Part shown: piece by piece, positions 1 to 64,000 of the stretch
Layout of the letters: every line of letters begins with the position of its first letter
Position numbering within the stretch: the stretch's first letter is position 1
Origin: Brevibacillus sp.
GTDB taxonomy: Bacteria; Bacillota; Bacilli; Brevibacillales; Brevibacillaceae
Direction of reading: 5' to 3'
NCBI GenBank assembly: GCA_017656235.1
Contig: JACDOF010000002.1
Coordinates: 1 to 64,000 of the forward strand
Length of the DNA stretch: 64,000 bases
Position numbers and translations under genes: made by a program
Notes under the pieces: model-generated
The model's database searches: none
What the model was told of the DNA's origin: nothing
The model's input: the letters and a program-made list of their open reading frames with translations, nothing else

Positions 1-552
1 AAGCGGGAGAATACGGGCGCAACTTGAACAAACGGCGGAGCAGCGCTGCTTTTGCGCCCGCCCGCTTCGGGATGGCGAAGCGGACAGTCCGGCACCATTG
101 GTGGTTGGCAGCGTGGGGCGTTTTTCGCGCTCGCTTCCGGTGGCCAACCTGCGAAGAAGCAGCAGAGGATCGCTTCACGACGATCCGCAGGGGCAGCGTC
201 AAAACGTTGTCCCGCTGCCGACGCGATGCTGTTGCCGCTGCGATTTCCCTGCGGATACGTCGTTTCGCTGGCAGGTTGGCCAAACCGCTCGCTGGCGAAA
301 AACCGCCCGCACTCGTCATCCTGCAGATTGAATACAAAGCGAGTTCCGACAGAGCGCGGCCATTTTGCGAATGAACGACTTTGCCAACCATCCAAGCGGA
401 GCCGTCCCGAAGCGGGAGAATACGGGCGCAACTTGAACAAACGGCGGAGCAGCGCTGCTTTTGCACCCGCCCGCATCGGGATGGCGAAGCGGACAGTCCG
501 GCACCATTGGTGGTTGGCAGCGGAGTGAAGAGGAAAATGGCCGCCTCTCCCT
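1..552. repeat. Dispersed structured intergenic repeat, left copy (with internal direct repeat)
   Basis: Non-coding. Positions 1-114 recur almost unchanged at 410-523, an offset of 409 bases, so one full unit plus the start of a second is present, and the unit continues beyond the left edge. Each copy carries nested inverted repeats: AAGCGGG (1-7) with CCCGCTT (61-67), GGGCGCAA (15-22) with TTGCGCCC (52-59), and the 12-base palindrome AGCAGCGCTGCT (39-50). A second imperfect inverted pair lies at about 112-158 and 262-316. Bases 248-552 match 63006-63349 in reverse complement. The open frames here are poor and differ between copies, so I call no gene. Confidence 0.85.
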
Positions 553-576
553 AACCACACACCTTTGTCTACTTGC

Positions 577-616
577 TGGGAGGCTGAAGATGTTTCAGCC
601 TCTTTTTCGATGCATG
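577..616 (+). terminator. Hairpin with T-run at the 3' end of the P-loop gene
   Basis: The stem GAGGCTGAA / TTCAGCCTC is followed on the plus strand by TTTTTC. The stop codon of the minus-strand gene (595-597) lies inside the stem. The T-run points to termination of plus-strand transcripts coming out of the repeat. On the minus strand the hairpin has no T-run. Confidence 0.45.
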
Positions 617-1455
617 GAAATTTTTGTTTTGCTGTCCGGGATGGCGGGAGATTCCAACTGCAGCGAGACGATGTTGATGTCGATGCTGGACGGTGCGATG
701 TTGAAACAATAATCCAGCTCAGTGTATAAGGACTGCTGAATCTCCAGCGCCTTGGGCGGGATGGACGTACCGAACGGCAGGCGCAGGCCAAGCGAGACCT
801 GCAGGCGCGGGAGCTCGGTGATCGAATAGGTGAGCTTGTGCACCTGAACGACATAGGGGAAGCGGCGACAGACAAGGGTAACGATCTTTCGCAGTACCTG
901 CTCATGAATCTGGATGCGCCCGCCGGAAAACGGCGGATAGACCACGGTCGACTCGCCGATCAGTTCTTTTTTGGGCGACAGGATCTGCTGGGCGGAGTGA
1001 ATCAGTCTCCGCAGAAAGTCTTTTTCCACTTCCACACGAGGAATGGGGATGACGTGTTTGCCCTGGGTCTGGCGGATAAACTGGGCCGCCTTGATCGCTT
1101 CTTCAGGCTTGATGGACTCGATGGAGATGTAGTGTTTGACTTCTGGCAGATCAAGGGCCTCCACAATGCGGCTGATCATGCGGCGGGAAGTGGCGAGGAT
1201 CAGCAAGCGCTCAATCGGCAGCGACTGCAGCGCGCGCCGTACTTCTTCCGCCTGATCCTGATAGAAAAAGATGGCCCGCTTGACGGCCTGAATTTTTGTC
1301 TTCTCGTACTTGGCGGATGAACCGGCCACTTTGCGTCCATTGTAGATCAAAATGCCGTCATCGATAATCGCATCGATCTTGTAGCGGTGGGCCAGCTCCA
1401 AAGCACTGGAGCTTTTGCCGGTGCCGCTGGAGCCAAACAGTGCGTAGATCTCCAT
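595..1455 (-). CDS. P-loop NTPase with C-terminal Asp23/Gls24-like domain
   Basis: This 286-residue protein opens with a clear Walker A motif, GSSGTGKSS (residues 8-16), at the very N-terminus, followed by an acidic IIDDG segment near residue 30. The last ~115 residues (from about 170) resemble the Asp23/Gls24 (DUF322) fold: a conserved GRIQIHEQVLRKIV start, alternating beta strands, and a final helix before a V-rich strand. I recognise the two halves but not an experimentally named family. No signal peptide or membrane segment is seen, so it should be cytoplasmic. A possible extended -10 lies about 80 bases upstream. The fused Asp23-like domain suggests a link to envelope stress, but that is inference only. 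Confidence 0.75.
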   Translation of the reverse strand: MEIYALFGSSGTGKSSSALELAHRYKIDAIIDDGILIYNGRKVAGSSAKYEKTKIQAVKRAIFFYQDQAEEVRRALQSLPIERLLILATSRRMISRIVEALDLPEVKHYISIESIKPEEAIKAAQFIRQTQGKHVIPIPRVEVEKDFLRRLIHSAQQILSPKKELIGESTVVYPPFSGGRIQIHEQVLRKIVTLVCRRFPYVVQVHKLTYSITELPRLQVSLGLRLPFGTSIPPKALEIQQSLYTELDYCFNIAPSSIDINIVSLQLESPAIPDSKTKISMHRKRG

Positions 1456-1534
1456 CCGTGTCCCTCCAGATCGTCCGCAAGTGTCATTTCATCCCTGGTT
1501 TTGCAAAGAAACGTGTCCCCTGCTCCTCTGCTTC

Positions 1535-1543
1535 AGTATACCA
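1535..1543 (-). promoter_or_regulatory. Possible extended -10 promoter of the P-loop gene
   Basis: Read on the minus strand this is TGGTATACT, an extended -10 element (TGn plus TATACT) about 80 bases before the ATG at 1455. No good -35 is visible, as is usual for extended -10 promoters. Confidence 0.35.
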
Positions 1544-1566
1544 CTCCCGAAGAGTGCAGACACGGG

Positions 1567-2415
1567 TTACAAGTACTGTGCCCCCAATTCGCGGGCCCGT
1601 TCTACGGCACGCAAAACGGCGGAAGAGACTGCTTGTTGAAAGGCACACGACTCCAGCACTTCCAGACCGGCCTGAGTCGTGCCGCCGGGACTGGTGACTT
1701 TCCGGCGCAGGACAGCGGGCTCCTCGTTGGTCTGGATCAGCATTTGCGCGGCTCCCAGCAGTGTTTGTACGGTAAGCTGCCGGGCCACCTCCGGTTTGAG
1801 TCCGGCTTCGGCTCCCGCCCTTTCCATCGCTTCCGCCAAATAGTAGATGTAGGCGGGACCGCTGCCAGAGAGGCCGGTGATGATATCCATCTCTTCCTCC
1901 GAAACGGTGTAGACTGAGCCGATCGCGGCAAACAGCTGCAGGGCAGTCTCCAGATGCGACTGATTGGCGAAACGGCCGCGCGCGATTCCTGTTACCGAGT
2001 GGCCTACGGCAGACGAGGTATTGGGCATTGTTCGTATTACCGGACAGTCTGCCCCCAGCCAGTTTTGGATGCAGTCGGTGGAGACGCCGGCGATTACCGA
2101 GATCACCAACTGCTCGGGCCGTATGTGTCCATTCAGGCACTGGCAGGACTCCTGGGCATCTTTGGGCTTGACCGCCAGGATCAGAATGTCGCTGTTTGCT
2201 GCGAGCTGGTGTTTGTCCCGCACCGCCTGTACGCCGTATCGTGAGGCCAACTCGTTCAGCCGCTTGAAGTCGCTGCGGTTGGTGACCATGATTTGTTCAG
2301 GCGCCAGCAGCGTTTTTTGCAGCATTCCGCCCAGCATCGCTTCCACAATCGAACCGGCTCCAAGAAAACCGATGCGCATATTTGCAAGGTGGTCGTGTTG
2401 TTGGCCAAAACGCAT
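1567..2415 (-). CDS. proC: Pyrroline-5-carboxylate reductase
   Basis: Catalyses the last step of proline synthesis, the NAD(P)H-dependent reduction of pyrroline-5-carboxylate to proline. The Rossmann motif GFLGAGSIVEAML lies at about residues 16-28. The C-terminal dimer and active-site signature GSGPAYIYYLAEAMERAG and the segment TSPGGTTQAGLEVLE are typical of the family. AAGGAGG sits seven bases before the ATG at 2415, so I keep this start, which adds 12 residues before the usual MRIGFLG. It is the third gene of proB-proA-proC, 15 bases after proA. Having proC in the same operon makes a complete glutamate-to-proline pathway under one leader. Confidence 0.95.
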   Translation of the reverse strand: MRFGQQHDHLANMRIGFLGAGSIVEAMLGGMLQKTLLAPEQIMVTNRSDFKRLNELASRYGVQAVRDKHQLAANSDILILAVKPKDAQESCQCLNGHIRPEQLVISVIAGVSTDCIQNWLGADCPVIRTMPNTSSAVGHSVTGIARGRFANQSHLETALQLFAAIGSVYTVSEEEMDIITGLSGSGPAYIYYLAEAMERAGAEAGLKPEVARQLTVQTLLGAAQMLIQTNEEPAVLRRKVTSPGGTTQAGLEVLESCAFQQAVSSAVLRAVERARELGAQYL

Positions 2416-2430
2416 ACGTTTTCCTCCTTG

Positions 2431-3708
2431 TCAGCGGATTTGCCCTGTTCCGAGTATCTGGTATTTGATTGAGGTCAGAGCCCGTAAACCCATTGGGCCG
2501 CGAGCGTGGATTTTTTGGGTACTGATTCCGATTTCAGCGCCAAACCCGAATTCACCGCCGTCCGTAAAGCGGGTAGAGGCGTTGTGATAAACAGCGGCGG
2601 CATCTACGGCGGCAAGGAACTGCCGGGCGTTTTGCTCGTTTTCCGTCACGATCGCCTCGGAGTGTCCGGTGCCGTATCGCTCGATGTGTTGGAGCGCTTC
2701 CTCCAGGCTGTCCACCGTGCGCACGGCGAGGGTCAGATCCAAATACTCCGCATGCCAATCCTCTTCGTTTGCCGCTTTCAGAATCCCGGCCAATTCCGGG
2801 CAATTCCTGCGGGTCAGGTCGCACGCACGAAGCTCCACCCCGGCGTCCGCCAGTCGCTTCAGCAAAGCGACGGTGTGCCCGTGCGGCCAGCAGCGGTGCA
2901 GCAGCAGGGTTTCGGCAGCGTTGCAGACGGAGGGGCGGCTTGTTTTGGCGTTGAGCACGATGGGCTCGGCCATGTCATAGCGGGCACTCTCGTCAATGAA
3001 CAGATGGCAGTTGCCCACTCCGGTCTCCAGTACGGGAACTGTGGAGGTGCGAACGACTCGCTGGATGAGCTGTCCGCCGCCGCGCGGGATAATCACGTCA
3101 ATCAATCCGTTCAAGGTGCAGAGAGCATCGACCGATTCGTGTTGATCGGCATGCAGGTACTGGACAGCCTGCTCAGGCAGTCCGAGCGACTGGAGGGCGG
3201 CGTGCATGCAGGCCACCAGTGCCAGGTTGGACTGCTTGGCGGAACGGCTGCCGCGCAGGACGATCCCGTTCCCCGTTTTGAGCGCGATGGCTGCTGCGTC
3301 AACGGTGACGTTGGGACGCGCTTCGTAGACCATCCCGATTACGCCGAGCGGGACGCGAACCGATTGGATCACCAGTCCGTTTGGTCGGCTCCAGCGTTCC
3401 GTTACTTCCCCGACCGGATCGGGCAGGTCGGCAAGAGCTTCTACGCTTTCAGCCAATTCGGCGATTCGTCCGGAAGTCAGGCGAAGCCGGTCCAGGTAGC
3501 TTGCTGCTCGGCCTTCCGCTTCCGCTGCCGCCATGTCTTTATCGTTGGCGGCGAGGATCTGATCCTCGTCCTGCCTTAGCCGGCGGGCGATGGCGCGCAG
3601 CGCTTCGTCTTTTTCTTCACGGGTGAACAGGGCCCAGCGGCGAGCAGCCTGTTTGGCCAACCGGGCTTGTTCGGCGACACTTGTTCTGATATCAGTTTGC
3701 TGGTTCAT
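2431..3708 (-). CDS. proA: Gamma-glutamyl phosphate reductase
   Basis: Second enzyme of proline synthesis: it reduces gamma-glutamyl phosphate to glutamate-5-semialdehyde with NADPH. The protein has 425 residues, the normal family length, with an aldehyde-dehydrogenase-like fold. The segment SVCNAAETLLLH carries the catalytic cysteine, and the C-terminal region with STRFTDGGEFGFGAEIGIS is diagnostic. I chose the ATG at 3708 because GGAG lies eight bases upstream; a GTG at 3717 would overlap that site. It lies between proB (74-base gap) and proC. Confidence 0.95.
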   Translation of the reverse strand: MNQQTDIRTSVAEQARLAKQAARRWALFTREEKDEALRAIARRLRQDEDQILAANDKDMAAAEAEGRAASYLDRLRLTSGRIAELAESVEALADLPDPVGEVTERWSRPNGLVIQSVRVPLGVIGMVYEARPNVTVDAAAIALKTGNGIVLRGSRSAKQSNLALVACMHAALQSLGLPEQAVQYLHADQHESVDALCTLNGLIDVIIPRGGGQLIQRVVRTSTVPVLETGVGNCHLFIDESARYDMAEPIVLNAKTSRPSVCNAAETLLLHRCWPHGHTVALLKRLADAGVELRACDLTRRNCPELAGILKAANEEDWHAEYLDLTLAVRTVDSLEEALQHIERYGTGHSEAIVTENEQNARQFLAAVDAAAVYHNASTRFTDGGEFGFGAEIGISTQKIHARGPMGLRALTSIKYQILGTGQIR

Positions 3709-3782
3709 CTCCAACACTCCTCTCTCCAGACATGTTCACATTTGTTCACACTGTTGCATAGCGGGGAACGGAGCCAGCGGCT

Positions 3783-4904
3783 TTACGGCTGCCCTGCCAG
3801 TTGGGCGGGCAGTGCTGTCCACTGGTCACGGTGAATCACTTCACTGATGGCGGGAGATCGTTTTCCGGAATGGAGTGCATCCCGCAGTTCATCAGCCGAG
3901 TAGCGGCAGATGCCGCGTCCGATCAATCGCTTGGCGGCGTAAACTTCGACCACGTCGCCTGCCTGAAACGCTCCCCGCACGTCACGTACGCCGGCGAGCA
4001 GCAGACTGCGACGCTGATGGAGCAGCGCTTCGGCAGCCCCGTCGTCAACAACGATCTGCCCCCTGACCGGCGAGTGCAGGGCAATCCACTGTTTGCGCGT
4101 AGACACGCTCACTTTTTCGCCGGCGTCGACAAAACTGCCGACATAGGTACCGTTTCCATGCCCGGCGAGGATGTTGAGCAGCGCTTCAGGGTCTTCGGCC
4201 ACACCGATAAAGCTGGGAAGGCCAAGCTTAAGGGCGGTTTTTGCGGCCAGCAGTTTGGAGCGCATGCCGCCTGTCCCCAGCGATCCGGCACTGCCGGCCA
4301 GCGCTTCGATCTCCGGCGTGATGGCATCCAGATGCCTGATTCGCTTGGCATCGGGATGTTTGCCCGGAGGTTTGTCGTACAGTCCGTTCGTATCCGTCAG
4401 CATCACGTAGAGATCAGCGTGGGTCAGTCCGGCGACGAGAGCGCCGAGCATGTCGTTGTCGCCAAAGGTGAGTTCGGCGACGGATACGGTGTCGTTTTCA
4501 TTGATAATGGGGATGACACCCCGACGCAGCAAAAGCGAGATGGTCTGGAAAGCGTGCTGATACCGTTCCCGGTTGGAAAAGTCGTCCCGCGTGAGCAAAA
4601 TCTGTGCTACGGTGTAACCGTACTGGTTGAACAGTGCTGCGTACTGCTGCATCAGCATGCTTTGCCCAATGGCTGCGGCGGCTTGTCTGGCGACCAGTGT
4701 ACGAGGCCGCTGCTGATAGCCAAGGCCGACGAAGCCGCTGGCCACCGCTCCGGACGAAACCAGCAGGGTTTCGTGACCGGCCGAACGCAGGCGAGCGAGG
4801 GCGGACACCAAAAGTTCCAGTTTGGCTGAATCGCAGCCGCCTCGCGGGGAGGCCAGTGAACTGCTTCCCACCTTCACCACGATTCGCTTTCTTGACGTCT
4901 TCAT
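3783..4904 (-). CDS. proB: Glutamate 5-kinase with PUA domain
   Basis: First, committed enzyme of proline synthesis: it phosphorylates glutamate at the gamma carboxylate. The amino-acid kinase domain fills about residues 1-260 (VVKVGSSSL at the N-terminus, the nucleotide-site segment SLGTGGMRSKLLAAK near 215). A PUA domain follows from about 280 (RGQIVVDDGAAEAL). The open frame runs upstream into the T-box leader, but the ATG at 4904 has GGAAGAG in front and gives a 373-residue protein of normal length. It is first in proBAC. Expression should be controlled by tRNA-Pro charging through the T-box, with feedback inhibition by proline as is known for the family. Confidence 0.95.
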   Translation of the reverse strand: MKTSRKRIVVKVGSSSLASPRGGCDSAKLELLVSALARLRSAGHETLLVSSGAVASGFVGLGYQQRPRTLVARQAAAAIGQSMLMQQYAALFNQYGYTVAQILLTRDDFSNRERYQHAFQTISLLLRRGVIPIINENDTVSVAELTFGDNDMLGALVAGLTHADLYVMLTDTNGLYDKPPGKHPDAKRIRHLDAITPEIEALAGSAGSLGTGGMRSKLLAAKTALKLGLPSFIGVAEDPEALLNILAGHGNGTYVGSFVDAGEKVSVSTRKQWIALHSPVRGQIVVDDGAAEALLHQRRSLLLAGVRDVRGAFQAGDVVEVYAAKRLIGRGICRYSADELRDALHSGKRSPAISEVIHRDQWTALPAQLAGQP

Positions 4905-4937
4905 CCAACGCTCTTCCTTTCGCCGTATGATGGGATA

Positions 4938-5240
4938 ATAAAAAAACCCTTTCGTCCAGCTATAAGGACGAAAGGGATTCTTTCGCGGTACCACCTTACT
5001 TGACGGCTTGCCAGCGCATGACGCTGACAGCCATCCGACTCTTCGCCGTTTTCGTTTGCTTGTGTGCAGCATGTGCAAAACGGCGCTTTCCTTGATAACA
5101 GGAGAAAGAAACCTGTCCAGGTCAACCCTGGCCGCTCCGGGATGGGTTCAAACCGTATCGTGGGCGGAACCTCCCAGCCGCTGGGTTCCGCTCTCTGAAC
5201 CAGAGGGACGGCTCTACTATTTCCCTTCACCGCGTTCACC
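4938..5240 (-). ncRNA. T-box leader (proline-type) of proBAC
   Basis: On the minus strand the T-box core AAGGTGGTACCGCG occupies 4997-4984. It is followed by a terminator with stem CCCTTTCGTCC / GGACGAAAGGG (4976-4947) and a run of Ts. Upstream, the stem I features AGTAGA and AGAGAG and the distal motif GCTGGGAGG are present. The specifier-loop strand reads GAACCCATCCCGGAG, so a CCC or CCA proline triplet is available. Known T-box logic would let uncharged tRNA-Pro stabilise the antiterminator and switch proBAC on. The exact specifier triplet is inferred. Confidence 0.9.
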
Positions 5241-5422
5241 GTATGGTTTTACATAATTATGCCCTCGGGCGAATAAAGATGTCAAGGCGTATCTGCACGT
5301 TTCACCCGACAAATTCACATGCAGGATTTTCCTTTCCCAATTACTTGGTCTGCAGCGGGGGTTGTGTGCGGGCAGGTTTCCCTCTATGATAGAGAACAGG
5401 GACAAAGAGTTGAGGTGATAGC
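5241..5422. other. Divergent intergenic region between the T-box and the 138-residue gene
   Basis: Holds the start of the T-box transcript on the minus strand and the leader of the plus-strand gene, with ribosome site GAGGTG before 5423. No clear consensus promoter could be fixed on either strand, and no further gene is visible. Confidence 0.5.
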
Positions 5423-5839
5423 ATGTTCGGATTCGGGAAAAAAGCAAAAAAAGCGGACGGGTTTGACATTTTGCTGATCAAAACGGAGGAAGGAAAGAAC
5501 CGGAATTTTTATCAGGTGGCCTTTCCCAGCGCGGTGGCCAACGACGTGATCAGCATGTTTCGGAAACTGCAGAAGTCCCCTTTAAACAAGCAGGAATACC
5601 TGGGGGAAGTGGGCGGATTTCGCATGATTACCCACCTGGAAGCCCTCACCGCAGTCAGTGTGCTGGATGAAGCGGATCTGGAAGCGCATCCGGTGCAGAT
5701 CCAGGACTTTGCCAATACCTTGCTGCGACGTTTGGAAGCATTGCAGGAAAGCGGACAGTTTGAGGAATCCGAAGAGTTCGCGTTTCTGGTTGGCGAGTTG
5801 ACCATGCTCAGAGACGGCAGTTTTGTTTCGCCATTCTGA
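5423..5839 (+). CDS. Conserved hypothetical protein, 138 residues
   Basis: I do not recognise this family. It is soluble and acidic, with a lysine-rich N-terminus (FGKKAKKADG), no signal peptide, no membrane segment and no cysteine motif. The middle is a mix of strands and helices, and the C-terminal third is strongly acidic (ESGQFEESEEF). The start is well supported by GAGGTG seven bases before the ATG. It stands alone between proBAC (divergent) and the fad operon, which has its own promoter downstream, so the context gives no clue to function. Confidence 0.75.
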   Translation: MFGFGKKAKKADGFDILLIKTEEGKNRNFYQVAFPSAVANDVISMFRKLQKSPLNKQEYLGEVGGFRMITHLEALTAVSVLDEADLEAHPVQIQDFANTLLRRLEALQESGQFEESEEFAFLVGELTMLRDGSFVSPF

Positions 5840-5934
5840 CAGGCCGTGCTGCAGGGCGTGGACAGCAGGACCGCGTGCCCTCATTTGGCAGCGAAGGAAC
5901 TCGCTTTTTTGTGATCAGCAGGAACAAAATCAGA

Positions 5935-5963
5935 TTGCAACCGCTTCCTTTTTCCATTACAAT
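5935..5963 (+). promoter_or_regulatory. Sigma-A promoter upstream of fadNAE
   Basis: TTGCAA (5935-5940), a 17-base spacer and TACAAT (5958-5963). A start point near 5970 would give an untranslated leader of about 205 bases before fadN. Confidence 0.7.
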
Positions 5964-5967
5964 AGAA

Positions 5968-5982
5968 ATGGAAACGGTAACT
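5968..5982 (+). promoter_or_regulatory. Catabolite-responsive element (cre) at the fad promoter
   Basis: ATGGAAACGGTAACT fits the cre consensus WTGNAANCGNWNNCW at every position. It lies over the expected transcription start, four bases after the -10, where CcpA binding normally represses. Carbon catabolite repression of fatty-acid degradation genes is established in Bacillus subtilis. Confidence 0.7.
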
Positions 5983-6074
5983 AAAAATACATCCACCCAT
6001 TCTGAGCTTGGTCATGGCGGGAAAAGAGCCAAAGGCCAGTCCGGGCAAGGCGGATGTTTTTTTAGAAAGCACAA

Positions 6075-6092
6075 TGAATGAGTATTCATTCA
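6075..6092 (+). promoter_or_regulatory. FadR-type operator upstream of fadN
   Basis: TGAATGAGTATTCATTCA has perfect seven-base arms (TGAATGA / TCATTCA) and matches the Bacillus FadR (TetR family) box TGAATGAMTANTCATTCA except at one central base. It sits 84 bases before the fadN start. It could act as a roadblock to the upstream promoter or cover a second, weak promoter (TTCATT / TACATT at 6085-6113). Confidence 0.8.
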
Positions 6093-6175
6093 AGAATTGA
6101 CGGCAGGTACATTATCCAACATGTGCACACATACCTATGAATCAAGAAAGACGGGAGAAAGAGGGAGGGTACTCG

Positions 6176-8584
6176 ATGCAACGAAACATTCGCAAAGCGG
6201 CAGTCCTTGGTGCAGGCGTGATGGGAGCGGGAATCGCGGCTCATCTGGCCAACGTCGGCATACCGACGTATCTTTTGGACATTGTCCCGCGTGAACTGAC
6301 CGAGGAGGAGCAGAAGAAGGGCTTGACGATGCAGGACCGCTCTGTCCGCAATCGTTTTGCCGCGGCGGGAAAGCAGCGGCTGCTCAAGGAAAAACCGGCT
6401 CCGCTCTACGACAAGGACGACATTGACCTCATTACCGTAGGAAACATGGAAGACGATCTCGATCGGCTGGCCGAAGTGGACTGGATCATTGAAGTTGTGG
6501 TGGAGAACCTGGAGGTAAAGCGGCAGGTATTCGAGAAGATCGAGGCGTACCGCAGACCGGGGACGATTGTTTCGTCCAATACTTCGGGCGTCTCCATCAA
6601 CGAGATGTGCGAGGGGCGTTCGGAAGAATTCAGGCAGCATTTTCTCGGGACCCATTTTTTTAATCCTCCGCGTTATCTGAAACTTCTGGAGATCATTCCC
6701 GGTCGTGACACCAAGCCGGAGATCGTGCAGTTCATGATGCACTTTGGCGAGTACATGCTGGGGAAAGGTACGGTCCTCTGCAAGGATACACCCAACTTTA
6801 TCGCCAACCGGATCGGTACGTACGGACTGCAGATATCCATCCAGGAGATGGTCAAGCTCGGTCTCGGCGTGGACGAAGTAGACGCACTGACCGGACCGGT
6901 GATCGGACGTCCCAAGAGCGCCACGTTCCGCACGCTTGATCTGGTTGGTCTGGACACCTACGTTCATGTCGCCAACAACGTGAAACAAAAGAGCGAAGAT
7001 GCAGAAGAAAAGGCTGTCTTTGAGGTGCCCGCCTTCGTTCTGGAGATGGTGGAGAAGCGCTGGATCGGGCAGAAGAGCGGACAGGGGTTCTTCAAGCAGG
7101 AGAAGACGGCAGAAGGCAAAGAGATTCTGGCCCTGGATTACACCAACATGACCTATCGCCCCCGCGTCAAGGCATCGTTTCCTTCGCTGGAAGCGGCCAA
7201 GACCGCGAAGAGCCTTCCGCAAAAGCTGCAGGCGCTGGTCTACGGCAAGGACAAGGGCAGTCAATTTGTCTGGAATGTACTGAAAAAAGTGCTGCTGTAC
7301 TCTGCCGCCAAAATACCGGAAATCGCCGATGACATCGTCTCGGTGGACCGGGCGATGAAGTGGGGTTTTGGCTGGGAACTGGGACCGTTCGAGACATGGG
7401 ATGCGATCGGAGTGGAGAAGTCGGTTGCCCGCATGCGTGAAGAGGGCGAGACGATTCCGCCGCTTGTTGAGGAGCTTCTGTCCAGCGGCAAAACGTCGTT
7501 CTACGACAAGCGTGAAGGTCTGCTCTCTGCCTTTGCGATTGGCGGAAAGTACAAAGAGGTGGAAGAGAAAAAAGAAGTGATCAATCTGGCCCAACTGAAA
7601 GAACAGGGACGCCTGATCAAGAAAAATGCGGGAGCGGCACTGATTGACCTGGGCGACGGCGTCGCCTGCCTGGAGTTTACCTCTCCGCACAATGCCCTCG
7701 GCATGGACGTACTGCAGATGGCCGGTTATGCGGCAGAAGAAGTGAAGAAGAACTTTATCGGCCTGGTCATTGGCAATCAGGGGAAAAACTTCTGCGTGGG
7801 CATGAACCTGGCGATGGCCTTGATGGAAGCGCAGGATGAGAACTGGTTTGAACTGGAGATGATGGTCAAGAACTTCCACAAGGTGGGCAGCGCGCTCCGT
7901 GCAGTCAACCGTCCGGTGGTGGCCGCACCGTTTGGCATGACCCTCGGCGGTGGTGTGGAAGTCTGCTTCCTGGCCGATCGTGTCCAGGCGGCGGCAGAAA
8001 CCTACCTGGGTCTGGTTGAGGTTGGAGTCGGTCTTTTGCCTGGCGGCGGCGGTACCAAAGAGATGCTGTTTCGGGCGATGGAAAACGTGCCGCAGGGCGG
8101 CAGTGTCCCGGTTGACCCGTTTCCGTTCGTGGCCCGCGCGTTTGAAACCATCGCGATGGCCAAGGTTTCTACCAGCGCCAAAGAAGCGATCAAGCTGGGC
8201 TACCTGCGTCCGACCGACCGGATCAGCATCAACAGCGATCACTTGCTCTACGATGCCAAACAATTGGTTCTGGAGATGGACAGGGCGGGCTTTGCGCCGC
8301 GAAAACCGCGCAGGATTCGCGTCATAGGCGAAACCGGTTATGCCACCCTTCGCCAAAATATTCACGCAATGCGGCTGAGCGGGATGATCAGCGAACACGA
8401 TGAATTGATTGCCAGCAAGATTGCCTACGTGATGTCCGGCGGCAGTGTGCCGGCAGGAACGGAAGTAAATGAAGAATACATCCTGGAGCTGGAGCGGCAA
8501 GCCTTTATGGACCTGATCAAGACGCCAAAAACACAGCAGCGCATGCAGCACATGCTGACCAAAAACAAACCGCTGCGCAACTAA
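6176..8584 (+). CDS. fadN: 3-hydroxyacyl-CoA dehydrogenase / enoyl-CoA hydratase, FadN type
   Basis: Large beta-oxidation protein of 802 residues. The N-terminal NAD-binding Rossmann motif LGAGVMGAGIAAHLAN (about residues 10-25) and the segment SSNTSGVSINEM belong to 3-hydroxyacyl-CoA dehydrogenase. After the dehydrogenase C-domain a crotonase-like region follows from about residue 500, with the oxyanion-hole segment NQGKNFCVGMNL and PFGMTLGGGVEVC. It therefore should hydrate enoyl-CoA and oxidise 3-hydroxyacyl-CoA. The ATG at 6176 is preceded by GGGAGGG; an upstream in-frame ATG at 6137 lacks a site. It is first in fadN-fadA-fadE, the order known in Bacillus, with FadR and CcpA sites upstream. 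Confidence 0.95.
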   Translation: MQRNIRKAAVLGAGVMGAGIAAHLANVGIPTYLLDIVPRELTEEEQKKGLTMQDRSVRNRFAAAGKQRLLKEKPAPLYDKDDIDLITVGNMEDDLDRLAEVDWIIEVVVENLEVKRQVFEKIEAYRRPGTIVSSNTSGVSINEMCEGRSEEFRQHFLGTHFFNPPRYLKLLEIIPGRDTKPEIVQFMMHFGEYMLGKGTVLCKDTPNFIANRIGTYGLQISIQEMVKLGLGVDEVDALTGPVIGRPKSATFRTLDLVGLDTYVHVANNVKQKSEDAEEKAVFEVPAFVLEMVEKRWIGQKSGQGFFKQEKTAEGKEILALDYTNMTYRPRVKASFPSLEAAKTAKSLPQKLQALVYGKDKGSQFVWNVLKKVLLYSAAKIPEIADDIVSVDRAMKWGFGWELGPFETWDAIGVEKSVARMREEGETIPPLVEELLSSGKTSFYDKREGLLSAFAIGGKYKEVEEKKEVINLAQLKEQGRLIKKNAGAALIDLGDGVACLEFTSPHNALGMDVLQMAGYAAEEVKKNFIGLVIGNQGKNFCVGMNLAMALMEAQDENWFELEMMVKNFHKVGSALRAVNRPVVAAPFGMTLGGGVEVCFLADRVQAAAETYLGLVEVGVGLLPGGGGTKEMLFRAMENVPQGGSVPVDPFPFVARAFETIAMAKVSTSAKEAIKLGYLRPTDRISINSDHLLYDAKQLVLEMDRAGFAPRKPRRIRVIGETGYATLRQNIHAMRLSGMISEHDELIASKIAYVMSGGSVPAGTEVNEEYILELERQAFMDLIKTPKTQQRMQHMLTKNKPLRN

Positions 8585-8592
8585 CGCGACAA

Positions 8593-8856
8593 GGGCACCT
8601 GGATCTGGCTCGAGCAGGATGCCAATTCGACGTAGTACTCGCCAGAACGAAGCACCCGCAGGGCACCTGGATCTGGCTCGAGCAGGATGCCAATTCGACG
8701 TAGTACTCGCCAGAACGAAGCGCCCGCAGGGCACCTGGAACTGGCTCGAGGAGGATGCCAATTCGACGTAGTACTCGCCAGAACGAAGCACCCGCAGGGC
8801 ACTCGGATCTGGCTCGAGCAGGATGCCAATTCGACGTAGTACTCGCCAGAACGAAG
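8593..8856 (+). repeat. Four tandem 68-bp repeats between fadN and fadA
   Basis: Units start at 8593, 8661, 8729 and 8797. The first three are 68 bases long; the fourth is 60 bases and ends by merging into the fadA ribosome-binding site. Units differ from the first at only one or two positions, and the core from GATGCCAATTCG to GAACGAAG is identical in all four. Each contains CTCGAG and AGTACT and could form a modest bulged hairpin (GGC..GAG with CTCGCC). The period is not a multiple of three, so no repeated peptide is coded in one frame. The repeats fill nearly all of the 283-base gap inside the operon. Confidence 0.95.
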
Positions 8857-8867
8857 GAGGAGAGAGG

Positions 8868-10046
8868 ATGAGAGAAGCAGTGATTGTGGCGGCCTCGCGC
8901 ACGGCAGTCGGCAAAGCGAAGCGGGGCAGCCTGAAAGATGTCCATCCGGTGGACATGGGTGCGGCCGTCGTGCAGGACCTGCTGCGCCGTCTGCCCGCAC
9001 TCGATCCGGCAGAGGTTGAGGATGTAATCATCGGCACCGCTGTACCGGAAGCGGAGCAGGGGATGAACATGGCGCGGCTGATCGGGCTGCGTGCCGGTCT
9101 GCCGACCAATGTATCGGGGATTACCATTAACCGCTTTTGTTCGTCCGGTCTGCAGACCATCGCATATGCCGCGCAGCAGATCATGGTCGGCGGTGCAGAC
9201 GTGATCATCGCGGGCGGTGTGGAAAGCATGAGCCTGGTCCCCATGCTCGGTCACAAGGTGGCACTCAATCCCACATTGGTGGAGACGATGCCGGATGCGT
9301 ACATGAGCATGGGCCACACGGCAGAACAGGTAGCCAGCCGCTACAACATTTCACGCGAGGAGCAGGACGCCTTTTCGCTGGAAAGTCACCGTCGGGCTGG
9401 GGCTGCGATCAAGGAAGGCAAGTTTAAAGAGGAAATCGTTCCGATCACGGTGAAGCGGCATCACGTTGATGAAGAAGGCAAGCTGCACGTGAAAGAAGCC
9501 GTCTTTGACACAGATGAGGGCGTTCGCTTTGATACCTCGATGGAGAGCCTGGCCAAACTGAAACCGGTGTTTCACGTCAAGGGGACGGTGACCGCGGGCA
9601 ACTCCTCGCAGACCAGTGACGGAGCGGCCGCTGTGGTGGTGATGTCCGCGGAGAAAGCGGCGCAGCTCAATCTGAAGCCGATAGCCGCCTTCCGTTCGTT
9701 TGCCGTGGGGGGCGTTGATCCCGACGTCATGGGTATTGGCCCGGTGGTGGCGGTTCCCAAGGCGTTGAAGATGGCTGGCGTTGCGCAGGACGATATTGAT
9801 CTGATCGAACTGAACGAGGCGTTTGCCTCTCAGTCAGTGGCTGTGATTCGTCAATTGGGCCTCGATCAGGCCAAGGTAAACGTAAATGGTGGTGCGATTG
9901 CGCTTGGGCACCCACTCGGCTGCACCGGGGCGAAGCTGACCGTGACCCTGCTGCATGAACTGAGGCGCCGCCGCGGACGGTACGGTTTGGTAACGATGTG
10001 TATCGGCGGCGGCATGGGTGCAGCCGGCGTGTTTGAAATGCTGTAA
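8868..10046 (+). CDS. fadA: Acetyl-CoA C-acyltransferase (3-ketoacyl-CoA thiolase)
   Basis: Thiolytic last step of beta-oxidation: it cleaves 3-ketoacyl-CoA with CoA to acetyl-CoA and a shortened acyl-CoA. The 392 residues carry the nucleophilic cysteine in [10 protein letters not shown] (near residue 90), the histidine in [15 protein letters not shown], and the second cysteine in [12 protein letters not shown] at the C-terminus. This is the complete thiolase triad. The ATG at 8868 follows AAGGAGGAGAGAGG, whose first bases are the tail of the last 68-bp repeat, so translation starts directly at the repeat border. It is the second gene of fadNAE. Confidence 0.96.
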
Positions 10047-10081
10047 GTCCCTCAAAAACAAAAGAAAAGGAGCGATATACC

Positions 10082-11860
10082 ATGACGGAAACGAAAAAAC
10101 TGGTACGCGGCGGCAGTTTTTTGATTGACGCCGGCTCTCCCGACGATGTATTTACGCCAGAGGAGTTTACCGAGGAGCAGAAGATGATTGCCAAGACGAC
10201 GGAAGATTTCGTCGTCGGCGAGGTGCGTCCTCACCTGGAAGAGATTGAAAGCCACCAATTTGACATTTCGGTGCGACTGCTGAAGGAAGCGGGAGAGCTG
10301 GGCCTTTTGGGGGCCGATGTTCCGGAAAAATACCAGGGACTCGGACTAGACAAAATCAGTTCTGCCCTGATTGCGGAAAAGTTTTCACTGGCTCGCAGCT
10401 TTGCCTTGAGCTACGGCGCGCACGTGGGGATCGGATCGCTGCCGATCGTCTACTTCGGCAACGAAGAACAAAAGCGGCGCTATTTGCCTGATCTCGCTTC
10501 TGGCAAGCGGATTGCCGCCTACTGCCTGACTGAACCGGGTTCGGGTTCGGACGCATTGGGGGCGAAGACAACGGCCCGCCTGTCGGAAGACGGCAAGCAC
10601 TACATTCTCAATGGAGAGAAGCAGTGGATCACCAATGCCGGATTCGCGGACGTGTTTATCGTTTATGCCAAGATTGACGGCGAGCACTTTACCGCCTTTA
10701 TCGTGGAACGCGATTTCCCGGGTGTCTCGTTTGGAGCGGAAGAGAAGAAGATGGGAATCAAAGGGTCTTCTACCCGCACGGTCATTCTGCAAGACGTGCC
10801 GGTCCCGGTCGAAAATCTGCTGGGCGAACCGGGCAAAGGCCACGTCATCGCCTTCAACATCCTCAACGTCGGCCGCTACAAACTGGCGGTGGGAACGGTG
10901 GGTTCGGCCAAACATGCGCTGCGGCTGGCGACCACTTACGCCAAGGAGCGGAAGCAGTTTAAAACGGCGATTGCCAACTTCACGCTGATCAAGAACAAGC
11001 TGGCCAACATGGCTGCCAAAGTGTATGCGGCTGAGAGCTCCGTCTATCGCACCGTCGGCCTGTTCGACGCTTCCCTGTCCCTGTTGGGTGACAAGGCGGA
11101 CGACGGCCGGGAGGTGGCCAAGGCGATTGCCGACTACGCCATCGAATGCTCGATCAACAAGGTATTTGCTTCGGAAGTGTTGGACTACTGTGTGGATGAA
11201 GGGGTACAGATCCACGGCGGTTACGGCTTTATGTCAGAATACGAAATCGAAAACATGTACCGCGATTCGCGCATTAACCGGATCTTTGAGGGAACGAACG
11301 AAATCAACCGCCTGCTGATCCCCGACATGCTGGTGAAAAAGGCAATGAAGGGTGAACTGCCATTGATGCAGGCAGCCGCCGGTCTTCAGGAAGAACTGAT
11401 GAGCTACTATCCGGCAGAGATTGAAGAAGCGCCGCTGGCCGAGGAAAAGCATCTCCTGGACATGACGCGCAAAATCATTCTGATGGTGGCCGGATCGGCG
11501 TTGATGAAGTACCAGCAGGCCATTGCCAAGGAGCAGGAGCTGCTCGCGATCGCTGCCGACATGTTGATTGAGCTGTACGCGATGGACAGTGTGGTCAAGC
11601 GCACGGAGAAAGCCATCGCCAAAAACGGCGTGGAAAAAGAGCGGCAAAAGCTCGATCTGACATCCGTCTATGTCCATGAGGCATTTGACCGGATTGAAGG
11701 GTGGGCCAAAGAAGCTTTGGCAGCGATGGAAGAGGGTGACGACCTGCGGCTGCGTCTATCCATTCTGAAAAAACTGACCCGCCGCAATCCGCTGAACACG
11801 ATTCACCTGAAGCGTACCATTGCCGATCGGGTGATCGAGGCGGATGGGTACGTCGTATAA
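10082..11860 (+). CDS. fadE: Acyl-CoA dehydrogenase, FadE type
   Basis: FAD enzyme for the first oxidation of acyl-CoA to enoyl-CoA. It has 592 residues, with the usual three acyl-CoA dehydrogenase domains in the first ~400 and an extra helical C-terminal extension of ~190 residues, as in Bacillus FadE (YusJ). Seen motifs: CLTEPGSGSDALGAKT (FAD and substrate site near 150), IHGGYGFMSEYEIENMYRD and the base-bearing region RIFEGTNEINRL. GGAG precedes the start. It is the last gene of the operon, 35 bases after fadA. Electrons would pass to an electron-transfer flavoprotein, which is not coded in this window. Confidence 0.95.
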   Translation: MTETKKLVRGGSFLIDAGSPDDVFTPEEFTEEQKMIAKTTEDFVVGEVRPHLEEIESHQFDISVRLLKEAGELGLLGADVPEKYQGLGLDKISSALIAEKFSLARSFALSYGAHVGIGSLPIVYFGNEEQKRRYLPDLASGKRIAAYCLTEPGSGSDALGAKTTARLSEDGKHYILNGEKQWITNAGFADVFIVYAKIDGEHFTAFIVERDFPGVSFGAEEKKMGIKGSSTRTVILQDVPVPVENLLGEPGKGHVIAFNILNVGRYKLAVGTVGSAKHALRLATTYAKERKQFKTAIANFTLIKNKLANMAAKVYAAESSVYRTVGLFDASLSLLGDKADDGREVAKAIADYAIECSINKVFASEVLDYCVDEGVQIHGGYGFMSEYEIENMYRDSRINRIFEGTNEINRLLIPDMLVKKAMKGELPLMQAAAGLQEELMSYYPAEIEEAPLAEEKHLLDMTRKIILMVAGSALMKYQQAIAKEQELLAIAADMLIELYAMDSVVKRTEKAIAKNGVEKERQKLDLTSVYVHEAFDRIEGWAKEALAAMEEGDDLRLRLSILKKLTRRNPLNTIHLKRTIADRVIEADGYVV

Positions 11861-11953
11861 GGTTGTTGAGCAGGACGCACATGCATGGAAGGAAATATCG
11901 AGCAGGCTGGCAGCGCGACCGAATGCTTCGACAGCAGGATTGACAGCGGAAGA

Positions 11954-11986
11954 GAAGCTGGGGTGAAGTGCCCCCGGCTTCTTTTC
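11954..11986 (+). terminator. Terminator of the fadNAE operon
   Basis: Stem GAAGC.GGGG / CCCC.GCTTC with a seven-base loop (TGAAGTG), followed by TTTTCT. About 95 bases after the fadE stop. Confidence 0.8.
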
Positions 11987-12060
11987 TATACAAAAACAAG
12001 CTTGTCCGTAATGATGGCGTGAATAGAGGGTACAAATTAACGTAATGGGAGGGAACGGGC

Positions 12061-13590
12061 ATGAGCAAATCCCCCATTTTGCAGGCGAACATGGCTGATG
12101 TCAATCGACTGCTGATAAAAGTAAGCGCAGTCGGGATTACCGTCCTGTACGGACTAAGCTTCTTCCTGGTATACAATGGGCTGCAGGAATTGTCCTGGAT
12201 GCGCTTCTGGTTGGCGGCTGGATCCTCGTATGCGATTTTTGGCTTGACGCTGCTGCTTTATCGCATCCCCCGCTTGCGGCAGTTCTTTCACTACATCTTT
12301 CCGTTGGAAATGTTTTTCACCGTCGGCATCGGCGTCTATTTGTTCGAGTCCCCTTCGTCCGTGCACTTTATTTGGTTGATTCCTCTCATTTATGCCGGCT
12401 TGTACGCCGAACGCGGGCCGATGCTGCTGCTTTCCGTATTGGTCATGGCTGCTTCCATCGGGGAAGCGCTGCTGGTCCGCCCCGGAGGGTGGCAGCAGCA
12501 TCTGGGTGATGTGCTGGAAGCCAGTATTGTCATGTTGATCGTGGTCATGCGCCTGATTTCCCTGGTCAACCGCTCACGGGCGATCATTGAGCAAACGGAG
12601 CAGCAGGCCAATCACAACCGCAAACTGCGTGAGCAAAACGAACAACTGCTGAACCAGGTGGCAGCAACCGCTGCCGAGATAGGAGAGGTGGTTCGCCGGG
12701 TGACGGAAATGTCAGAGGGAACGAGAACTGCCATGAATCAGATCGCCACCGCCAGCGAACAGATTGTTACCGGAAGTCACGATTCGCAGTCAGTGCTTCG
12801 GCAAAATCGGCAGTTGTCGGCTGCATTGGCCGAAGAAGCGGAACGGATCAAGGAGGCTGCCCATCAAGCGGTAAACTTTGCCGGACACGTGCAGGAACAG
12901 GCGCAAGAAGGAGAGAACGTGGTGGAGCAAATCGCGCAAGTGGTCGCGCGAATCGATCGGCAGTCGCTTGATACGAGTCACTTGACGGAGCAACTGCACG
13001 AACGGACAGGAGAGATTACAGAGATCAGCAGCGAGATTGGGTCCATCGCCAAAAACGTCAGCGTTGTGGCCATAAACGCTTCGATTGAAGCAGCAAGGGC
13101 AGGGGCAGCGGGCCGCACCTTTCAGGTGGTGGCCGAGCAGGTGCAGGGACTTGCCCGGCAGACGGAACTGGCCGCCGAGGCGATTGGCCAGTTGGCGGAA
13201 CGGGTGCGCAGCGATTTGGAGCAGATTCGTCTGAATATGCAGAAAAGTCGGGAGGTTGTTCGGCAGGGCGTGCAGATCTCGCAAGAAGCACAAGCCAAAC
13301 TTGACGCGATTGGACGAGCTGTTGACGAGATTCATCGTCTGCTTCAAGATATGGCGGCCATCGCGACTGACCAGCAGGAGGCTTCCGCCAGCCTGAACAG
13401 CGGACTGGAAACGCTCCAAGGACGGACGGAACAGTCGCTCACGCAGATGGACGAGGCTGCCTCCGCAACGGAAGAAACAGCGGCAATTATGGAGGAAATG
13501 GCAGCGATTGTGCATCGCCTGCATGAGCGCGTAGACACATTGGAAGAATTGTTTGAGAAAAAGGAGGACGGGAACGACCGGACATCGTAA
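12061..13590 (+). CDS. Methyl-accepting chemotaxis protein with multi-pass membrane sensor
   Basis: The N-terminal ~180 residues hold five or six hydrophobic helices with very short loops, so the sensor is in the membrane and there is no large extracellular domain. A coiled coil (ANHNRKLREQNEQLLNQV) leads into the signalling domain. The hairpin tip is recognisable as IAKNVSVVAINASIEAARAG (about 335-355), close to the usual CheW/CheA-binding tip, and long heptad helices follow. Length is 509 residues. Ligand unknown; a lipid-soluble or membrane-state signal would fit the architecture, but that is inference. GGGAGGGAA precedes the ATG. No SigD-type promoter was recognised upstream. Confidence 0.9.
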   Translation: MSKSPILQANMADVNRLLIKVSAVGITVLYGLSFFLVYNGLQELSWMRFWLAAGSSYAIFGLTLLLYRIPRLRQFFHYIFPLEMFFTVGIGVYLFESPSSVHFIWLIPLIYAGLYAERGPMLLLSVLVMAASIGEALLVRPGGWQQHLGDVLEASIVMLIVVMRLISLVNRSRAIIEQTEQQANHNRKLREQNEQLLNQVAATAAEIGEVVRRVTEMSEGTRTAMNQIATASEQIVTGSHDSQSVLRQNRQLSAALAEEAERIKEAAHQAVNFAGHVQEQAQEGENVVEQIAQVVARIDRQSLDTSHLTEQLHERTGEITEISSEIGSIAKNVSVVAINASIEAARAGAAGRTFQVVAEQVQGLARQTELAAEAIGQLAERVRSDLEQIRLNMQKSREVVRQGVQISQEAQAKLDAIGRAVDEIHRLLQDMAAIATDQQEASASLNSGLETLQGRTEQSLTQMDEAASATEETAAIMEEMAAIVHRLHERVDTLEELFEKKEDGNDRTS

Positions 13591-13609
13591 GTGTCCGGTC
13601 TTCATTTTT
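13576..13609 (+). terminator. Terminator overlapping the chemoreceptor stop codon
   Basis: Stem GACCGGACA / TGTCCGGTC (13576-13584 and 13592-13600), then TTCATTTTT. The TAA stop codon lies in the loop. Confidence 0.85.
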
Positions 13610-13666
13610 GGGAACAGGTACTTTTTCCCTGGTAAACATAAAGGACTGCTTGCTGCGGGTGTTTTG

Positions 13667-13695
13667 TTGACAGCGGTCAGACAGAAAGTTATACT
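13667..13695 (+). promoter_or_regulatory. Sigma-A promoter of the marR-exporter operon
   Basis: TTGACA (13667-13672), exactly 17 bases, TATACT (13690-13695). Near-consensus and followed at once by an inverted repeat. Confidence 0.85.
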
Positions 13696-13703
13696 GACTA
13701 AAC

Positions 13704-13718
13704 ATTAAGCCCCTTAAT
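13704..13718 (+). promoter_or_regulatory. Putative MarR operator
   Basis: ATTAAGCCCCTTAAT is a perfect inverted repeat with six-base arms and a three-base centre. It begins nine bases after the -10 and so covers the transcription start. This position suits autorepression by the MarR protein coded just downstream. Confidence 0.6.
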
Positions 13719-13756
13719 TATTCATAGATTTAAGTTTATGGAGAGGAGAGTGTCTG

Positions 13757-14194
13757 GTGGACTACCTGGATCGGCTGGACGAAGTCTTTCATCAGGTCTT
13801 CCAGCGCATGACAGTGGAGCGGAACAAAATGCACGCTCGTGAACTATCCCCCTCACAGGCATACATTCTGGAATCCCTTGAGAGAAAGGGACCACGAAAA
13901 GTATCCGATCTGGCAGAAGAGCTTGGCACAACGCCAAGCGCGGTTACGGCGCTTGTTGACAAGCTGCTGATCTGCGGCTGCGTCTTGCGAAAGCGCTCCG
14001 AATCAGACCGCCGGGTGGTCTTTGTCCATATCACCGGGAAAGGTAGAGAACTGCTGATGACCCTGCGCGAGCAGCGCAGGGTGATACTGGAAAAATGCTA
14101 TCGCGGTCTTTCGGAGGAGGACTTGCAGCATTTGATCCGGATTTATCAGCAGGTGTTGAAGAATCTGCAAACAGACGAGAAGGGGAAATCGTAA
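13757..14194 (+). CDS. MarR family transcriptional regulator
   Basis: A 145-residue winged-helix regulator. The recognition region KVSDLAEELGTTPSAVTALVDKL (about 50-72) and the wing RKRSESDRRVVFVHITGKG are typical of MarR. The family binds short inverted repeats as dimers and is released by small phenolic or drug-like ligands. The start is GTG at 13757, with GGAGAGGAGAG upstream. It overlaps the DHA2 exporter at TAATG, so the two are co-translated. It most likely represses its own operon through the palindrome just before it, and so controls drug efflux. Confidence 0.93.
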   Translation: MDYLDRLDEVFHQVFQRMTVERNKMHARELSPSQAYILESLERKGPRKVSDLAEELGTTPSAVTALVDKLLICGCVLRKRSESDRRVVFVHITGKGRELLMTLREQRRVILEKCYRGLSEEDLQHLIRIYQQVLKNLQTDEKGKS

Positions 14195-15825
14195 TGGAGA
14201 ATCTGAACCACCGACGGAAGATTACCATTATCGCTGCCGTAATGACGGCCATGCTGTTTGCCGCCTTGAACCAGACGATCGTCGGAACCGCCTTGCCGCG
14301 GATAATAGCTGAATTGGGCGGTATGGAGTATTTTAGCTGGGTATTTACCATCTTCATGCTCACTTCCAGCGTAACCGCGATTCTGGTCGGCAAGCTGTCG
14401 GACATCTACGGGCGCAAGCCGTTTATCCTGATCGGGATCGGTCTTTTTATCGTGGGGACGTTTCTCTGCGGTTTGGCCCAGACGATTATCCAGTTGATCA
14501 TTTACCGCGGCATCCAGGGGCTTGGCGGAGGCATGATCATGTCGACGGCGTTTGCTGCTGTGGGCGACCTGTTTTCGCCGCGGGAGCGGGGACGCTGGCA
14601 GGGATTGATGGGCGCTGTCTTCGGACTGGCCAGCGTGCTGGGGCCTGCACTGGGCGGTTACATTGTCGACAACGCTGATTGGCACTGGGTGTTCTGGGTG
14701 TTCCTGCCGTTTGGCGTCATCGCCATGATTCTGATCTGGACGCTCTTCCCGATGATGGAGCAGCGAGAGCGGGAGCCGGTTGACTACCTGGGCACGATCT
14801 TTTTGGCGCTGACGATGGTGCCGATGCTGCTGGCATTTTCCTTTGCCGGTACCAGGTACGCCTGGGGATCGGCGGAGATCGCCGGACTCTTCGGCGTGGC
14901 GCTGTTTGCGCTGATCCTGTTTATCGCGGTGGAGAGGCGCGCACAAAGTCCCATCCTGCCGCTTTCCCTGTTTGGCAACAGTGTGTTTAGCTTGTCCAAT
15001 CTGGTCAACTTCACCATGGGCGCTGGAATGTTCGGGGCGATCATGTACATGCCGTTTTTTGTGCAGGGGGTAATTGGCACTTCCGCTACCGGCTCGGGGT
15101 TTGTGATGATGCCGATGACGCTGAGCATGGTCGCAGCCAGTGCGATCAGCGGGCAGATGATCACAAAAACGGGCAGGTACAAAAAGCAGGCCCTTGCCGG
15201 ACTGTTGATCATGACCGCCGGAATGTTCGCTTTGACGATGATGGACACGCAGTCAACCAATCTGGTCGCCGTGGTCAATATGATTATTGTGGGTACCGGA
15301 CTGGGGATTGCCTTTCCAATTTTCACCCTGACGGTCCAAAACGCGGTGGAGCACAAACTGCTGGGTGTTGCGACCGCCTCTACGCAGCTCTTCCGTCAGC
15401 TTGGCGGGACGATCGGAGTTGCCGTGATGGGCACTGTGATGGGGCAGCGCATGAGTGCAGAAATGAGCAGGCGCATGAGCGAGGCCGGTTTCGACATGGG
15501 AGCGGCACTCGACCCAGGCACCGCCGGCGGGCTGGCCGAACTGCAGGATCCCCAGATTTTGATGGACCCCGCGAAGCTGGAGCAAATCCGCAGTGCGCTG
15601 TCTGAGCCAATGCAGGAACTGTTCAACCAGCTTGTCGTGATGCTGCGGGAAGCATTGGGAGCTTCGCTGTCCACCGTTTTCCTATTGGGGGCGCTGGTCA
15701 TCTGTTCTGCCTTTGTAATGACGCTGTTCTTGCGAGAGATCCCGCTCCGCACCTCCAATAAAGGGGCAGCCGAAAGTGATCCTGCTCTCGTTGACGCTGC
15801 TGCCCCACAACCGAACAGCCGGTAA
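14194..15825 (+). CDS. MFS multidrug exporter, DHA2 (EmrB/QacA) family
   Basis: About 543 residues with some 14 hydrophobic segments, the layout of the 14-helix drug:proton antiporters. Visible motifs: LNQTIVGTALPRI in helix 1 (motif D1), GKLSDIYGRKPF between helices 2 and 3 (motif A), and GLASVLGPALGGYIVD in helix 5 (motif C, marking antiporters). It would pump hydrophobic compounds out using the proton gradient. The ATG at 14194 overlaps the marR stop codon (TAATG). The linked MarR gene and operator suggest substrate-induced expression. Substrate cannot be told from the sequence. Confidence 0.93.
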   Translation: MENLNHRRKITIIAAVMTAMLFAALNQTIVGTALPRIIAELGGMEYFSWVFTIFMLTSSVTAILVGKLSDIYGRKPFILIGIGLFIVGTFLCGLAQTIIQLIIYRGIQGLGGGMIMSTAFAAVGDLFSPRERGRWQGLMGAVFGLASVLGPALGGYIVDNADWHWVFWVFLPFGVIAMILIWTLFPMMEQREREPVDYLGTIFLALTMVPMLLAFSFAGTRYAWGSAEIAGLFGVALFALILFIAVERRAQSPILPLSLFGNSVFSLSNLVNFTMGAGMFGAIMYMPFFVQGVIGTSATGSGFVMMPMTLSMVAASAISGQMITKTGRYKKQALAGLLIMTAGMFALTMMDTQSTNLVAVVNMIIVGTGLGIAFPIFTLTVQNAVEHKLLGVATASTQLFRQLGGTIGVAVMGTVMGQRMSAEMSRRMSEAGFDMGAALDPGTAGGLAELQDPQILMDPAKLEQIRSALSEPMQELFNQLVVMLREALGASLSTVFLLGALVICSAFVMTLFLREIPLRTSNKGAAESDPALVDAAAPQPNSR

Positions 15826-15830
15826 CAAAC

Positions 15831-15861
15831 AACAACGCCTCCGTACAGCGGGGGCGTTGTT
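15831..15861 (+). terminator. Hairpin after the DHA2 exporter
   Basis: AACAACGCC / GGCGTTGTT, a perfect nine-base stem six bases after the stop codon. There is no T-run, so its strength as an intrinsic terminator is doubtful. Confidence 0.5.
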
Positions 15862-15998
15862 CGTGGCGATAACGCCGCAAGGTCAGTTCTCCCTTTGGAT
15901 TTATAGATGCGAGTCTCGCAGCAAGCAGCGACAAAACCACATTCTGGAATGATAATTAAAATTGGGTAATCGGATATATTTAAATAAAAAGGAGCTGG

Positions 15999-16421
15999 TT
16001 GAAGGTGTACAACCCAAACCAAAAAATTACTACTTTTTTGATGTTCGATGGCAAGGCTGAAGAGGCAATGAATTTTTACCTCTCATTATTTGACCAATCA
16101 GAACTTATTCGTATTCAGCGTTATGAAGCGAACGAGGCTGGAGTTGAGGGGACGGTAAAACATGCCACATTTTCATTGAACGGACAATTGTTTATGTGTA
16201 TCGATAGCAGCGTGAAGCATGATTTTACATTTACTCCCGCCATATCCCTGTATGTAACCTGCAATACGGAAGAGGAGATAGATAAACTCTTTCATGCGTT
16301 ATCTCAGGATGGCACGATTTTTATGCCGTTAGAAGCTTATCCCTTCAGCGAAAAGTTTGCGTGGGTAGCTGATCGATTTGGTGTTTCATGGCAATTAAAC
16401 CTTGTAAAAAGCCAACGCTAA
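15999..16421 (+). CDS. VOC superfamily protein, PhnB/3-demethylubiquinone-methyltransferase-like
   Basis: About 140 residues with the PhnB-like fold of the glyoxalase/VOC superfamily: the start TTFLMFDGKAEEAMNFYLSLF, the central segment CNTEEEIDKLFHALSQDG, and the end VADRFGVSWQLN. Substrate unknown; many members of this subfamily are uncharacterised. The start is either TTG 15999 (GGAG four bases upstream) or GTG 16005 (ten bases); both fit poorly. The gene is clearly richer in A+T than its neighbours, which hints at a separate origin. It is a single gene ending in a long symmetrical terminator. Confidence 0.85.
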   Translation: MKVYNPNQKITTFLMFDGKAEEAMNFYLSLFDQSELIRIQRYEANEAGVEGTVKHATFSLNGQLFMCIDSSVKHDFTFTPAISLYVTCNTEEEIDKLFHALSQDGTIFMPLEAYPFSEKFAWVADRFGVSWQLNLVKSQR

Positions 16422-16429
16422 CTTCGTAA

Positions 16430-16490
16430 GGGACAATACAAAAAAGCGGAGAGGCCACCGAAATGGTTCTCCGCTTTTTTGTATTGTCCC
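16430..16490. terminator. Long bidirectional terminator between the VOC gene and mtnD
   Basis: A perfect 23-base inverted repeat: GGGACAATACAAAAAAGCGG plus AGA on the left and its complement on the right, around a 15-base loop. With A-tracts and T-tracts in both arms it can end transcription from the VOC gene (plus) and from mtnD (minus). Confidence 0.9.
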
Positions 16491-16509
16491 CGTAGACGTG
16501 AATGTCGCT

Positions 16510-17043
16510 TTAAGCCTGCGCGGTCGGCTCCTCGTAGATCGCCTGCCAGCCGGCCGGGGTGATAAACAACCGGATCGCCTTGATCTTGCGGTCGTCCATC
16601 AGTGTGAAGTAGTGGCGGAAGTAGGCAGGCACGGAGATCAGGTCACCAGGCTCCAACTCCACATCGAAGTAACGGCCATCTTTTCCTTTGATGGCAAAGA
16701 TGCCATGGCCGTCGACGCAGAAACGAACCTCGTCGTCGGTATGATGGTGCTCGTCTTTAAACTTCACCAGCAGTTCGTCCAGATTCGGCGTCTGGTCGGA
16801 GAGCATCACCAGATCGGCGGTGGTGTAACCGCGGCGCTGGCTGATGTCGTCAATCTCTTTGCGGAAAGCTTCCACGATTTGGTTTTTCTCTTCCTCGGAG
16901 AGATCGTAATCATTGCGCAGACGGTCGTTCAGTCGATCCACTCCCCAGTGTTCGTAGATGATTTCCTGACTGTCGAGAAACTCCTGAACGGCCTCTCTTC
17001 CGGTAATGTACTCGTTGGTGTCGTGAAAACGTACTTTTGCCAT
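16510..17043 (-). CDS. mtnD: Acireductone dioxygenase
   Basis: Methionine-salvage dioxygenase: it splits acireductone to the keto acid of methionine (4-methylthio-2-oxobutanoate) and formate when Fe is bound; a Ni form gives another product. A cupin of 177 residues with the metal ligands in DEHHHTDDEVRFCVDG (HxH and E, residues near 90-100) and the last histidine in RHYFTL. The ATG at 17043 has AAAGGAGGAAGATCAC in front. It is the last gene of mtnW-X-B-D on the minus strand and lies against a bidirectional terminator. Confidence 0.95.
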   Translation of the reverse strand: MAKVRFHDTNEYITGREAVQEFLDSQEIIYEHWGVDRLNDRLRNDYDLSEEEKNQIVEAFRKEIDDISQRRGYTTADLVMLSDQTPNLDELLVKFKDEHHHTDDEVRFCVDGHGIFAIKGKDGRYFDVELEPGDLISVPAYFRHYFTLMDDRKIKAIRLFITPAGWQAIYEEPTAQA

Positions 17044-17073
17044 GTGATCTTCCTCCTTTAACATGAACATGTA

Positions 17074-17718
17074 TTATTCTGATACCGCGACATGGCGCAG
17101 CTGCAGCCAGCGCAGGTGATACTCAAACAAAAACTCGAAAGATTCCAGGTGCCGCTTTGCCTCGAAGTCATTGCCGCCCCAGGCGTAAATCCCGTGGTTG
17201 CGGATCAGCACGCCGGGCACGTCCGGGCTGATCACCTCTTCGATGGCCGCCGCCAGTTTCGGAATGTCGGCAAAGTTCTCAACAATCGGAACAGAAATGC
17301 GGGCGTTTTCCTCCCAAATCCCCAGTCCCTTGATCAGCTCCTGCCCCTGAATGGAGAAGGCCCCCTGGTTGAAGTACAGCTCCGACACCAGATTGTTGGC
17401 TACGGTGTGGACGTGAAAGCAGGCGCCGGCAGTGGGAATCTTCTTGTAAACCACCGCGTGAATCATCGTCTCCGCTGAAGGTTTTAGCGACGTCTCTTCC
17501 ACCGGGCGTGAGTCCTGGTCCACGATCAGGTAATCCTCCGCAGAGAGCTTGGTCTTGTCTTTGCCGCTGGCGGTAACTGCGAAATGCAGCGGATCGTCGG
17601 TCAGCTTGATCGACAGATTGCCGCTGGTGCCGGGAAACCAGTCCCGGCGGGCAAAGGTCAGTTTCACTTCGTCCAATCGGCGAAACGCGTCCATGCGTTG
17701 TTCCAACGTGCTCGTCAT
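17074..17718 (-). CDS. mtnB: Methylthioribulose-1-phosphate dehydratase
   Basis: Class II aldolase-fold zinc enzyme of 214 residues that dehydrates 5-methylthioribulose 1-phosphate to the diketo compound. Zinc ligands are seen in CFHVHTVANN (two histidines, near residue 105) and the later histidine in LIRNHGIYAWG; SGKDKTKLSAEDYL is typical near the N-terminus. It overlaps mtnX by four bases (ATGA), so the two are translationally coupled, and lies 30 bases before mtnD. Confidence 0.95.
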   Translation of the reverse strand: MTSTLEQRMDAFRRLDEVKLTFARRDWFPGTSGNLSIKLTDDPLHFAVTASGKDKTKLSAEDYLIVDQDSRPVEETSLKPSAETMIHAVVYKKIPTAGACFHVHTVANNLVSELYFNQGAFSIQGQELIKGLGIWEENARISVPIVENFADIPKLAAAIEEVISPDVPGVLIRNHGIYAWGGNDFEAKRHLESFEFLFEYHLRWLQLRHVAVSE

Positions 17719-18392
17719 GATGTGATCCCTTCCTGTTCCGCTATCAAAGTACCCAGTGTATCGATGACGTCATAAAACGTTTCAAACGGGCGGTAGCGCA
17801 AACCCAGTTTTTCGCATTTTTGGGCCAAAAAAGAGCGCGCAATGACGAAGTCGGCAATCTTGGCCCCGGCCAGGTCGGTAATGCTGTCGCCGATCACGAC
17901 CCGGAAGCAGCGTTCCGGATCGTAGCGCCGGATAATCGACGTCTTGCACATGCCGCAGTCGTTGTCGCAATGTTCGTCACACCGGTGCGGCCAGGTGATG
18001 GTAATCGTCTCCCCGGAAAAGTCACTGCCGTTGCAGTAGATCGGGGCTTTCAACTGAAACGGGGCGAGAATGGGCTCAACAAAGAAGTCGATTCCGCCGC
18101 TGGTGATCAACAGTTCCAGCGATTTCTCCTCGCAGAAGCGGACAAACTGGGCAAAACCGGGACGGATCGCGGCTTCACTGACAATGTAGTCCACGATCTC
18201 CTGCTTTTGTGCGGAAGGCAGCAGGGCAAACAGTTTGCCGACCCCTTCCCGCACGCTGATCTCTTGCCCGAGGATTTGCCTGGTCAGCTCTTCCCACTCC
18301 GGCGGCGCAAACCGGCGCATGATGGACACAATGTTGTCCTTCTCCGTGATGGTGCCGTCAAAGTCGCAAAAGAGTACCAGCTGTTTGCTCAT
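17715..18392 (-). CDS. mtnX: 2-hydroxy-3-keto-5-methylthiopentenyl-1-phosphate phosphatase
   Basis: HAD-family phosphatase of 225 residues that removes phosphate from the enol product of MtnW and yields acireductone. The nucleophile motif LFCDFDGTITEKDN lies at residues 6-19, the second motif in LLITSGGIDFF and the third in VVIGDSITDLAGA. A zinc-like cluster of cysteines and histidines is seen in RCDEHCDNDCGMCK. The ATG at 18392 overlaps the mtnW stop (ATGA), which fixes the start. Using MtnW plus MtnX in place of the single enzyme MtnC is the Bacillus variant of the pathway. Confidence 0.95.
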   Translation of the reverse strand: MSKQLVLFCDFDGTITEKDNIVSIMRRFAPPEWEELTRQILGQEISVREGVGKLFALLPSAQKQEIVDYIVSEAAIRPGFAQFVRFCEEKSLELLITSGGIDFFVEPILAPFQLKAPIYCNGSDFSGETITITWPHRCDEHCDNDCGMCKTSIIRRYDPERCFRVVIGDSITDLAGAKIADFVIARSFLAQKCEKLGLRYRPFETFYDVIDTLGTLIAEQEGITS

Positions 18393-19603
18393 TTGCCGCC
18401 ACCCCACTTGGCCAGAGCTGCCGCCAGCGGCTCCGAGGCTTCGGCTGCGGCTTCCAGGGGCTGCCCGTTGACGACGGCATCGATTGCGGCCCGGAAGGCG
18501 TGTGCACCCGCAGCTGCTCCGCCGGGATGACCGTGAATGCCGCCGCCCGCGTTTACAACCTGTTCATGCCCGAAGTCGGCGTACAACTGCGGCACCAGCC
18601 CAGGATGAATACCCGCCGAAGGAACCGGGAAGGCCGGCTTGACGGGCTGTGCTGCATCCGTCAGATTGGCCGCTACGTCCAGCGCTTCCCGTTTGTCCAG
18701 GGCAACACTGCCGTAGGGCGACGGGAACAGCACCAGATCGGCTCCGGCCAGCCGCATCAGCTTGCCCAGGAGAAGCGGAGTCGCAATGCCGTATTCGGGA
18801 GACGGGTAAAACGCCCCGGCCAGTGCCGGATGGGCCATGATCGGTACACGGACGTCGGGATCTGCGGCGAGTCGATGCAGGGCGTCAAAGCCATAAGCCA
18901 GAACGTTGAACAGCAGGCATTGAGCCCCGGCTTCCACAGCCCGTTTGGCGCGTTCGTTCAATTGGTGGATCGGCCCCGTCAGATTGGCCGCGTACAGTAC
19001 CGGTTTGCCAGTCTGTTCGGCCACCTCTGCGGCAATGGCACGGAATGCCTTGATCCGCTCCAGAAACGGAGCCTTGTCATCGGCAAAGAAAATCTCGTCG
19101 TCCTTGACCAGGTCGACACCGCCTTCTGCCTGCGCCCGGAATTGTGTTTGCAGCTCATCAAAAGGCAGTCCCAGGCAGGATTTGAAGATGCTCATCAGCA
19201 GCGGACGGTCGTGCACGCCAAGGATTTGGCGCAATCCGCCGATGCCGAAACGCGGTCCGGGAAAGTGGCGGACAAACGATTCGGGCAGCGTGATGTCGAG
19301 CAGCTTGATCTTGCCGTCCATGGACAGCTTGCCGAACACGCCGGTCAAAAGCGAGGGAATGTCAGGCGTAAAGTTGCCCGTCGGATAGCCAATCGTGATG
19401 GTTCCCCGCTCTTGTCCATCCGGCAGCTTCTCCAGCACTTCGACGGCGATTGCTTCGCCCAGATAGGGCCTTAGTTCCGCCTGTTTGGCCGCAGGGAGGT
19501 CTGTCCACGAGCCAACCGTCATGCCGACGGCGATTGCTTCCGCCTTTTTGTTCAGGTCTTTTGCTTGCGTCAGATAGGTGACGAGTATACGCTCTTCGCT
19601 CAC
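18389..19603 (-). CDS. mtnW: 2,3-diketo-5-methylthiopentyl-1-phosphate enolase (RuBisCO-like)
   Basis: RuBisCO-like enolase of 404 residues. It tautomerises the diketo phosphate and does not fix CO2. The segment GGVDLVKDDEIFFADDKAPF contains the lysine and acidic metal ligands that match the activated site of RuBisCO. The late segment NAGGGIHGHPGG binds the phosphate. The start is GTG at 19603, with AAGGAGG ten bases upstream. It is the first gene of the minus-strand operon, behind a SAM-I riboswitch and sigma-A promoter, so the operon should be on only when S-adenosylmethionine is scarce. Confidence 0.96.
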   Translation of the reverse strand: MSEERILVTYLTQAKDLNKKAEAIAVGMTVGSWTDLPAAKQAELRPYLGEAIAVEVLEKLPDGQERGTITIGYPTGNFTPDIPSLLTGVFGKLSMDGKIKLLDITLPESFVRHFPGPRFGIGGLRQILGVHDRPLLMSIFKSCLGLPFDELQTQFRAQAEGGVDLVKDDEIFFADDKAPFLERIKAFRAIAAEVAEQTGKPVLYAANLTGPIHQLNERAKRAVEAGAQCLLFNVLAYGFDALHRLAADPDVRVPIMAHPALAGAFYPSPEYGIATPLLLGKLMRLAGADLVLFPSPYGSVALDKREALDVAANLTDAAQPVKPAFPVPSAGIHPGLVPQLYADFGHEQVVNAGGGIHGHPGGAAAGAHAFRAAIDAVVNGQPLEAAAEASEPLAAALAKWGGGK

Positions 19604-19632
19604 GTGCGGTAAGCCTCCTTAGCACTAGTAAG

Positions 19633-19804
19633 AAAAAAACCTCCTTCGCGAAGGAGGAGGCAGTCGTACTGGAAATCTCCTCTCATCTTTCAGGGCCGTC
19701 ACACAGCACCTGCAGGATTTAGCACCGTCTCGCGTCTCACGTTGCAGCCGCGTCGGTTGCCGGGCTTCATCGGGCCAGTCCCTCTGCCTTCTCTCGATAA
19801 GAGT
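19633..19804 (-). ncRNA. SAM-I riboswitch (S-box) of mtnWXBD
   Basis: On the minus strand the aptamer shows P1 CTCTTATC / GATGAGAG, the conserved AGAGGGACTGGCCCGATGAA and GGTGCTAAATCCTGCAG, then the expression platform with terminator CCTCCTTCGCGAAGGAGG and a T-run (19657-19633). SAM binding should favour the terminator and stop transcription before mtnW. Confidence 0.97.
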
Positions 19805-19855
19805 GTGTGCCTATGCAGTTGTACGAGCCGAATTGCACGGCTGGTTAATACTCAC

Positions 19856-19884
19856 ATCATAAGTCCTTTTCCTTCTGCCGTCAA
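19856..19884 (-). promoter_or_regulatory. Sigma-A promoter of mtnWXBD
   Basis: Minus strand: TTGACG (19884-19879), a 17-base spacer, TATGAT (19861-19856). The riboswitch starts about 50 bases downstream. Confidence 0.8.
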
Positions 19885-19973
19885 CCCGTGCAGCGCCTTT
19901 CGGTGTGCAGGTGAACGGGACGGATGAGTCTGCAAAGACCAACCTGACAGCCGCTTCTGCCAGACAAAAGCGA

Positions 19974-20002
19974 TTGACACTGTGAACGAGACTGTGTAAG
20001 AT
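19974..20002 (+). promoter_or_regulatory. Sigma-A promoter of mtnKA
   Basis: TTGACA (19974-19979), 17 bases, TAAGAT (19997-20002). The SAM-I aptamer starts about 50 bases downstream, mirroring the divergent operon. Confidence 0.85.
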
Positions 20003-20054
20003 TAAAGCCATATATTTGCTGTTAACTGATGCCACAAAACTGAACAACAAGGAT

Positions 20055-20233
20055 TCCTTATCCAGAGACGGTGGAGGGACTGGCCCGATGAAACCCAGCA
20101 ACCGACATGCTCTTTGAGCATGCACGGTGCTAATTCCTGCAGAAGCGAAGAATTCTGGAAGATAAGGGGGAGAAGATACAGCGTAATGCGTGCGTACAAC
20201 CTCTTTTCTCCGGAAAAGAGGTTTTTCTTTTTC
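20055..20233 (+). ncRNA. SAM-I riboswitch (S-box) of mtnKA
   Basis: P1 CCTTATCC / GATAAGG closes the aptamer (about 20055-20168), with GGAGGGACTGGCCCGATGAA and CGGTGCTAATTCCTGCAG inside. The terminator CCTCTTTTC TCC GGAAAAGAGG (20200-20221) and T-run follow. It is the second S-box here, pointing the other way. Confidence 0.97.
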
Positions 20234-20270
20234 GGACTTCGGTTACCAAAAACGAAAGGGGAAGAAGAAG

Positions 20271-21493
20271 ATGGCCTATCGCGCCTTAACGGAACAAGAA
20301 GCAGTTGAATACGTCCGCACCCTGCCCGGGCTGTTCACGCCGGACGCAAAGCTGACCAGCAAAGAAATCGGAGATGGCAACCTCAATCTGGTTTTTCATA
20401 TTCGTGACGAAGAGAGCGGAAAACGTGTTATTGTAAAACAAGCACTTCCGTACGCACGCGTCGTCGGAGAGTCCTGGCCGCTCACCCTTGACCGTGCCCG
20501 CATTGAGAGCGAAGCGCTGAAAATCCAGCACAAATACGTTCCCGATTTGGTGCCGGAAGTCTACCATTACGACGCTGAGCTGGCATTGACCGTGATGGAG
20601 GATTTAAGTGATCACGTCATCATGCGCAAAGGATTGATTGAGGGAAATCGCTATCCCCTGTTTGCCAAGCATATTGGCCGCTTTCTGGCCCATACCTTGT
20701 TCTTTACGTCCGATTTGGGTGCGCACCCGTATGAGAAAAAAGCGCTGCTTGGCAAGTTTATCAATCCCGAATTGTGCAAGATTACGGAAGATTTGGTGTT
20801 TACCGATCCTTACGAAGATGCTGAAACGAACAATTTCAATCCCCTGCTGCGCGAAGACGTGGAAAAGATTTGGCGCAACCTCCCCTTGAAGCGGGAAATC
20901 GCTCATCTCAAGTTCGGTTTTCTGACTCGGGCGGAAGCGCTGCTGCACGGCGACCTGCACACGGGAAGCATTTTTGTCACGGAACAAAGCACCAAAGTGA
21001 TTGACCCGGAGTTTGCCTACTATGGTCCGATGGGGTTTGACATCGGGGCGGTGATCGCCAACCTGCTGCTCAACTACGCCGGGCAGCACGGCCTGCAGCC
21101 GGATGCCGAAGAGCGGGCCCGTTATCGCGAGTATCTGCTGGAGACAGTGGAAAAAGTCTGGACCGAATTCGTGTCGGAGTTTGTCAGACTGTGGCACCAG
21201 AAGGTAAAAGAGCGCAGCGCCAATGTGGAAGGATTCTGGCAGGACTATGTGGAGAACCTGCTGCAGGACTCGGCCGGGTATGCGGGGTGCAAAATCCTGC
21301 GCCGCGTGATCGGTCTGGCGGGTGTCGCCGATTTGAACACGATCGCCGACGAACGGGTTCGAGCCGAGGCTGAACGACTGGCGCTGGCTATCGGTCAGGC
21401 CCTGATCCTGCAGAGAAGAACAATCAGGGAAGGCGCGGATCTGACCGCATTGGTACAGGAAGTTGCGAATACCTACTACCAGGAGGCAGCAGT

Positions 21494-21497
<4 letters not shown>
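20271..21497 (+). CDS. mtnK: 5-methylthioribose kinase
   Basis: Phosphorylates 5-methylthioribose, the product of methylthioadenosine nucleosidase action, with ATP. The protein kinase-like fold shows the catalytic loop [13 protein letters not shown] (near residue 225) and the metal-binding segment [18 protein letters not shown]. The ATG at 20271 gives 408 residues and follows GAAAGGGGAAG just after the riboswitch terminator; upstream in-frame codons fall in the riboswitch. It overlaps mtnA by four bases. Control by SAM through the S-box is expected. Confidence 0.95.
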
Positions 21498-22534
<1,037 letters not shown>

Positions 22535-22568
22535 ATAAAGAATGGCAGTAAAAGCCGCAATATAAGGA

Positions 22569-22616
22569 AACAAGCATCCTGTACCGCCTTCAAAGGCGGG
22601 TCAGGGTGCTTGTTTT
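22569..22616 (+). terminator. Terminator of mtnKA
   Basis: Outer stem AACAAGCA.CCTG / CAGG.TGCTTGTT with an inner hairpin CCGCCTT CAA AGGCGG, followed by TTTTTGCTTTG. Confidence 0.85.
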
Positions 22617-22731
22617 TGCTTTGATTTTTGCCGGTACATCATGGGGGAGTTTCTAATCTTTCATCTTGCTGGTGACCCGTGGTTATGCTAGTGTTCAGGA
22701 AACAATATGATGGGAGAGGGGAAGAGACTGC

Positions 22732-23295
22732 ATGTACGAGATACGTTTGTCTGCACAAGCCATGCTGCGAATGCTGCAAATGGAGGATGCCGCACCGCTG
22801 TTTGCACTGGTTGACGCCAATCGCCTCCACTTGCGGCAATGGATGCCCTGGGTGGATCACACCAAGTCGGTGGCTGACACGGAATCGTTTATCTCCTCCG
22901 CTGTTGCCCAGCACGAACAGAATCAGGGACTAACCTACGGCATTCGGTATCAGGGAAGGCTGGTCGGGATCATCTCGGTGCACGGCATCGATTGGACCAA
23001 CCGCAATACAACGATCGGCTATTGGCTCTCTGCCGACGTGCAGGGGAAAGGACTGATGACCCTTGCCGTAACGGCCTACCTGGACCACCTGGTGTTCGGG
23101 GAGTGGGGATTGAACCGGGCGCAGATCAACGCTGCCGTGGAAAACAAACGAAGCAGGGCAATTCCGGAGCGGCTGGGTTTTCAGTTGGAAGGCATTTTGC
23201 GCCAGGCCCAGTGTCTGCATGATTGCTACGTTGACCTTGCCGTGTACGGCATGGTGGCAGCCGATTGGAAAAAGCGTGTGAAAAATCTCAATTGA
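22732..23295 (+). CDS. GNAT N-acetyltransferase, RimJ/RimL (ribosomal-protein-serine) type
   Basis: 187 residues with the GNAT fold: the start MLRMLQMEDAAPLFALVDANRLHLRQWMPW typed as the RimL/YdaF branch, the acetyl-CoA loop segment IGYWLSADVQGKGLMT (Q-x-x-G-K-G), and AAVENKRSRAIPERLGFQLEG near the end. It probably acetylates an N-terminal amino group or a small amine; the target is not known. GGGAGAGGGGAAGAG precedes the ATG. It lies after the mtnA terminator, and the promoter of the next operon overlaps its stop. Confidence 0.9.
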   Translation: MYEIRLSAQAMLRMLQMEDAAPLFALVDANRLHLRQWMPWVDHTKSVADTESFISSAVAQHEQNQGLTYGIRYQGRLVGIISVHGIDWTNRNTTIGYWLSADVQGKGLMTLAVTAYLDHLVFGEWGLNRAQINAAVENKRSRAIPERLGFQLEGILRQAQCLHDCYVDLAVYGMVAADWKKRVKNLN

Positions 23296-23320
23296 CAACA
23301 AAATTTTCCTCTACTACCAT
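23292..23320 (+). promoter_or_regulatory. Sigma-A promoter of the bmrCD-like operon
   Basis: TTGACA (23292-23297, overlapping the acetyltransferase stop codon), 17 bases, TACCAT (23315-23320). The leader to the ATG at 23351 is only about 25 bases, so there is no room for a BmrB-type attenuator peptide. Confidence 0.7.
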
Positions 23321-23350
23321 GAAGGGAGTCTGGAGGAGGAGCGATTACAC

Positions 23351-25114
23351 ATGTACACGTTCCGGCAGTTGGCTTGGTTTTTTCGCAGGTACTGGAAACG
23401 GTATTCGCTGGGGATATTCCTTCTGTTGCTGATTAATCTGCTGATGTTAATTCCACCTCGACTGATCGGCGACGCTGTGGACCACATGAGAATGGGTACA
23501 CTGACACCCCGGCTGCTGACGCAGATGATGGCGATCCTGCTCGGGTTGGGGCTGCTCTTTTACGTTTTGCGCTTCCTGTGGCGGCATCTGTTGATCGGGG
23601 GGGCGCTGACATTGGAAAAAATCTTGCGGCAGCGCTTTTTTACCCATCTTACCAGAATGACCCCTTCCTTTTATCAGCGCCGTCGTACGGGTGACGTGAT
23701 GGCGGTGGCGACCAACGACATTCCGGCGATTGAACTGACAGCGGGGGAAGGAGTGCTGACCCTGGTCGACTCCCTGTTCATGACCCTGCTGGTGCTCTCC
23801 ACGATGGTGCTGACGATTGACTGGAAGCTGACGCTGGCAGCCCTCTTGCCGATGCCGTTTTTGGCGTGGGCGACAGCCTACTACGGCAGACTGCTCCACG
23901 AACGCTTTTACCTGGCCCAGGAGGCATTTGGCCGGATGAATGACCACATTCAGGAATCGATCTCAGGGATGCGGGTGCTGCGCGCATTCGTGCAGGAAGA
24001 AAAAGACGTGGAGGCATTTCGTCAGGTCAGCGAGCAAACCCTGCGCCGCAACGTGGATGTGGCCAAGGTGGAGGCGCTGTTTGAACCGACAATCGCGGTG
24101 ATCATCAACTTCAGCTTTCTGATCGGACTGGGATATGGTTCCTGGCTGGTGTTTACCAGCCAAATCTCGCTTGGCGATCTGGTTGCGTTTAATCTCTACC
24201 TGGGTCTGCTGATCTGGCCGATGTTCGCCTTCGGTTACCTGATGAACATCGTCCAGCGTGGCAGTGCGTCGCTCAAACGGCTTCAGGAGATTTTGAACGA
24301 AACACCGGATGTTCAGGATCAACCGGGGGCGCTTGCGTCGGTGGAACCCGGCGGCATCGAAGCGGCAGGCTTGACCTTCCGCTACCCGGGCAGCGAACGT
24401 CCCGCTTTGCGCGACATTTCGTTTTCCCTGCAAAGGGGCGAGACACTCGGCATTGTCGGCCGTACCGGGAGCGGCAAATCAACGCTTTGCCGCCTGTTTT
24501 TGCACCAGTACCCGCTGCCGGAACGAACACTTTATGTGTCAGGCAAGCCGATTGAGGCGTACAGCCTGTCCGCTCTGCGCCGGATGATCGCCTATGTGCC
24601 GCAGGAGCACCTGCTGTTTTCCAGAACGATCCGTGACAATGTGGCTTTTTCCAACAAATCGGCAGCCGAGCAGGAGATCCTGCACGCGCTGGCTCTGGCG
24701 GAGATGACCGAAGACATCGCCCGTTTTCCACATGGTCTTGACACGATGGTCGGGGAAAAGGGCGTAACGCTCTCCGGCGGCCAGAAGCAGCGTATTTCGA
24801 TTGCCCGTGCCCTGCTTGCCGATGCGGAAATCCTGATTCTCGACGATTCCCTGTCGGCGGTTGATGCGCGGACGGAGGAGAGCATCCTGGGCCATCTGCG
24901 GCGGGAACGGGCGGGCAAAACGACCATTATTGCCGCTCACCGCCTGTCTGCCGTCCAGCACGCCGACGAGATTCTGGTTCTCGACGAAGGGAGAATTGTC
25001 GAGCGCGGCACCCATCACGAATTGATGGCGCAGGACGGCTGGTACGCCGAGCAGTACCGACGCCAGCAGTTGGAGCAGTTGGTGATTGGTGCGGAAGGAG
25101 GGGGCAGCCGATGA
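23351..25114 (+). CDS. bmrC: Heterodimeric ABC multidrug exporter subunit, BmrC (YheI)-like
   Basis: 587 residues: six membrane helices (about 1-310) then a nucleotide-binding domain. Walker A GRTGSGKST, signature LSGGQKQR and the H-loop AAHRLSAV are intact, but the residue after Walker B is aspartate (LILDDSLSAVDA) in place of the catalytic glutamate. This matches BmrC of Bacillus, whose own ATP site is degenerate. Together with the next gene it should form an asymmetric drug efflux pump. A very good ribosome site (GGAGGAGG) precedes the ATG, and the stop overlaps bmrD (ATGA). Confidence 0.9.
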   Translation: MYTFRQLAWFFRRYWKRYSLGIFLLLLINLLMLIPPRLIGDAVDHMRMGTLTPRLLTQMMAILLGLGLLFYVLRFLWRHLLIGGALTLEKILRQRFFTHLTRMTPSFYQRRRTGDVMAVATNDIPAIELTAGEGVLTLVDSLFMTLLVLSTMVLTIDWKLTLAALLPMPFLAWATAYYGRLLHERFYLAQEAFGRMNDHIQESISGMRVLRAFVQEEKDVEAFRQVSEQTLRRNVDVAKVEALFEPTIAVIINFSFLIGLGYGSWLVFTSQISLGDLVAFNLYLGLLIWPMFAFGYLMNIVQRGSASLKRLQEILNETPDVQDQPGALASVEPGGIEAAGLTFRYPGSERPALRDISFSLQRGETLGIVGRTGSGKSTLCRLFLHQYPLPERTLYVSGKPIEAYSLSALRRMIAYVPQEHLLFSRTIRDNVAFSNKSAAEQEILHALALAEMTEDIARFPHGLDTMVGEKGVTLSGGQKQRISIARALLADAEILILDDSLSAVDARTEESILGHLRRERAGKTTIIAAHRLSAVQHADEILVLDEGRIVERGTHHELMAQDGWYAEQYRRQQLEQLVIGAEGGGSR

Positions 25115-27222
25115 ATCAATCCGATGTCGTCAGGCGGCTGATCAGCTACGCCAAACCGTTTCAAAAACGGATATGGTGGGCGCTTCTGCTGCTGATATTG
25201 GCCACTGCCGCCGAACTGTCCGGGCCCTTTATCGCCAAAATCGCGATCGACGATCATATCTTGAGCGTGCAGAGGCTGTGGTATCGCTTCGATAAACCTC
25301 CACAAACAGCGGGCGAGGAGCTGCGGTTTGCCCGTATTGACGATACGGTTCTGGTACGGGAAGACTGGCTGCCTCCTGATCCGGGTACACGCCCGCAAGG
25401 AGAGGTCCGTCAGGTTATCCCGGACGGGACTGTGTATTACCTGGCTTTCGGGAAGGTCGATCTCGCAGGGGAGCGGACAATCACGCCGCTTGGCAGTGCG
25501 GATCAGGAGCGCGAGCGTTTCCTGATCACCGTTGAGCGGCAGGAAGAGCGGGAGCAGGTAGAAGCCATTCGGTTGACGGCAGAAGAGGTACGGCAGCTCT
25601 ATGCCCATGACGTAGCGCCGCTGGTCATGCTGGTCGGCGGATACGCGCTGCTGGTGATCCTGTCGGCGGGTTTAAACTACGTCCAACTTCTTTCCCTGCA
25701 GACGACGGCGCAGCGGATCATTCAGCGCATGCGGATTGATCTGTTTCAACACCTGCAAAAGCTGCCGGTTTCCTTTTTTGACCGGACACCGCTGGGGGCG
25801 CTTGTTTCCCGTGTCAGCAACGATACGGAAGCGGTGCGGGAGTTGTATGTCAGCGTACTGGCCACGTTTGTTCAGAACGGTGTCTACTTGCTTGGCATTC
25901 TGGTTGCCCTGTTTCTTTTGCAGCCGTCGCTGGCCATTCTCTACTGTATGCTGGTGCCGATCCTGCTGGTACTGATCTTCGTCTACCGCCGCTATAGTTC
26001 ACGGGTCTATGCGCAGATTCGCAGCCGCTTGAGCGACATGAACGCGATGATTAACGAGATGGTGCAAAACATGGCCATCGTACAGGCGTTCCGCCGTGAA
26101 TCAAGCGTGCAGGAGGAGTTTGCCGCTGTAAATGAAGCCTACTTCAGAGGGCGGATGAAAGAGACGCATCTCCGTGCCTTCCTGCTCAGACCGGCTGTCG
26201 ACCTGGTGGAAAAGCTGGCGCTCACCCTGATCATCTGGTATTTCGGTTCGCGCGCCCTGCAGGGCGAAGCGATCTCATTTGGTGTCCTGTATGCGTTTAT
26301 CGACTACCTGGGCCGTTTCTTTGAACCGGTAAACATGATTATGGATCGGCTTTCTCAACTTCAGCAGGCGGTTACGGCGGCCGGCAGGGTGTTTGAACTG
26401 AAGGACACGCCGGCGATGGAGAACAAGCAGCGTGCAGCCCTGCCTCGCCCCAAGGGGAGAGTGGTGTTTGAACACGTCTGGTTCGCCTATCAACATGACG
26501 AGTACGTCTTAAAAGATGTTTCGTTTGTGGCTGAACCGGGCCAGACCGTTGCTCTGGTCGGCCACACCGGTTCGGGAAAAAGCTCGCTGATCAACTTGCT
26601 GCTCGGCTTTTACCCGCTGAGCAAAGGGAAGATTACGATCGACGGCATCGACATCAGCCAGCTCGACCCTCGAGCGCTGCGGAAGCATGCAGGACTTGTC
26701 CTTCAGGATCCGTTTTTGTTTACGGGCGACATCCGTTTTAACATCCGTCTGTACGATGAGACGATTTCGGAGCAGCGTCTGGTCGCAGCGGCAAAAGCGG
26801 TACGGGCCCACGATTTCATCACACGGCTGCCTGCCCAGTACGCGCAGCAGGTCGTGGAGCGCGGCGCTACCCTGTCTGCCGGACAGCGGCAGCTAATCTC
26901 GTTTGCCCGCGCGCTGGCAGCCGATCCGGCGATCCTGATTCTTGATGAGGCGACGGCGGCGATCGACAGTGAGACGGAGTCGACGATTCAGGCGGCCCTG
27001 CATGTGCTTTCGCAAGGCAGGACAACGTTTATCATCGCGCACCGCCTTTCCACGATTCAGCACGCTGACTTGATCCTTGTGCTCTCACGCGGGGAAATCG
27101 TCGAGCGCGGCACCCATGCGGAGCTGATGGAGCAGGGAGGTTTGTACCACAAAATGTACCTGCTGCAGCAGGGCAAAGCAGCACAGACGATGAAGGAGAC
27201 AGATATGGGCTCGTTCATTTGA
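25111..27222 (+). CDS. bmrD: Heterodimeric ABC multidrug exporter subunit, BmrD (YheH)-like
   Basis: 703 residues, longer than a usual half-transporter because ~125 residues (about 50-175) are inserted between membrane helices 1 and 2. This should be the extracellular domain known from Bacillus BmrD. The NBD has Walker A GHTGSGKSS and a true catalytic glutamate (LILDEATAAID), but its signature is LSAGQ rather than LSGGQ. So with BmrC one composite ATP site is complete and one is degenerate. The ATG overlaps the bmrC stop, giving coupled synthesis of the two subunits. Confidence 0.9.
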   Translation: MNQSDVVRRLISYAKPFQKRIWWALLLLILATAAELSGPFIAKIAIDDHILSVQRLWYRFDKPPQTAGEELRFARIDDTVLVREDWLPPDPGTRPQGEVRQVIPDGTVYYLAFGKVDLAGERTITPLGSADQERERFLITVERQEEREQVEAIRLTAEEVRQLYAHDVAPLVMLVGGYALLVILSAGLNYVQLLSLQTTAQRIIQRMRIDLFQHLQKLPVSFFDRTPLGALVSRVSNDTEAVRELYVSVLATFVQNGVYLLGILVALFLLQPSLAILYCMLVPILLVLIFVYRRYSSRVYAQIRSRLSDMNAMINEMVQNMAIVQAFRRESSVQEEFAAVNEAYFRGRMKETHLRAFLLRPAVDLVEKLALTLIIWYFGSRALQGEAISFGVLYAFIDYLGRFFEPVNMIMDRLSQLQQAVTAAGRVFELKDTPAMENKQRAALPRPKGRVVFEHVWFAYQHDEYVLKDVSFVAEPGQTVALVGHTGSGKSSLINLLLGFYPLSKGKITIDGIDISQLDPRALRKHAGLVLQDPFLFTGDIRFNIRLYDETISEQRLVAAAKAVRAHDFITRLPAQYAQQVVERGATLSAGQRQLISFARALAADPAILILDEATAAIDSETESTIQAALHVLSQGRTTFIIAHRLSTIQHADLILVLSRGEIVERGTHAELMEQGGLYHKMYLLQQGKAAQTMKETDMGSFI

Positions 27223-27278
27223 GTTGACATCTGCCTGGGGGGAGGCTGTACGATAGGGGGCAGAAAGGAGCTTGTCAG

Positions 27279-28463
27279 ATGCCTTCTTCGCGGTACACGA
27301 TATGGACGCTGATTGTGGTGGTGGCGGTCGCCGGGGCCAACCAGGGGCTTACCTTGCCGCTTTTGGCAATCCTGTTGGAGGAGCAGGGTGTCTCCTCTGT
27401 GGCCAACGGGTTGAATGCTGCTGCCATGTATATCGGGATTTTGCTGGTGACTCCCTGGTGGGAAGCTCCGCTTCGGCGCTTCGGGTTTCGCTCCCTGATC
27501 GTGTTCGGACTCCTGCTGGTGACCGTCAGTACGCTGTCGCTGCCCTTTGTGAGCGGACTGACCGTCTGGTTTTTGCTGCGCATGGTAATGGGAATTGGTG
27601 ATTCCGCGCTGCACTACGCCAGTCAGTTGTGGGTCACGGAAGTCTCTCCAGCGGAGCGGCGCGGACGTGACATCTCGCTGTATGGTTTGGCCTACGGGGT
27701 AGGCTTCAGCATCGGGCCGTTGGGCATCAACCTGCTGGGGTTCGGGCGGTGGGCGCCGTTTGTCGCGCTCAGCCTCTTGTATCTGGTGGCATTTGTGATG
27801 ATGGGAAGACTGCCCAATGCCTATCCGCAGCCCGTTTCATCTGCGGCCGGGAAGCGGGAAAACCGGTATGTGTTGGTAACCAGGCTGGCGTGGCTGGCGC
27901 TGATTCCCTCATTTCTCTACGGGTACATGGAAGCTTCGTTAAACGGCAACTTTCCGGTTTACGCACTCAGGAACGGCATTTCCGCAGAGTGGGTCTCCCT
28001 TATCCTGCCGTCCTTCGTCGTCGGCAGCCTCGTATTGCAGCTGCCGCTTGGGACATTAAGCGACCGGGTGGGCCGCAGGCAGGTGATGATGGGCTGCGCG
28101 ATTGTCGGCGCCGTCGCTTTCAGTCTGTTTCCGCTCGTCGGCGATTCTGCCTGGATGATGATGGGGCTGTTGGCCGTCGCGGGGGCTGCCGTCGGCTCGT
28201 TTTATTCGCTCGGGATGGCCTACGCCGCAGATATCTTGCCGCTTGGCATGGTGCCGACATCCGGGATTATCGCCGGAATGAACTTCAGCGTCGCCAGTAT
28301 TCTGGGTCCGAATATCAACGGCTACCTGATCGAGTACGTCTTTCCGGGGATGATGTTTCTGGTGATGGGCGGAATGCTGGCCGTCTTCGCTTGCTGCTGC
28401 CTGCTGTTTCGGGAGCGGCCGGCACAGGATATGCGGGAGGGGACGGAACGGGAAGCAGGTTGA
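27279..28463 (+). CDS. MFS transporter, 12-helix
   Basis: 394 residues with 11-12 hydrophobic segments. The loop motif GTLSDRVGRRQVMMG after helix 8 is the motif A repeat of the C-terminal half. The N-half loop (PWWEAPLRRFGFRS) is a weak version. This fits a small drug or sugar-efflux type MFS carrier, but the substrate cannot be told. AAAGGAG precedes the ATG with good spacing. A possible promoter (TTGACA at 27224 and TACGAT at 27249, 19 bases apart) starts just after the bmrD stop. No regulator is adjacent. Confidence 0.88.
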   Translation: MPSSRYTIWTLIVVVAVAGANQGLTLPLLAILLEEQGVSSVANGLNAAAMYIGILLVTPWWEAPLRRFGFRSLIVFGLLLVTVSTLSLPFVSGLTVWFLLRMVMGIGDSALHYASQLWVTEVSPAERRGRDISLYGLAYGVGFSIGPLGINLLGFGRWAPFVALSLLYLVAFVMMGRLPNAYPQPVSSAAGKRENRYVLVTRLAWLALIPSFLYGYMEASLNGNFPVYALRNGISAEWVSLILPSFVVGSLVLQLPLGTLSDRVGRRQVMMGCAIVGAVAFSLFPLVGDSAWMMMGLLAVAGAAVGSFYSLGMAYAADILPLGMVPTSGIIAGMNFSVASILGPNINGYLIEYVFPGMMFLVMGGMLAVFACCCLLFRERPAQDMREGTEREAG

Positions 28464-28549
28464 CCTGACAGGACAATCCGCATACATTCAAACGGCAGAG
28501 GCCATCCTAAGTACCGTACAGGTACCCGTCAACGAGGGAGGGCGGCCGC

Positions 28550-28693
28550 ATGTTTACACCATGCATTTATAGACGGGCAATCATCTGGGTGCTGTTTTTC
28601 GTCGTCAGCTTTTTCGCCTTGCAAATGGCAGGGGAAAAGGAAGCGATGCCGCACAGCCCCGTGTCGCTCCATACGGAACAGAAAAGAGGGTGA
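28550..28693 (+). CDS. Small single-pass membrane protein, 47 residues
   Basis: A short frame with GAGGGAGGG nine bases before its ATG. It codes a basic N-terminus (CIYRRAI), one hydrophobic helix (IIWVLFFVVSFFALQMA, residues 11-27) and a polar tail ending in HTEQKRG. I do not recognise the family. The strong ribosome site, the membrane helix and the terminator right behind it support a real gene. It would sit in the membrane with N-terminus inside. Confidence 0.55.
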   Translation: MFTPCIYRRAIIWVLFFVVSFFALQMAGEKEAMPHSPVSLHTEQKRG

Positions 28694-28716
28694 GCGTAAG
28701 AGGCTCATCCTTTTCC
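28688..28716 (+). terminator. Terminator after the 47-residue gene
   Basis: Stem GGGTGAGC / GGCTCATCC (one G-U pair) with a short loop, then TTTTCC. It begins at the stop codon of the small gene. Confidence 0.65.
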
Positions 28717-28817
28717 ATTTGATGGAGGCGTGAAACGACAAAATCGGAGCTTCGTCTAACAGGTAGAGCACTTTTTTCGACAAATGCTATCCCAATACCT
28801 GTGAGGAGAGGATTGCT

Positions 28818-29603
28818 ATGCGCTACATCGCCCTCATTCTGCTGCTGTCTGTTCTGTTCATGACGTCGGGCTGCAGTGAATCGGTTTCGCCAACAACGAC
28901 TGACAATCCGTCCGCTTCCGGCGGAGAGCCGTCGCTTCCTCCCTCCCCCAAATACACGCTCACGTTTGAACCTGTTCCAGTCGAACCGCTGACCGAGACG
29001 GATGCACCGGTGGAACTGATCAAGGCCAAAAGTTTCGGTTTACAGCGCATTTCCGGTCAAAAAAACGTATACGTCCACCTGTATGTGGATCCCCAATTCC
29101 GGGATAATCCGGAGCAGGGAGAGGTAATCGCCTACCTGCAGGACGGCAGCGTGCAGTACAACCTTGGCATGGTGACCGACTACGGCATTGCCAATGCCGA
29201 TGTGCGGGCAGACGATGTCACCGGTGATAAACTGGCGGAGATCGTACTGAGCGGAACGCTGGGCTCCCACTACGAAGAGAGAAAAGTGATCGGATTTGAT
29301 GGAGAACGAAAAGAGTGGGTTCTGTATCTTCAGACAGGATCGCCGGTGGAAGCTGACCTGGATGGTGACGGTCAACCGGAACTGTTGGCGGTGTCAAAAG
29401 GGTCGGTTCCCAGCTATGTCTGGCTGTATCGCTGGCAGGGAGGCCGGTTTGTCATGGCCGATTTCGCGAAGGCAACAGGCAGCCAGTATGCGCGCCTGGT
29501 CGAGCGGGATGATTACGTCCTGATCGAGACCGGTCGGCCGGGAACCAACCACCTGTACCGCTATGACCAGGGGGCCTTGTTCGAGATCGACGGGCAGGAA
29601 TGA
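28818..29603 (+). CDS. Putative lipoprotein with FG-GAP-like calcium motif
   Basis: 261 residues. The N-terminus is a lipoprotein signal with lipobox FMTSGC (cysteine at about 19), followed by a Ser/Thr/Pro-rich linker. The rest is beta-rich; VEADLDGDGQPELLAVSKG (near 190) looks like an FG-GAP/VCBS calcium-binding turn, and DVRADDVTGDKLAEIVLSG looks like a second, weaker one. It should be anchored on the outer face of the membrane. Function unknown; such repeats often bind other surface proteins. GAGGAGAGG precedes the ATG. It appears to be a single gene. Confidence 0.8.
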   Translation: MRYIALILLLSVLFMTSGCSESVSPTTTDNPSASGGEPSLPPSPKYTLTFEPVPVEPLTETDAPVELIKAKSFGLQRISGQKNVYVHLYVDPQFRDNPEQGEVIAYLQDGSVQYNLGMVTDYGIANADVRADDVTGDKLAEIVLSGTLGSHYEERKVIGFDGERKEWVLYLQTGSPVEADLDGDGQPELLAVSKGSVPSYVWLYRWQGGRFVMADFAKATGSQYARLVERDDYVLIETGRPGTNHLYRYDQGALFEIDGQE

Positions 29604-29721
29604 GGAATTCTTTAAACCGGCCGCTGAAGATTTGACAACAAATGAATGCTTTTCCCCCAAGCTTTCGCTACAATAGGACATAAAGACAGACTACACCGAG
29701 ATGATGGGGGGTTCATCGTAC

Positions 29722-30450
29722 GTGATTATTCAAGTCAACAATCTGCACAAAAGCTACGGCAAACTGGAAGTGCTCAAGGGCATCACGACCCAGGTGGCCG
29801 AACGGGAAGTTGTCTGTGTGATCGGCCCTTCCGGGTCAGGGAAAAGTACCTTTCTGCGTTGTTTGAACCAGTTGGAGGAGGTAACCAGCGGACAAATCAT
29901 CATCGATGGCCGCGACGTTACCGACCCGCGGACGGATATCAACAAAGTAAGGGAAGAAGTGGGCATGGTATTCCAGCGCTTCAACCTGTTTCCCCACAAG
30001 ACCGTGCTGGAGAATGTGACGCTGGCTCCGATCAAGGTAAAAAAGACAGCGCCGGAAGAGGCGCGGCAGAAAGGGATGGAGCTGCTAAAAAAAGTGGGAC
30101 TGGCTGACAAGGCCGACGTCTACCCGGACCGGCTTTCCGGTGGACAAATGCAGCGGGTCGCGATTGCCCGAGCACTGGCGATGAATCCCAAAATCATGCT
30201 GTTTGACGAGCCGACATCCGCCCTGGACCCGGAGTTGGTGGGGGAAGTGCTGGCGGTGATGAAAAATTTGGCGCGGGAAGGGATGACGATGATCGTCGTC
30301 ACGCATGAGATGGGCTTTGCCCGCGAAGTGAGTGACCGGGTCATTTTCATGGACCAGGGAGTGATTGTCGAGGACGGCCCCCCGCAAGAACTGCTGGTCA
30401 ACCCCAAGAACGAACGACTGCGCGCATTTCTTGGCGGTACGATCAGGTAG
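29722..30450 (+). CDS. Polar amino acid ABC transporter ATP-binding protein (GlnQ type), orphan
   Basis: About 242 residues with Walker [10 protein letters not shown], the Q-loop [17 protein letters not shown], signature [15 protein letters not shown], Walker [16 protein letters not shown] and [15 protein letters not shown]. All are typical of the GlnQ/ArtM/TcyC group that energises amino acid uptake. I chose GTG 29722, which matches the family N-terminus and has GGGGGG ten bases upstream; ATGs at 29701 and 29704 are possible. No permease or binding-protein gene is beside it, which is unusual for this family. Its stop abuts the stop of the convergent deacetylase gene. Confidence 0.88.
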
Positions 30451-31146
30451 TCAGGATCCGGCCTGTTCGCTCAGCAGTTGGCTGACCGTGACGAAGCGGT
30501 AGCCTTGGGATTTGAGGTCGGTGATCAGCTGCTTCAGTGCGGCGAGTGTCTCTTTTTGGTTGAGGCCGCCATCGTGAAACAGAACGATGTCCCCTGGGGT
30601 CACGTGCCGTTTGACGCTGTCAACGATTACTGCGGCCGTCCGTTTAAGCGACCAGTCGCGGGGGTCAACAGACCAGTGGATGATGTCATAGCCAGAGGAC
30701 TGCACAGCGTTGCGAACGTCGTGGGTGATGACGCCGCCGGGCGGACGGTAAAACTGGGTAAATACGCCGGCGGTCTGCAGAACAGCCCGCTCCGTTTGTT
30801 TGATTTCGTCAAAGACCTGCTGTTCCGTCAGCTTGTTGAGATCAAGGTGATGGTAGCCATGGTTGCCGATTTCATGACCCGCTTTGACGATCCATTTCAG
30901 GATGGAGGGATACTTGTCCACCTGTGAACCCAACACAAAAAAGGTGGCAGGTACGCGATGCTTGTGCAGGGTTTCCAGGATCAGCGGGGTATAGACGGGA
31001 TCGGGGCCGTCATCGAACGTGAGGGCCACGATCTTTTTTTGTGTGTCAATGCGGTGCACCGGCTCTCCCGTCGTCTTGCCGCTGCCGAAGTTTGGAACAA
31101 GCAGGAGTACGACCGCCAAAGAGCAGCTAACCAACCAGCGGGGCAA
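30451..31146 (-). CDS. Polysaccharide (peptidoglycan/chitin-type) deacetylase
   Basis: 231 residues: an N-terminal hydrophobic segment (about 5-20), then a NodB domain. Motif 1 is ALTFDDGPD (two aspartates), motif 2 the metal-binding GNHGYHHLDL, motif 3 FYRPPGG and motif 5 IVLFHDGG with the catalytic histidine. All five family motifs are present, so it should be active as a metal-dependent deacetylase on wall polymers outside the membrane. The start is TTG at 31146, with GGAG nine bases upstream; the ATG at 31150 is out of frame. It resembles PdaB-like sporulation deacetylases in size, but I cannot fix the substrate. Confidence 0.9.
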   Translation of the reverse strand: MPRWLVSCSLAVVLLLVPNFGSGKTTGEPVHRIDTQKKIVALTFDDGPDPVYTPLILETLHKHRVPATFFVLGSQVDKYPSILKWIVKAGHEIGNHGYHHLDLNKLTEQQVFDEIKQTERAVLQTAGVFTQFYRPPGGVITHDVRNAVQSSGYDIIHWSVDPRDWSLKRTAAVIVDSVKRHVTPGDIVLFHDGGLNQKETLAALKQLITDLKSQGYRFVTVSQLLSEQAGS

Positions 31147-31340
31147 GCATACCAGCTCCTTTCTGATGGAATGTCTGTCTGATGCCGCTCCGTGTCTCTT
31201 ATAGATTCACCGCATGCTGACCATTCATGCCTGCCACTGATTGTGTGCCGGAAGCAATCCATGGCAGCGAGGGAATCGGCTGGCGGCACAGGCCCTGTGG
31301 TAAAATGGAGGAAGCGGAGAGGGGAAAGGAGAAGAAAAAC

Positions 31341-32141
31341 GTGGAACTTCAAGGTACACTGCACGGGCTTGTACACACCTATCATGGAAACGAGCAGCCT
31401 GTCGATTACTACCTGCAAATAAACGGGGAAAAACTGCCCTTAAACGAACAAATCGGATCAGAAGTGACGATCTCGTTTCTGGGCGAAAAGCGTTGTATTG
31501 CCTGTGGACGAAAAACGAACAAAACCTTTAACAATGGGTACTGCTATCCTTGTTTTACCCGGCTGCCGGAAAACGACTTGTGCATTGTCAAGCCCCATCA
31601 ATGTCACTTTGATCAGGGAACCTGCCGGGATGAACGCTTTGGTGAATCCCACTGCATGATTCCTCATTACGTCTATCTGGCCTTGTCCAGCGACGTAAAA
31701 GTGGGACTGACGCGCAAACACAATCAGTTCAAGCGTTGGGTTGATCAGGGGGCGATCCGCGCCATCCCCATTGCCGAACTGCCTACTCGTCGCATGGCCG
31801 GCGAGCTGGAGGCGCATCTCAGTCAGTATCTGCCGGACAAAACCAACTGGCGGAAGATGTTGAAAGGAGAGGTGGCGGAACGCGACCTGCTTCAGATTCG
31901 CGATGAAGTGTTCGGCTACTTTCCGGAAGAGTTCAAGCCATTCCGTATCAAGGAAGACGAATGGGTGGACATCACGTATCCGATGCTGGAGTCGCTGAAC
32001 AAGATTACGTCACTCTCCCTGGACAAGCAGGAGCAGGTAAGCGGCCGCCTGCTGGGGATCAAGGCGCAGTACCTGGTCCTGGATGCTGGAGTCTTTCACG
32101 CCAAAAAGCACGCCGGATATCAGGTGAAAGTTATGGTTTAG
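31341..32141 (+). CDS. DUF2797 family protein (Zn-ribbon, GIY-YIG-like)
   Basis: 266 residues from a GTG start, with AAAGGAG nine bases upstream; upstream in-frame ATGs lack a site. Two CxxC-type pairs (CIACGRK and YCYPCF) plus further cysteines (KPHQCHFDQGTC, ESHC) make a zinc-binding front part. Then HYVYLALSSDVKVGLTRKHNQFKRWVDQGA resembles the start of a GIY-YIG fold. DUF2797 proteins are widespread but uncharacterised as far as I know; nuclease or nucleic-acid binding is only a structural guess. It is divergent from the deacetylase. Confidence 0.8.
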   Translation: MELQGTLHGLVHTYHGNEQPVDYYLQINGEKLPLNEQIGSEVTISFLGEKRCIACGRKTNKTFNNGYCYPCFTRLPENDLCIVKPHQCHFDQGTCRDERFGESHCMIPHYVYLALSSDVKVGLTRKHNQFKRWVDQGAIRAIPIAELPTRRMAGELEAHLSQYLPDKTNWRKMLKGEVAERDLLQIRDEVFGYFPEEFKPFRIKEDEWVDITYPMLESLNKITSLSLDKQEQVSGRLLGIKAQYLVLDAGVFHAKKHAGYQVKVMV

Positions 32142-32231
32142 CGGGTTTGAGCCAAGGTAACCCGGCGTGATATGCTAAGGGAAACAGGTGTTGGAAAGCG
32201 CAAACCAGTCAAAAGGAGGGATGGATGGTCC

Positions 32232-32594
32232 ATGACCCTAAAAGCGTACATGTATGACAAGTGCGGTACGTGCCGCAAAGCAAAGCAGTGGCTGACGGGC
32301 GAGCAGATACCATTCGAGGAGATTCCAATCGTTGAACATCCGCCAAGCAGGGAAGAGCTGCGACAGATGTGGAAAAAAAGCGGACTGGAGTTGAAAAAGT
32401 TTTTTAATGTAAGCGGCCAGTTGTACCGCGAACTGGGCTTGAAAGAGCGGCTGCCGGAAATGGGCGAGGAAGAGATGCTGGATCTGCTGTCGAAAAACGG
32501 AAAACTGTTGAAGCGGCCGCTGATTACGGACGGCAACAGGGTAACCGTCGGTTTCAAGGAAGAAGAGATGGCACAGTGGAGATCTGCCCGATGA
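32232..32594 (+). CDS. ArsC/Spx-like thioredoxin-fold protein (YusI-like)
   Basis: 120 residues. CGTC at the N-terminus (residues 11-14, in YDKCGTCRKAKQWL) gives a CxxC redox pair. The rest follows the ArsC/Spx pattern: LKKFFNVSGQLYRELGLKERL, NGKLLKRPLITDG and VTVGFKEEE. It lacks the C-terminal RNA-polymerase features I would expect of Spx, so a YusI-like reductase is the better call. Substrate unknown. It overlaps the aminotransferase gene by four bases (ATGA), so the two are translated together. Confidence 0.85.
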   Translation: MTLKAYMYDKCGTCRKAKQWLTGEQIPFEEIPIVEHPPSREELRQMWKKSGLELKKFFNVSGQLYRELGLKERLPEMGEEEMLDLLSKNGKLLKRPLITDGNRVTVGFKEEEMAQWRSAR

Positions 32595-33784
32595 GTCGAC
32601 TGCAGCCGGCACGCCGGGTGCAAATGCTCAGCTCAGCCATTTTTACCGAAATGGCCCGGCGCAAACAGGAAGCTGCACGCAGGCTGAAGGTGATCGACCT
32701 GGGGATCGGCAGTCCCGACACCCCGCCGCCGCCCCATCTGATCGAGGCGTTGACGGAGGCGGTACAGCGGCCTGACGTGTATGGGTATCCTCTGTCGGAA
32801 GGGTCGCCGCAGTTCCGCCAGACGGTTGCGGAGTGGTATACATACCGGTTCGGAGTGTCATTGGACCCGGAGCGGGAAGTGCATGCCTTGATGGGTTCAC
32901 AGGACGGCCTGGCCCATTTGGCCTTGGCCTGGGTAAACCCGGAGGAACTGGTCCTGGTGCCCGATCCCGGCTATCCGATTTACGCCGGCAGCGTTCATCT
33001 GGCAGGGGCAGAGCTGTACCCGATGCCGCTGCGTGCGGAGAACGGATATCTGCCTGATCTGGAAGCAATACCTGATGAGGTGCGGCGGCGGGCAAAACTG
33101 ATGATCTTGAACTATCCGAACAACCCGGTTTCGGCCGTGGCTCCGCTGTCCTTTTTTGAACAGGTGGTTCACTTTGCCCGCAAGCATGAAATCATTGTGG
33201 CTCACGATCTGGCCTATTCCGAGATGGCCTTCGACGGGTATCGTCCGCCCAGTTTTTTGCAGGTGCCAGGAGCAAAAGAGATAGGGATTGAGTTCAATTC
33301 GTTCTCAAAAAGCTTCAACATGGCCGGGTGTCGGGTGGCTTATGTGGTGGGCAGTGAAACGATTATCCAGCCGCTTGCCCAGCTCAAGTCAAACATCGAC
33401 TACGGTGTGTTTCATGCGGTTCAGCAGATGGCGGCAGCTGCCCTTGCCGCCGATATGACGGGAGCGGTGCCAAACCAGGTAAGTTCCCTGTACCAGGAAC
33501 GAAGGGATGTCTTCTTGTCATCGCTGAACCGGATTGGTTGGCGGATCGAGCCGCCGAAGGCAACGATGTTTGTCTGGGCACCTGTTCCAGCCGGATGGAC
33601 GTCACGCCAGTTTGCCTTTCACCTGTTGGAGAAGGCGGGAGTCGTGGTCATTCCAGGCACTGCGTTCGGCCAGGAAGGAGAGGGCTATGTACGGATGGCG
33701 CTTGTCCAGAAAACAGACGAACTGCTTGAAGCGGTCAGGCGGATTGAGCAGTCGGGCGTACTTGGCGAGGCACCACCAGAATAG
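32591..33784 (+). CDS. PLP-dependent aminotransferase, class I (LL-DAP/aspartate type)
   Basis: 397 residues, fold type I. LNYPNNPVSAVAP (substrate/PLP region, near 175), the aspartate-tyrosine segment AHDLAYSEMAF, and the PLP lysine in FNSFSKSFNMAGCRVAYVVG (near 240) are all intact. The family acts on aspartate, alanine, diaminopimelate precursors and others, and the substrate cannot be chosen. It could supply the last transamination of the methionine-salvage keto acid, but nothing in the context shows that. It starts inside the end of the ArsC-like gene (ATGA overlap). Confidence 0.9.
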   Translation: MSRLQPARRVQMLSSAIFTEMARRKQEAARRLKVIDLGIGSPDTPPPPHLIEALTEAVQRPDVYGYPLSEGSPQFRQTVAEWYTYRFGVSLDPEREVHALMGSQDGLAHLALAWVNPEELVLVPDPGYPIYAGSVHLAGAELYPMPLRAENGYLPDLEAIPDEVRRRAKLMILNYPNNPVSAVAPLSFFEQVVHFARKHEIIVAHDLAYSEMAFDGYRPPSFLQVPGAKEIGIEFNSFSKSFNMAGCRVAYVVGSETIIQPLAQLKSNIDYGVFHAVQQMAAAALAADMTGAVPNQVSSLYQERRDVFLSSLNRIGWRIEPPKATMFVWAPVPAGWTSRQFAFHLLEKAGVVVIPGTAFGQEGEGYVRMALVQKTDELLEAVRRIEQSGVLGEAPPE

Positions 33785-33835
33785 TATCTCATGTATCCCG
33801 GAATAATGGGGAATAATGGGGGGTGGTTAATTTCA

Positions 33836-33867
33836 CTTGACAAGTGTCAAGCGGTGACCAGTACGAT
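33836..33867 (+). promoter_or_regulatory. Possible promoter with palindrome over the -35
   Basis: CTTGACAAGTGTCAAG (33836-33851) is an inverted repeat with seven-base arms that contains TTGACA. A weak -10, TACGAT, follows at 33862 with a 19-base spacer. A repressor bound here would block the promoter of the next VOC gene. Confidence 0.4.
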
Positions 33868-33920
33868 GTACGAGTAGAGTAGAAGGGAAGAAAATCAGGA
33901 ATCCAAGGAGCTGATATGTA

Positions 33921-34349
33921 ATGACATTGCGATTGACCCCCTATTTCATGATGGACGGAAATGCAAAGGAAGCGATACAATTTTACGAAAAAGTATTGGA
34001 TGCCAAAGTTCTTTTTTACCAAACGTTCGGAGAGATGCCGGAAAATCCCGATTTTCCTCTGCCGGCAGAGGCAAGGGATCGTGTGTCACACGCTATGTTA
34101 AAGGTTGGCGAATCGGACCTTATGTTTTCTGACACATTTCCAGGTCAACCCCATCAAAGCGGCAGTCAGGTTACCATCTGCATTTCGACCAACGACAAGG
34201 AAAAATCAAAACAAATTTTTGAAGCCTTGCAGCAAGATGGTCAAGTGAACATGCCGCTGCAGGAAACGTTTTTTAGCCCGGCTTACGGTATTGTAACGGA
34301 CAAGTTTGGTGTAACCTTCCAAATTTACACGGAGGGGAATCAACAATAA
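33921..34349 (+). CDS. VOC superfamily protein, PhnB-like
   Basis: 142 residues of the PhnB-like glyoxalase fold: TPYFMMDGNAKEAIQFYEKVL at the start, VSHAMLKVGESDLMFSDTFPG in the middle, and SPAYGIVTDKFGVTFQIYTEG at the end. It is a second paralogue-type member in this window (the other is at 16.0 kb). No function is known from the sequence. Like the first it is less GC-rich than its surroundings. The ATG at 33921 follows AAGGAG with good spacing. Confidence 0.87.
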   Translation: MTLRLTPYFMMDGNAKEAIQFYEKVLDAKVLFYQTFGEMPENPDFPLPAEARDRVSHAMLKVGESDLMFSDTFPGQPHQSGSQVTICISTNDKEKSKQIFEALQQDGQVNMPLQETFFSPAYGIVTDKFGVTFQIYTEGNQQ

Positions 34350-34500
34350 CCTCCTGCATACAGAAGGTCGGAAAAACTCCAGCCGAAAACGAAAGATCCG
34401 TCCGGACTTTTGGGGTTCACTACGGAAAACAGGTATAGTACGGCACGGGTCGGGATACGCTAGTAACGGCTTGTGGCCAGCTAGGTAAATCTTAACTTAA

Positions 34501-34533
34501 TAAAAATTATTATAAGTTGATATTGACTATAAT
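34501..34533 (+). promoter_or_regulatory. PerR/Fur-like box and -10 of the peroxiredoxin gene
   Basis: TAAAAATTATTATAA (34501-34515) matches the PerR box TTATAATTATTATAA at 13 of 15 positions, with the right half perfect. It lies in the -35 region of a perfect -10, TATAAT (34528-34533). Peroxide-sensing control of the peroxiredoxin is a natural reading but unproved. Confidence 0.55.
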
Positions 34534-34598
34534 ATAGGCGTTTTGCTATCATTGTGGTTGTGAGCCAGATTTAAAAAAATGAAGGAGGTTCAGATACG

Positions 34599-35147
34599 AT
34601 GGCACAACGCTTGGTTGGATTGCCAGCACCGGATTTCACCATGGAAACCGCGCTGGGCAACGGGAAAGATTTTGGCAAGGTGTCGCTGTCTGATTACAAA
34701 GGCAAGTGGCTGGTTCTGTTCTTCTATCCGCTGGACTTCACCTTTGTCTGCCCGACAGAGATCATTGCCCTGAGCGACGCAATGGAAGACTTTAAAGATC
34801 TCGACGCTGAGATTCTGGGAGTCTCCACGGACTCGATTCACTCCCACCGCGCGTGGATCAACACTCCTCGCGACAAAAACGGTCTGGGCGGCCTGAACTA
34901 CCCGCTCGCGTCGGACATTTTGAAAACCGTATCTCGCGACTACGGCGTACTGGATGAAGAAAAAGGGATCGCTTTCCGCGGCCTGTTTATCATCGATCCG
35001 GAAGGCGTGCTGCGTTACCAAGTCGTAACCGACCTCAACATCGGCCGTTCCGTAGACGAGACGCTGCGCGTGCTGCAGGCACTGCAATCCGGTGGTCTTT
35101 GCCCGGCCAACTGGCGTCCGGGTGAAAAGCACCTCGTCAGCAGCTAA
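34599..35147 (+). CDS. 2-Cys peroxiredoxin (YkuU-like)
   Basis: 182 residues of the AhpC/TSA family. The peroxidatic cysteine is in [10 protein letters not shown] (near residue 51) and the resolving cysteine in GGLCPANW (near 168), so it is a typical 2-Cys enzyme that reduces hydrogen peroxide and organic peroxides. AAGGAGG precedes the ATG. A thiol-disulfide oxidoreductase follows after a terminator, matching the ykuU-ykuV neighbourhood of Bacillus, and may act as its reductant. A PerR-like box overlaps the promoter. Confidence 0.93.
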
Positions 35148-35173
35148 TCAATAGTGTACGAGCTCTTTCCTGC

Positions 35174-35211
35174 AAAAAAGGTCTAACTACTCACTGTTAG
35201 ACCTTTTTTTT
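35174..35211 (+). terminator. Terminator of the peroxiredoxin gene
   Basis: AAAAAAGGTCTAAC / GTTAGACCTTTTTT with an eight-base loop; an ideal intrinsic terminator that may work in both directions. Confidence 0.9.
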
Positions 35212-35344
35212 CACCATTCAGCGAAGCAGGCATAGGAGTTCCTGCTTTTTGTCAGACTACTTGTTGCGAACCTCCGTCATTTCTTTGCACAGCATGTGCT
35301 CGTCCTGGTCATGTGCTGCATACTTGATTAAAGGAGTGAAAAGG

Positions 35345-35797
35345 ATGCGGTTGCGCGAAGAACTGCCTGATTTTCCCGGGATTACCGAGTGGGTTAACGG
35401 AAAGGTGAGCAAGGCCGATTTGGCCGGCAAGCCGCTGCTGGTTCATTTTTGGTCGGTGAGCTGCTACATGTGTAAAGAGTCGATGCCGCAGATCAACGAG
35501 TGGCGGGACAAATACGGTCAACACGGTCTGCAGCTGGTCGGCGTACACATGCCTCGTTCGGAAGCGGATACGGACATTGCCCTGATCAAGGAAACGATTG
35601 CCCAGCACAACCTGACCCACCCGATTGCCATCGACAATCAGATGACGACAACGGATGCGTTTCAGAACGAGTACGTTCCAGCCTACTACCTCTTTGACGA
35701 ATCTCTGCAGCTTCGTCACTTCCAGGCAGGCGAAAAAGGGCTAAACCTGGTCAAAAAACGTCTTTTCAGAATTCTCGGCATCGAAGAGGAATCCTAG
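35345..35797 (+). CDS. Thioredoxin-fold thiol-disulfide oxidoreductase (YkuV-like)
   Basis: 150 residues. The active site is CYMC in LVHFWSVSCYMCKESMPQINEW (near 40-45), a TlpA/redoxin-type CxxC. There is no signal peptide, so it should be cytoplasmic, as known for YkuV. The ATG at 35345 has AAAGGAGTGAAAAGG upstream; the longer in-frame start lacks a site. Lying behind the peroxiredoxin, it may reduce it or other thiols. Confidence 0.88.
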   Translation: MRLREELPDFPGITEWVNGKVSKADLAGKPLLVHFWSVSCYMCKESMPQINEWRDKYGQHGLQLVGVHMPRSEADTDIALIKETIAQHNLTHPIAIDNQMTTTDAFQNEYVPAYYLFDESLQLRHFQAGEKGLNLVKKRLFRILGIEEES

Positions 35798-35855
35798 GCT
35801 CTTTGTCCAATACTAATAGCGTTAGGAACGATTGACCATTTAGGAGGGTTCGCGG

Positions 35856-36236
35856 ATGGAATTTCCGAAAGAGCTAAAGTACAGCGAAGAGCACGAATGG
35901 GTGCGTGTGGAGGGGAACAAGGCTTACATCGGCATTACCTCGTTTGCGCAATCCGAACTGGGCGACATTGTGTTTGTTGAGCTTCCCGAGGTGGGAGCCG
36001 AATTGAAACAGGATGAACCATTTGGCAGCGTCGAGTCGGTCAAGACCGTATCGGAGCTGTACGCACCGATCAGCGGCAGGGTCGTGGAGGTAAACGGAGA
36101 ACTGGAGACGGCACCTGAACTGGTCAATTCCTCGCCGTACGACAAGGCCTGGATGATCGTCGTGGAAATCGCTGATCCGAGTGAGTTGGATAAGCTGATG
36201 GACGCCGCCCAGTACGAAGCAATGGTAAAGGAGTAA
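35856..36236 (+). CDS. gcvH: Glycine cleavage system H protein
   Basis: Lipoyl carrier of 126 residues that shuttles the aminomethyl group between the P, T and L proteins of the glycine cleavage complex. In many Bacillota it is also the entry point for lipoate assembly. The lipoylated lysine is in [19 protein letters not shown] (near 63). The rest ([19 protein letters not shown] at the start, [18 protein letters not shown] near the end) is standard. AGGAGGG precedes the ATG. No gcvT or gcvP is next to it, as is also the case for the single gcvH of Bacillus. Confidence 0.96.
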
Positions 36237-36261
36237 ACCGGCCCGGGCAGGGCTTGGCAGC

Positions 36262-36308
36262 GTTCCCTCTTCTGCTTCGGGGCGGTGAAGCAGAGAGGGA
36301 GCTTTTTT
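36262..36308 (+). terminator. Terminator of gcvH
   Basis: TCCCTCTTCTGCTTC pairs with GAAGCAGAGAGGGA (one bulged base), followed by GCTTTTTT. Confidence 0.88.
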
Positions 36309-36578
36309 CTGCTGCAGACCATGAAAGAATAAAAGGATCGGCGGAAAAGAGAGGAAGTTATGGGAGAAAGAACGCAGCTATGCTGCAAGTTTCCAGATTA
36401 CTCTGAATATAAATAGAGGAGACAAAATCACCTTGCGGCACTCGTTCATCTCCATCTGCCTACCCAACTGGATAAACTGGTATGAATTAATGCTTGGTAG
36501 AGAGGAGTGGGGTAAGGTACAATCGAATAAGTTAGACCAGTAATCGTGCAGCGCTGCTGCACCGGGAGGGGATAGACG
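36309..36578. other. Intergenic region with possible promoter and a doubtful 36-codon frame
   Basis: Contains TTGGTA (36494) and TACAAT (36518) with an 18-base spacer, a plausible promoter for the Zn-ribbon gene. A 36-codon frame (TTG 36434 to 36544) has AGAGGAG eleven bases upstream and would code a tryptophan-rich peptide (LPNWINWYELMLGREEWG). With a weak start and no family I leave it as unproved. Confidence 0.4.
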
Positions 36579-37010
36579 ATGGGTTTTTGTTGTGGCGCAG
36601 GAATGCTCGGTTCATTTGGTACCGTTCGTCACCAAAAGACGCTGGTTCACAACGTGCCAATCATGTTCTGCCCTGTTTGCAACCGAATCGATGTTCATCC
36701 CGCTATAGAAGGGGAGTTCGAAATACTTGTGGAATATGCACATGGCGATAACGCACGGGAAGTCGATTTTTGCGATTTCGTAAGTGTTGACAATATGCCC
36801 GATCTGTTTGAAAATTGTACGATGACCGACGAAGGCCAGTACGGGGATGTGTTAAAGCAGCAGATTGACATCGCCCTTGATCTTTTGGGTATCGCCAAGG
36901 CATTAAATGATACGGAATGGCGGGATGCGTTGAAAAACCGCCTGCAGCACTTGAGTGAGCGTCTCCGAAACTACAACAAGCGTAAAGAGATGTCGCGCTA
37001 CAGTGCGTAA
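36579..37010 (+). CDS. Hypothetical protein with one Zn-ribbon-like CPVC motif
   Basis: 143 residues. The N-terminus has paired cysteines (GFCCGAG) and a CPVC knuckle in PIMFCPVCNRIDVHPAIEGEFEI, similar in layout to YgiT-type zinc fingers, but the second knuckle is not clear. The C-terminal half is helical and charged (LKQQIDIALDLLGIAKALND, LQHLSERLRNYNKRKE). There is no membrane segment. I do not recognise a named family. GGGAGGGG precedes the ATG. Confidence 0.7.
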   Translation: MGFCCGAGMLGSFGTVRHQKTLVHNVPIMFCPVCNRIDVHPAIEGEFEILVEYAHGDNAREVDFCDFVSVDNMPDLFENCTMTDEGQYGDVLKQQIDIALDLLGIAKALNDTEWRDALKNRLQHLSERLRNYNKRKEMSRYSA

Positions 37011-37075
37011 TTGTTTTTTCTAATGTGCACAACATAATGGAAGAGATCGCTTGCCGTTTGGGAGGATTGCACAAC

Positions 37076-37468
37076 ATGCTGTACTTGCAAGGTGTTCATC
37101 ACATTGGGCTCAACTGCCGGAACCCTCTGAAGACTGCCGAGTTTTTCAAAGAGATTCTTGAGGTTCCGCTGTCGTTGGATGATGTGGATGAAAGCCAGCC
37201 AATTTACTTCACGGTAGGGCCCCATATGCGGATTGGGCTTCATCAACATGATACGGCTGGGCAAAACGGCATCGGTCAGGTGGACCATATTGCCTTTTCC
37301 ATTGCAACCCGCGCGGAATTGGATTATCTGGTGGATAAGCTGGAAGTGCAAAATATCCCTTATCGGGGACCGATCGAGCGTTCCACAAGCTACAATCTTT
37401 ATTTCGAGTCTCCAGACGGACACCAATTGGAAGTAAGGGTGGAAAAGGATGAACAGGACGAGGGCTAG
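37076..37468 (+). CDS. VOC family (glyoxalase/dioxygenase-like) protein
   Basis: 130 residues: LQGVHHIGLNCRNPLKTAEFF at the start (histidine metal ligand position), QVDHIAFSIATRAELDYLV in the middle (second histidine) and YNLYFESPDGHQLEVRV at the end (glutamate). This is the standard VOC metal site pattern. It could be a small-molecule lyase, isomerase or resistance protein; nothing in the context decides. The ATG at 37076 has GGGAGG ten bases upstream. Confidence 0.88.
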   Translation: MLYLQGVHHIGLNCRNPLKTAEFFKEILEVPLSLDDVDESQPIYFTVGPHMRIGLHQHDTAGQNGIGQVDHIAFSIATRAELDYLVDKLEVQNIPYRGPIERSTSYNLYFESPDGHQLEVRVEKDEQDEG

Positions 37469-37498
37469 CGCCCGGACGATGCAGCCGGGCCTGTGCAG

Positions 37499-37543
37499 AA
37501 GCTGACATTCGCTGCCATATGCGGATCGTCGGCTTTTTTTGCG
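37499..37543 (+). terminator. Likely terminator after the VOC gene
   Basis: AGCTGAC / GTCGGCT (one G-U pair) enclose a 21-base loop that can fold further. TTTTTTT follows. Confidence 0.6.
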
Positions 37544-37579
37544 TACTGCCCCGTTCGGTTTTGTCGAGAAGAAGTCTGG

Positions 37580-38023
37580 ATGGTGACAGCAGATGACAAA
37601 TCTAGTCAAAGGATTCGACGCTCCCTCTTCCGAATCAACTGGCAGAAGGCTGGTGAGGAGGAAGAACAGGTGGCTGACAGTTTGCTGAACGAAGTGGCCG
37701 GGTTTCAGTCCCGATTGTCGGCAAAAGCTTTTCTGCGTCCCCTGACCAGGGGGTGGGAGCGGCGGATTGGACTGGCTGCCGAAGATACCGGGGTGAAGGT
37801 GATGCTGATCTTTTCCAATCACGCCGTGCAGCATGTTGGCTGGACGGACAGGGAAAAGACAGATTTGATGCTCTATGGAAGCGAACGGAATTTGGCGATG
37901 ATGTTTGCTGGAGACGAGTTTGGCTACCTGCGTGCAAGCTCTTTTGTCCGAAAAAAGGGGCCGCTAAGGGATCAGTTAAAATTGGACGCTCTGCTGCGTC
38001 TCACCGCCAGCAGCAGACGATGA
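37580..38023 (+). CDS. SCP2-like domain protein (YusD-like)
   Basis: About 147 residues. The C-terminal ~90 resemble the SCP2 sterol-carrier fold: TGVKVMLIFSNHAVQHVGW, TDLMLYGSERNLAMMFAGDE and GPLRDQLKLDALLRL follow the usual pattern of strands, a small lipid-facing pocket and a final helix. Similar small proteins occur near fatty-acid genes of Bacillus. The start is uncertain: ATG 37580 and GTG 37583 have only a weak site, and the frame is open further upstream through the terminator. Function unknown, perhaps lipid binding. Confidence 0.55.
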   Translation: MVTADDKSSQRIRRSLFRINWQKAGEEEEQVADSLLNEVAGFQSRLSAKAFLRPLTRGWERRIGLAAEDTGVKVMLIFSNHAVQHVGWTDREKTDLMLYGSERNLAMMFAGDEFGYLRASSFVRKKGPLRDQLKLDALLRLTASSRR

Positions 38024-38104
38024 ACAGCCGATTGACGCGCGCTTTGCGATCTGATGGCAGCGTGCATCCAATGTGCTGACGGTCACAATTGATGCCGCTT
38101 GCTG

Positions 38105-38113
38105 TGGTATAAT
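38105..38113 (+). promoter_or_regulatory. Extended -10 promoter of the aldo/keto reductase
   Basis: TGGTATAAT: a perfect -10 (38108-38113) with the TGn extension, 24 bases before the ATG at 38137. The -35 is weak. Confidence 0.6.
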
Positions 38114-38136
38114 GGCAGGCGGGAGTTGGTGAACGA

Positions 38137-39171
38137 ATGAGGAAGAAACGACTGGGCAGAACCGGCCTGATGGTTTCTGCTCTTGGATTTGGCGCCATGC
38201 ATTTGCCCAAGCTGACTCAGCAAGAGGCGGATCAGCTGATGAACTATGCCCTGGATCGGGGCATTACGTACATCGACACGGCAGCCGCTTACGGAGACAG
38301 CCAGGAGAAGCTGGGCAAAGCAATCGCTTCCCGCCGCCAGGAGTACGTGTTGGCGACGAAGACACAAAAACGCTCCTATGTGGAGGCCAAACAGGAGATC
38401 GAACAAAGCCTCAGACTTCTGGAAACCGATTATATTGATATTCTGCAGATTCACTACGTCAATTACGTCAAGGAGTACCGCGAGATCAAAGCACCAGACG
38501 GGGCCCTGCGAGCAGCGGAAGAACTGAAAGCGAAAGGCTACATCGGTCACATCGGCATCACCGGGCATCGACCGGAGCTGCTGGCTCGCTGGCTGAGAGA
38601 TTATCCGTTTGACACGGTGCTGTTTCATCTAAGTATGGTGCAGCCGTTTGCTGAGCGGGATTTGATGCCGACCGCCCGCGAACTGGACGTGGGCATGATT
38701 GCGATGAAGCCGCTGTCTGGTCCGTTTTTGTCGAGGACGGTGGAGGCGATTCGCTTCACAGGTGGATCGGACGCACATGTGGTGCTGTCCGGAATGAAAA
38801 GCATTGCCGAGGTGGATCAAAACCTGCAGGCGCTGGAACCGGAAGTGACAGCGGAAGAACGCGCCCGCCTGATTCAGATGGCCGAAGGGCTGGATGAGCA
38901 CGGTTGTCGACGATGCAACTACTGTTCCTGCCCGTTGGGGATCAAGATCCCTGACACCTTGATCCCGTCGCGTTACCGGGCCAGGTACGGGCTGCTTGAC
39001 GCCGGGGAACAGATTTGGCAGAAGTCGCAGGCCTTGTTTGCCCAGTGCCTTACCTACGAACCGTGCCGAGAGCGCCCGCTTTGCGAGCAAAAGTGCCCGT
39101 ACCACCTGCCCATTCAGGAAGAAATCCGACGTCTCGCTGCAGAAACAGACGTCTCCGCAAGCACGACATAG
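38137..39171 (+). CDS. Aldo/keto reductase with C-terminal cysteine-rich (Fe-S type) region
   Basis: 344 residues. The first ~250 form the aldo/keto reductase barrel: VSALGFGAMHLP, the catalytic aspartate and tyrosine in YIDTAAAYGDSQEKLG, the lysine in VLATKTQK and the histidine in DILQIHYVN. The C-terminus holds many cysteines: CRRCNYCSCPLG (near 263) and the group in CLTYEPCRERPLCEQKCPYH. This is the layout of ferredoxin-fused reductases that may use iron-sulfur electrons. Substrate unknown. It is a single gene with an extended -10 promoter and its own terminator. Confidence 0.9.
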   Translation: MRKKRLGRTGLMVSALGFGAMHLPKLTQQEADQLMNYALDRGITYIDTAAAYGDSQEKLGKAIASRRQEYVLATKTQKRSYVEAKQEIEQSLRLLETDYIDILQIHYVNYVKEYREIKAPDGALRAAEELKAKGYIGHIGITGHRPELLARWLRDYPFDTVLFHLSMVQPFAERDLMPTARELDVGMIAMKPLSGPFLSRTVEAIRFTGGSDAHVVLSGMKSIAEVDQNLQALEPEVTAEERARLIQMAEGLDEHGCRRCNYCSCPLGIKIPDTLIPSRYRARYGLLDAGEQIWQKSQALFAQCLTYEPCRERPLCEQKCPYHLPIQEEIRRLAAETDVSASTT

Positions 39172-39206
39172 CTTCCACCGCCTTGATTTGTGAAAAAAAT
39201 GGATTG

Positions 39207-39246
39207 CAAAGGAATGCATCCGTCTATCGGGCGTATTCCTTTTTTT
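39207..39246 (+). terminator. Terminator of the aldo/keto reductase gene
   Basis: GGAAT..CC / GG..ATTCC imperfect stem, followed by TTTTTTT. Confidence 0.65.
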
Positions 39247-39361
39247 GTTTTGGCAAACGCGATGGCGGTAGAGTGCGATACCCAGTTGATACAAAAAAGA
39301 GGGCAGGCCTTCACATTTTTTTCACACAACCCCACAAATTCATGTGGCTTAATTAATGAAA

Positions 39362-39372
39362 TGTGATATACT
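39362..39372 (+). promoter_or_regulatory. CcpN-like box over the pckA -10
   Basis: TGTGATATACT fits the CcpN consensus TRTGHYATAYW at every position and contains the likely -10 TATACT (39367-39372). In Bacillus subtilis CcpN represses pckA under glycolytic conditions; a CcpN gene is not in this window. Confidence 0.55.
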
Positions 39373-39439
39373 ATTTATCATCAGAGGCAGTATTAGAAGA
39401 TCACAAATTGTGCGATTGTGTGGGAAGGAGATCGTTGAC

Positions 39440-41017
39440 ATGGATATCAAGACGGTAAAGACGCTGAATGAGGTGCTTGCGAACTCCGACGTGAAATACA
39501 ATCTGTCTGTGCCCCAACTCGTCGAAATCGCGATCAAGCGGGGAGAGGGCGTGCTGACCGACAAGGGCGCACTCAACACGTTAACGGGAAAATATACGGG
39601 TCGCTCGCCGAAGGATAAATTTATCGTGGAAGAAGAGTCGGTTCGCGACAAGGTAAACTGGGAGGCCAACCAGCCCATTTCGCCTGACAGGTTTGACCGG
39701 TTGTACACCGATGTGCTTGACTACCTGCAGCAAAAGGAACTGTTTGTCTTCGACGGATATGCCGGCGCCGATGAGGAATACCGCTTATCGCTGCGTGTGG
39801 TAAACGAATACGCCTGGCATAATCTGTTTGCCCGCCAGCTGTTTATTCGCCCGACGGCTGCCGAACTGGCTGCGCATACTCCGGAATTCACCGTTATCGC
39901 CGCCCCCGGTTTCCAGGCAGATCCGGCGGTGCACGGGACCAATTCGGAGACCTTTATCATCATCAGCTTCGAGCGCAGGACAGTGCTGATCGGCGGCACG
40001 GAATACGCGGGCGAGATGAAAAAGTCCATCTTTACCGTGATGAACTACCTGCTGCCGGAGTGCGACGTACTCTCCATGCACTGCTCGGCCAACATGGGCA
40101 AGGAAGGGGACGTAGCCCTCTTCTTCGGACTTTCCGGAACCGGCAAGACAACCCTGTCGGCCGATCCCAATCGCTTCCTGATCGGTGACGATGAACACGG
40201 CTGGTCGAATAACGGCGTGTTTAACATTGAAGGGGGATGCTACGCCAAGTGCATCCGGCTGTCCGAGCAAGGAGAGCCGCAGATTTGGCAGGCCATCAGC
40301 TTCGGCACAGTGCTGGAGAATGTGGACGTCGATCCCCTGACCCGGCAGGCCGACTACAACAGTGAAACGTACACGGAAAATACGCGGGCTGCCTATCCGG
40401 TAGAGAAGATTCCGGGTGCGGTCATCCCGGGTGTGGGCAGCCATCCAAATGTGATCCTGTTTCTGACAGCCGATTCATTTGGCGTCATTCCGCCGATTTC
40501 CAAACTGACCAAAGAGCAGGCCATGTACCATTTCCTCTCCGGCTATACCAGCAAAATGGCCGGAACGGAGCGGGGGGTAACCACTCCTCAGACGGAGTTT
40601 TCCACCTGCTTCGGTGCGCCGTTTTTGCCGCTTCACCCGGTGGTTTACGCCGAAATGCTGGGCAGGAAGATCGTTGAGCACAACGTTCGCGTCTACCTGG
40701 TTAACACCGGTTGGACCGGCGGCCCCGTCGGTGTCGGCAAGCGGATGAATCTGGCCCATACAAGGGCGATGGTGACGGCAGCCCTCAACGGTCAATTGGA
40801 GGAAGCGGAGTTCGTCACCGATCCCGTGTTTGGCGTACAAGTGCCGACAAGCTGTCCGGGGGTACCGGCCGAGGTCCTGCAGCCGCGCAGCACCTGGGCG
40901 GACAAAGAAGCTTACGATCGGCAGGCGCGTGACCTGGCCGCCCGCTTTGCCGAAAACTTCCGCAAAAAGTTCCCACATGCTGCTGATATTGCGAAGCAAG
41001 GCCCGCGCATCCTGTAG
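39440..41017 (+). CDS. pckA: Phosphoenolpyruvate carboxykinase (ATP)
   Basis: Gluconeogenic enzyme: oxaloacetate plus ATP gives phosphoenolpyruvate, CO2 and ADP. 525 residues, the usual length. The kinase P-loop is in [16 protein letters not shown] (near 235), the substrate site in [13 protein letters not shown] (near 50) and metal ligands in MHCSANMG and [17 protein letters not shown] precedes the ATG at 39440; the longer frame starts inside the promoter. It should be needed when cells grow on fatty acids, linking it in function to the fadNAE operon in this window. Confidence 0.97.
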
Positions 41018-41028
41018 CGCGTTTTTGG

Positions 41029-41067
41029 CAAAGCCTTCGTCCCGTTCGCGGATGAAGGCTTTTTCTT
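41029..41067 (+). terminator. Terminator of pckA
   Basis: AAAGCCTTC / GAAGGCTTT with inner TCC / GGA pairs, followed by TTCTTT. Confidence 0.85.
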
Positions 41068-41185
41068 TAAAGCAGGCGCAGATTTTGTTAAACTATAGGA
41101 CAGCATACGCAGAGGACCGTGGTTTTGTACTGTTTACAGCGGTACGATCCACTGGTCGATTCCGCGGAACACGGCTTGAAAGGAG

Positions 41186-41782
41186 TTGGTCACCATCGCT
41201 GCAGCAATTGTACAGCCTGCGTCCACACTGGCTTTGAAGGAATGGGCCGTTGCCGTAAAAGCTTTGGGAGAAGGCAAGCAGATCATTACGGTGCGCAAAG
41301 GCGGGCTTTACGAGGAGACACGTGAGTTCGTTCTGGAGCGCGATACATTTTATCTGTATCCAACCTATGAACACCAAAAACCGGAGATGATCAAACCGGC
41401 GTATCACGCTGATCTGGAAGCGACGCTTAAGGAGTGGAGCCCTGACCGGGAGAAGGTCGCCATTCGCTATTTCGCCCACGTCACCGATGATGTGGAATTG
41501 CTGGATGAAGCCAAACTGCGCTCGCTTCATCCCTACCATATCTGGACGGAGGACTTTGCCGACGTCCGCCTGCACTGGAAGAAGAAAAAACCGCTGCATA
41601 TCTTGTTCGCCCGCGTCTACCGGCTGCACCAGCCGGTGGAAATCGCGATTGCCGACGAGTACAAGGGCTGCAAATCATGGCACCATCTGCTCGAAGAGAT
41701 TCCGCAGAGCGATTTTTCACCGGTACTCTCGGATGAGGAGTATCAGGCAAAGCGCTCGGAGATCATCAATGTACTTCGGTAA
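41186..41782 (+). CDS. DUF1802 family protein
   Basis: About 198 residues. The pattern TLALKEWAVAVKALGEGKQIITVRKGGLYEE near the N-terminus and FLLYPTYEHQ-like FYLYPTYEHQ are typical of DUF1802, a soluble family with no known role. No ATG is available near the start. TTG 41186 touches the GGAG site directly; ATC or ATT codons 9-20 bases after GGAG are better spaced but rare. I keep TTG with doubt. It stands alone between pckA and the suf operon. Confidence 0.75.
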   Translation: MVTIAAAIVQPASTLALKEWAVAVKALGEGKQIITVRKGGLYEETREFVLERDTFYLYPTYEHQKPEMIKPAYHADLEATLKEWSPDREKVAIRYFAHVTDDVELLDEAKLRSLHPYHIWTEDFADVRLHWKKKKPLHILFARVYRLHQPVEIAIADEYKGCKSWHHLLEEIPQSDFSPVLSDEEYQAKRSEIINVLR

Positions 41783-41906
41783 AACGGAGGCCTCCAGGGG
41801 GCCTTCTTTCATGCATGGCGGCTGGCAAGGAGCGGAACACCGCGGTGTACGTTCCCGCATATAAAGTAAACATAAGCATTTAAAAAATACTGAAATAGGA
41901 TTTACG

Positions 41907-41935
41907 TTGATTTATAATTATTCTTATACTACAAT
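41907..41935 (+). promoter_or_regulatory. Promoter of the suf operon
   Basis: TTGATT (41907-41912), 17 bases, TACAAT (41930-41935). The start point would lie near 41942, inside the direct repeat ATTGAGAATG (41940-41949 and 41951-41960). Confidence 0.65.
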
Positions 41936-41963
41936 AGTAATTGAGAATGGATTGAGAATGAAT

Positions 41964-42006
41964 GGCTGCTGATGGGAATACTAGCTGCTGTTGATCCACA
42001 GCAGCC
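41964..42006 (+). ncRNA. Structured sufC leader with two mutually exclusive hairpins
   Basis: CAGCAGC (41999-42005) can pair either with the near copy in GCTGCTGT (41984-41991, loop TGATCC) or with the far copy in GGCTGCTG (41964-41971). The near hairpin has eight perfect pairs, including ACAGCAGC. Only one can form at a time. No T-run follows, so it is not a plain terminator. Confidence 0.5.
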
Positions 42007-42049
42007 TTTGCCGCAATCCTGATTACTTACACAAATGGAGGAATGTTGG

Positions 42050-42838
42050 ATGTCTGGCGTACCGCACCTGCAAATAAAAAATCTTCGTGCGAAGGTAGAA
42101 GATAAGGAGATTCTCAAAGGTCTCTCCTTGGAAATCAAGGGCGGCGAGGTACATGCGATCATGGGGCCGAACGGAACCGGTAAATCGACGCTCGCTTCTA
42201 CGCTTATGGGTCATCCCAAGTACGAAGTGACGGAAGGCGAGGTCATCTTTAACGGCGAAGACCTGCTGGAAATGGAAGTGGACGAGCGCGCTCGCGCCGG
42301 CCTGTTTTTGGCCATGCAGTATCCGTCCGAAATCACCGGAGTGACCAACTCCGACTTCATCCGTTCTGCCATTAACGCCCGCCGCGGCGAAGGAAACGAA
42401 ATCTCGCTGATGAAGTTCATCCGCGAAATGGATAAACAGATGGCTCTGCTTGAGATGGACGAGGCATTCGCCCACCGCTATCTCAACGAAGGGTTTTCCG
42501 GTGGCGAGAAGAAGCGCAATGAAATCCTGCAGATGATGATGTTGAAACCCAGCCTCTGTATTCTGGACGAGATCGATTCCGGTCTGGACATCGACGCGCT
42601 GAAGATCGTTGCCAAAGGGGTTAACGAGATGCGCTCGGAAGATCGGGCATTTTTGATCATCACCCACTATCAGCGCCTGCTCAACTACATCAAGCCTGAC
42701 TTTGTGCACGTGATGATGCAGGGCCGGATCGTCAAATCGGGCGGACCGGAGCTGGCAGAGCGTCTGGAAGCGGAAGGCTACGACTGGATCAAGGAAGAAC
42801 TCGGCATTGAAGACGAAACGGTTCATGCCGGTGTTTAG
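42050..42838 (+). CDS. sufC: Fe-S cluster assembly ATPase SufC
   Basis: ABC-type ATPase of 262 residues that works with SufB and SufD as the scaffold complex for iron-sulfur clusters in the cytoplasm. Walker [10 protein letters not shown] (near 38), the Q-loop LAMQYPSEI, signature [11 protein letters not shown] and Walker [16 protein letters not shown] are intact. The ATG at 42050 follows GGAGG by eight bases; the upstream in-frame ATG is poorer. It is first in sufC-D-S-U-B, the order of Bacillus, where the operon is essential. Confidence 0.97.
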
Positions 42839-42859
42839 GCGAAAGGTGGGTGTAATGGG

Positions 42860-45808
<2,949 letters not shown>

Positions 45809-45837
45809 CCCCCGATTGCACAAAGGAGTGAATCAAC

Positions 45838-47235
45838 ATGGCAAAAAAAGCCCCTGAACTGCAGGAATATCAGTACGGCTTTCACGATCCGGACGTTTCG
45901 GTGTTCCGGACCAAGAAGGGCTTGACGCGTGAAATCGTCGAAGAGATTTCCCGCATTAAAGGCGAACCGGAGTGGATGTTGGAGTTCCGCTTGAAGGCTC
46001 TGGAGATTTTTCAACGGATGCCGCTGCCCACGTGGGGCGGCAAGCTGGACGATCTCAACTTCGACGAGATCACCTACTACGTCAAACCTTCGGAAAAACA
46101 GGGACGCAGCTGGGATGAAGTACCTGCGGAGATCAAGGCGACCTTTGACAAGCTGGGCATCCCGGAAGCGGAACAGAAGTTCCTTGCGGGTGTATCCGCG
46201 CAGTACGAGTCTGAAGTCGTTTATCACAACATGAAGGAAGACCTGGAGAAGCTGGGTGTCATCTTCTGCGACATGGATACGGCGGTTCGCGAGTATCCCG
46301 AGCTGGTCAAAGAGTATTTCGCCACGGTTATCCCACCGGCGGACAACAAGTTTGCCGCCCTTAACTCGGCGGTTTGGTCGGGCGGTTCGTTCATCTACGT
46401 ACCGAAAGGGGTTAAAGTGGAGACGCCGCTGCAGGCTTACTTCCGGATCAACTCGGAAAACATGGGGCAGTTTGAGCGGACGCTGATCATTGCCGATGAA
46501 GACAGCTTCGTCCACTACGTCGAAGGCTGTACGGCGCCAATCTACAGCACCGACTCGCTGCACTCGGCGGTGGTGGAGATTATCGTCAAGGACCGCGCAC
46601 GCTGCCGCTACACCACGATCCAAAACTGGTCCAACAACGTTTACAATCTGGTAACCAAGCGGGCTGTCGCTTACGCCGATGCCAACATGGAGTGGATCGA
46701 CGGCAACATCGGTTCCAAGTTGACGATGAAATATCCGGCTGTCGTCATGAAAGGGCCGCGGGCAAAAGGGACGGTCCTTTCGATCGCGGTTGCGGGCAAA
46801 GGGCAGCACCAGGATGCCGGTGCCAAGATGATCCACCTCGCGCCGGACTGCACTTCGACCATTGTCTCCAAGTCCTTGTCCCGTGAGGGCGGAAAAGTGA
46901 CCTACCGCGGTCTGGCATCGTTCGGCCGCAAGTCGGAAGGCTCCAAGTCCAACATCAAGTGCGATACGTTGATTCTCGACAAGCTGTCCACGTCCGATAC
47001 GATTCCGTACAACGAGATTCTCAACGACAATGTCACGCTGGAGCATGAGGCGACGGTTTCCAAAGTATCGGAAGACCAGCTGTTCTATCTGATGAGCCGC
47101 GGCTTGAGCGAAGCCGAAGCAACCCAGATGATCGTGATGGGCTTCATTGAGCCGTTTACCAAAGAGCTGCCGATGGAGTACGCCGTGGAGATGAACCGTC
47201 TGATCAAGTTCGAGATGGAAGGCAGTATTGGGTAA
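45838..47235 (+). CDS. sufB: Fe-S cluster assembly scaffold SufB
   Basis: Main scaffold protein of the SUF system, 465 residues. The core beta-helix carries [20 protein letters not shown] and the C-terminal part with [21 protein letters not shown] and [15 protein letters not shown]. Clusters are built here with SufC and SufD and handed to apo-proteins. AAAGGAG precedes the ATG, 29 bases after sufU. It is the last gene of sufCDSUB and is followed by a good terminator. Confidence 0.97.
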
Positions 47236-47277
47236 CGGAAGCAAAGAGTAGAAGCAGTGTGTGAAGTGACAGGCACA

Positions 47278-47334
47278 AGAGGTTGATGCCGCCAGCCAGA
47301 TGGCTGCTGACGGTGTCAACCTCTGTTCTTTTCT
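47278..47334 (+). terminator. Terminator of the suf operon
   Basis: AGAGGTTGA / TCAACCTCT, a perfect nine-base outer stem with an inner GCCAGCC / GGCTGC-type hairpin, followed by GTTCTTTTCT. Confidence 0.8.
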
Positions 47335-47426
47335 GTGCAGGATTCATGCCGCCCGTATTTGCGCTCCATCCCAAGGGTTACTTGGCGAAAAAGCACTATT
47401 TCTGATAAAGTTCCTGATAAGGATGC

Positions 47427-47549
47427 GTGTTCAGCAACCGGATCATCGTCATGAAAGATGGACGGATCGTGGATGAGTTCGGCAGTGATCAGATCATGAG
47501 TGAAGCCCGGCACGATTACACGCGCTTGTTAATTGAAGCTGCAGGTTAG
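47427..47549 (+). pseudogene. C-terminal stub of an ABC transporter ATPase
   Basis: In frame from 47427 the translation reads NRIIVMKDGRIVDEFGSDQI and on to HDYTRLLIEAAG, then stops at 47547. This is the classic tail of oligopeptide/dipeptide-type ABC ATPases (IVMKxGxIVE..., HxYTRxLL). An in-frame stop lies just upstream at 47418 and no Walker or signature motif is present. About 40 residues of a 300-residue protein survive, so this is the remnant of a deleted gene. It has no visible start codon or ribosome site. Confidence 0.7.
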
Positions 47550-47577
47550 CCATTTGCCCCTTTTGGATCATCCTTTT

Positions 47578-48939
47578 TTAGACAACAAGTCCTGTCAGCA
47601 ATATGCCGATGGTTTTGCCCCAGATGTTCCAAAACTGCTCAAACGGAAGGGGATTTACCCCTTTACCCAACTCGACCGTGAAGCCGGGGCGGCGATACTC
47701 TTGAATGAACCAATCCCGATATCCGGCGTCACTCTCCACATCGCGGATTGGCAGGTACCCGCTGACTTCCGCAAAGCGGCGTACGATCTGTTCGGCTTCC
47801 GGCGGTTCCAGACCGCGGTAACCCCAATAAATCACTTCCCCCTGGGTATGAAAAGCGATGATCAGGCGAAAGTCGTGGTCCCTTGTAAATTGGGCCATTG
47901 CCTGGGATTCCGGCTCGGAAAGAGGAGCGGGCCCTGGGTAATCGCGCGGAGCCGGGCCGTCCGGAGCACGACGGGCAGCCTCTTCTTCCCAGTTGGCCGG
48001 AAACTGGTCGTTTAAATCGACACCGCGAATGTTGGCTTTCCAACCGCTGAAGCTGCGGGACCCCCCATTGATCGCCAGCACTTCTTCAAAGTACGGGTTG
48101 GCCGGGGTAATGCCTTCGAGTACCAATTCCACTCCGTCTGGATTTACCATCGGCACGATCCAGAGCGAGGTTTGGTTATACAGGGTTGGAATGTGAAACC
48201 TGCCGATCGAACGGTTCTCCGCAAGTGCCTGAGCGTACTCTTCGATGAATTTCATGAGGACGGACGTGGTGATGTATTCATTGGCGTGAAACGATGCGTT
48301 GTAGTGAACTTCTTTCGGACCGACGCCCAGTCTGACCGCAGGGATGCTGCGCCCCAACACCGATTGACCAATTGTTGTCATGGCAAGAAATGGATACTGC
48401 TGGACAAGCGCCTCCAGATCGGCCATCATCTCATCGTACCCGTAATCTTCCCGAGGTATGACGATCTCTCGCGGGAAAGATTCCGGAATGGTCAGGACCT
48501 GACCGATCTGCAGCCGGGTTGGGTCCACACCTGGATTGGCCTCTATCAGCCGTTGGAGACTGATGTCAAACGAACGGGCAATCCGATACAGCGTATCCCC
48601 AGGCTGTACGACGTACTGGCGCATCGTTCGGCGCGGAATGTAGACAATTTCGCCGGGGACGATCTGCGATGGATTCTCAATCTGGGGATTGGCTGCCAAC
48701 AGTGCTGTGATGCTGATGCGGAAGCGCTGGGCAATCCGGTACATCGTGTCACCAGGGCGGATGACGTAGCGAAACGTTTGGGCAGGCTGTCCGGTGTCGG
48801 GAATCTCGATCACCTGGCCGGGAAAGATCAGATCCGGCTGTGTGATTTGTGGGTTGGCAGCCAGCAGATCGCGAAGGGGCAGCCCAAATCGAGCGGCAAT
48901 CGCATACAGGGTATCTCCAAATTGAATGATGTAGCGCAC
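47578..48939 (-). CDS. M14 zinc carboxypeptidase with three N-terminal LysM domains
   Basis: 453 residues. Three LysM peptidoglycan-binding modules (about 2-46, 56-102, 109-153), each with the GDTLYxIAxRF pattern, precede an M14 domain. The zinc site is HANE in NASFHANEYITT (near 220) plus the histidine in RLIIAFHTQGE; the catalytic glutamate is in FTVELGKGVNP. It resembles gamma-D-glutamyl-diaminopimelate endopeptidase I (Lysinibacillus ENP1, Bacillus YqgT), which cuts wall peptides. There is no signal peptide, the protein starts straight in LysM 1. GGAGG lies before the ATG at 48939. Confidence 0.93.
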   Translation of the reverse strand: MRYIIQFGDTLYAIAARFGLPLRDLLAANPQITQPDLIFPGQVIEIPDTGQPAQTFRYVIRPGDTMYRIAQRFRISITALLAANPQIENPSQIVPGEIVYIPRRTMRQYVVQPGDTLYRIARSFDISLQRLIEANPGVDPTRLQIGQVLTIPESFPREIVIPREDYGYDEMMADLEALVQQYPFLAMTTIGQSVLGRSIPAVRLGVGPKEVHYNASFHANEYITTSVLMKFIEEYAQALAENRSIGRFHIPTLYNQTSLWIVPMVNPDGVELVLEGITPANPYFEEVLAINGGSRSFSGWKANIRGVDLNDQFPANWEEEAARRAPDGPAPRDYPGPAPLSEPESQAMAQFTRDHDFRLIIAFHTQGEVIYWGYRGLEPPEAEQIVRRFAEVSGYLPIRDVESDAGYRDWFIQEYRRPGFTVELGKGVNPLPFEQFWNIWGKTIGILLTGLVV

Positions 48940-49112
48940 GAGACACTCCTCCTGCTTCCATTCCTGTTATCAGCCTATTCGGCAGGTAACTGTCCAGTGA
49001 GGATTGTTTCTTTTCACCTGTTGAGGGAACGATGCGCTGTCTTTCCAGTATTCGCGGGTTGAGACTGATTGCAGGGCGTACCTATAATGGTTAAGGGAAA
49101 GGAGGAAGTTGC

Positions 49113-49760
49113 ATGAAGAGAACTTTCGTCATCCCTTTCTTCTTCGTTTTCTTCCTGACGGCCGGATGGCTGCTTCCATTGGAGCAGGCAGAAGCTGCAC
49201 CAACCCTTAAAGTGGGAAGTCAGAGCGGGGATGTATGGGATTTGCAGTTTCGCCTAAAGGTGCTTGATTTCTACACCGCTGGAATGGATGGCGTCTTTGG
49301 CCAGCACACAGCACAGGCTGTACGGCGGTTTCAATATCAGTATGGTTTGCCGGTGGACGGGGTCGTCGGTCCAAAGACATGGAAGATGTTGAAGAAGGTA
49401 TCGGTCAACAAGCGCGAGTTGGACATGCTGGCTCGTGTTGTCCACGGGGAAGCGCGGGGTGAACCGTATGTCGGGCAGGTAGCCGTAGCGGCTGTTGTGA
49501 TGAACCGCGTTCAATCGGCCCAGTTTCCCAATACGGTAGCCGGCGTTATTTTTCAGCCGCGGGCATTTACAGCGGTTGATGACGGTCAGTATTGGCTGAA
49601 GCCCAACCGAACAGCCTACAAGGCGGCCGAGGAAGCCGTGCGCGGCTGGGATCCGACCTACGGAGCCCTCTATTACTTCAATCCGCAGACCGCTACGTCT
49701 TCCTGGATCTGGTCGCGCAAGCAGACGATGAAAGTGGGAAAACACATTTTTGCCGTTTAA
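49113..49760 (+). CDS. Spore cortex-lytic enzyme-like cell wall hydrolase (SleB/YkvT family)
   Basis: 215 residues: a signal peptide (about 1-29, ending AEAA), a peptidoglycan-binding domain 1 (VGSQSGDVWDLQFRLKVLDFYT and GVVGPKTWKML, 35-95), then a hydrolase-2 domain (LARVVHGEARGEPYVGQVAVAAVVMNR and YYFNPQTATSSW). The glutamate in HGEARGE is the likely catalytic residue of this lytic transglycosylase-type family. At 215 residues it is nearer to YkvT than to full-length SleB. AAAGGAGG precedes the ATG. Role probably in cortex or wall turnover. Confidence 0.92.
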   Translation: MKRTFVIPFFFVFFLTAGWLLPLEQAEAAPTLKVGSQSGDVWDLQFRLKVLDFYTAGMDGVFGQHTAQAVRRFQYQYGLPVDGVVGPKTWKMLKKVSVNKRELDMLARVVHGEARGEPYVGQVAVAAVVMNRVQSAQFPNTVAGVIFQPRAFTAVDDGQYWLKPNRTAYKAAEEAVRGWDPTYGALYYFNPQTATSSWIWSRKQTMKVGKHIFAV

Positions 49761-49811
49761 AACAGCATATACAGAGGGAACGAAGAAAAGAGACGATGTT
49801 GTTGGTGTCAA

Positions 49812-49856
49812 AGGGGCTTTCCCAATAGTAGATAATATCTACTGGGGAAAGCCCCT
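49812..49856 (+). terminator. Terminator of the SleB-like gene
   Basis: AGGGGCTTTCCC / GGGAAAGCCCCT with a second inner pair AGTAGAT / ATCTACT; nearly continuous 20-base hairpin. Confidence 0.8.
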
Positions 49857-49943
49857 CTTCATATTGATTTATGCACTTGATGTCACATGTTTCGTTTTGA
49901 AAAAAGGTTTATCCGGCCTTCTGTTCTGGCCCCTTCAGCACGT

Positions 49944-49990
49944 GCACACGAGTGGGGCGTTTTTTCTCGCTCACTGCCGGTGGCTCGCCA
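49944..49990 (+). repeat. Degenerate trace of the dispersed repeat
   Basis: The stretch from GAGTGGGGCG through TCGCTCACTGCCGGTGGC matches 112-155 (GTGGGGCGTTTTTCGCGCTC, then GCTTCCGGTGGC) with few changes, but the rest of the unit is missing. It lies in the gap before yuaF. Confidence 0.55.
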
Positions 49991-50081
49991 GAATTCCCTA
50001 GAAAGCGAAACCTTCGATGGAAATGAACGTAATACATACGGAAGAATATTCAGAAATAGTAACAAAAAGGAGGGGGTGTGC

Positions 50082-50612
50082 TTGGCTTGGCTTGATACGC
50101 TCTTTCTCGTCTGCATCGGGGTTGGACTGGTCTATGCATTTACTACGCTCTTTTTGGGCGATGCAGCCGGAGATTTGCTGGAAGGGCTGGAAATCCCGAT
50201 GCTGCAGCCGATCACGTTGGTCAGCGGGTTGGCCGCTTTTGGCGGGTGCGGGTTTTTGTTGAAGAGGCTCACGGAGTTCTCTGATTGGCTGATTTTCGGC
50301 TTGGCGGTGATCGGTGGGGGCGTGATTGCTGTGGCCGCTTACTTTATCTGGGTGGAACCGATGAAGGATGCAGAGACGTCCACCGGTTTTTCCATCAACG
50401 ACCTGGTTGGCCGTACAGGAGAAGTGCTCACGGGGATTCCTGCCTCCGGTGTGGGCGAGGTCCTGATTACAATGGTTAACGGAACGACCAACCATGTTGC
50501 CGCTTCTTGGCATGAGCAGGAGATTGCAGAAGGAACGAAAGTCATCGTGGCGGAAGTGAGAGACCACGTTCTATTCGTGGTGCCATTTGATGAAGAAAAG
50601 GAGAGGGGATAG
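50082..50612 (+). CDS. yuaF: NfeD-like membrane protein YuaF
   Basis: About 176 residues. Three hydrophobic helices (about 3-25, 38-60, 68-92) are followed by a soluble beta-barrel (OB-fold, NfeD type) from about 105: NDLVGRTGEVLTGIPASGVGEV. NfeD proteins pair with flotillin/stomatin genes, and YuaF precedes floT in Bacillus, exactly as here. The start is TTG 50082, eight bases after GGAGG; GTG 50076 is closer. It ends two bases before the floT GTG. Role: organisation of membrane microdomains together with flotillin. Confidence 0.88.
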   Translation: MAWLDTLFLVCIGVGLVYAFTTLFLGDAAGDLLEGLEIPMLQPITLVSGLAAFGGCGFLLKRLTEFSDWLIFGLAVIGGGVIAVAAYFIWVEPMKDAETSTGFSINDLVGRTGEVLTGIPASGVGEVLITMVNGTTNHVAASWHEQEIAEGTKVIVAEVRDHVLFVVPFDEEKERG

Positions 50613-50613
50613 C

Positions 50614-52194
50614 GTGACTGAACCGACCATTTTTTACACGGTGGTAGGAGTTGCAGCGGTCATCGTCATACTGGGGATTGCTTTTTGGGCCAGGTACAAG
50701 ACCGTGGGAGCGGACGAGGCCATGATCGTCACCGGGAGCTTCCTGGGAACAAAAAACGTGCTGACGGATGAATCGGGACGCAAAATGAAGATCGTTCGCG
50801 GTGGCGGTGCCTTTATTTTGCCAATTTTCCAGCAGGCTAACTTTCTCAGTCTGCTTTCGCACAAGTTGGATGTCTCCACACCGGAGGTTTACACGGAGCA
50901 AGGGGTGCCGGTAATGGCAGACGGTGTAGCGATCATCAAGGTGGGCAGCACGATTGAAGACATTGCCACGGCTGCCGAACAGTTCATGGGCAAGTCAGAT
51001 GAGGCGCTCAAATCGGAAGCGCAGGAAGTGCTTGAAGGCTACCTGCGGGCCATTCTCGGCAGCATGACAGTAGAAGAGATCTATAAGAACCGGGAGCGCT
51101 TCGCCCAGGAGGTACAAGCCGTCGCAGCAAAAGATTTGAAGAAAATGGGCCTATCCGTAGTCAGCTTCACCATCAAGGACGTCCGGGACAAAAACGGCTA
51201 CCTGGCTGCGCTGGGGATTCCGCAAATCGCCGCCGTTAAGCGGGATGCGACCATCTCCCAGGCGGAAGCGGACAAGGAAGCGCGGATCAGGCAGGCCAGA
51301 GCGGAAGAGGAGGCGCGCAAGGCGGAACTGCTGAAAGAGACCAATATCGCCGAAGCCGAAAAGGAAAAAGAGCTGAAAGTGGCAGCCTTTAAGGAAGAAC
51401 AGGATCGTGCGCGTGCGTCTGCTGACCAGGCTTACAAGCTGCAGGAAGCCGTGACCAAGCAGCAGGTAACCGAAGAGGAAATGAAGATTGAGCTCGTCCG
51501 CAAACAGAAGGAAATTGAACTGGAGGAAAAAGAGATTCTGCGCCGCGAACGGCAGTACGATGCCGAGGTGAAGAAGAAGGCGGATGCTGACCGATACGCT
51601 GTTGAGCAGGCGGCAGAGGCAGAGAAAGCGAAGAAAATGCGTGAAGCGGACGCGCTGAAGTATCGGATCGAAGCGGAAGCAAAAGCGCAAGCGGAACAGA
51701 AACGCCTGGAAGGATTGGCGATCGCGGAAGCGGAAAAGGCCAAAGGTGCATCGGAAGCGGAAGTGATCCGACTCAAGCTGGAAGCGGAAGCAGAGGGGAA
51801 AGAGAAGCTGGCCGAAGCGTTCGAGAAGTTTGGTCAGGCGGCCGTTCTCGACATCATTGCCAAGATGCTGCCGGAGTTGGCGGAGAAAGTGGCGGAGCCG
51901 ATCAAGGCGATCGACAAGGTAACCGTGATCGACACAGGCGGCGGCCTGGGAGACGGAATCAACCGGCTCAGTACCAATGTGACCAAGCTGATGTCGCAAA
52001 TGCCGGAAATGCTCAAAGACGTATCCGGCATCGACATGAACGAGATGATCAAACAGTTCATGACTGGCAGCCAAGGCAGTTCGGCTTTGCCGATCCCGGC
52101 AGGAGCCTCTACCGGAGTACCGCAGGGTGCATCAACGTCAGCGGGAACGGCGGCTGTTGAGGCAAAACCGGGTACAGGCGGAGAGCAGGTCTAG
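50614..52194 (+). CDS. floT: Flotillin
   Basis: 526 residues, close to FloT (YuaG) of Bacillus subtilis. One N-terminal membrane segment (about 5-27), then the SPFH/band-7 domain (DEAMIVTGSFLGTKNV, RGGGAFILPIFQQANF, LGSMTVEEIYKNRERFAQEV, FTIKDVRDKNGYL). A long coiled coil rich in Glu-Ala repeats follows (about 210-400), and the Gly/Ala/Thr-rich tail ends the protein. It scaffolds functional membrane microdomains. The GTG at 50614 follows AAGGAGAGGGG and lies two bases after yuaF. No yuaI homologue follows. Confidence 0.96.
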   Translation: MTEPTIFYTVVGVAAVIVILGIAFWARYKTVGADEAMIVTGSFLGTKNVLTDESGRKMKIVRGGGAFILPIFQQANFLSLLSHKLDVSTPEVYTEQGVPVMADGVAIIKVGSTIEDIATAAEQFMGKSDEALKSEAQEVLEGYLRAILGSMTVEEIYKNRERFAQEVQAVAAKDLKKMGLSVVSFTIKDVRDKNGYLAALGIPQIAAVKRDATISQAEADKEARIRQARAEEEARKAELLKETNIAEAEKEKELKVAAFKEEQDRARASADQAYKLQEAVTKQQVTEEEMKIELVRKQKEIELEEKEILRRERQYDAEVKKKADADRYAVEQAAEAEKAKKMREADALKYRIEAEAKAQAEQKRLEGLAIAEAEKAKGASEAEVIRLKLEAEAEGKEKLAEAFEKFGQAAVLDIIAKMLPELAEKVAEPIKAIDKVTVIDTGGGLGDGINRLSTNVTKLMSQMPEMLKDVSGIDMNEMIKQFMTGSQGSSALPIPAGASTGVPQGASTSAGTAAVEAKPGTGGEQV

Positions 52195-52237
52195 GAGCCG
52201 AACGGCTGCCATTGCAGCAGTGGAGACAGGTGGGAGC

Positions 52238-52280
52238 GCCCGGCTGCTTGCGCAGGATTGCAGAGAAGAATCAGCCGGGC
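52238..52280. repeat. Inverted repeat between the floT and JAMM gene ends
   Basis: GCCCGGCTG (52238-52246) and CAGCCGGGC (52272-52280), perfect nine-base arms with a 25-base loop that runs into the end of the JAMM gene. There is no T-run on either side; it could be a weak or Rho-type stop between convergent genes. Confidence 0.5.
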
Positions 52281-52717
52281 AGTATCTCGTACGGACGAAG
52301 GAAAAAGGAGCCATCCACCCACTGATACGCACGCAGCACGGGAGTCTGTCCGGAAAAGGACAGGATCCAGTAGCTGAGCTGCGGATAATGCCAGTTGGCA
52401 GCATCGACGGAGGAGGGGATCGCTGCCGTCGAGGGATGGGTATGCAGGACGCCCAGCCAGCAGTGTCCCTCCTGCCCGATGCAGGCCAGTGCCTCAATCA
52501 ATTCGGGACCGCTCCAGCGAAACGAGTGTCGGTCTCCTCCCGCGGGGGAAGCGGGATGATGCCTGGTGATCCGGCTTCCCCAACCCGCAAGCAAGGCGGT
52601 ATACTCGTTTGGCAGCGCCTCTCGCCCTTCGGCGACGAGGCGTTTTACTACTTTCCCCTCCATTTGTAGTTTGGTATGCTTATTCGCAAAGGGTTCACCC
52701 AATACGGCGGGGAACAT
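52271..52717 (-). CDS. JAMM/MPN+ metallopeptidase-like protein (M67 family)
   Basis: 148 residues. The JAMM zinc motif is complete: HTHPSTAAIPSSVD gives H-x-H-P, six residues, S-x-x-D (near 91-104), and a glutamate upstream in LPNEYTALLAG (near 39) supplies the general base. Bacterial proteins of this kind cut sulfur-carrier or ubiquitin-like proteins, or small peptides; no ThiS/MoaD-like partner is next to it. The ATG at 52717 has GGGGGGAAG in front; ATG 52660 would cut off the N-terminus. It is convergent to floT and divergent from the DUF72 gene 35 bases away. Confidence 0.8.
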   Translation of the reverse strand: MFPAVLGEPFANKHTKLQMEGKVVKRLVAEGREALPNEYTALLAGWGSRITRHHPASPAGGDRHSFRWSGPELIEALACIGQEGHCWLGVLHTHPSTAAIPSSVDAANWHYPQLSYWILSFSGQTPVLRAYQWVDGSFFLRPYEILPG

Positions 52718-52752
52718 CTGACTTCCCCCCTATTACGTGAGGTTGTATAGAG

Positions 52753-53610
52753 ATGTCAGGCAAGATCTCCATCGGTGTATGCGGCTGGGGCGATCATCAC
52801 GACTTGTATGCGAGCAGCGTCAAACCGCGAGAAAAGCTGTCCGTATACGCCAGCCACTTTCCAATCGTGGAGCTGGACAGCTCCTTTTATGCCATTTTAC
52901 CACAGAAGAACTACGAAACCTGGGTGCAGGACACGCCGAAGCAGTTCGGCTTCATCGTCAAACCGCATCAGGCAATGACCGGCCATCAACGAGGTACGGA
53001 AGAGAAGCAAAGCAGGCTGGACATGTTTCGTCGTTTTGAGGAAAGCATTCAACCGCTTGTTGCGGCGGCTAAGTTGAAGGCGATTTTGTTCCAGTTTCCT
53101 CCCTGGTTTGAGTTGAAGAAGGAAAATGTCAACTACGTGCAGTGGTGTGTACAAACATATGCGCGTTATCCAATCGCTGTCGAGTTCCGTCACCGCAGTT
53201 GGTTTGAAGAGCCGTACCGGCAGAAGACCCTTTCCTTTCTTCGCATGATCGGGGCCATTCACGTCGTCTGTGACGAACCACAGGTGGGGACGGGATGTGT
53301 GCCGATCGTGCCGGAGGTTACGTCGCCCCGGCTGTCACTGGTTCGCTTCCACGGGCGCAACACTGCCGGTTGGCGCGATCCGGGGCCGGGTCAGAACTGG
53401 CGTGACGTTCGCTACCTGTACAAGTACAGCGAGGAGGAACTGCTGGAATGGCGTCCGCGCATCGAGCAGTTGGCGCAGAATGCGGAAGAAGTCTGCATTT
53501 TGTTCAACAACAACTCCGGCGGCGACGCTGTCAGCAACGCCAAGCAGATGATCGAACTGCTCGGCGCTTACCCGGAGGGACTCAATCCGCGGCAGATGGA
53601 ACTGTTCTAA
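52753..53610 (+). CDS. yunF: DUF72 family protein (YunF-like)
   Basis: 285 residues. DUF72 shows a TIM-barrel-like pattern: IGVCGWGDHHDLY at the start, FPIVELDSSFYAILPQKNYETW, FIVKPHQAMTGH, LFQFPPWFELKKENV, and VEFRHRSWF. Function is not established for the family. Its neighbours TauE, YunD and YunC are in the same order as in Bacillus (yunF-E-D-C), which supports the assignment. It has only a weak ribosome site (GAGG). Start ATG 52753. Confidence 0.85.
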   Translation: MSGKISIGVCGWGDHHDLYASSVKPREKLSVYASHFPIVELDSSFYAILPQKNYETWVQDTPKQFGFIVKPHQAMTGHQRGTEEKQSRLDMFRRFEESIQPLVAAAKLKAILFQFPPWFELKKENVNYVQWCVQTYARYPIAVEFRHRSWFEEPYRQKTLSFLRMIGAIHVVCDEPQVGTGCVPIVPEVTSPRLSLVRFHGRNTAGWRDPGPGQNWRDVRYLYKYSEEELLEWRPRIEQLAQNAEEVCILFNNNSGGDAVSNAKQMIELLGAYPEGLNPRQMELF

Positions 53611-53638
53611 AATAGCTGACACCAGAGGAGAGAAACGC

Positions 53639-54460
53639 ATGTCATGGCTTAGTGTTTTGTTTATTTTAATCGGGTTGACAGCCGGGGCGATCGGCAGTCT
53701 GGTCGGCATCGGCGGCGGCTTGTTCTTTGTTCCGGCCCTGCTTTACTTTGTCAATCAGTACGAACCAGGCAGCATGATGCCGCAGATGGCCTCGGCCACT
53801 TCGCTTTTGGTCATCGTCGTCACTGCCCTTTCATCCACCCTGGCCTATCTAAAACAAGGTGTTGTGGATAAACAAAGCGGTTGGCTGTTCTTTGCAGCCA
53901 GCGCGCCGGGGGCAGTGGTAGGGGTTTATGTGAACAAGCTGATACAGACGGACTCCTTTTATCTCTTGTTCGGGCTGTTTCAATTGGCGATGTTTGCCCT
54001 GATCAATGTAAAGGATAAACTAAAGCCCCGACCGATTGGATGGAGCGTACGGCGTGTTTTCGTCGATGCCGACGGCGTTACATACGAGTACGGATACAAG
54101 CGCTGGGCAGCCTTGGCGGTGGCGTTTTCCGTCGGATTGACGTCCAGTCTGTTCGGAGTGGGCGGCGGCCTCTTAATGGTTCCGGCGATGATCGTACTCT
54201 TTCGTTTTCCGCCCCACGTGGCGGCGGCGACGTCGATGTTCGTCATTTTTTTGTCTGCCGTTGTCGGCAGCGTCACCAATCTGGCTTACGGGCATGTCGA
54301 CTGGCTGTACGTCCTGCTGCTTTCGCCTGGCGCCTGGGTAGGCGGCAAGCTGGGTGCGCTGATAGCCAGGCGATTGAAAGGAAGGACGCTGGTCCACATC
54401 CTGCGACTCTTGATCCTGGGCGTTGCCCTGTACATGATAGGAAAAGCGTTTTTGGCATAG
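53639..54460 (+). CDS. yunE: TauE/SafE family membrane transporter (YunE-like)
   Basis: 273 residues with about eight membrane helices in two halves, each starting with a glycine-rich repeat (GSLVGIGGGLFFVPALL and SLFGVGGGLLMVPAMI). This duplicated motif marks the TauE/SafE family of sulfite/sulfonate or organic-anion exporters. A soluble loop (about 125-160, IGWSVRRVFVDADGVTYEYG) separates the halves. The substrate is not known. It follows yunF by 28 bases. Confidence 0.88.
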   Translation: MSWLSVLFILIGLTAGAIGSLVGIGGGLFFVPALLYFVNQYEPGSMMPQMASATSLLVIVVTALSSTLAYLKQGVVDKQSGWLFFAASAPGAVVGVYVNKLIQTDSFYLLFGLFQLAMFALINVKDKLKPRPIGWSVRRVFVDADGVTYEYGYKRWAALAVAFSVGLTSSLFGVGGGLLMVPAMIVLFRFPPHVAAATSMFVIFLSAVVGSVTNLAYGHVDWLYVLLLSPGAWVGGKLGALIARRLKGRTLVHILRLLILGVALYMIGKAFLA

Positions 54461-54488
54461 CTTGTAGAAAAGGGGGAGGGGAGCAGCA

Positions 54489-55919
54489 GTGGCTTGTACA
54501 AGTACCTTGCACATTTTCCACACGAATGACATCCACAGCTATTTTGAACGCATGCCGCAGATTGCCGCGTGCCTCAAAGTGGAGCGTTCGAAGTGGGAAC
54601 AGCGCGGCGATCACGTGCTGTCGGTGGACATTGGCGATCATGCTGACCGCTCCCGGATGAAGACAGAAGCAACCTGGGGTAGAGCCAATGTAGAGATCTT
54701 GAACCAAAGCGGCTACCAATACGTCACGATAGGCAACAACGAAGGGCTTACCTTTCCCAAAGAGCAGTTGAATCTCCTGTATCAGGATGCGTCTTTTTCG
54801 GTCATCGTCAGCAACCTGGTGGATGGTACAACCGGGCAGCCGCCTGCCTGGGCCGTACCTTACGCCATTCACGAGTGGGAAGGGTTCCGCGCGGCCATTC
54901 TTGGGGTGACGGCACCATTTGATACCTATTACCGGCTGCTGGGGTGGGAAGTGAAAGACCCTCTGGCGCTGATCAAGGGGCAGGTGCAGCAGCTTCGGGA
55001 CGAGGTGGATGCCGTTATTGTGCTCTCTCATCTCGGGTACTGGGCAGATAAGCAGTTGGCTAGCGAAGCAGACGGGATCGATGTCATTCTGGGCGGACAT
55101 ACGCATCATCTGCTGCCATACGGTGAACGGGTGGGTTCCACCCTGATCGCCCACGTGGGAAAGTTTGGCGAGTATGTTGGACATGTGCGGCTGGTGTTGG
55201 AGCACAAGGAACGGCGCGTACTGGAACAGGAAGCGGAGGTGCTGCCCGTCAGCCGGTATGAAGCCGATTCCGCCATTGAGGCTCTCATCGAGCGGGAAAG
55301 AGAGGCCGCTGATCGGGTATTGTCAGAGCCGGTGGCCAGATTGTCCCGTGAACTGCCCATTGACTGGGAACGGGAGTCGCCGTCCGCCTCGTTCCTGGCA
55401 GCCAGCCTGCGACAGTGGACGGGGGCGGAAATCGGGATGGCCAACAGCGGCTTGATGCTGATCCCGTTGTCGGAAGGGGAAGTGACACGAAAAGATTTGC
55501 TTGCCTGTGCTCCTCATCCGATCAAGCCCTGCGCCGTCACCCTGACCGGGGAACAGCTCTTGACGATTCTCAAACAGGCGATTCGCCCGGAGACAGTGGC
55601 GATGCCGCTGAAGGGATTCGGATTTCGCGGCAAAGTCACCGGCTGGATGGGTGTGGATGGACTGACTGTTTACTATACAGATGGCGTACAGCCGACCATT
55701 ACCCGTGTCGAGGTGGGAGATCAACCGCTTTCGCCCACCCGTGAGTACCGCGTCGCAACGGTAGACATGTTTTTGTTCAACCACCTGTTTCCCGTCTTTC
55801 ACAAGGGGAAGGACCAGCGCTTCTACCTTCCGGAGGTGCTGCGGGAAGTACTGGCACAGACGATCCGCCACAAGGAATTGATTGACGCCAGTTTTGCACC
55901 ACGCTGGATTCGTAACTAG
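54489..55919 (+). CDS. yunD: 5'-nucleotidase-family metallophosphatase (YunD-like)
   Basis: 476 residues. The calcineurin-like metallophosphatase domain comes first: LHIFHTNDIHSYFE, SVDIGDHADRS, GNNEGLTFP (Asn/His ligand), LSHLGYWADKQL and GGHTHHLLPYG. The 5'-nucleotidase C-terminal domain follows (from about 290: ESPSASFLAASLRQWTGAEIGM and GFRGKVTGWMGVDG). There is no signal peptide, unlike exported 5'-nucleotidases, so it should act in the cytoplasm on nucleotides or sugar phosphates. GTG start with GGAGGGG upstream. Confidence 0.9.
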   Translation: MACTSTLHIFHTNDIHSYFERMPQIAACLKVERSKWEQRGDHVLSVDIGDHADRSRMKTEATWGRANVEILNQSGYQYVTIGNNEGLTFPKEQLNLLYQDASFSVIVSNLVDGTTGQPPAWAVPYAIHEWEGFRAAILGVTAPFDTYYRLLGWEVKDPLALIKGQVQQLRDEVDAVIVLSHLGYWADKQLASEADGIDVILGGHTHHLLPYGERVGSTLIAHVGKFGEYVGHVRLVLEHKERRVLEQEAEVLPVSRYEADSAIEALIEREREAADRVLSEPVARLSRELPIDWERESPSASFLAASLRQWTGAEIGMANSGLMLIPLSEGEVTRKDLLACAPHPIKPCAVTLTGEQLLTILKQAIRPETVAMPLKGFGFRGKVTGWMGVDGLTVYYTDGVQPTITRVEVGDQPLSPTREYRVATVDMFLFNHLFPVFHKGKDQRFYLPEVLREVLAQTIRHKELIDASFAPRWIRN

Positions 55920-55973
55920 ACAGCAACTGGGTTACCCTAAATGATGAATTCGCGAGGTGGGGTGAACATTTAC

Positions 55974-56210
55974 ATGCGTTTTGTCGATCGACTCTACGAG
56001 CTGTACAAGGGACATTTTAACGGGGATGAAGAAGACATCGTCGCAATCGTCGTGGGCATTCTCCAAGATCATTCGCGTGAGGATCTCCATCGATTGATTG
56101 AGGACATGGATTCGGAGGAACTGTTTCACATGGTCGCCATGTACCTGATTGAAATGATGAAGCGAAAAGTCGCCATGGATGACGAAGGAACAAAAATGAT
56201 CGTCCACTGA
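55974..56210 (+). CDS. Small acidic cytoplasmic protein, 78 residues (DUF6154-like)
   Basis: Wholly helical and acidic: MRFVDRLYELYKGHFNGDEE, then DLHRLIEDMDSEELFHMVAMYLIEM. It resembles a small Bacillus family of unknown role that I remember only roughly (DUF6154). The ATG at 55974 has GGGGTGA eight bases upstream, a better site than the two upstream candidates. It lies between yunD and yunC, which suggests but does not prove a shared function. Confidence 0.65.
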   Translation: MRFVDRLYELYKGHFNGDEEDIVAIVVGILQDHSREDLHRLIEDMDSEELFHMVAMYLIEMMKRKVAMDDEGTKMIVH

Positions 56211-56281
56211 AAGCCTGCCGGGAATCACACTTTCCGGACACGACACATAGGGTATGGTAATCCAAGGAACGGAGGTATCGT

Positions 56282-56584
56282 ATGATTGACGTACAGCCGC
56301 TTTCTTTTCCGGAAGGGACAGCCCTGGCCATTACGGTTCGGCTTCCCAAAACCACCTTGCTCGTCGTAACCACGGAAAAGGGCTACATCATGTGCGGTGC
56401 ACTGGATGTTGCCCTGCTGAACCAAAAGCTGGCCGACCGCCAAATATTGGCCGGGCGTGCCGTCGGGGTCAAGACGATTCAGGAACTGCTCGACGCTCCG
56501 CTTGAATCGGTCACAACGGCAGCGGAAGCAATGGGCATCACGGTGGGAATGAAAGGAAGAGAGGCGATTCGCAAGCTGTTCTAG
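56282..56584 (+). CDS. yunC: DUF1805 family protein (YunC-like)
   Basis: 100 residues. VRLPKTTLLVVTTEKGYIMCGALDVALLN and ADRQILAGRAVGVKTIQELLDAP are the DUF1805 pattern. A structure of YunC is known but its function is not. GGAGG stands six bases before the ATG. It continues the yunF-E-D-C order. Confidence 0.9.
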   Translation: MIDVQPLSFPEGTALAITVRLPKTTLLVVTTEKGYIMCGALDVALLNQKLADRQILAGRAVGVKTIQELLDAPLESVTTAAEAMGITVGMKGREAIRKLF

Positions 56585-56778
56585 CAAATGAACAGTGATC
56601 CCCACAGAGCGGGACGACCGCTTGCTGGAATGAATCGGACATTCTCCGGTTTGGCCTGCGGAAAGCTCGGCTCACAGTGGAGGATCTTTTTTTGTTCGGG
56701 GAAAAAGACTCCCTTCTGTCCAAGGAATGAAGTATAATGTCGAAAAGGGTGAAAAACGGTTTACCGGGGAGAGGACGT

Positions 56779-57873
56779 ATGAGACTGATTTCCGTCAATC
56801 GCTGCCAACCTGGGGAAAAGCTGGCCAAACCGATTTACACCAGCACGGGAACGACCTTGATTGGAGCGGGTGTCTCTTTAACCCAGAAAATGCTGGATCG
56901 GCTAAAAGAATTACAGATCACATCCATCTACATAGAAGACAAGTGGACCAGCGACATCGTCGTGAAGGATGCCATTTCGGAAGATACGCGGCGGGAAGCG
57001 ATGACGGTGATTACAACCGCTTTTCAAAGTTTTCAGGCCGAACCGGGGAAATGGCGGCAGTTGTTTGTCAACCAGCAGGTGGCCAAGCAATTCCGTCAAG
57101 TGATGGGCTCCGTCATCGACGAGATGAAACAGAACCGGACGGCCCTCAACCTGTTGGGCAGTGTCTGTGTCGTGGATCACTATATTTTCTCCCACTCCTT
57201 TCACGTTGCCCTTTACACGACGTCACTCGGAATGAAGCTGGGATGGGGAGAGCGGGAATTGATTGAAGTGGGCATGGGAGCGATGCTGCACGATGTGGGC
57301 AAGATGGCGATTCCCCTTGATATCCTGATGAAGCCCGGCAGGCTGACCGAGCAGGAGTACGACCTGGTCAAGCGGCACACGGAGTACGGATTCGAGCTGC
57401 TGCGCAAACAGGAAGAGCTCTCGCTATTGATCGCCCACTGCGCCTATCAGCATCACGAACGGTGCGACGGCTCTGGTTATCCGCGTCAACTGAAGGAGCA
57501 GGAAATCCACCCCTACGCCAAGATGCTTGCGGTTTGTGACGTCTTCGACGCTTTGACCACACACCGCTCGTACCGCCAGGCGATGCTGCCTCATACGGCA
57601 ATGGAACTCTTGATGTCCGGGGCCGGCAAGCTGTTTCATGAGGAGTTTGTCTGCGCATTTCGCGATACAATCGCCCTCTATCCGATTGGACTGACCGTAC
57701 AGCTGTCCACCGGGGAAGAAGGCGTCGTCGTAGACTACAACCGGGGGGCGCCCAGCCGCCCGGTCGTGCGAGTATTGAAAGATCCGTCCGGGCGAGCGGT
57801 AGCTGTCCCCTACGAAATCGACTTGTCCAAACATCTGAATGTCATGATCACCTCCTGCGATTTGTTCGCCTGA
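56779..57873 (+). CDS. HD-GYP domain phosphodiesterase-like protein
   Basis: 364 residues. An N-terminal domain (about 1-110) typical of Bacillota HD-GYP proteins leads to the HD-GYP core: FSHSFHVALYTTSLG (first histidine), MLHDVGKMAIPLDIL (HD pair), HTEYGFELL, HHERCDGSGYPRQL and CDVFDALTTHRSYR. The GYP part reads GSGYP with DGSGYP, fitting metal-dependent cyclic-di-GMP or related nucleotide hydrolysis. No sensor domain or membrane helix is seen. The ATG at 56779 follows GGGGAGAGG; the longer start is unlikely. Confidence 0.9.
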   Translation: MRLISVNRCQPGEKLAKPIYTSTGTTLIGAGVSLTQKMLDRLKELQITSIYIEDKWTSDIVVKDAISEDTRREAMTVITTAFQSFQAEPGKWRQLFVNQQVAKQFRQVMGSVIDEMKQNRTALNLLGSVCVVDHYIFSHSFHVALYTTSLGMKLGWGERELIEVGMGAMLHDVGKMAIPLDILMKPGRLTEQEYDLVKRHTEYGFELLRKQEELSLLIAHCAYQHHERCDGSGYPRQLKEQEIHPYAKMLAVCDVFDALTTHRSYRQAMLPHTAMELLMSGAGKLFHEEFVCAFRDTIALYPIGLTVQLSTGEEGVVVDYNRGAPSRPVVRVLKDPSGRAVAVPYEIDLSKHLNVMITSCDLFA

Positions 57874-57927
57874 CAGTTGGAGGTAACCTGCTTTCAGCGT
57901 TTGCCCGGCGGCGTCTACCGGTGAGCG

Positions 57928-58164
57928 TTACGCCCGCCCATTCAGCATCATGAGCAGTTTTTTATTTCGTTCGGCCTGTTCCGCTTCTGCGGCCAGGTCG
58001 TATTTTTTTAGCAGGTGAAACACTTCGTTCAATGCTGGTTGCGGCTGCGGGCGAGAGAGCCAGCCGGCCAGTGCCAGGTACAGATCGTGCGGCAAATGTT
58101 CCTGCTGTGCGCTCAACTTGCTGCGGACATCTTCCTGACTATGGTCAAGTTTGCATTCCCCCAT
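57928..58164 (-). CDS. Small hypothetical protein, 78 residues
   Basis: Helical, charged and soluble (KLDHSQEDVRSKLSAQQEHL, then LLKKYDLAAEAEQAERNKKL). One cysteine near the start. I do not recognise it. AGGAGG lies eight bases before the ATG at 58164, a strong site; a TTG at 58182 would include that site. It stands between the HD-GYP gene (convergent) and the sigma/anti-sigma operon, and its own control is not visible. Confidence 0.65.
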   Translation of the reverse strand: MGECKLDHSQEDVRSKLSAQQEHLPHDLYLALAGWLSRPQPQPALNEVFHLLKKYDLAAEAEQAERNKKLLMMLNGRA

Positions 58165-58386
58165 CAGAGATCCTCCTTGCAAATATAGGATACCCTTATC
58201 GTACCATAACAGGTATGGAAGAGCAGCCGCTTCCCCGTCCGTAACAATTGGTCGACGAAGAGGCGCTGTCCCGAGTAAGCACGATTGCAGACGAGTTGGT
58301 TCAGGTAACCAGCCGGCTGACTGGCAGGAAAGGGTAGTCGGCTGGCACCGTGAGGTTACCGGTACGCCCCGAGAGGCGGGGCGACA

Positions 58387-59097
58387 TCACTTCAGATTGA
58401 GAAAGATCGTGTCGGGGCCGGTCGGGCTGAAGCTGCCCCCCTTGGGTTCGATGGTGATGGCGATGTTTTCTGCCTGACGCAGCTCCCCGCCGCGAAAGTA
58501 AAGGTGAGCGATCCCGTCTTTCCATCCGAGCAGGCCGACATGGGAACGTCTGTTTTCTGTAATGAACCAGACTTGATAGTCTTTTTCCACCAGCGGCGAC
58601 AGACCGTCGGTAAGGATCAGCAGCTCGTTGGACGCGTTGTTGATCCAGATGTATCCCTTCAGGTGGCCCGAGTCGACGGGAACGACGTGAAGGACGGTAT
58701 GCGGGTCCATCACCAGCGACATCTCCCGGGTTAGCACTTCGGTTGGCAATTCTGGCGGAACCGGATTCCCGCGAGGCAGGGCTAACAGACTGGCCGCACA
58801 AAGCGCCAGCACGGGTACGGCCCACCTCACTGCCGGTTTGGCAAAGATTCGCCGGCGGATGGTGGTGAGTCGGCTGCTCCAGGTAATCCGTCGCTTGAGT
58901 CGGTGCCTTATGGACGGAGATGGCATAGGGAGAGATGCGCCGTCTCCCAGCAGCGCCGACCACTCGCGATGGGAGGCCGAACACTTCTGGCAGTGGGGCA
59001 GGTGGAGCATGAGCCTGGCTTCCTTGTCGGCGGACAGCTTGCCCAAGACCAGATCAATCACTTCTTCTTCCCGCCAGCTGCAGGATGCGTTAGTCAT
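58387..59097 (-). CDS. Membrane anti-sigma factor with zinc-finger (ZAS) domain
   Basis: 236 residues. The N-terminal zinc-binding anti-sigma domain has HLPHCQKC (H-x3-C-x2-C, near 38-45). One membrane helix (AVPVLALCAASLLALP, near 95-112) follows. The outer C-terminal part (about 120-236; VPVDSGHLKGYIWINNASNE, YQVWFITENRRSHVGLLGW) is like the RskA/DUF sensor region. It should hold the ECF sigma factor at the membrane until a signal arrives. The ATG at 59097 overlaps the sigma gene by eight bases, and GGAGGTG is in front, so synthesis is coupled. Confidence 0.88.
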   Translation of the reverse strand: MTNASCSWREEEVIDLVLGKLSADKEARLMLHLPHCQKCSASHREWSALLGDGASLPMPSPSIRHRLKRRITWSSRLTTIRRRIFAKPAVRWAVPVLALCAASLLALPRGNPVPPELPTEVLTREMSLVMDPHTVLHVVPVDSGHLKGYIWINNASNELLILTDGLSPLVEKDYQVWFITENRRSHVGLLGWKDGIAHLYFRGGELRQAENIAITIEPKGGSFSPTGPDTIFLNLK

Positions 59098-59683
59098 GCT
59101 TTTTGGCACCTCCTGACGGTTCCAGCCACCCCAACTGACTCAATTGTTTGCGGATGTTGCCGATCCCGTAACGCACCAGCGACTTGATGGTGCCAAGCGG
59201 GCGGTTCATTTTTTCCGACAGTTCCCGGTGCGTCTGCGCCTCATAGTACATACCGTGGATGGCGCGTCTTTGCGGCTCGGGGAGTTTGCCGAGCGCGCTG
59301 CGCAGAGCCTCCCGGTCAAGACGACACAACACGTGCTCTTCGGGCGTGGCGGTTTCCAATTGATGTTCCAGGCGTGAATCGGGAACGGTTTCCACAACGA
59401 CACGGCGTTTTCGCCTTAGCCGATCCAGCGAGCGGCTTCGAGCCTTGACGGCCAACCAGGCCTCCACGCTGCCGCGGTTGGGGTCGAACTGACCTGCTTT
59501 TTTCCACACCTCGAGGAAAATGTCGTGACAGACATCTTCCGCTTCCATCCGATCCCCGATAACCCGCTGGGCAATGTGCAGAACCAAAGGTGCATATTGC
59601 TCGTAAAACGCTTCAAAGGCAGCGACTGATCCGTTTGCCGTCTCGCTGAGCAGCCGTTCCGCGTCCAGGTCCGGGTGGGGCAA
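59090..59683 (-). CDS. ECF sigma factor (RNA polymerase sigma-70 family)
   Basis: 197 residues with region 2 (APLVLHIAQRVIGDRMEAEDVCHDIFLEVWKKA, 30-62) and region 4 (LPEPQRRAIHGMYYEAQTHRELSEKMNRPLGTIKSLV, about 135-175). Region 3 is missing, as in ECF factors. It directs RNA polymerase to stress or surface genes and usually to its own promoter. The start is TTG 59683 with GGAGGTGA seven bases upstream. The anti-sigma gene follows with overlap. The divergent NEW3-ABC operon 170 bases away is a candidate target. Confidence 0.93.
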   Translation of the reverse strand: MPHPDLDAERLLSETANGSVAAFEAFYEQYAPLVLHIAQRVIGDRMEAEDVCHDIFLEVWKKAGQFDPNRGSVEAWLAVKARSRSLDRLRRKRRVVVETVPDSRLEHQLETATPEEHVLCRLDREALRSALGKLPEPQRRAIHGMYYEAQTHRELSEKMNRPLGTIKSLVRYGIGNIRKQLSQLGWLEPSGGAKKHD

Positions 59684-59852
59684 CGTCTGTCACCTCCGCT
59701 TAACGATTGCTATTACTACATGTAGCAAATTTTTTAGCCATTTAAAACCCCGCGGAAAATTTCATGTCATGAGGTAAATCCAACAGGTCATGTCGTGCGT
59801 ACTCTTCATGAATCAAGCAATATCGATCTGTTGGACAGGGGGAGAAAAAGAG
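59684..59852. promoter_or_regulatory. Divergent promoter region between the ECF sigma and NEW3 operons
   Basis: Contains the perfect palindrome CTACATGTAG near 59716-59725 and a direct repeat TCATGTC at 59762-59768 and 59788-59794, 26 bases apart. Neither strand shows a good sigma-A promoter, so ECF-type promoters or a bound regulator are possible. Confidence 0.4.
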
Positions 59853-61007
59853 ATGAGCATGAGATGGGCAAAACACTTGTCACTCGTACTGACACTTGTT
59901 CTGGGAGTGTTGGCCACGGGATGGGTTCCCGCACAGGCGGCGGGTGAGCTCACGTTGTACACTCCCTACACCAGTATCTCGGTTACGCCGGGGGAATCGA
60001 TCAACTACGACATCGAAGTGATTAACAACAGCCAGACCGTGCAGGAAACCGGGCTTGCCATCCAGGGTCTGCCGGACGGCTGGGAATACCAGTTGACGGC
60101 GGGAGGCTGGAGCATTCAGCGGCTCGCGGTGCTGCCTGACCAATCGCGCAATATCTCGCTGCAGGTGGATGTGCCGCTGGAGATTGACAAGGGGAGCTAC
60201 CGTTTTCAACTGGTGGCCGAGGGCAAGGGTTCTCTTCCGCTGACGGTTACCGTAACGGAGCAGGGAACCTTTAAAACGGAGCTGACCACTGAGCAACCCA
60301 ACATGCAGGGACACGCCAGTTCGTCGTTTAACTTTGAAGCGACCTTGCGCAACCGGACGGCGGACAAACAGCTCTACTCGCTGACGGCAGAGGCGCCGAA
60401 GGGTTGGGATGTGCAGTTCAAGGTGGATGGTAAAGCAGTGACGTCGGTCAGTGTGGAGCCGAACACGACCAAAGATATCGACATCGAGGTCTCCCCGCCG
60501 GAGGGAATCAAGCAAGGTTCGTATAAAATACCGGTTAAAGCGGCTACAAGTTCCACTTCGGCCGGCACCGAGTTTGAAGTGGTCATCACCGGAAACTATG
60601 ACATCGAGTTGAGCACGCCAACCGGTTTGTTGAGTACGGATGTAACGGCTGGCGGTGAACGGACTCTTACCCTCAAGGTTAGCAACACAGGTTCGGCTGA
60701 CCTGCATGACATTGAACTAAGCGCCGATACACCGGTCAACTGGGAAGTGACCTTCGAGCCAAAACGGATCAACAAGTTGGATGCAGGCCAATCGACAGAA
60801 GTAACGGCGACGATCAAGGCGGATGACCAGGCGATTGCCGGGGATTATGTTGTCAACATGACGGCCAGAGCACCGGAAGCCACTTCCGAGGCACAGTTCC
60901 GGGTCGCGGTCAAAACCTCGTTGTTGTGGGGCTGGCTGGGCGTGTTGATCATTCTGGGCGTCATTGGGGGAGTGTACTATCTGTTCCGTACCTACGGGAG
61001 GAGATAA
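59853..61007 (+). CDS. Membrane-anchored NEW3-domain surface protein
   Basis: 384 residues: a signal peptide (about 1-30, cut near AQAA), about three tandem Ig-like NEW3 modules (the start ELTLYTPYTSISVTPGESIN, then TFKTELTTEQPNMQGHASSS and IELSTPTGLLSTDVTAGGER), and a C-terminal membrane helix (LLWGWLGVLIILGVIGGVYY) with a basic tail. The bulk therefore faces outside. NEW3 domains occur with glycoside hydrolases and in ABC-linked surface proteins; a binding or sensing role for sugar or wall polymers is likely but unproved. The ATG at 59853 has GGGGGAG upstream. It is first in an operon with an ABC exporter. Confidence 0.85.
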   Translation: MSMRWAKHLSLVLTLVLGVLATGWVPAQAAGELTLYTPYTSISVTPGESINYDIEVINNSQTVQETGLAIQGLPDGWEYQLTAGGWSIQRLAVLPDQSRNISLQVDVPLEIDKGSYRFQLVAEGKGSLPLTVTVTEQGTFKTELTTEQPNMQGHASSSFNFEATLRNRTADKQLYSLTAEAPKGWDVQFKVDGKAVTSVSVEPNTTKDIDIEVSPPEGIKQGSYKIPVKAATSSTSAGTEFEVVITGNYDIELSTPTGLLSTDVTAGGERTLTLKVSNTGSADLHDIELSADTPVNWEVTFEPKRINKLDAGQSTEVTATIKADDQAIAGDYVVNMTARAPEATSEAQFRVAVKTSLLWGWLGVLIILGVIGGVYYLFRTYGRR

Positions 61008-61010
61008 GCG

Positions 61011-61955
61011 ATGAAACAGCCGATCATCGAGCTGACTGACCTGACCAAACGTTACGGAGAGCATACGGCGGTCGACGGCTTGACGCTGACGGTGAACCGC
61101 GGCGAAATATTCGGCCTGCTTGGTCCCAACGGTGCGGGAAAGTCGACGACCATTCTGATGATGCTGGGGTTGGCCGAGCCAACATCCGGATCGGTTTTTG
61201 TCTGCGGCATCAACTCGACCCGGCAGCCGATACTGGTCAAACGAAAAGTAGGCTATCTACCGGATGATGTCGGCTTTTACGAAGACATGACTGGTTTGGA
61301 AAACCTGCTGTACACGGCGAGGCTGAACGGACTCTCCCGCGTCCAGGCCGAAGAGCGTGCAGAAAAACTTCTGGAGCGGGTGGGGCTTCGCGAGGCAGCC
61401 CGGAAAAAGGCGGGTACCTACTCGCGCGGGATGCGGCAGCGGCTGGGTTTGGCCGATGTGCTGATCAAACAGCCGGAAGTGATCATCCTCGACGAACCGA
61501 CATTGGGGATCGACCCTGAGGGGGTTCGTGAATTCCTGCAGTTGATTCAGGCGCTGAGCCGGGATGAGGGGATTACCGTGCTGCTATCTTCGCACCACCT
61601 GCACCAGGTGCAGCAGATATGCGACAGAGTCGGCTTGTTTGTCGGTGGCAGGATGCTCGCCGAGGGCGATATCCACAGTTTGTCGCGGCAGCTCTTTTCC
61701 AAGGAACCAGTGGTCATTGAGACACAGGTATCGCCGGCTTCCCCCGCTCTCATTGACAAACTGCGGCAGATTGACGGAGTAAGCCGTGTGGAGCAGGATG
61801 GGGAAAAACTGGCTGTGCACTGCTTGAAAGACGTAACCGCGGTCATCTCCAGGACGATTGTGGAGAGCGATGCCGCACTGCTTCATTTGACGCAAAAAGA
61901 GTATGGACTGGATGAAATCTATCACCGCTACTTTGAAGGGAGGGGAGCGAGTTGA
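61011..61955 (+). CDS. ABC transporter ATP-binding protein (ABC-2 exporter type)
   Basis: 314 residues. Walker [10 protein letters not shown], the Q-loop [19 protein letters not shown], signature [15 protein letters not shown], Walker [16 protein letters not shown] and the H-loop LLSSHHLHQ are all present. The signature is SRGMRQR, usual for the DrrA/CcmA-like exporters. The C-terminal ~90 residues form the regulatory domain found in this group. It begins three bases after the NEW3 gene and overlaps the permease gene (TTGA), so all three are coupled. Confidence 0.93.
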
Positions 61956-62980
61956 GCAAAGCGTGGGAGTTGTTTAGAGGCATCGCCGGTCGGCTGGATC
62001 GTTCGGCCGCGGCAGGACAACGCGACACCAAACAACAGCATCCCTTCTGGGTGATCGTACAAAAAGAAGTAGCCGACCATGTGCACAGTTGGCGCTTTAA
62101 CATCCTTTTATTGCTGATGATGCTTACCTGCATCGGCTCCCTGTATACCGCCATGATGTCGATTCGGGATGCCGTTCCCGCAGACGAATCGCTCAAATCG
62201 TTTCTGTTTCTGAAACTGTTTACGGTATCGGATGGAACGCTCCCGGCCTTTATCACCTTTATCGGCTTCCTGGGGCCGCTGCTCGGCATTGGCCTGGGGT
62301 TTGATGCCATCAATTCAGAGCGCAACAAAGGGACGTTAAGCCGGGTATTGTCCCAGCCGCTCCATCGTGACTACGTGCTGAACGCCAAGTTTGTCGCTGC
62401 CTTGATTGTGATCAGCGTGATGTTTTTTGCGCTCGGCTTCCTGGTCATGGGCCTGGGACTGTTGGCCATCGGCATCCCGCCGACCCCTGAAGAGTTTTGG
62501 CGGATGATTGTGTTTTTGCTGCTTGCCATTTGTTACGTGGCGTTTTGGCTGAATCTGGCCATCCTGTTCTCGGTCAGGTTCCGCCAGCCGGCCACTTCGG
62601 CCCTGGCCAGTATCGCCGTCTGGATTTTCTTCAGCGTGTTCTTTTCGATGATCGTCAAGCTGATTGCGACCGCCACGTTTCCCAAGGAGGCGGTAGATGC
62701 GGGCAGCCTGCTCAGTCACCAACAGTTTGTGCAGTACCTGCTTCGACTGTCGCCAAGCCAGTTGTTTACGGAAGCGACGACGACCATGCTTACCCCTTCA
62801 GTGCGCAGCCTGGGACCGCTTACGATGGAGCAAATCTATGGTGCCATCCCCAGCCCGCTTCCCTTGGGCCAGAGCCTGCTTTTGATCTGGCCGCACGTAA
62901 CCGGGTTGGTGGCTGCGACGATGGTGTGTTTCGGGCTTTCGTACGTGATGTTCATGCGGCAAGAGATTCGCTCGCGGTAA
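61952..62980 (+). CDS. ABC-2 type transporter permease
   Basis: 342 residues with six hydrophobic helices. The long polar stretch [31 protein letters not shown] after helix 2 is the ABC-2 coupling signature, as in DrrB and YhaP-type permeases. It probably moves a lipid, polymer or antibiotic outward with the preceding ATPase. The start is TTG 61952, after GGAGGGGAG. The NEW3 protein in the same operon may bind the exported substrate outside. Substrate unknown. Confidence 0.9.
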
Positions 62981-63005
62981 GCGCAGTCTGATCACCACTT
63001 CTCTA

Positions 63006-63349
63006 AGGAGAGGCGGCCATTTTTCTTCCTCACTCCGTTGCCAACCACCAATGGTGCCGGGCTGTCCGCTTCGTCATCCCGAAGCGGGCGGGCGCAAAAG
63101 CAGCCCTGCTGCGCCGCTGGTTCAAGTTGCGCCCGTAATCTCCCGCTTCGGGCTTGCTCCGCTTGGATGGTTGGCAAAGTCGTTCGTGCGGAAAATGGCC
63201 GCTCTCCTGTCACACTCACTGTCTGGGGGCGAACAGGGCATCGTACGCTGCTGGTTGAGTGCCAGAACTCTCGCTGGGAACGAGTGTGGGCGGTTTTTCG
63301 CCAGCGAACGGTTGGGCCAACCTGCCAGCGAAACGACGCATCCGCAGGC
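63006..63349 (-). repeat. Dispersed structured intergenic repeat, right copy (inverted)
   Basis: Reverse complement of 248-552: identical blocks include CAACCACCAATGGTGCCG, CCCGAAGCGGGCGGGC, TTCAAGTTGCGCCCGTA, GCTTGGATGGTTGGCAAAGT and GCCAACCTGCCAGCGAAACG. About 40 extra bases lie near 63205-63270, so the copies differ by an insertion or deletion as well as point changes. The open frames here lack family features and conserved starts. Confidence 0.88.
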
Positions 63350-63595
63350 CAGTCCAGCTTCCTTGCTGGTCAGGCAACCGCGCGGGCAGGACTTTTGCAC
63401 CCTTCGGGATACTTTGCTTACAAACTGCAGCGAATTGGGATTTTCCCATTCGCTTTTTTCTTTTTTTGACCGGAATAAATTTCCTTCCTGGTGTAACATT
63501 GCGCAGGGGATGTTCGTCATACATAGCGGCACGATACAACAGCAGCTGAAGTACTGAATCTGTCCAATTCGATGCGTAGGAAAGGTGAATGGGAA
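63350..63595. other. Intergenic region before the Lrp/AsnC gene
   Basis: Bases from the repeat border to the GTG at 63596. Frames are open on both strands but with no conserved start or family. No clear promoter found. Confidence 0.4.
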
Positions 63596-64000
63596 GTGGA
63601 CGTCATTGATCGCAAAATATTGAGTCATCTCCAGCAAAACGCACGCATCTCCATGACGGAGCTGGGAAGAGCGGTTGGGCTCACCTCGCCGGCTACAGCG
63701 GAAAGAGTGCGGAAGCTGGAAGAACGGGGGGTCATTACCGGCTATCGCGCCACGGTGGCGGCAGATAAGCTGAACAAGCAGCTGATCGCCTATCTGCTGT
63801 TTGACATCCGTTCGCACAATGGGTTTACCGCTTTTTGCGAGCAGCATCCCGATGTCGTTGAGTGCCACCGCGTCGCCGGTCCGTACAGTCATTTGACCAA
63901 GGTGGTCACCAGTACTGCCCGCACACTGGAACAGTTTATTGACGAGGCGGAGCAGTACGGCAGAGCAACCACACTGCTGGTGCTTTCATCACCAATTGCA
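63596..64000 (+). CDS. Lrp/AsnC family regulator, truncated by the window end
   Basis: 135 residues visible, no stop before the window edge. An N-terminal HTH (DVIDRKILSHLQQNARISMTELGRAVGLTSPATAERVRKLEERGVITGY, split here for reading) is typical of Lrp/AsnC, and the RAM ligand-binding domain starts with LIAYLLFDIRSH and CEQHPDVVECHRVAGPYSHLT. GTG 63596 with AAGGTGA seven bases upstream is the best start; ATG 63572 is possible. It probably controls an amino acid gene beyond the window. Confidence 0.9.
   Translation, partial: MDVIDRKILSHLQQNARISMTELGRAVGLTSPATAERVRKLEERGVITGYRATVAADKLNKQLIAYLLFDIRSHNGFTAFCEQHPDVVECHRVAGPYSHLTKVVTSTARTLEQFIDEAEQYGRATTLLVLSSPIA

Follow-up and report, generated by a model that had tools for sequence, protein, structure and literature searches.

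The repeat at the left end of the analysed window (64,000 nucleotides of a Brevibacillus sp. draft genome, G000) is very probably a composite, non-autonomous MITE-like element whose ends are those of an IS1182-family clade of insertion sequences (IS) and which duplicates a host hairpin as its target. The repeat is apparently moved by a transposase that is intact in a sister species, and recognition of the target probably depends on its structure.

The initial annotation described a nested-hairpin repeat with a 409-bp period, and most of its structural description was reproduced. Positions 1-113 recur at 410-522 with 98% identity and a spacing of 409, the nested arms that it cited fall in predicted helices, and 0 of 100 shuffled sequences fold equally well on either strand (z-scores of -5.6 and -4.9 for the two strands, over 570 bases). 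The second inverted pair that it placed between the copies was recovered at 110-128 with 295-313 (79%) and at 141-152 with 271-282 (100%), and forms the stem of module A. The 409-bp period is instead the product of a B-A-B fusion at the contig end, unique among the compared loci. A truncated module B is fused directly to module A at 103-120 (GGTTGGCAGCG followed by TGGGGCG), and such a direct B-A fusion was confined, among the loci compared, to the window and the identical locus L001; 409 bp is therefore not the unit of the family. The natural unit consists of one or more modules enclosed by two ends, of which the right one lies in the window at 563-578. The features of the family in the window are as follows.

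1-113, plus strand: second copy of module B, equivalent to 410-522; the contig end truncates it, and at about 103-120 it joins module A directly.
113-317, plus strand: module A, about 205 bp, a long inverted-repeat (snap-back) module that recurs as a block at many places.
318-552 (start approximate), plus strand: module B, about 235 bp, a nested-hairpin module also present in two sister species, mostly at 71-74% identity.
563-578, minus strand: right terminal inverted repeat, CAGCAAGTAGACAAAG as read on the minus strand, with one mismatch to CAGNNTGNAGACAAAG.
580-607, plus strand: terminator-like hairpin GAGGCTGAAGATGTTTCAGCCTC (580-602) followed by TTTTT, directly outside the right end.
63007-63348, minus strand: second family member of the window, module B plus part of module A (79% match), adjoining a C-type end.
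63412-63427 (within 63412-63453), minus strand: end of this second element, with two mismatches to the end motif.
63430-63453, minus strand: hairpin GCGAATTGGGATTTTCCCATTCGC adjoining the end of the second element, followed by a T run.

The window spans positions 1-64000 of contig C2, and the left repeat copy is cut because the window begins at the first base of that contig. The hairpin at 580-607, which overlaps the stop codon of a minus-strand ORF (595-1455), is presumed to be the surviving copy of a duplicated target whose left copy was lost at the contig end. The B-A fusion reflects either local recombination or an error of assembly. That the whole 409-bp arrangement arose from a collapsed repeat at the contig end is a real possibility, to which we give somewhat less than an even chance: it begins at contig base 1 and its B-A fusion is unique among the loci compared, but tandem A-B copies do exist elsewhere (L047, L048), though joined through ends and a hairpin. 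Contigs C20 and C23 likewise have family copies close to a contig end, and the family may therefore be breaking the assembly.

The genome-wide count of copies proposed in the initial annotation yielded matches to positions 1-552 at 65 or more places in G000, window included, a lower bound for which 40 of 138 first-look candidates were scored. The repeat is not confined to the copies of the window, nor, given the absence of an Rfam match at 1-552, does it correspond to an rRNA or tRNA spacer or a known gene. The longer matches in G000 share 78-94% identity with the window copy. Modules A and B are defined by the query positions at which most matches break, 113-317 and about 318-552. A further type, module C, has the same ends; it matched G000 at 41 places, often only in part, and had no match in the sister species G001 and G002 at an E value of 0.001. 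Modules A, B and C all take the form of long snap-back hairpins. Inspection of the flanks of 40 elements in 38 regions revealed that ends of the form CAGNNTGNAGACAAAG enclose the modules and that the same hairpin often lies just outside both ends of an element, with a different hairpin at each locus. The end pattern CAGNNTGNAGNCAAAG, allowing one mismatch at most, occurs 149 times in G000, 118 times in G001 and 100 times in G002, against 14, 24 and 17 occurrences, respectively, of its reversed control.

Intact members have terminal inverted repeats of about 16 bp, and the accepted elements (16 loci) measure 190-613 bp between ends; the window copy shows one end, its left end having been lost. 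The elements are short, multi-copy and non-coding, as judged for the absence of genes from their length and from the ORF list of the window. At 16 of 19 loci they flank the 3' end of a gene, in a set chosen for flanking hairpins and with crude ORF calls.

The inspection of flanks for target duplications suggested by the initial annotation was carried out on 71 loci or records, 25 of which retain both ends. At 16 of these 25 (11 in G000 and 5 in G001 or G002) a direct repeat abuts the ends and exceeds every cross-locus control, with scores of 24-54 compared with a maximum of 20 in 1038 cross-locus pairings. In this test the ends were anchored, the control was restricted to different loci and the best-scoring pair per locus was used. 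An earlier control, under which 9 of 33 pairs passed, was set too high by nested pairs that had flanks in common at a single locus. The end-anchored tests also supersede a first test with fixed flanks, in which 22 of 46 elements exceeded the 99% cross-pair level (25) and 19 of 46 the maximum (34). Exact repeats measure, for example, 21 bp (L071), 27 bp (L068), 24 bp (L092) and 25 bp (L038 and L040).

Fourteen of the 16 duplicated stretches are stable hairpins resembling intrinsic terminators, more stable than 97 of 100 shuffles; the repeats of L058 and L087 do not go beyond shuffles, 21 and 28 of 100 being equally stable. The hairpin-sized duplication covers 15-32 bp in the own genome. No qualifying repeat was obtained at 9 of the 25 loci, among them the window, where the left end is lost and a duplication is not demonstrable. 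The initial annotation saw no target duplication because the duplication is hairpin-sized and its left copy was lost at the contig end. L035 and L039, two MITEs of G001 at different hairpins, are identical at all but 2 of 263 bases, and this near-identity suggests recent movement in that species.

A candidate for the moving enzyme was found in G001, where six pairs of ends (CAGATTGCAGACAAAC/CAGCCTGTAGACAAAG), each with a spacing of exactly 1545 bp, bracket a transposase gene. Its product matches the IS1182 family model NF033551 with 491.5 bits (family cut-off 270). Only the ends relate the MITEs to the IS; the MITE interiors are unrelated to it. Whole-hairpin duplications of about 20-31 bp flank four of the six IS copies; of the other two, L109 has an 8-bp duplication as judged by eye and L112 has none. 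In G001, searches with this transposase gave nine copies at 98-100% together with five more at 69-71%; G002 had four partial matches in a single region, and there was no match in G000, a draft of 31 contigs that could have lost a copy. An autonomous partner with matching ends was hence found in G001 and not in the own draft, and the copies in G000 therefore look orphaned. Three NF033551 matches on contig C12 of G000 fell below the cut-off and were discarded as a partner. The MITE-like nature of the repeat and its movement by a transposase encoded elsewhere, both suggested by the initial annotation, are supported by the terminal inverted repeats, the target duplications, the many copies and the same-ended IS of the sister species.

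The transposase ORF of L110-L114 has no stop inside the IS, and in 5 of the 6 copies in G001 the first base outside the left end completes a TGA stop codon. This arrangement is not general, as a stop at that outside position occurs in only 8 of 73 relatives. Residues D146, D273 and E400 are invariant in an alignment of six transposases (A1) and are the putative catalytic residues.

The generality of the duplication was assessed in related IS copies from other Bacillota. One scan of species genomes with the six aligned transposases was used, and the best 80 of 570 confirmed stretches were analysed. Both ends were found in 73 of these 80 loci, and in 58 of the 73 an abutting repeat scored above the cross-pair control. 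All 58 duplicated stretches are hairpins, with 5 or fewer of 100 shuffles as stable. The duplications measure 20-42 bp (median 26.5), clustering at 20-35 bp with one of 42 bp, with T-rich sequence following the right copy in 48 cases and A-rich sequence preceding the left one in 41. Because several genomes contribute many copies (Bacillus sp. OV166 accounts for 8 of the 80 loci), the 58 are not independent; the remaining 15 of the 73 give no qualifying repeat. Fixed flanks of 220 bases detected the repeat in only 29 of 73 copies because many ends lay further out. Detection of the terminal inverted repeats ran into the hairpins because these are palindromes, and in so doing exposed the duplication in L119, L120, L121 and L124.

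Refolding of the single-copy sites placed the duplicated stretch exactly on the axis of the stem in 48 of the 58 copies and within 2 nt of it in all 58, and this centring on the hairpin axis is the result that stands. The outermost G-C pair lies inside the duplicated stretch in 44 copies, mostly 1-3 nt from each edge, and the predicted stem extends beyond it in the other 14. Duplication length correlates with hairpin span in the former 44 (r = 0.70), and less so when the wider sites of all 58 are considered (r = 0.20, or 0.31 with the whole stem). A correlation of 0.96, at one point taken as support for a hairpin ruler, was dropped; it was built in, because the duplicated stretch had been folded alone.

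Empty counterparts of two filled IS sites were available for comparison. In a pair of phages, Javan87 carries two hairpins with the IS between them and Javan90 a single hairpin with no insertion; in a pair of plasmids, E. faecium DO plasmid 2 is filled and has two hairpins, and E. faecalis pJF3A-4253-2 is empty and has one. Both pairs confirm that the insertion turned one hairpin into two. Two further candidates for empty sites were not counted: L224 (E. faecium pC4-1-2) has a single copy of the hairpin that differs by one base, and in L225 (E. hirae) the sequence next to the hairpin is rearranged. Two more filled sites, L219 and L221, were read outside the compared pairs. An empty counterpart was found for none of the MITEs.

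As a rule, DDE transposases have a fixed, short target stagger. Duplications of 20-42 bp that are hairpins in 58 of 58 cases and centred on the hairpin axis therefore suggest recognition of a folded target. The transposase would recognise the palindrome as a structure, either an extruded hairpin or a cruciform, and join the 3' ends of the element at symmetric points near the arm bases, in most cases 1-3 nt beyond the outermost G-C pair; joining there would leave a gap whose repair copies the hairpin. The MITEs would use the transposase of the IS in trans, and the own genome would have lost its transposase, leaving its copies as fossils.

An enzyme that cuts with a nearly constant stagger, about 26 bp around the centre of the palindrome, and takes no measure of the hairpin would account for the clustering of lengths around their median and for the low correlation with hairpin span in the wider sites. 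We consider this rather unlikely, since duplications end at the stem base in 44 of 58 copies, mostly just outside the last G-C pair, where length follows span. That the flanking hairpins belong to the element and are not a duplicated target is hardly credible: the repeat, where present, is nearly always a hairpin, but each hairpin is locus-specific and matches only its own partner, and both empty IS sites have a single one. Equally remote is a REP/BIME-type repeat spread by a RAYT (Y1 HUH) transposase, a resemblance noted in the initial annotation. The repeat is indeed multi-copy and palindromic, but the Y1/RAYT domain PF01797 was found in none of the three genomes of the genus, compared with 5 of 14 control genomes, and the accepted elements have terminal repeats, long target duplications and a length of 190-613 bp that do not agree with such a family.

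The duplication of a folded target by an IS1182-type element, which we prefer, was also weighed against a structured non-coding RNA family, that is, a regulatory 3' UTR element spread by recombination, with an incidental mobility signature. Module B was aligned in 24 chosen sequences (12 from G000, 6 from G001 and 6 from G002). Changes on both sides that keep pairing occur at 12 of its 46 predicted pairs, 96.2% of the cells pair, and compensatory cells number 57, compared with 18.3 in shuffles and 6 at most with a slid partner. These covariation cells represent few events shared by the species. The check for a conserved fold advised by the initial annotation thus returned pairing in module B that is kept by compensatory changes across three species, together with a covariance-model search of Rfam that gave no match at gathering score at 1-552. 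The compensatory changes and the frequent position at the 3' end of genes speak for an RNA. Against it stand the terminal repeats shared with an IS, the hairpin duplicated at most intact insertions, the lack of an Rfam match at 1-552, and a number of further pair types in module B no higher than in shuffles (31 against 29.2, with 88 of 500 shuffles reaching 31); besides, DNA required to remain palindromic would covary too. On balance, the RNA family is improbable. The pairing of module B may be kept for an RNA, for the DNA, or by copying between arms, and possible roles for modules A-C include pairing of the ends, a folded 3' UTR or insulation.

More distant IS1182 groups, analysed without a cross-pair control and with element ends allowed to shift by 3, give a less uniform picture. 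In the G046/G008 group the ends were found in 8 of 9 loci (all except L255), and all 8 have repeats of 4-9 bp; visual inspection placed 7 of these 8 in a hairpin loop, and the script placed 4 of 8 there. Among the distant relatives, L226-L232 and L256 have 4-9 bp repeats that by eye mostly occupy the loop of a terminator-like hairpin. The group with GAGGGTGTCCC ends (7 of the 8 fetched loci, L248 being left out) has no repeat in 5 of 7 and a 3-bp repeat in 2, and the G044/G050 group has a 3-bp repeat in 1 of 6. Repeats of 4-6 bp are present in all 5 loci of the G041 group and repeats of 4-8 bp in all 3 of a third G046 group, in each case with one in a loop, and these two groups do not support hairpin targeting.

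Group IIC introns target intrinsic terminators, like the present elements, and are retroelements not known to duplicate their target. For IS1182, ISfinder reportedly gives direct repeats of 0-60 bp, and its curators may therefore have seen whole-hairpin duplication. Within the IS1182 family, IS1272/TnSha1 is described in passages of two reports as targeting hairpins or terminators by structure and not by sequence, and as replacing or deleting the hairpin with no duplication (PMC5678879, PMC4923244). The transposase family is the same, whereas the present clade duplicates the whole hairpin; replacement of the IS1272 type was therefore rejected for this clade, given the 58 of 73 relatives with a duplicated hairpin and the two empty sites that agree. 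ISCaa15 and ISPse1 also have IS1182-family transposases but, according to parts of the corresponding reports, 4-bp repeats (PMC3196728, PMC3281130).

Bacterial MITEs (PMC10969869) and the pneumococcal BOX, RUP and SPRITE repeats (PMC3049150) are characterized in sections of these sources as short, non-coding, structured, multi-copy and often clustered or composite. The present repeat has the same traits, and those sections mention no member that duplicates a host terminator. SPRITE is itself terminator-like, with no established duplication in the portion of PMC3049150 concerned. No whole-hairpin duplication by an IS1182 element is described in the literature searched (titles, abstract openings and selected passages). 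The repeat is thus of a known kind, a MITE of an IS family, and it differs in the whole-hairpin target duplication, whose only precedent in the literature searched is hypothetical.

This precedent is Figure 13 of PMC5678879, where duplication of the whole hairpin (pathway b) and of the loop (pathway c) are hypothetical branches of one cruciform model. The present data agree with the first of these branches and suggest the second. Several IS1182 groups might read a hairpin and not a sequence, a single structure-guided strand transfer with shifted joining points leading to three outcomes: the hairpin replaced (IS1272), its loop duplicated (G046-like) or the whole hairpin duplicated (the present clade and its MITEs). 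We put this proposal forward tentatively, at just under an even chance, and the single reaction behind all three outcomes is what we infer from their comparison.

Whole-hairpin duplication would make an insertion nearly neutral, since the outer copy retains the terminator of the gene. The inner copy could serve as a terminator for the transposase gene and, in the IS of G001, contribute the final base of its stop codon. Duplication of this kind would likewise account for the harmless build-up of elements beside genes. Pairs of empty and filled sites could be used for testing cruciform target choice, and tandem terminators and long 3' UTR hairpins annotated in these genomes may be insertion scars.

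Other features of the window were recorded as well. At 8592-8856 a 68-bp unit is repeated 3.9 times in tandem (95% matches), between an ORF ending at 8584 and another starting at about 8868 (fadB-like and thiolase-like by eye). A T-box leader (RF00230, 94 bits) at 4961-5239 on the minus strand overlaps the start of the minus-strand ORF 3783-5078, which by eye looks like a glutamate 5-kinase of a proline gene cluster. Two SAM riboswitches are arranged back to back on opposite strands, at 19680-19803 (minus) and 20055-20168 (plus).

Follow-up and report, generated by a model that had tools for sequence, protein, structure and literature searches.

What are the four almost identical 68-bp units that separate fadN from fadA in this Brevibacillus sp. 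operon, and do they act on fadA? The window, i.e., the whole 64,000-nt stretch of DNA that was analysed, carries on its forward strand a fadN-like gene for a 3-hydroxyacyl-CoA dehydrogenase/enoyl-CoA hydratase (6179–8584 by NCBIfam and ORF, with a start at 6137 also possible). It is followed by fadA, encoding an acetyl-CoA C-acyltransferase (8868–10046; NCBIfam NF005805, above cut-off), and by a fadE-like acyl-CoA dehydrogenase gene as the third gene of the operon (10082–11860; Pfam). TRF detected a single tandem array in the 64-kb window, located at 8592–8856 (+) with a period of 68, 3.9 copies, 95% matches and 0% indels. The earlier note had described near-identical 68-bp units that occupy the whole space between fadN and fadA up to the AAGGAGG of the latter, and both TRF and the sequence itself agreed with this. 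Its view that the array is neither CRISPR nor a peptide repeat was also borne out: the units run head to tail with no spacers, a period of 68 shifts the frame, and the forward strand has in-unit stops. Two minus-strand ORFs across the array (266 and 139 aa) were taken as spurious. Elsewhere in the window, RF00230 gave a T-box leader-like match of 56 bits (E 1.9e-10), which falls short of the gathering score of 93, on the minus strand at 5027–5239; the minus-strand ORF downstream of it resembles glutamate 5-kinase (proB).

The four units show 0–2 deviations each from their consensus, and all were matched on the forward strand by R1, a covariance model of the unit. The match to unit 1 (8580–8649, 51.2 bits) starts in the region of the fadN stop codon; this unit lacks part of its left end and begins 7 nt past the TAA (8582–8584). 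Unit 2 (8650–8717, 75.9 bits) consists of a small hairpin followed by long inverted arms, and unit 3 (8718–8785, 65.9 bits) is joined to unit 4 (8786–8853, 76.6 bits), in which the covarying helix 2 is made of a 5′ arm CTGGC (8809–8813) and a 3′ arm GCCAG (8845–8849). Unit 4 leads directly into AAGGAGG (8854–8860), the Shine–Dalgarno sequence (SD) of fadA, with 7 nt between it and the ATG (8868). This SD is the gene-side boundary of the array, and the empty sites of relatives keep it without the array. Unit 4 also contains an ATG (8823) in the reading frame of fadA, from which the protein would be 15 residues longer; the corresponding ATG is mostly missing in other genomes. The draft assembly has 31 contigs, and the array is internal to one of 277 kb, so the count of four units might be an assembly error. 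That the array as such is an assembly artefact is extremely improbable, despite the draft state of the genome, given like arrays in the single-contig genome G001 and in the near-complete G025 and G002. Because single-contig relatives carry arrays of 3–7 units, this type of array is real.

The array proved to be one expanded site of a dispersed family of 66–70 bp repeats that is found in Brevibacillaceae and has relatives among other Bacilli. The 68-mer was checked genome-wide by BLAST, which found no further long copy in the array's own genome; the covariance model added two single diverged copies at protein genes and one copy in a tRNA cluster. When the array was compared with 59 relatives, long diverged matches were obtained at several loci, both inside and outside the genus. 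The matched loci held further tandem arrays with units of 67–69 bp, and every array ended in an SD. R1 matches were present in 32 of 39 genomes of the family and, in a sample of the class, in 15 of 118 genera, with 1 to 7 units per site across the family. A degenerate-pattern scan of genome contigs gave Brevibacillus thermoruber 423 as the only named genome matched, from which we infer that the bacterial family of these genomes is Brevibacillaceae. The array was unmatched in an Rfam scan over its region of the window, the repeat unit was unmatched in plasmid and phage collections, and the literature searched held no account of a Brevibacillus repeat of this kind; the family is thus apparently undescribed so far. 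These data define a small interspersed structured repeat, with dispersed copies and conserved inverted arms, non-coding and with no enzyme of its own.

We were particularly interested in where the units lie relative to genes. A total of 47 protein-gene sites were read, some weak R1 matches, mostly near contig ends, being left aside. At 43 of these, the units ran in the sense direction of the following gene, whose start codon lay shortly after them. The last unit ended 6–19 nt before the start codon at 42 of the 43 sense sites (10–15 nt at 37) and directly adjoined a purine-rich SD at these 42; one site, L094, counts only with a TTG start. At the remaining sense site, L118, the script chose a TTG at 0 nt, and the likelier start is a GTG 18 nt on, behind AAGGGG. 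The four sites that were not counted are L102, whose array is cut by a contig end, L103 and L133, with weak or unclear matches, and L054, which belongs to another family and lies at the end of a contig, with no gene identified there. At roughly half of the sites, the array left little of the gap between the previous stop codon and the SD free. The previous gene was more than 100 nt away in at least 12 sites, indicating that the anchor is the SD and not the operon gap. The downstream genes were rplQ, sucB, yhbH, secA, amaP, surE, whiA, mnmG, rplI and ilvD, and further pyrF, ectA, yqfC, the gene of a B12-dependent ribonucleotide reductase, mnmL/ytqA, hbd, a response regulator gene, fadN and fadA; HMM searches identified the product as the B12-dependent ribonucleotide reductase at L044/L047 and as AmaP at L043/L093. 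No common pathway was visible among the genes at the sites read.

The remaining matches of the family were located in tRNA clusters, where two types of site were found. In type 1, the element follows tRNA-Asp, -Val or -Gly (L107, L108, L109, L114, L119, L121, L146 and others) after which the 3′ part of the tRNA, from T-loop to CCA, recurs as a closing copy that begins 126–141 nt downstream. An 18-nt copy of the tRNA 3′ end was present in 26 gaps, two or three of which contained Bacillaceae-1 RNA or other sequence in place of the unit. Bacillaceae-1 RNA (RF01690) lies at 706–771 and 1049–1114 of L151, between a tRNA (Asp, Lys) and the duplicated 3′ end of the same tRNA. In type 2, the element follows tRNA-Met in the opposite orientation, and the last 7 nt of the tRNA are repeated, mostly 64–69 nt downstream (19 gaps). 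Elements of the L107 type also carry a 5′ segment, GGGATC (Val) or GGTCTC (Gly), complementary to the copied T-arm strand GATCCC or GAGACC. In L109 (about 2060–2350), the whole unit, tRNA 3′ copy included, starts repeating past tRNA-Asp, which resembles the tyrT repeats of E. coli. In other Bacilli (L157 and L154), the tRNA-type unit was seen in tandem, with every copy ending in the last bases of the adjacent tRNA (GCAACCA, GCACCA).

Comparison of filled and empty sites was informative on the age of the arrays. The fadN-fadA gap measured 6–30 nt in 22 of 25 relatives, with little beyond the SD inside. G001 had one degenerate unit in this gap and G015 a partial unit; in G025 and G030, only the 3′ arm of the unit was left before the SD. 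The gap of G002, a sister species, contained a different 18-bp tandem repeat, TCATCTTGGCGGATACCC (L045, 1232–1281). The rpoA-rplQ gap was empty in some genomes (20–43 nt) and carried 1–3 units elsewhere; in further Brevibacillus it contained a hairpin built on this plan but more diverged. In all these cases the SD was the same and the spacer similar. The RplQ query used here, whose C-terminal half came from general knowledge of L17, served only to locate the loci, and the gaps were read from the DNA. Copy number therefore varies between species, in line with the earlier note, with 0, a remnant, 1 degenerate unit or 4 units in the fad gap and 0–3 units in the rpoA-rplQ gap (one genome per species). 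Units of one array shared an identity of 0.92, against 0.72 for a locus compared across genomes, 0.67 for different loci in a single genome and 0.63 for pairs sharing neither. That identity is highest within arrays, and then at the same locus, indicates old sites which were expanded and homogenised in place. Such site-wise inheritance shows most sites to be old, and recent movement was accordingly not seen.

Taken together, we favour, with a probability of about 0.6, that the family is a MIRU- or BOX-like interspersed repeat which entered at SDs and tRNA ends and spared them. Single elements would have inserted at an SD or a tRNA 3′ end, and since the functional sequence would be left intact, insertion would be nearly harmless, as with MIRUs (mycobacterial interspersed repetitive units) at start codons. 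Direct repetition would then have allowed slippage or unequal recombination to expand and homogenise the array in place. However, the exact abutment on the SD in one orientation would also fit a cis-acting RNA leader under selection. Such a leader would be a folded unit before the SD that is recognised by a ribonuclease, a protein or a ribosome standby mechanism and sets the stability or translation of the downstream cistron, with tandem copies amplifying the effect. Both the recognition and the effect on the cistron appear rather unlikely to us. Points in favour of a leader are the strict position and orientation before SDs, the covarying arms, the fact that many genomes have a related but more diverged hairpin ahead of rplQ, and the occurrence in tRNA operons, where RNA is likewise processed. 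On the other hand, orthologous sites are often without the unit, and the downstream genes have no pathway in common. In their G-U content, the arms also differ from real RNA stems. The five-base arm pairs change together (CTGGC/GCCAG, GTGGC/GCCAC, CTCGC/GCGAG, CTTGC/GCAAG and others), with standard pairs in 96% of arm cells, and this covariation exceeded all 500 shuffles and all slid controls. At protein-gene sites, the arms had 2 G-U versus 411 Watson–Crick pairs, compared with 154 versus 1600 in the tRNA stems of the same loci; the short GC-rich 5-bp arms by themselves also disfavour G-U, and the alignment behind the arm pair counts had been fitted to the covariance model. The fold was no more stable than shuffled sequence on the mRNA strand (mean z −0.11) and slightly better on the opposite strand (−0.56). 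Covariation by Watson–Crick pairs almost exclusively, with an mRNA-strand fold close to shuffled, points to selection at the DNA level; the arm complementarity is thus probably selected or maintained there, with a possible RNA role beside it.

If the repeat entered at these sites, the question arises of how it moved. Tentatively, the family might be mobile DNA that targets functional RNA boundaries, i.e., SDs in mRNAs and, in tRNA genes, the T-loop or CCA end, with the entered site restored. No transposase or recombinase linked to the repeat was found. The conserved GTAG beside palindromic arms and the short conserved flank (AAG) at both unit ends would suit a REP-like hairpin mobilised by IS200/IS605 or RAYT, but a PF01797 gene is missing in the element-rich genomes G000, G001, G002, G027, G007 and G004. 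This absence largely refutes such an enzyme as the present mover, an ancient one being possible, and the REP-like origin is very improbable.

The insertion of a repeat that spares its site would have limited consequences for fadA. The earlier note had considered that copy number could alter mRNA folding or the FadN:FadA ratio by slippage, a form of phase variation in this operon. Tandem repeats whose copy number differs between species speak for such a mechanism. However, the predicted unpaired fraction of the SD was 0.80 without the array and stayed at 0.64–0.65 with 1 to 6 units, so that SD access is not predicted to depend on copy number. The fold of the array on the mRNA strand was no better than that of shuffles (z +1.0), and no promoter-like or terminator-like site was present in it. 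Moreover, the same family precedes the SDs of dozens of unrelated genes and is not confined to contingency genes, so the array is not a device specific to fad. Slippage-driven phase variation of FadA is therefore quite unlikely. Insertion would have lengthened the fadN-fadA gap from about 12–30 nt to 283 nt, and because a longer distance means weaker coupling, the array most likely loosens the translational coupling of FadN and FadA, with the SD of fadA itself retained. No strong or switch-like effect on fadA is to be expected.

If the favoured reading holds, ribosome-binding sites and tRNA ends serve these interspersed repeats as anchor points, with a precision of nearly one base, and the repeats follow a common target logic of entering conserved functional sequence and leaving it working. 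The natural arrays of 1–7 copies before the same SD would make their effect on coupling and mRNA processing testable in culturable Brevibacillus.

Several known systems share features with the Brevibacillus family. REP/BIME elements with RAYT have a palindrome with a GTAG tetranucleotide, but their Y1 transposase (Y1_Tnp, PF01797) is absent from the six element-rich genomes checked. The E. coli tyrT repeats, or rtT RNA, lie in tandem after a tRNA gene and include the tRNA 3′ end; they are not known before the SDs of protein genes, and no rtT match was obtained in the Rfam scans. Bacillaceae-1 RNA (RF01690) is similar in length (about 67 nt), in its two hairpins and in its place after a tRNA with a duplicated 3′ end (L151). 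Its sequence is distinct, however: the units were unmatched even though RF01690 matches neighbouring sequence in L151, and Rfam detected no RF01690 in G000. The BOX elements of Streptococcus pneumoniae, also a member of the Firmicutes, are dispersed structured repeats whose boxB is a tandem module of variable copy number (PMC3049150). The boxA-boxB(n)-boxC order is absent from Brevibacillus, where arrays consist of one unit type running to the SD; BOX is enriched between convergent genes, whereas the Brevibacillus units adjoin SDs in sense. MIRUs insert at start codons, have an internal ORF coupled to the gene, and have been proposed to have little effect (PMC12548453). No sequence relation between MIRUs and the Brevibacillus unit was shown, and in place of an ORF overlapping the downstream start, the 66–70 bp unit has an in-unit stop (GTAG); an ATG occurs within the unit in only some sequences, and no ORF is conserved. 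The likeness lies in short repeats, tandem at some sites, that stand in one orientation exactly at the downstream translation start, and 43 of the 47 sites have a repeat of 40–100 bp, in sense, where the following gene has its 5′ end. In Brevibacillus, the boundary is the SD, and tRNA 3′ ends form a second class of sites.
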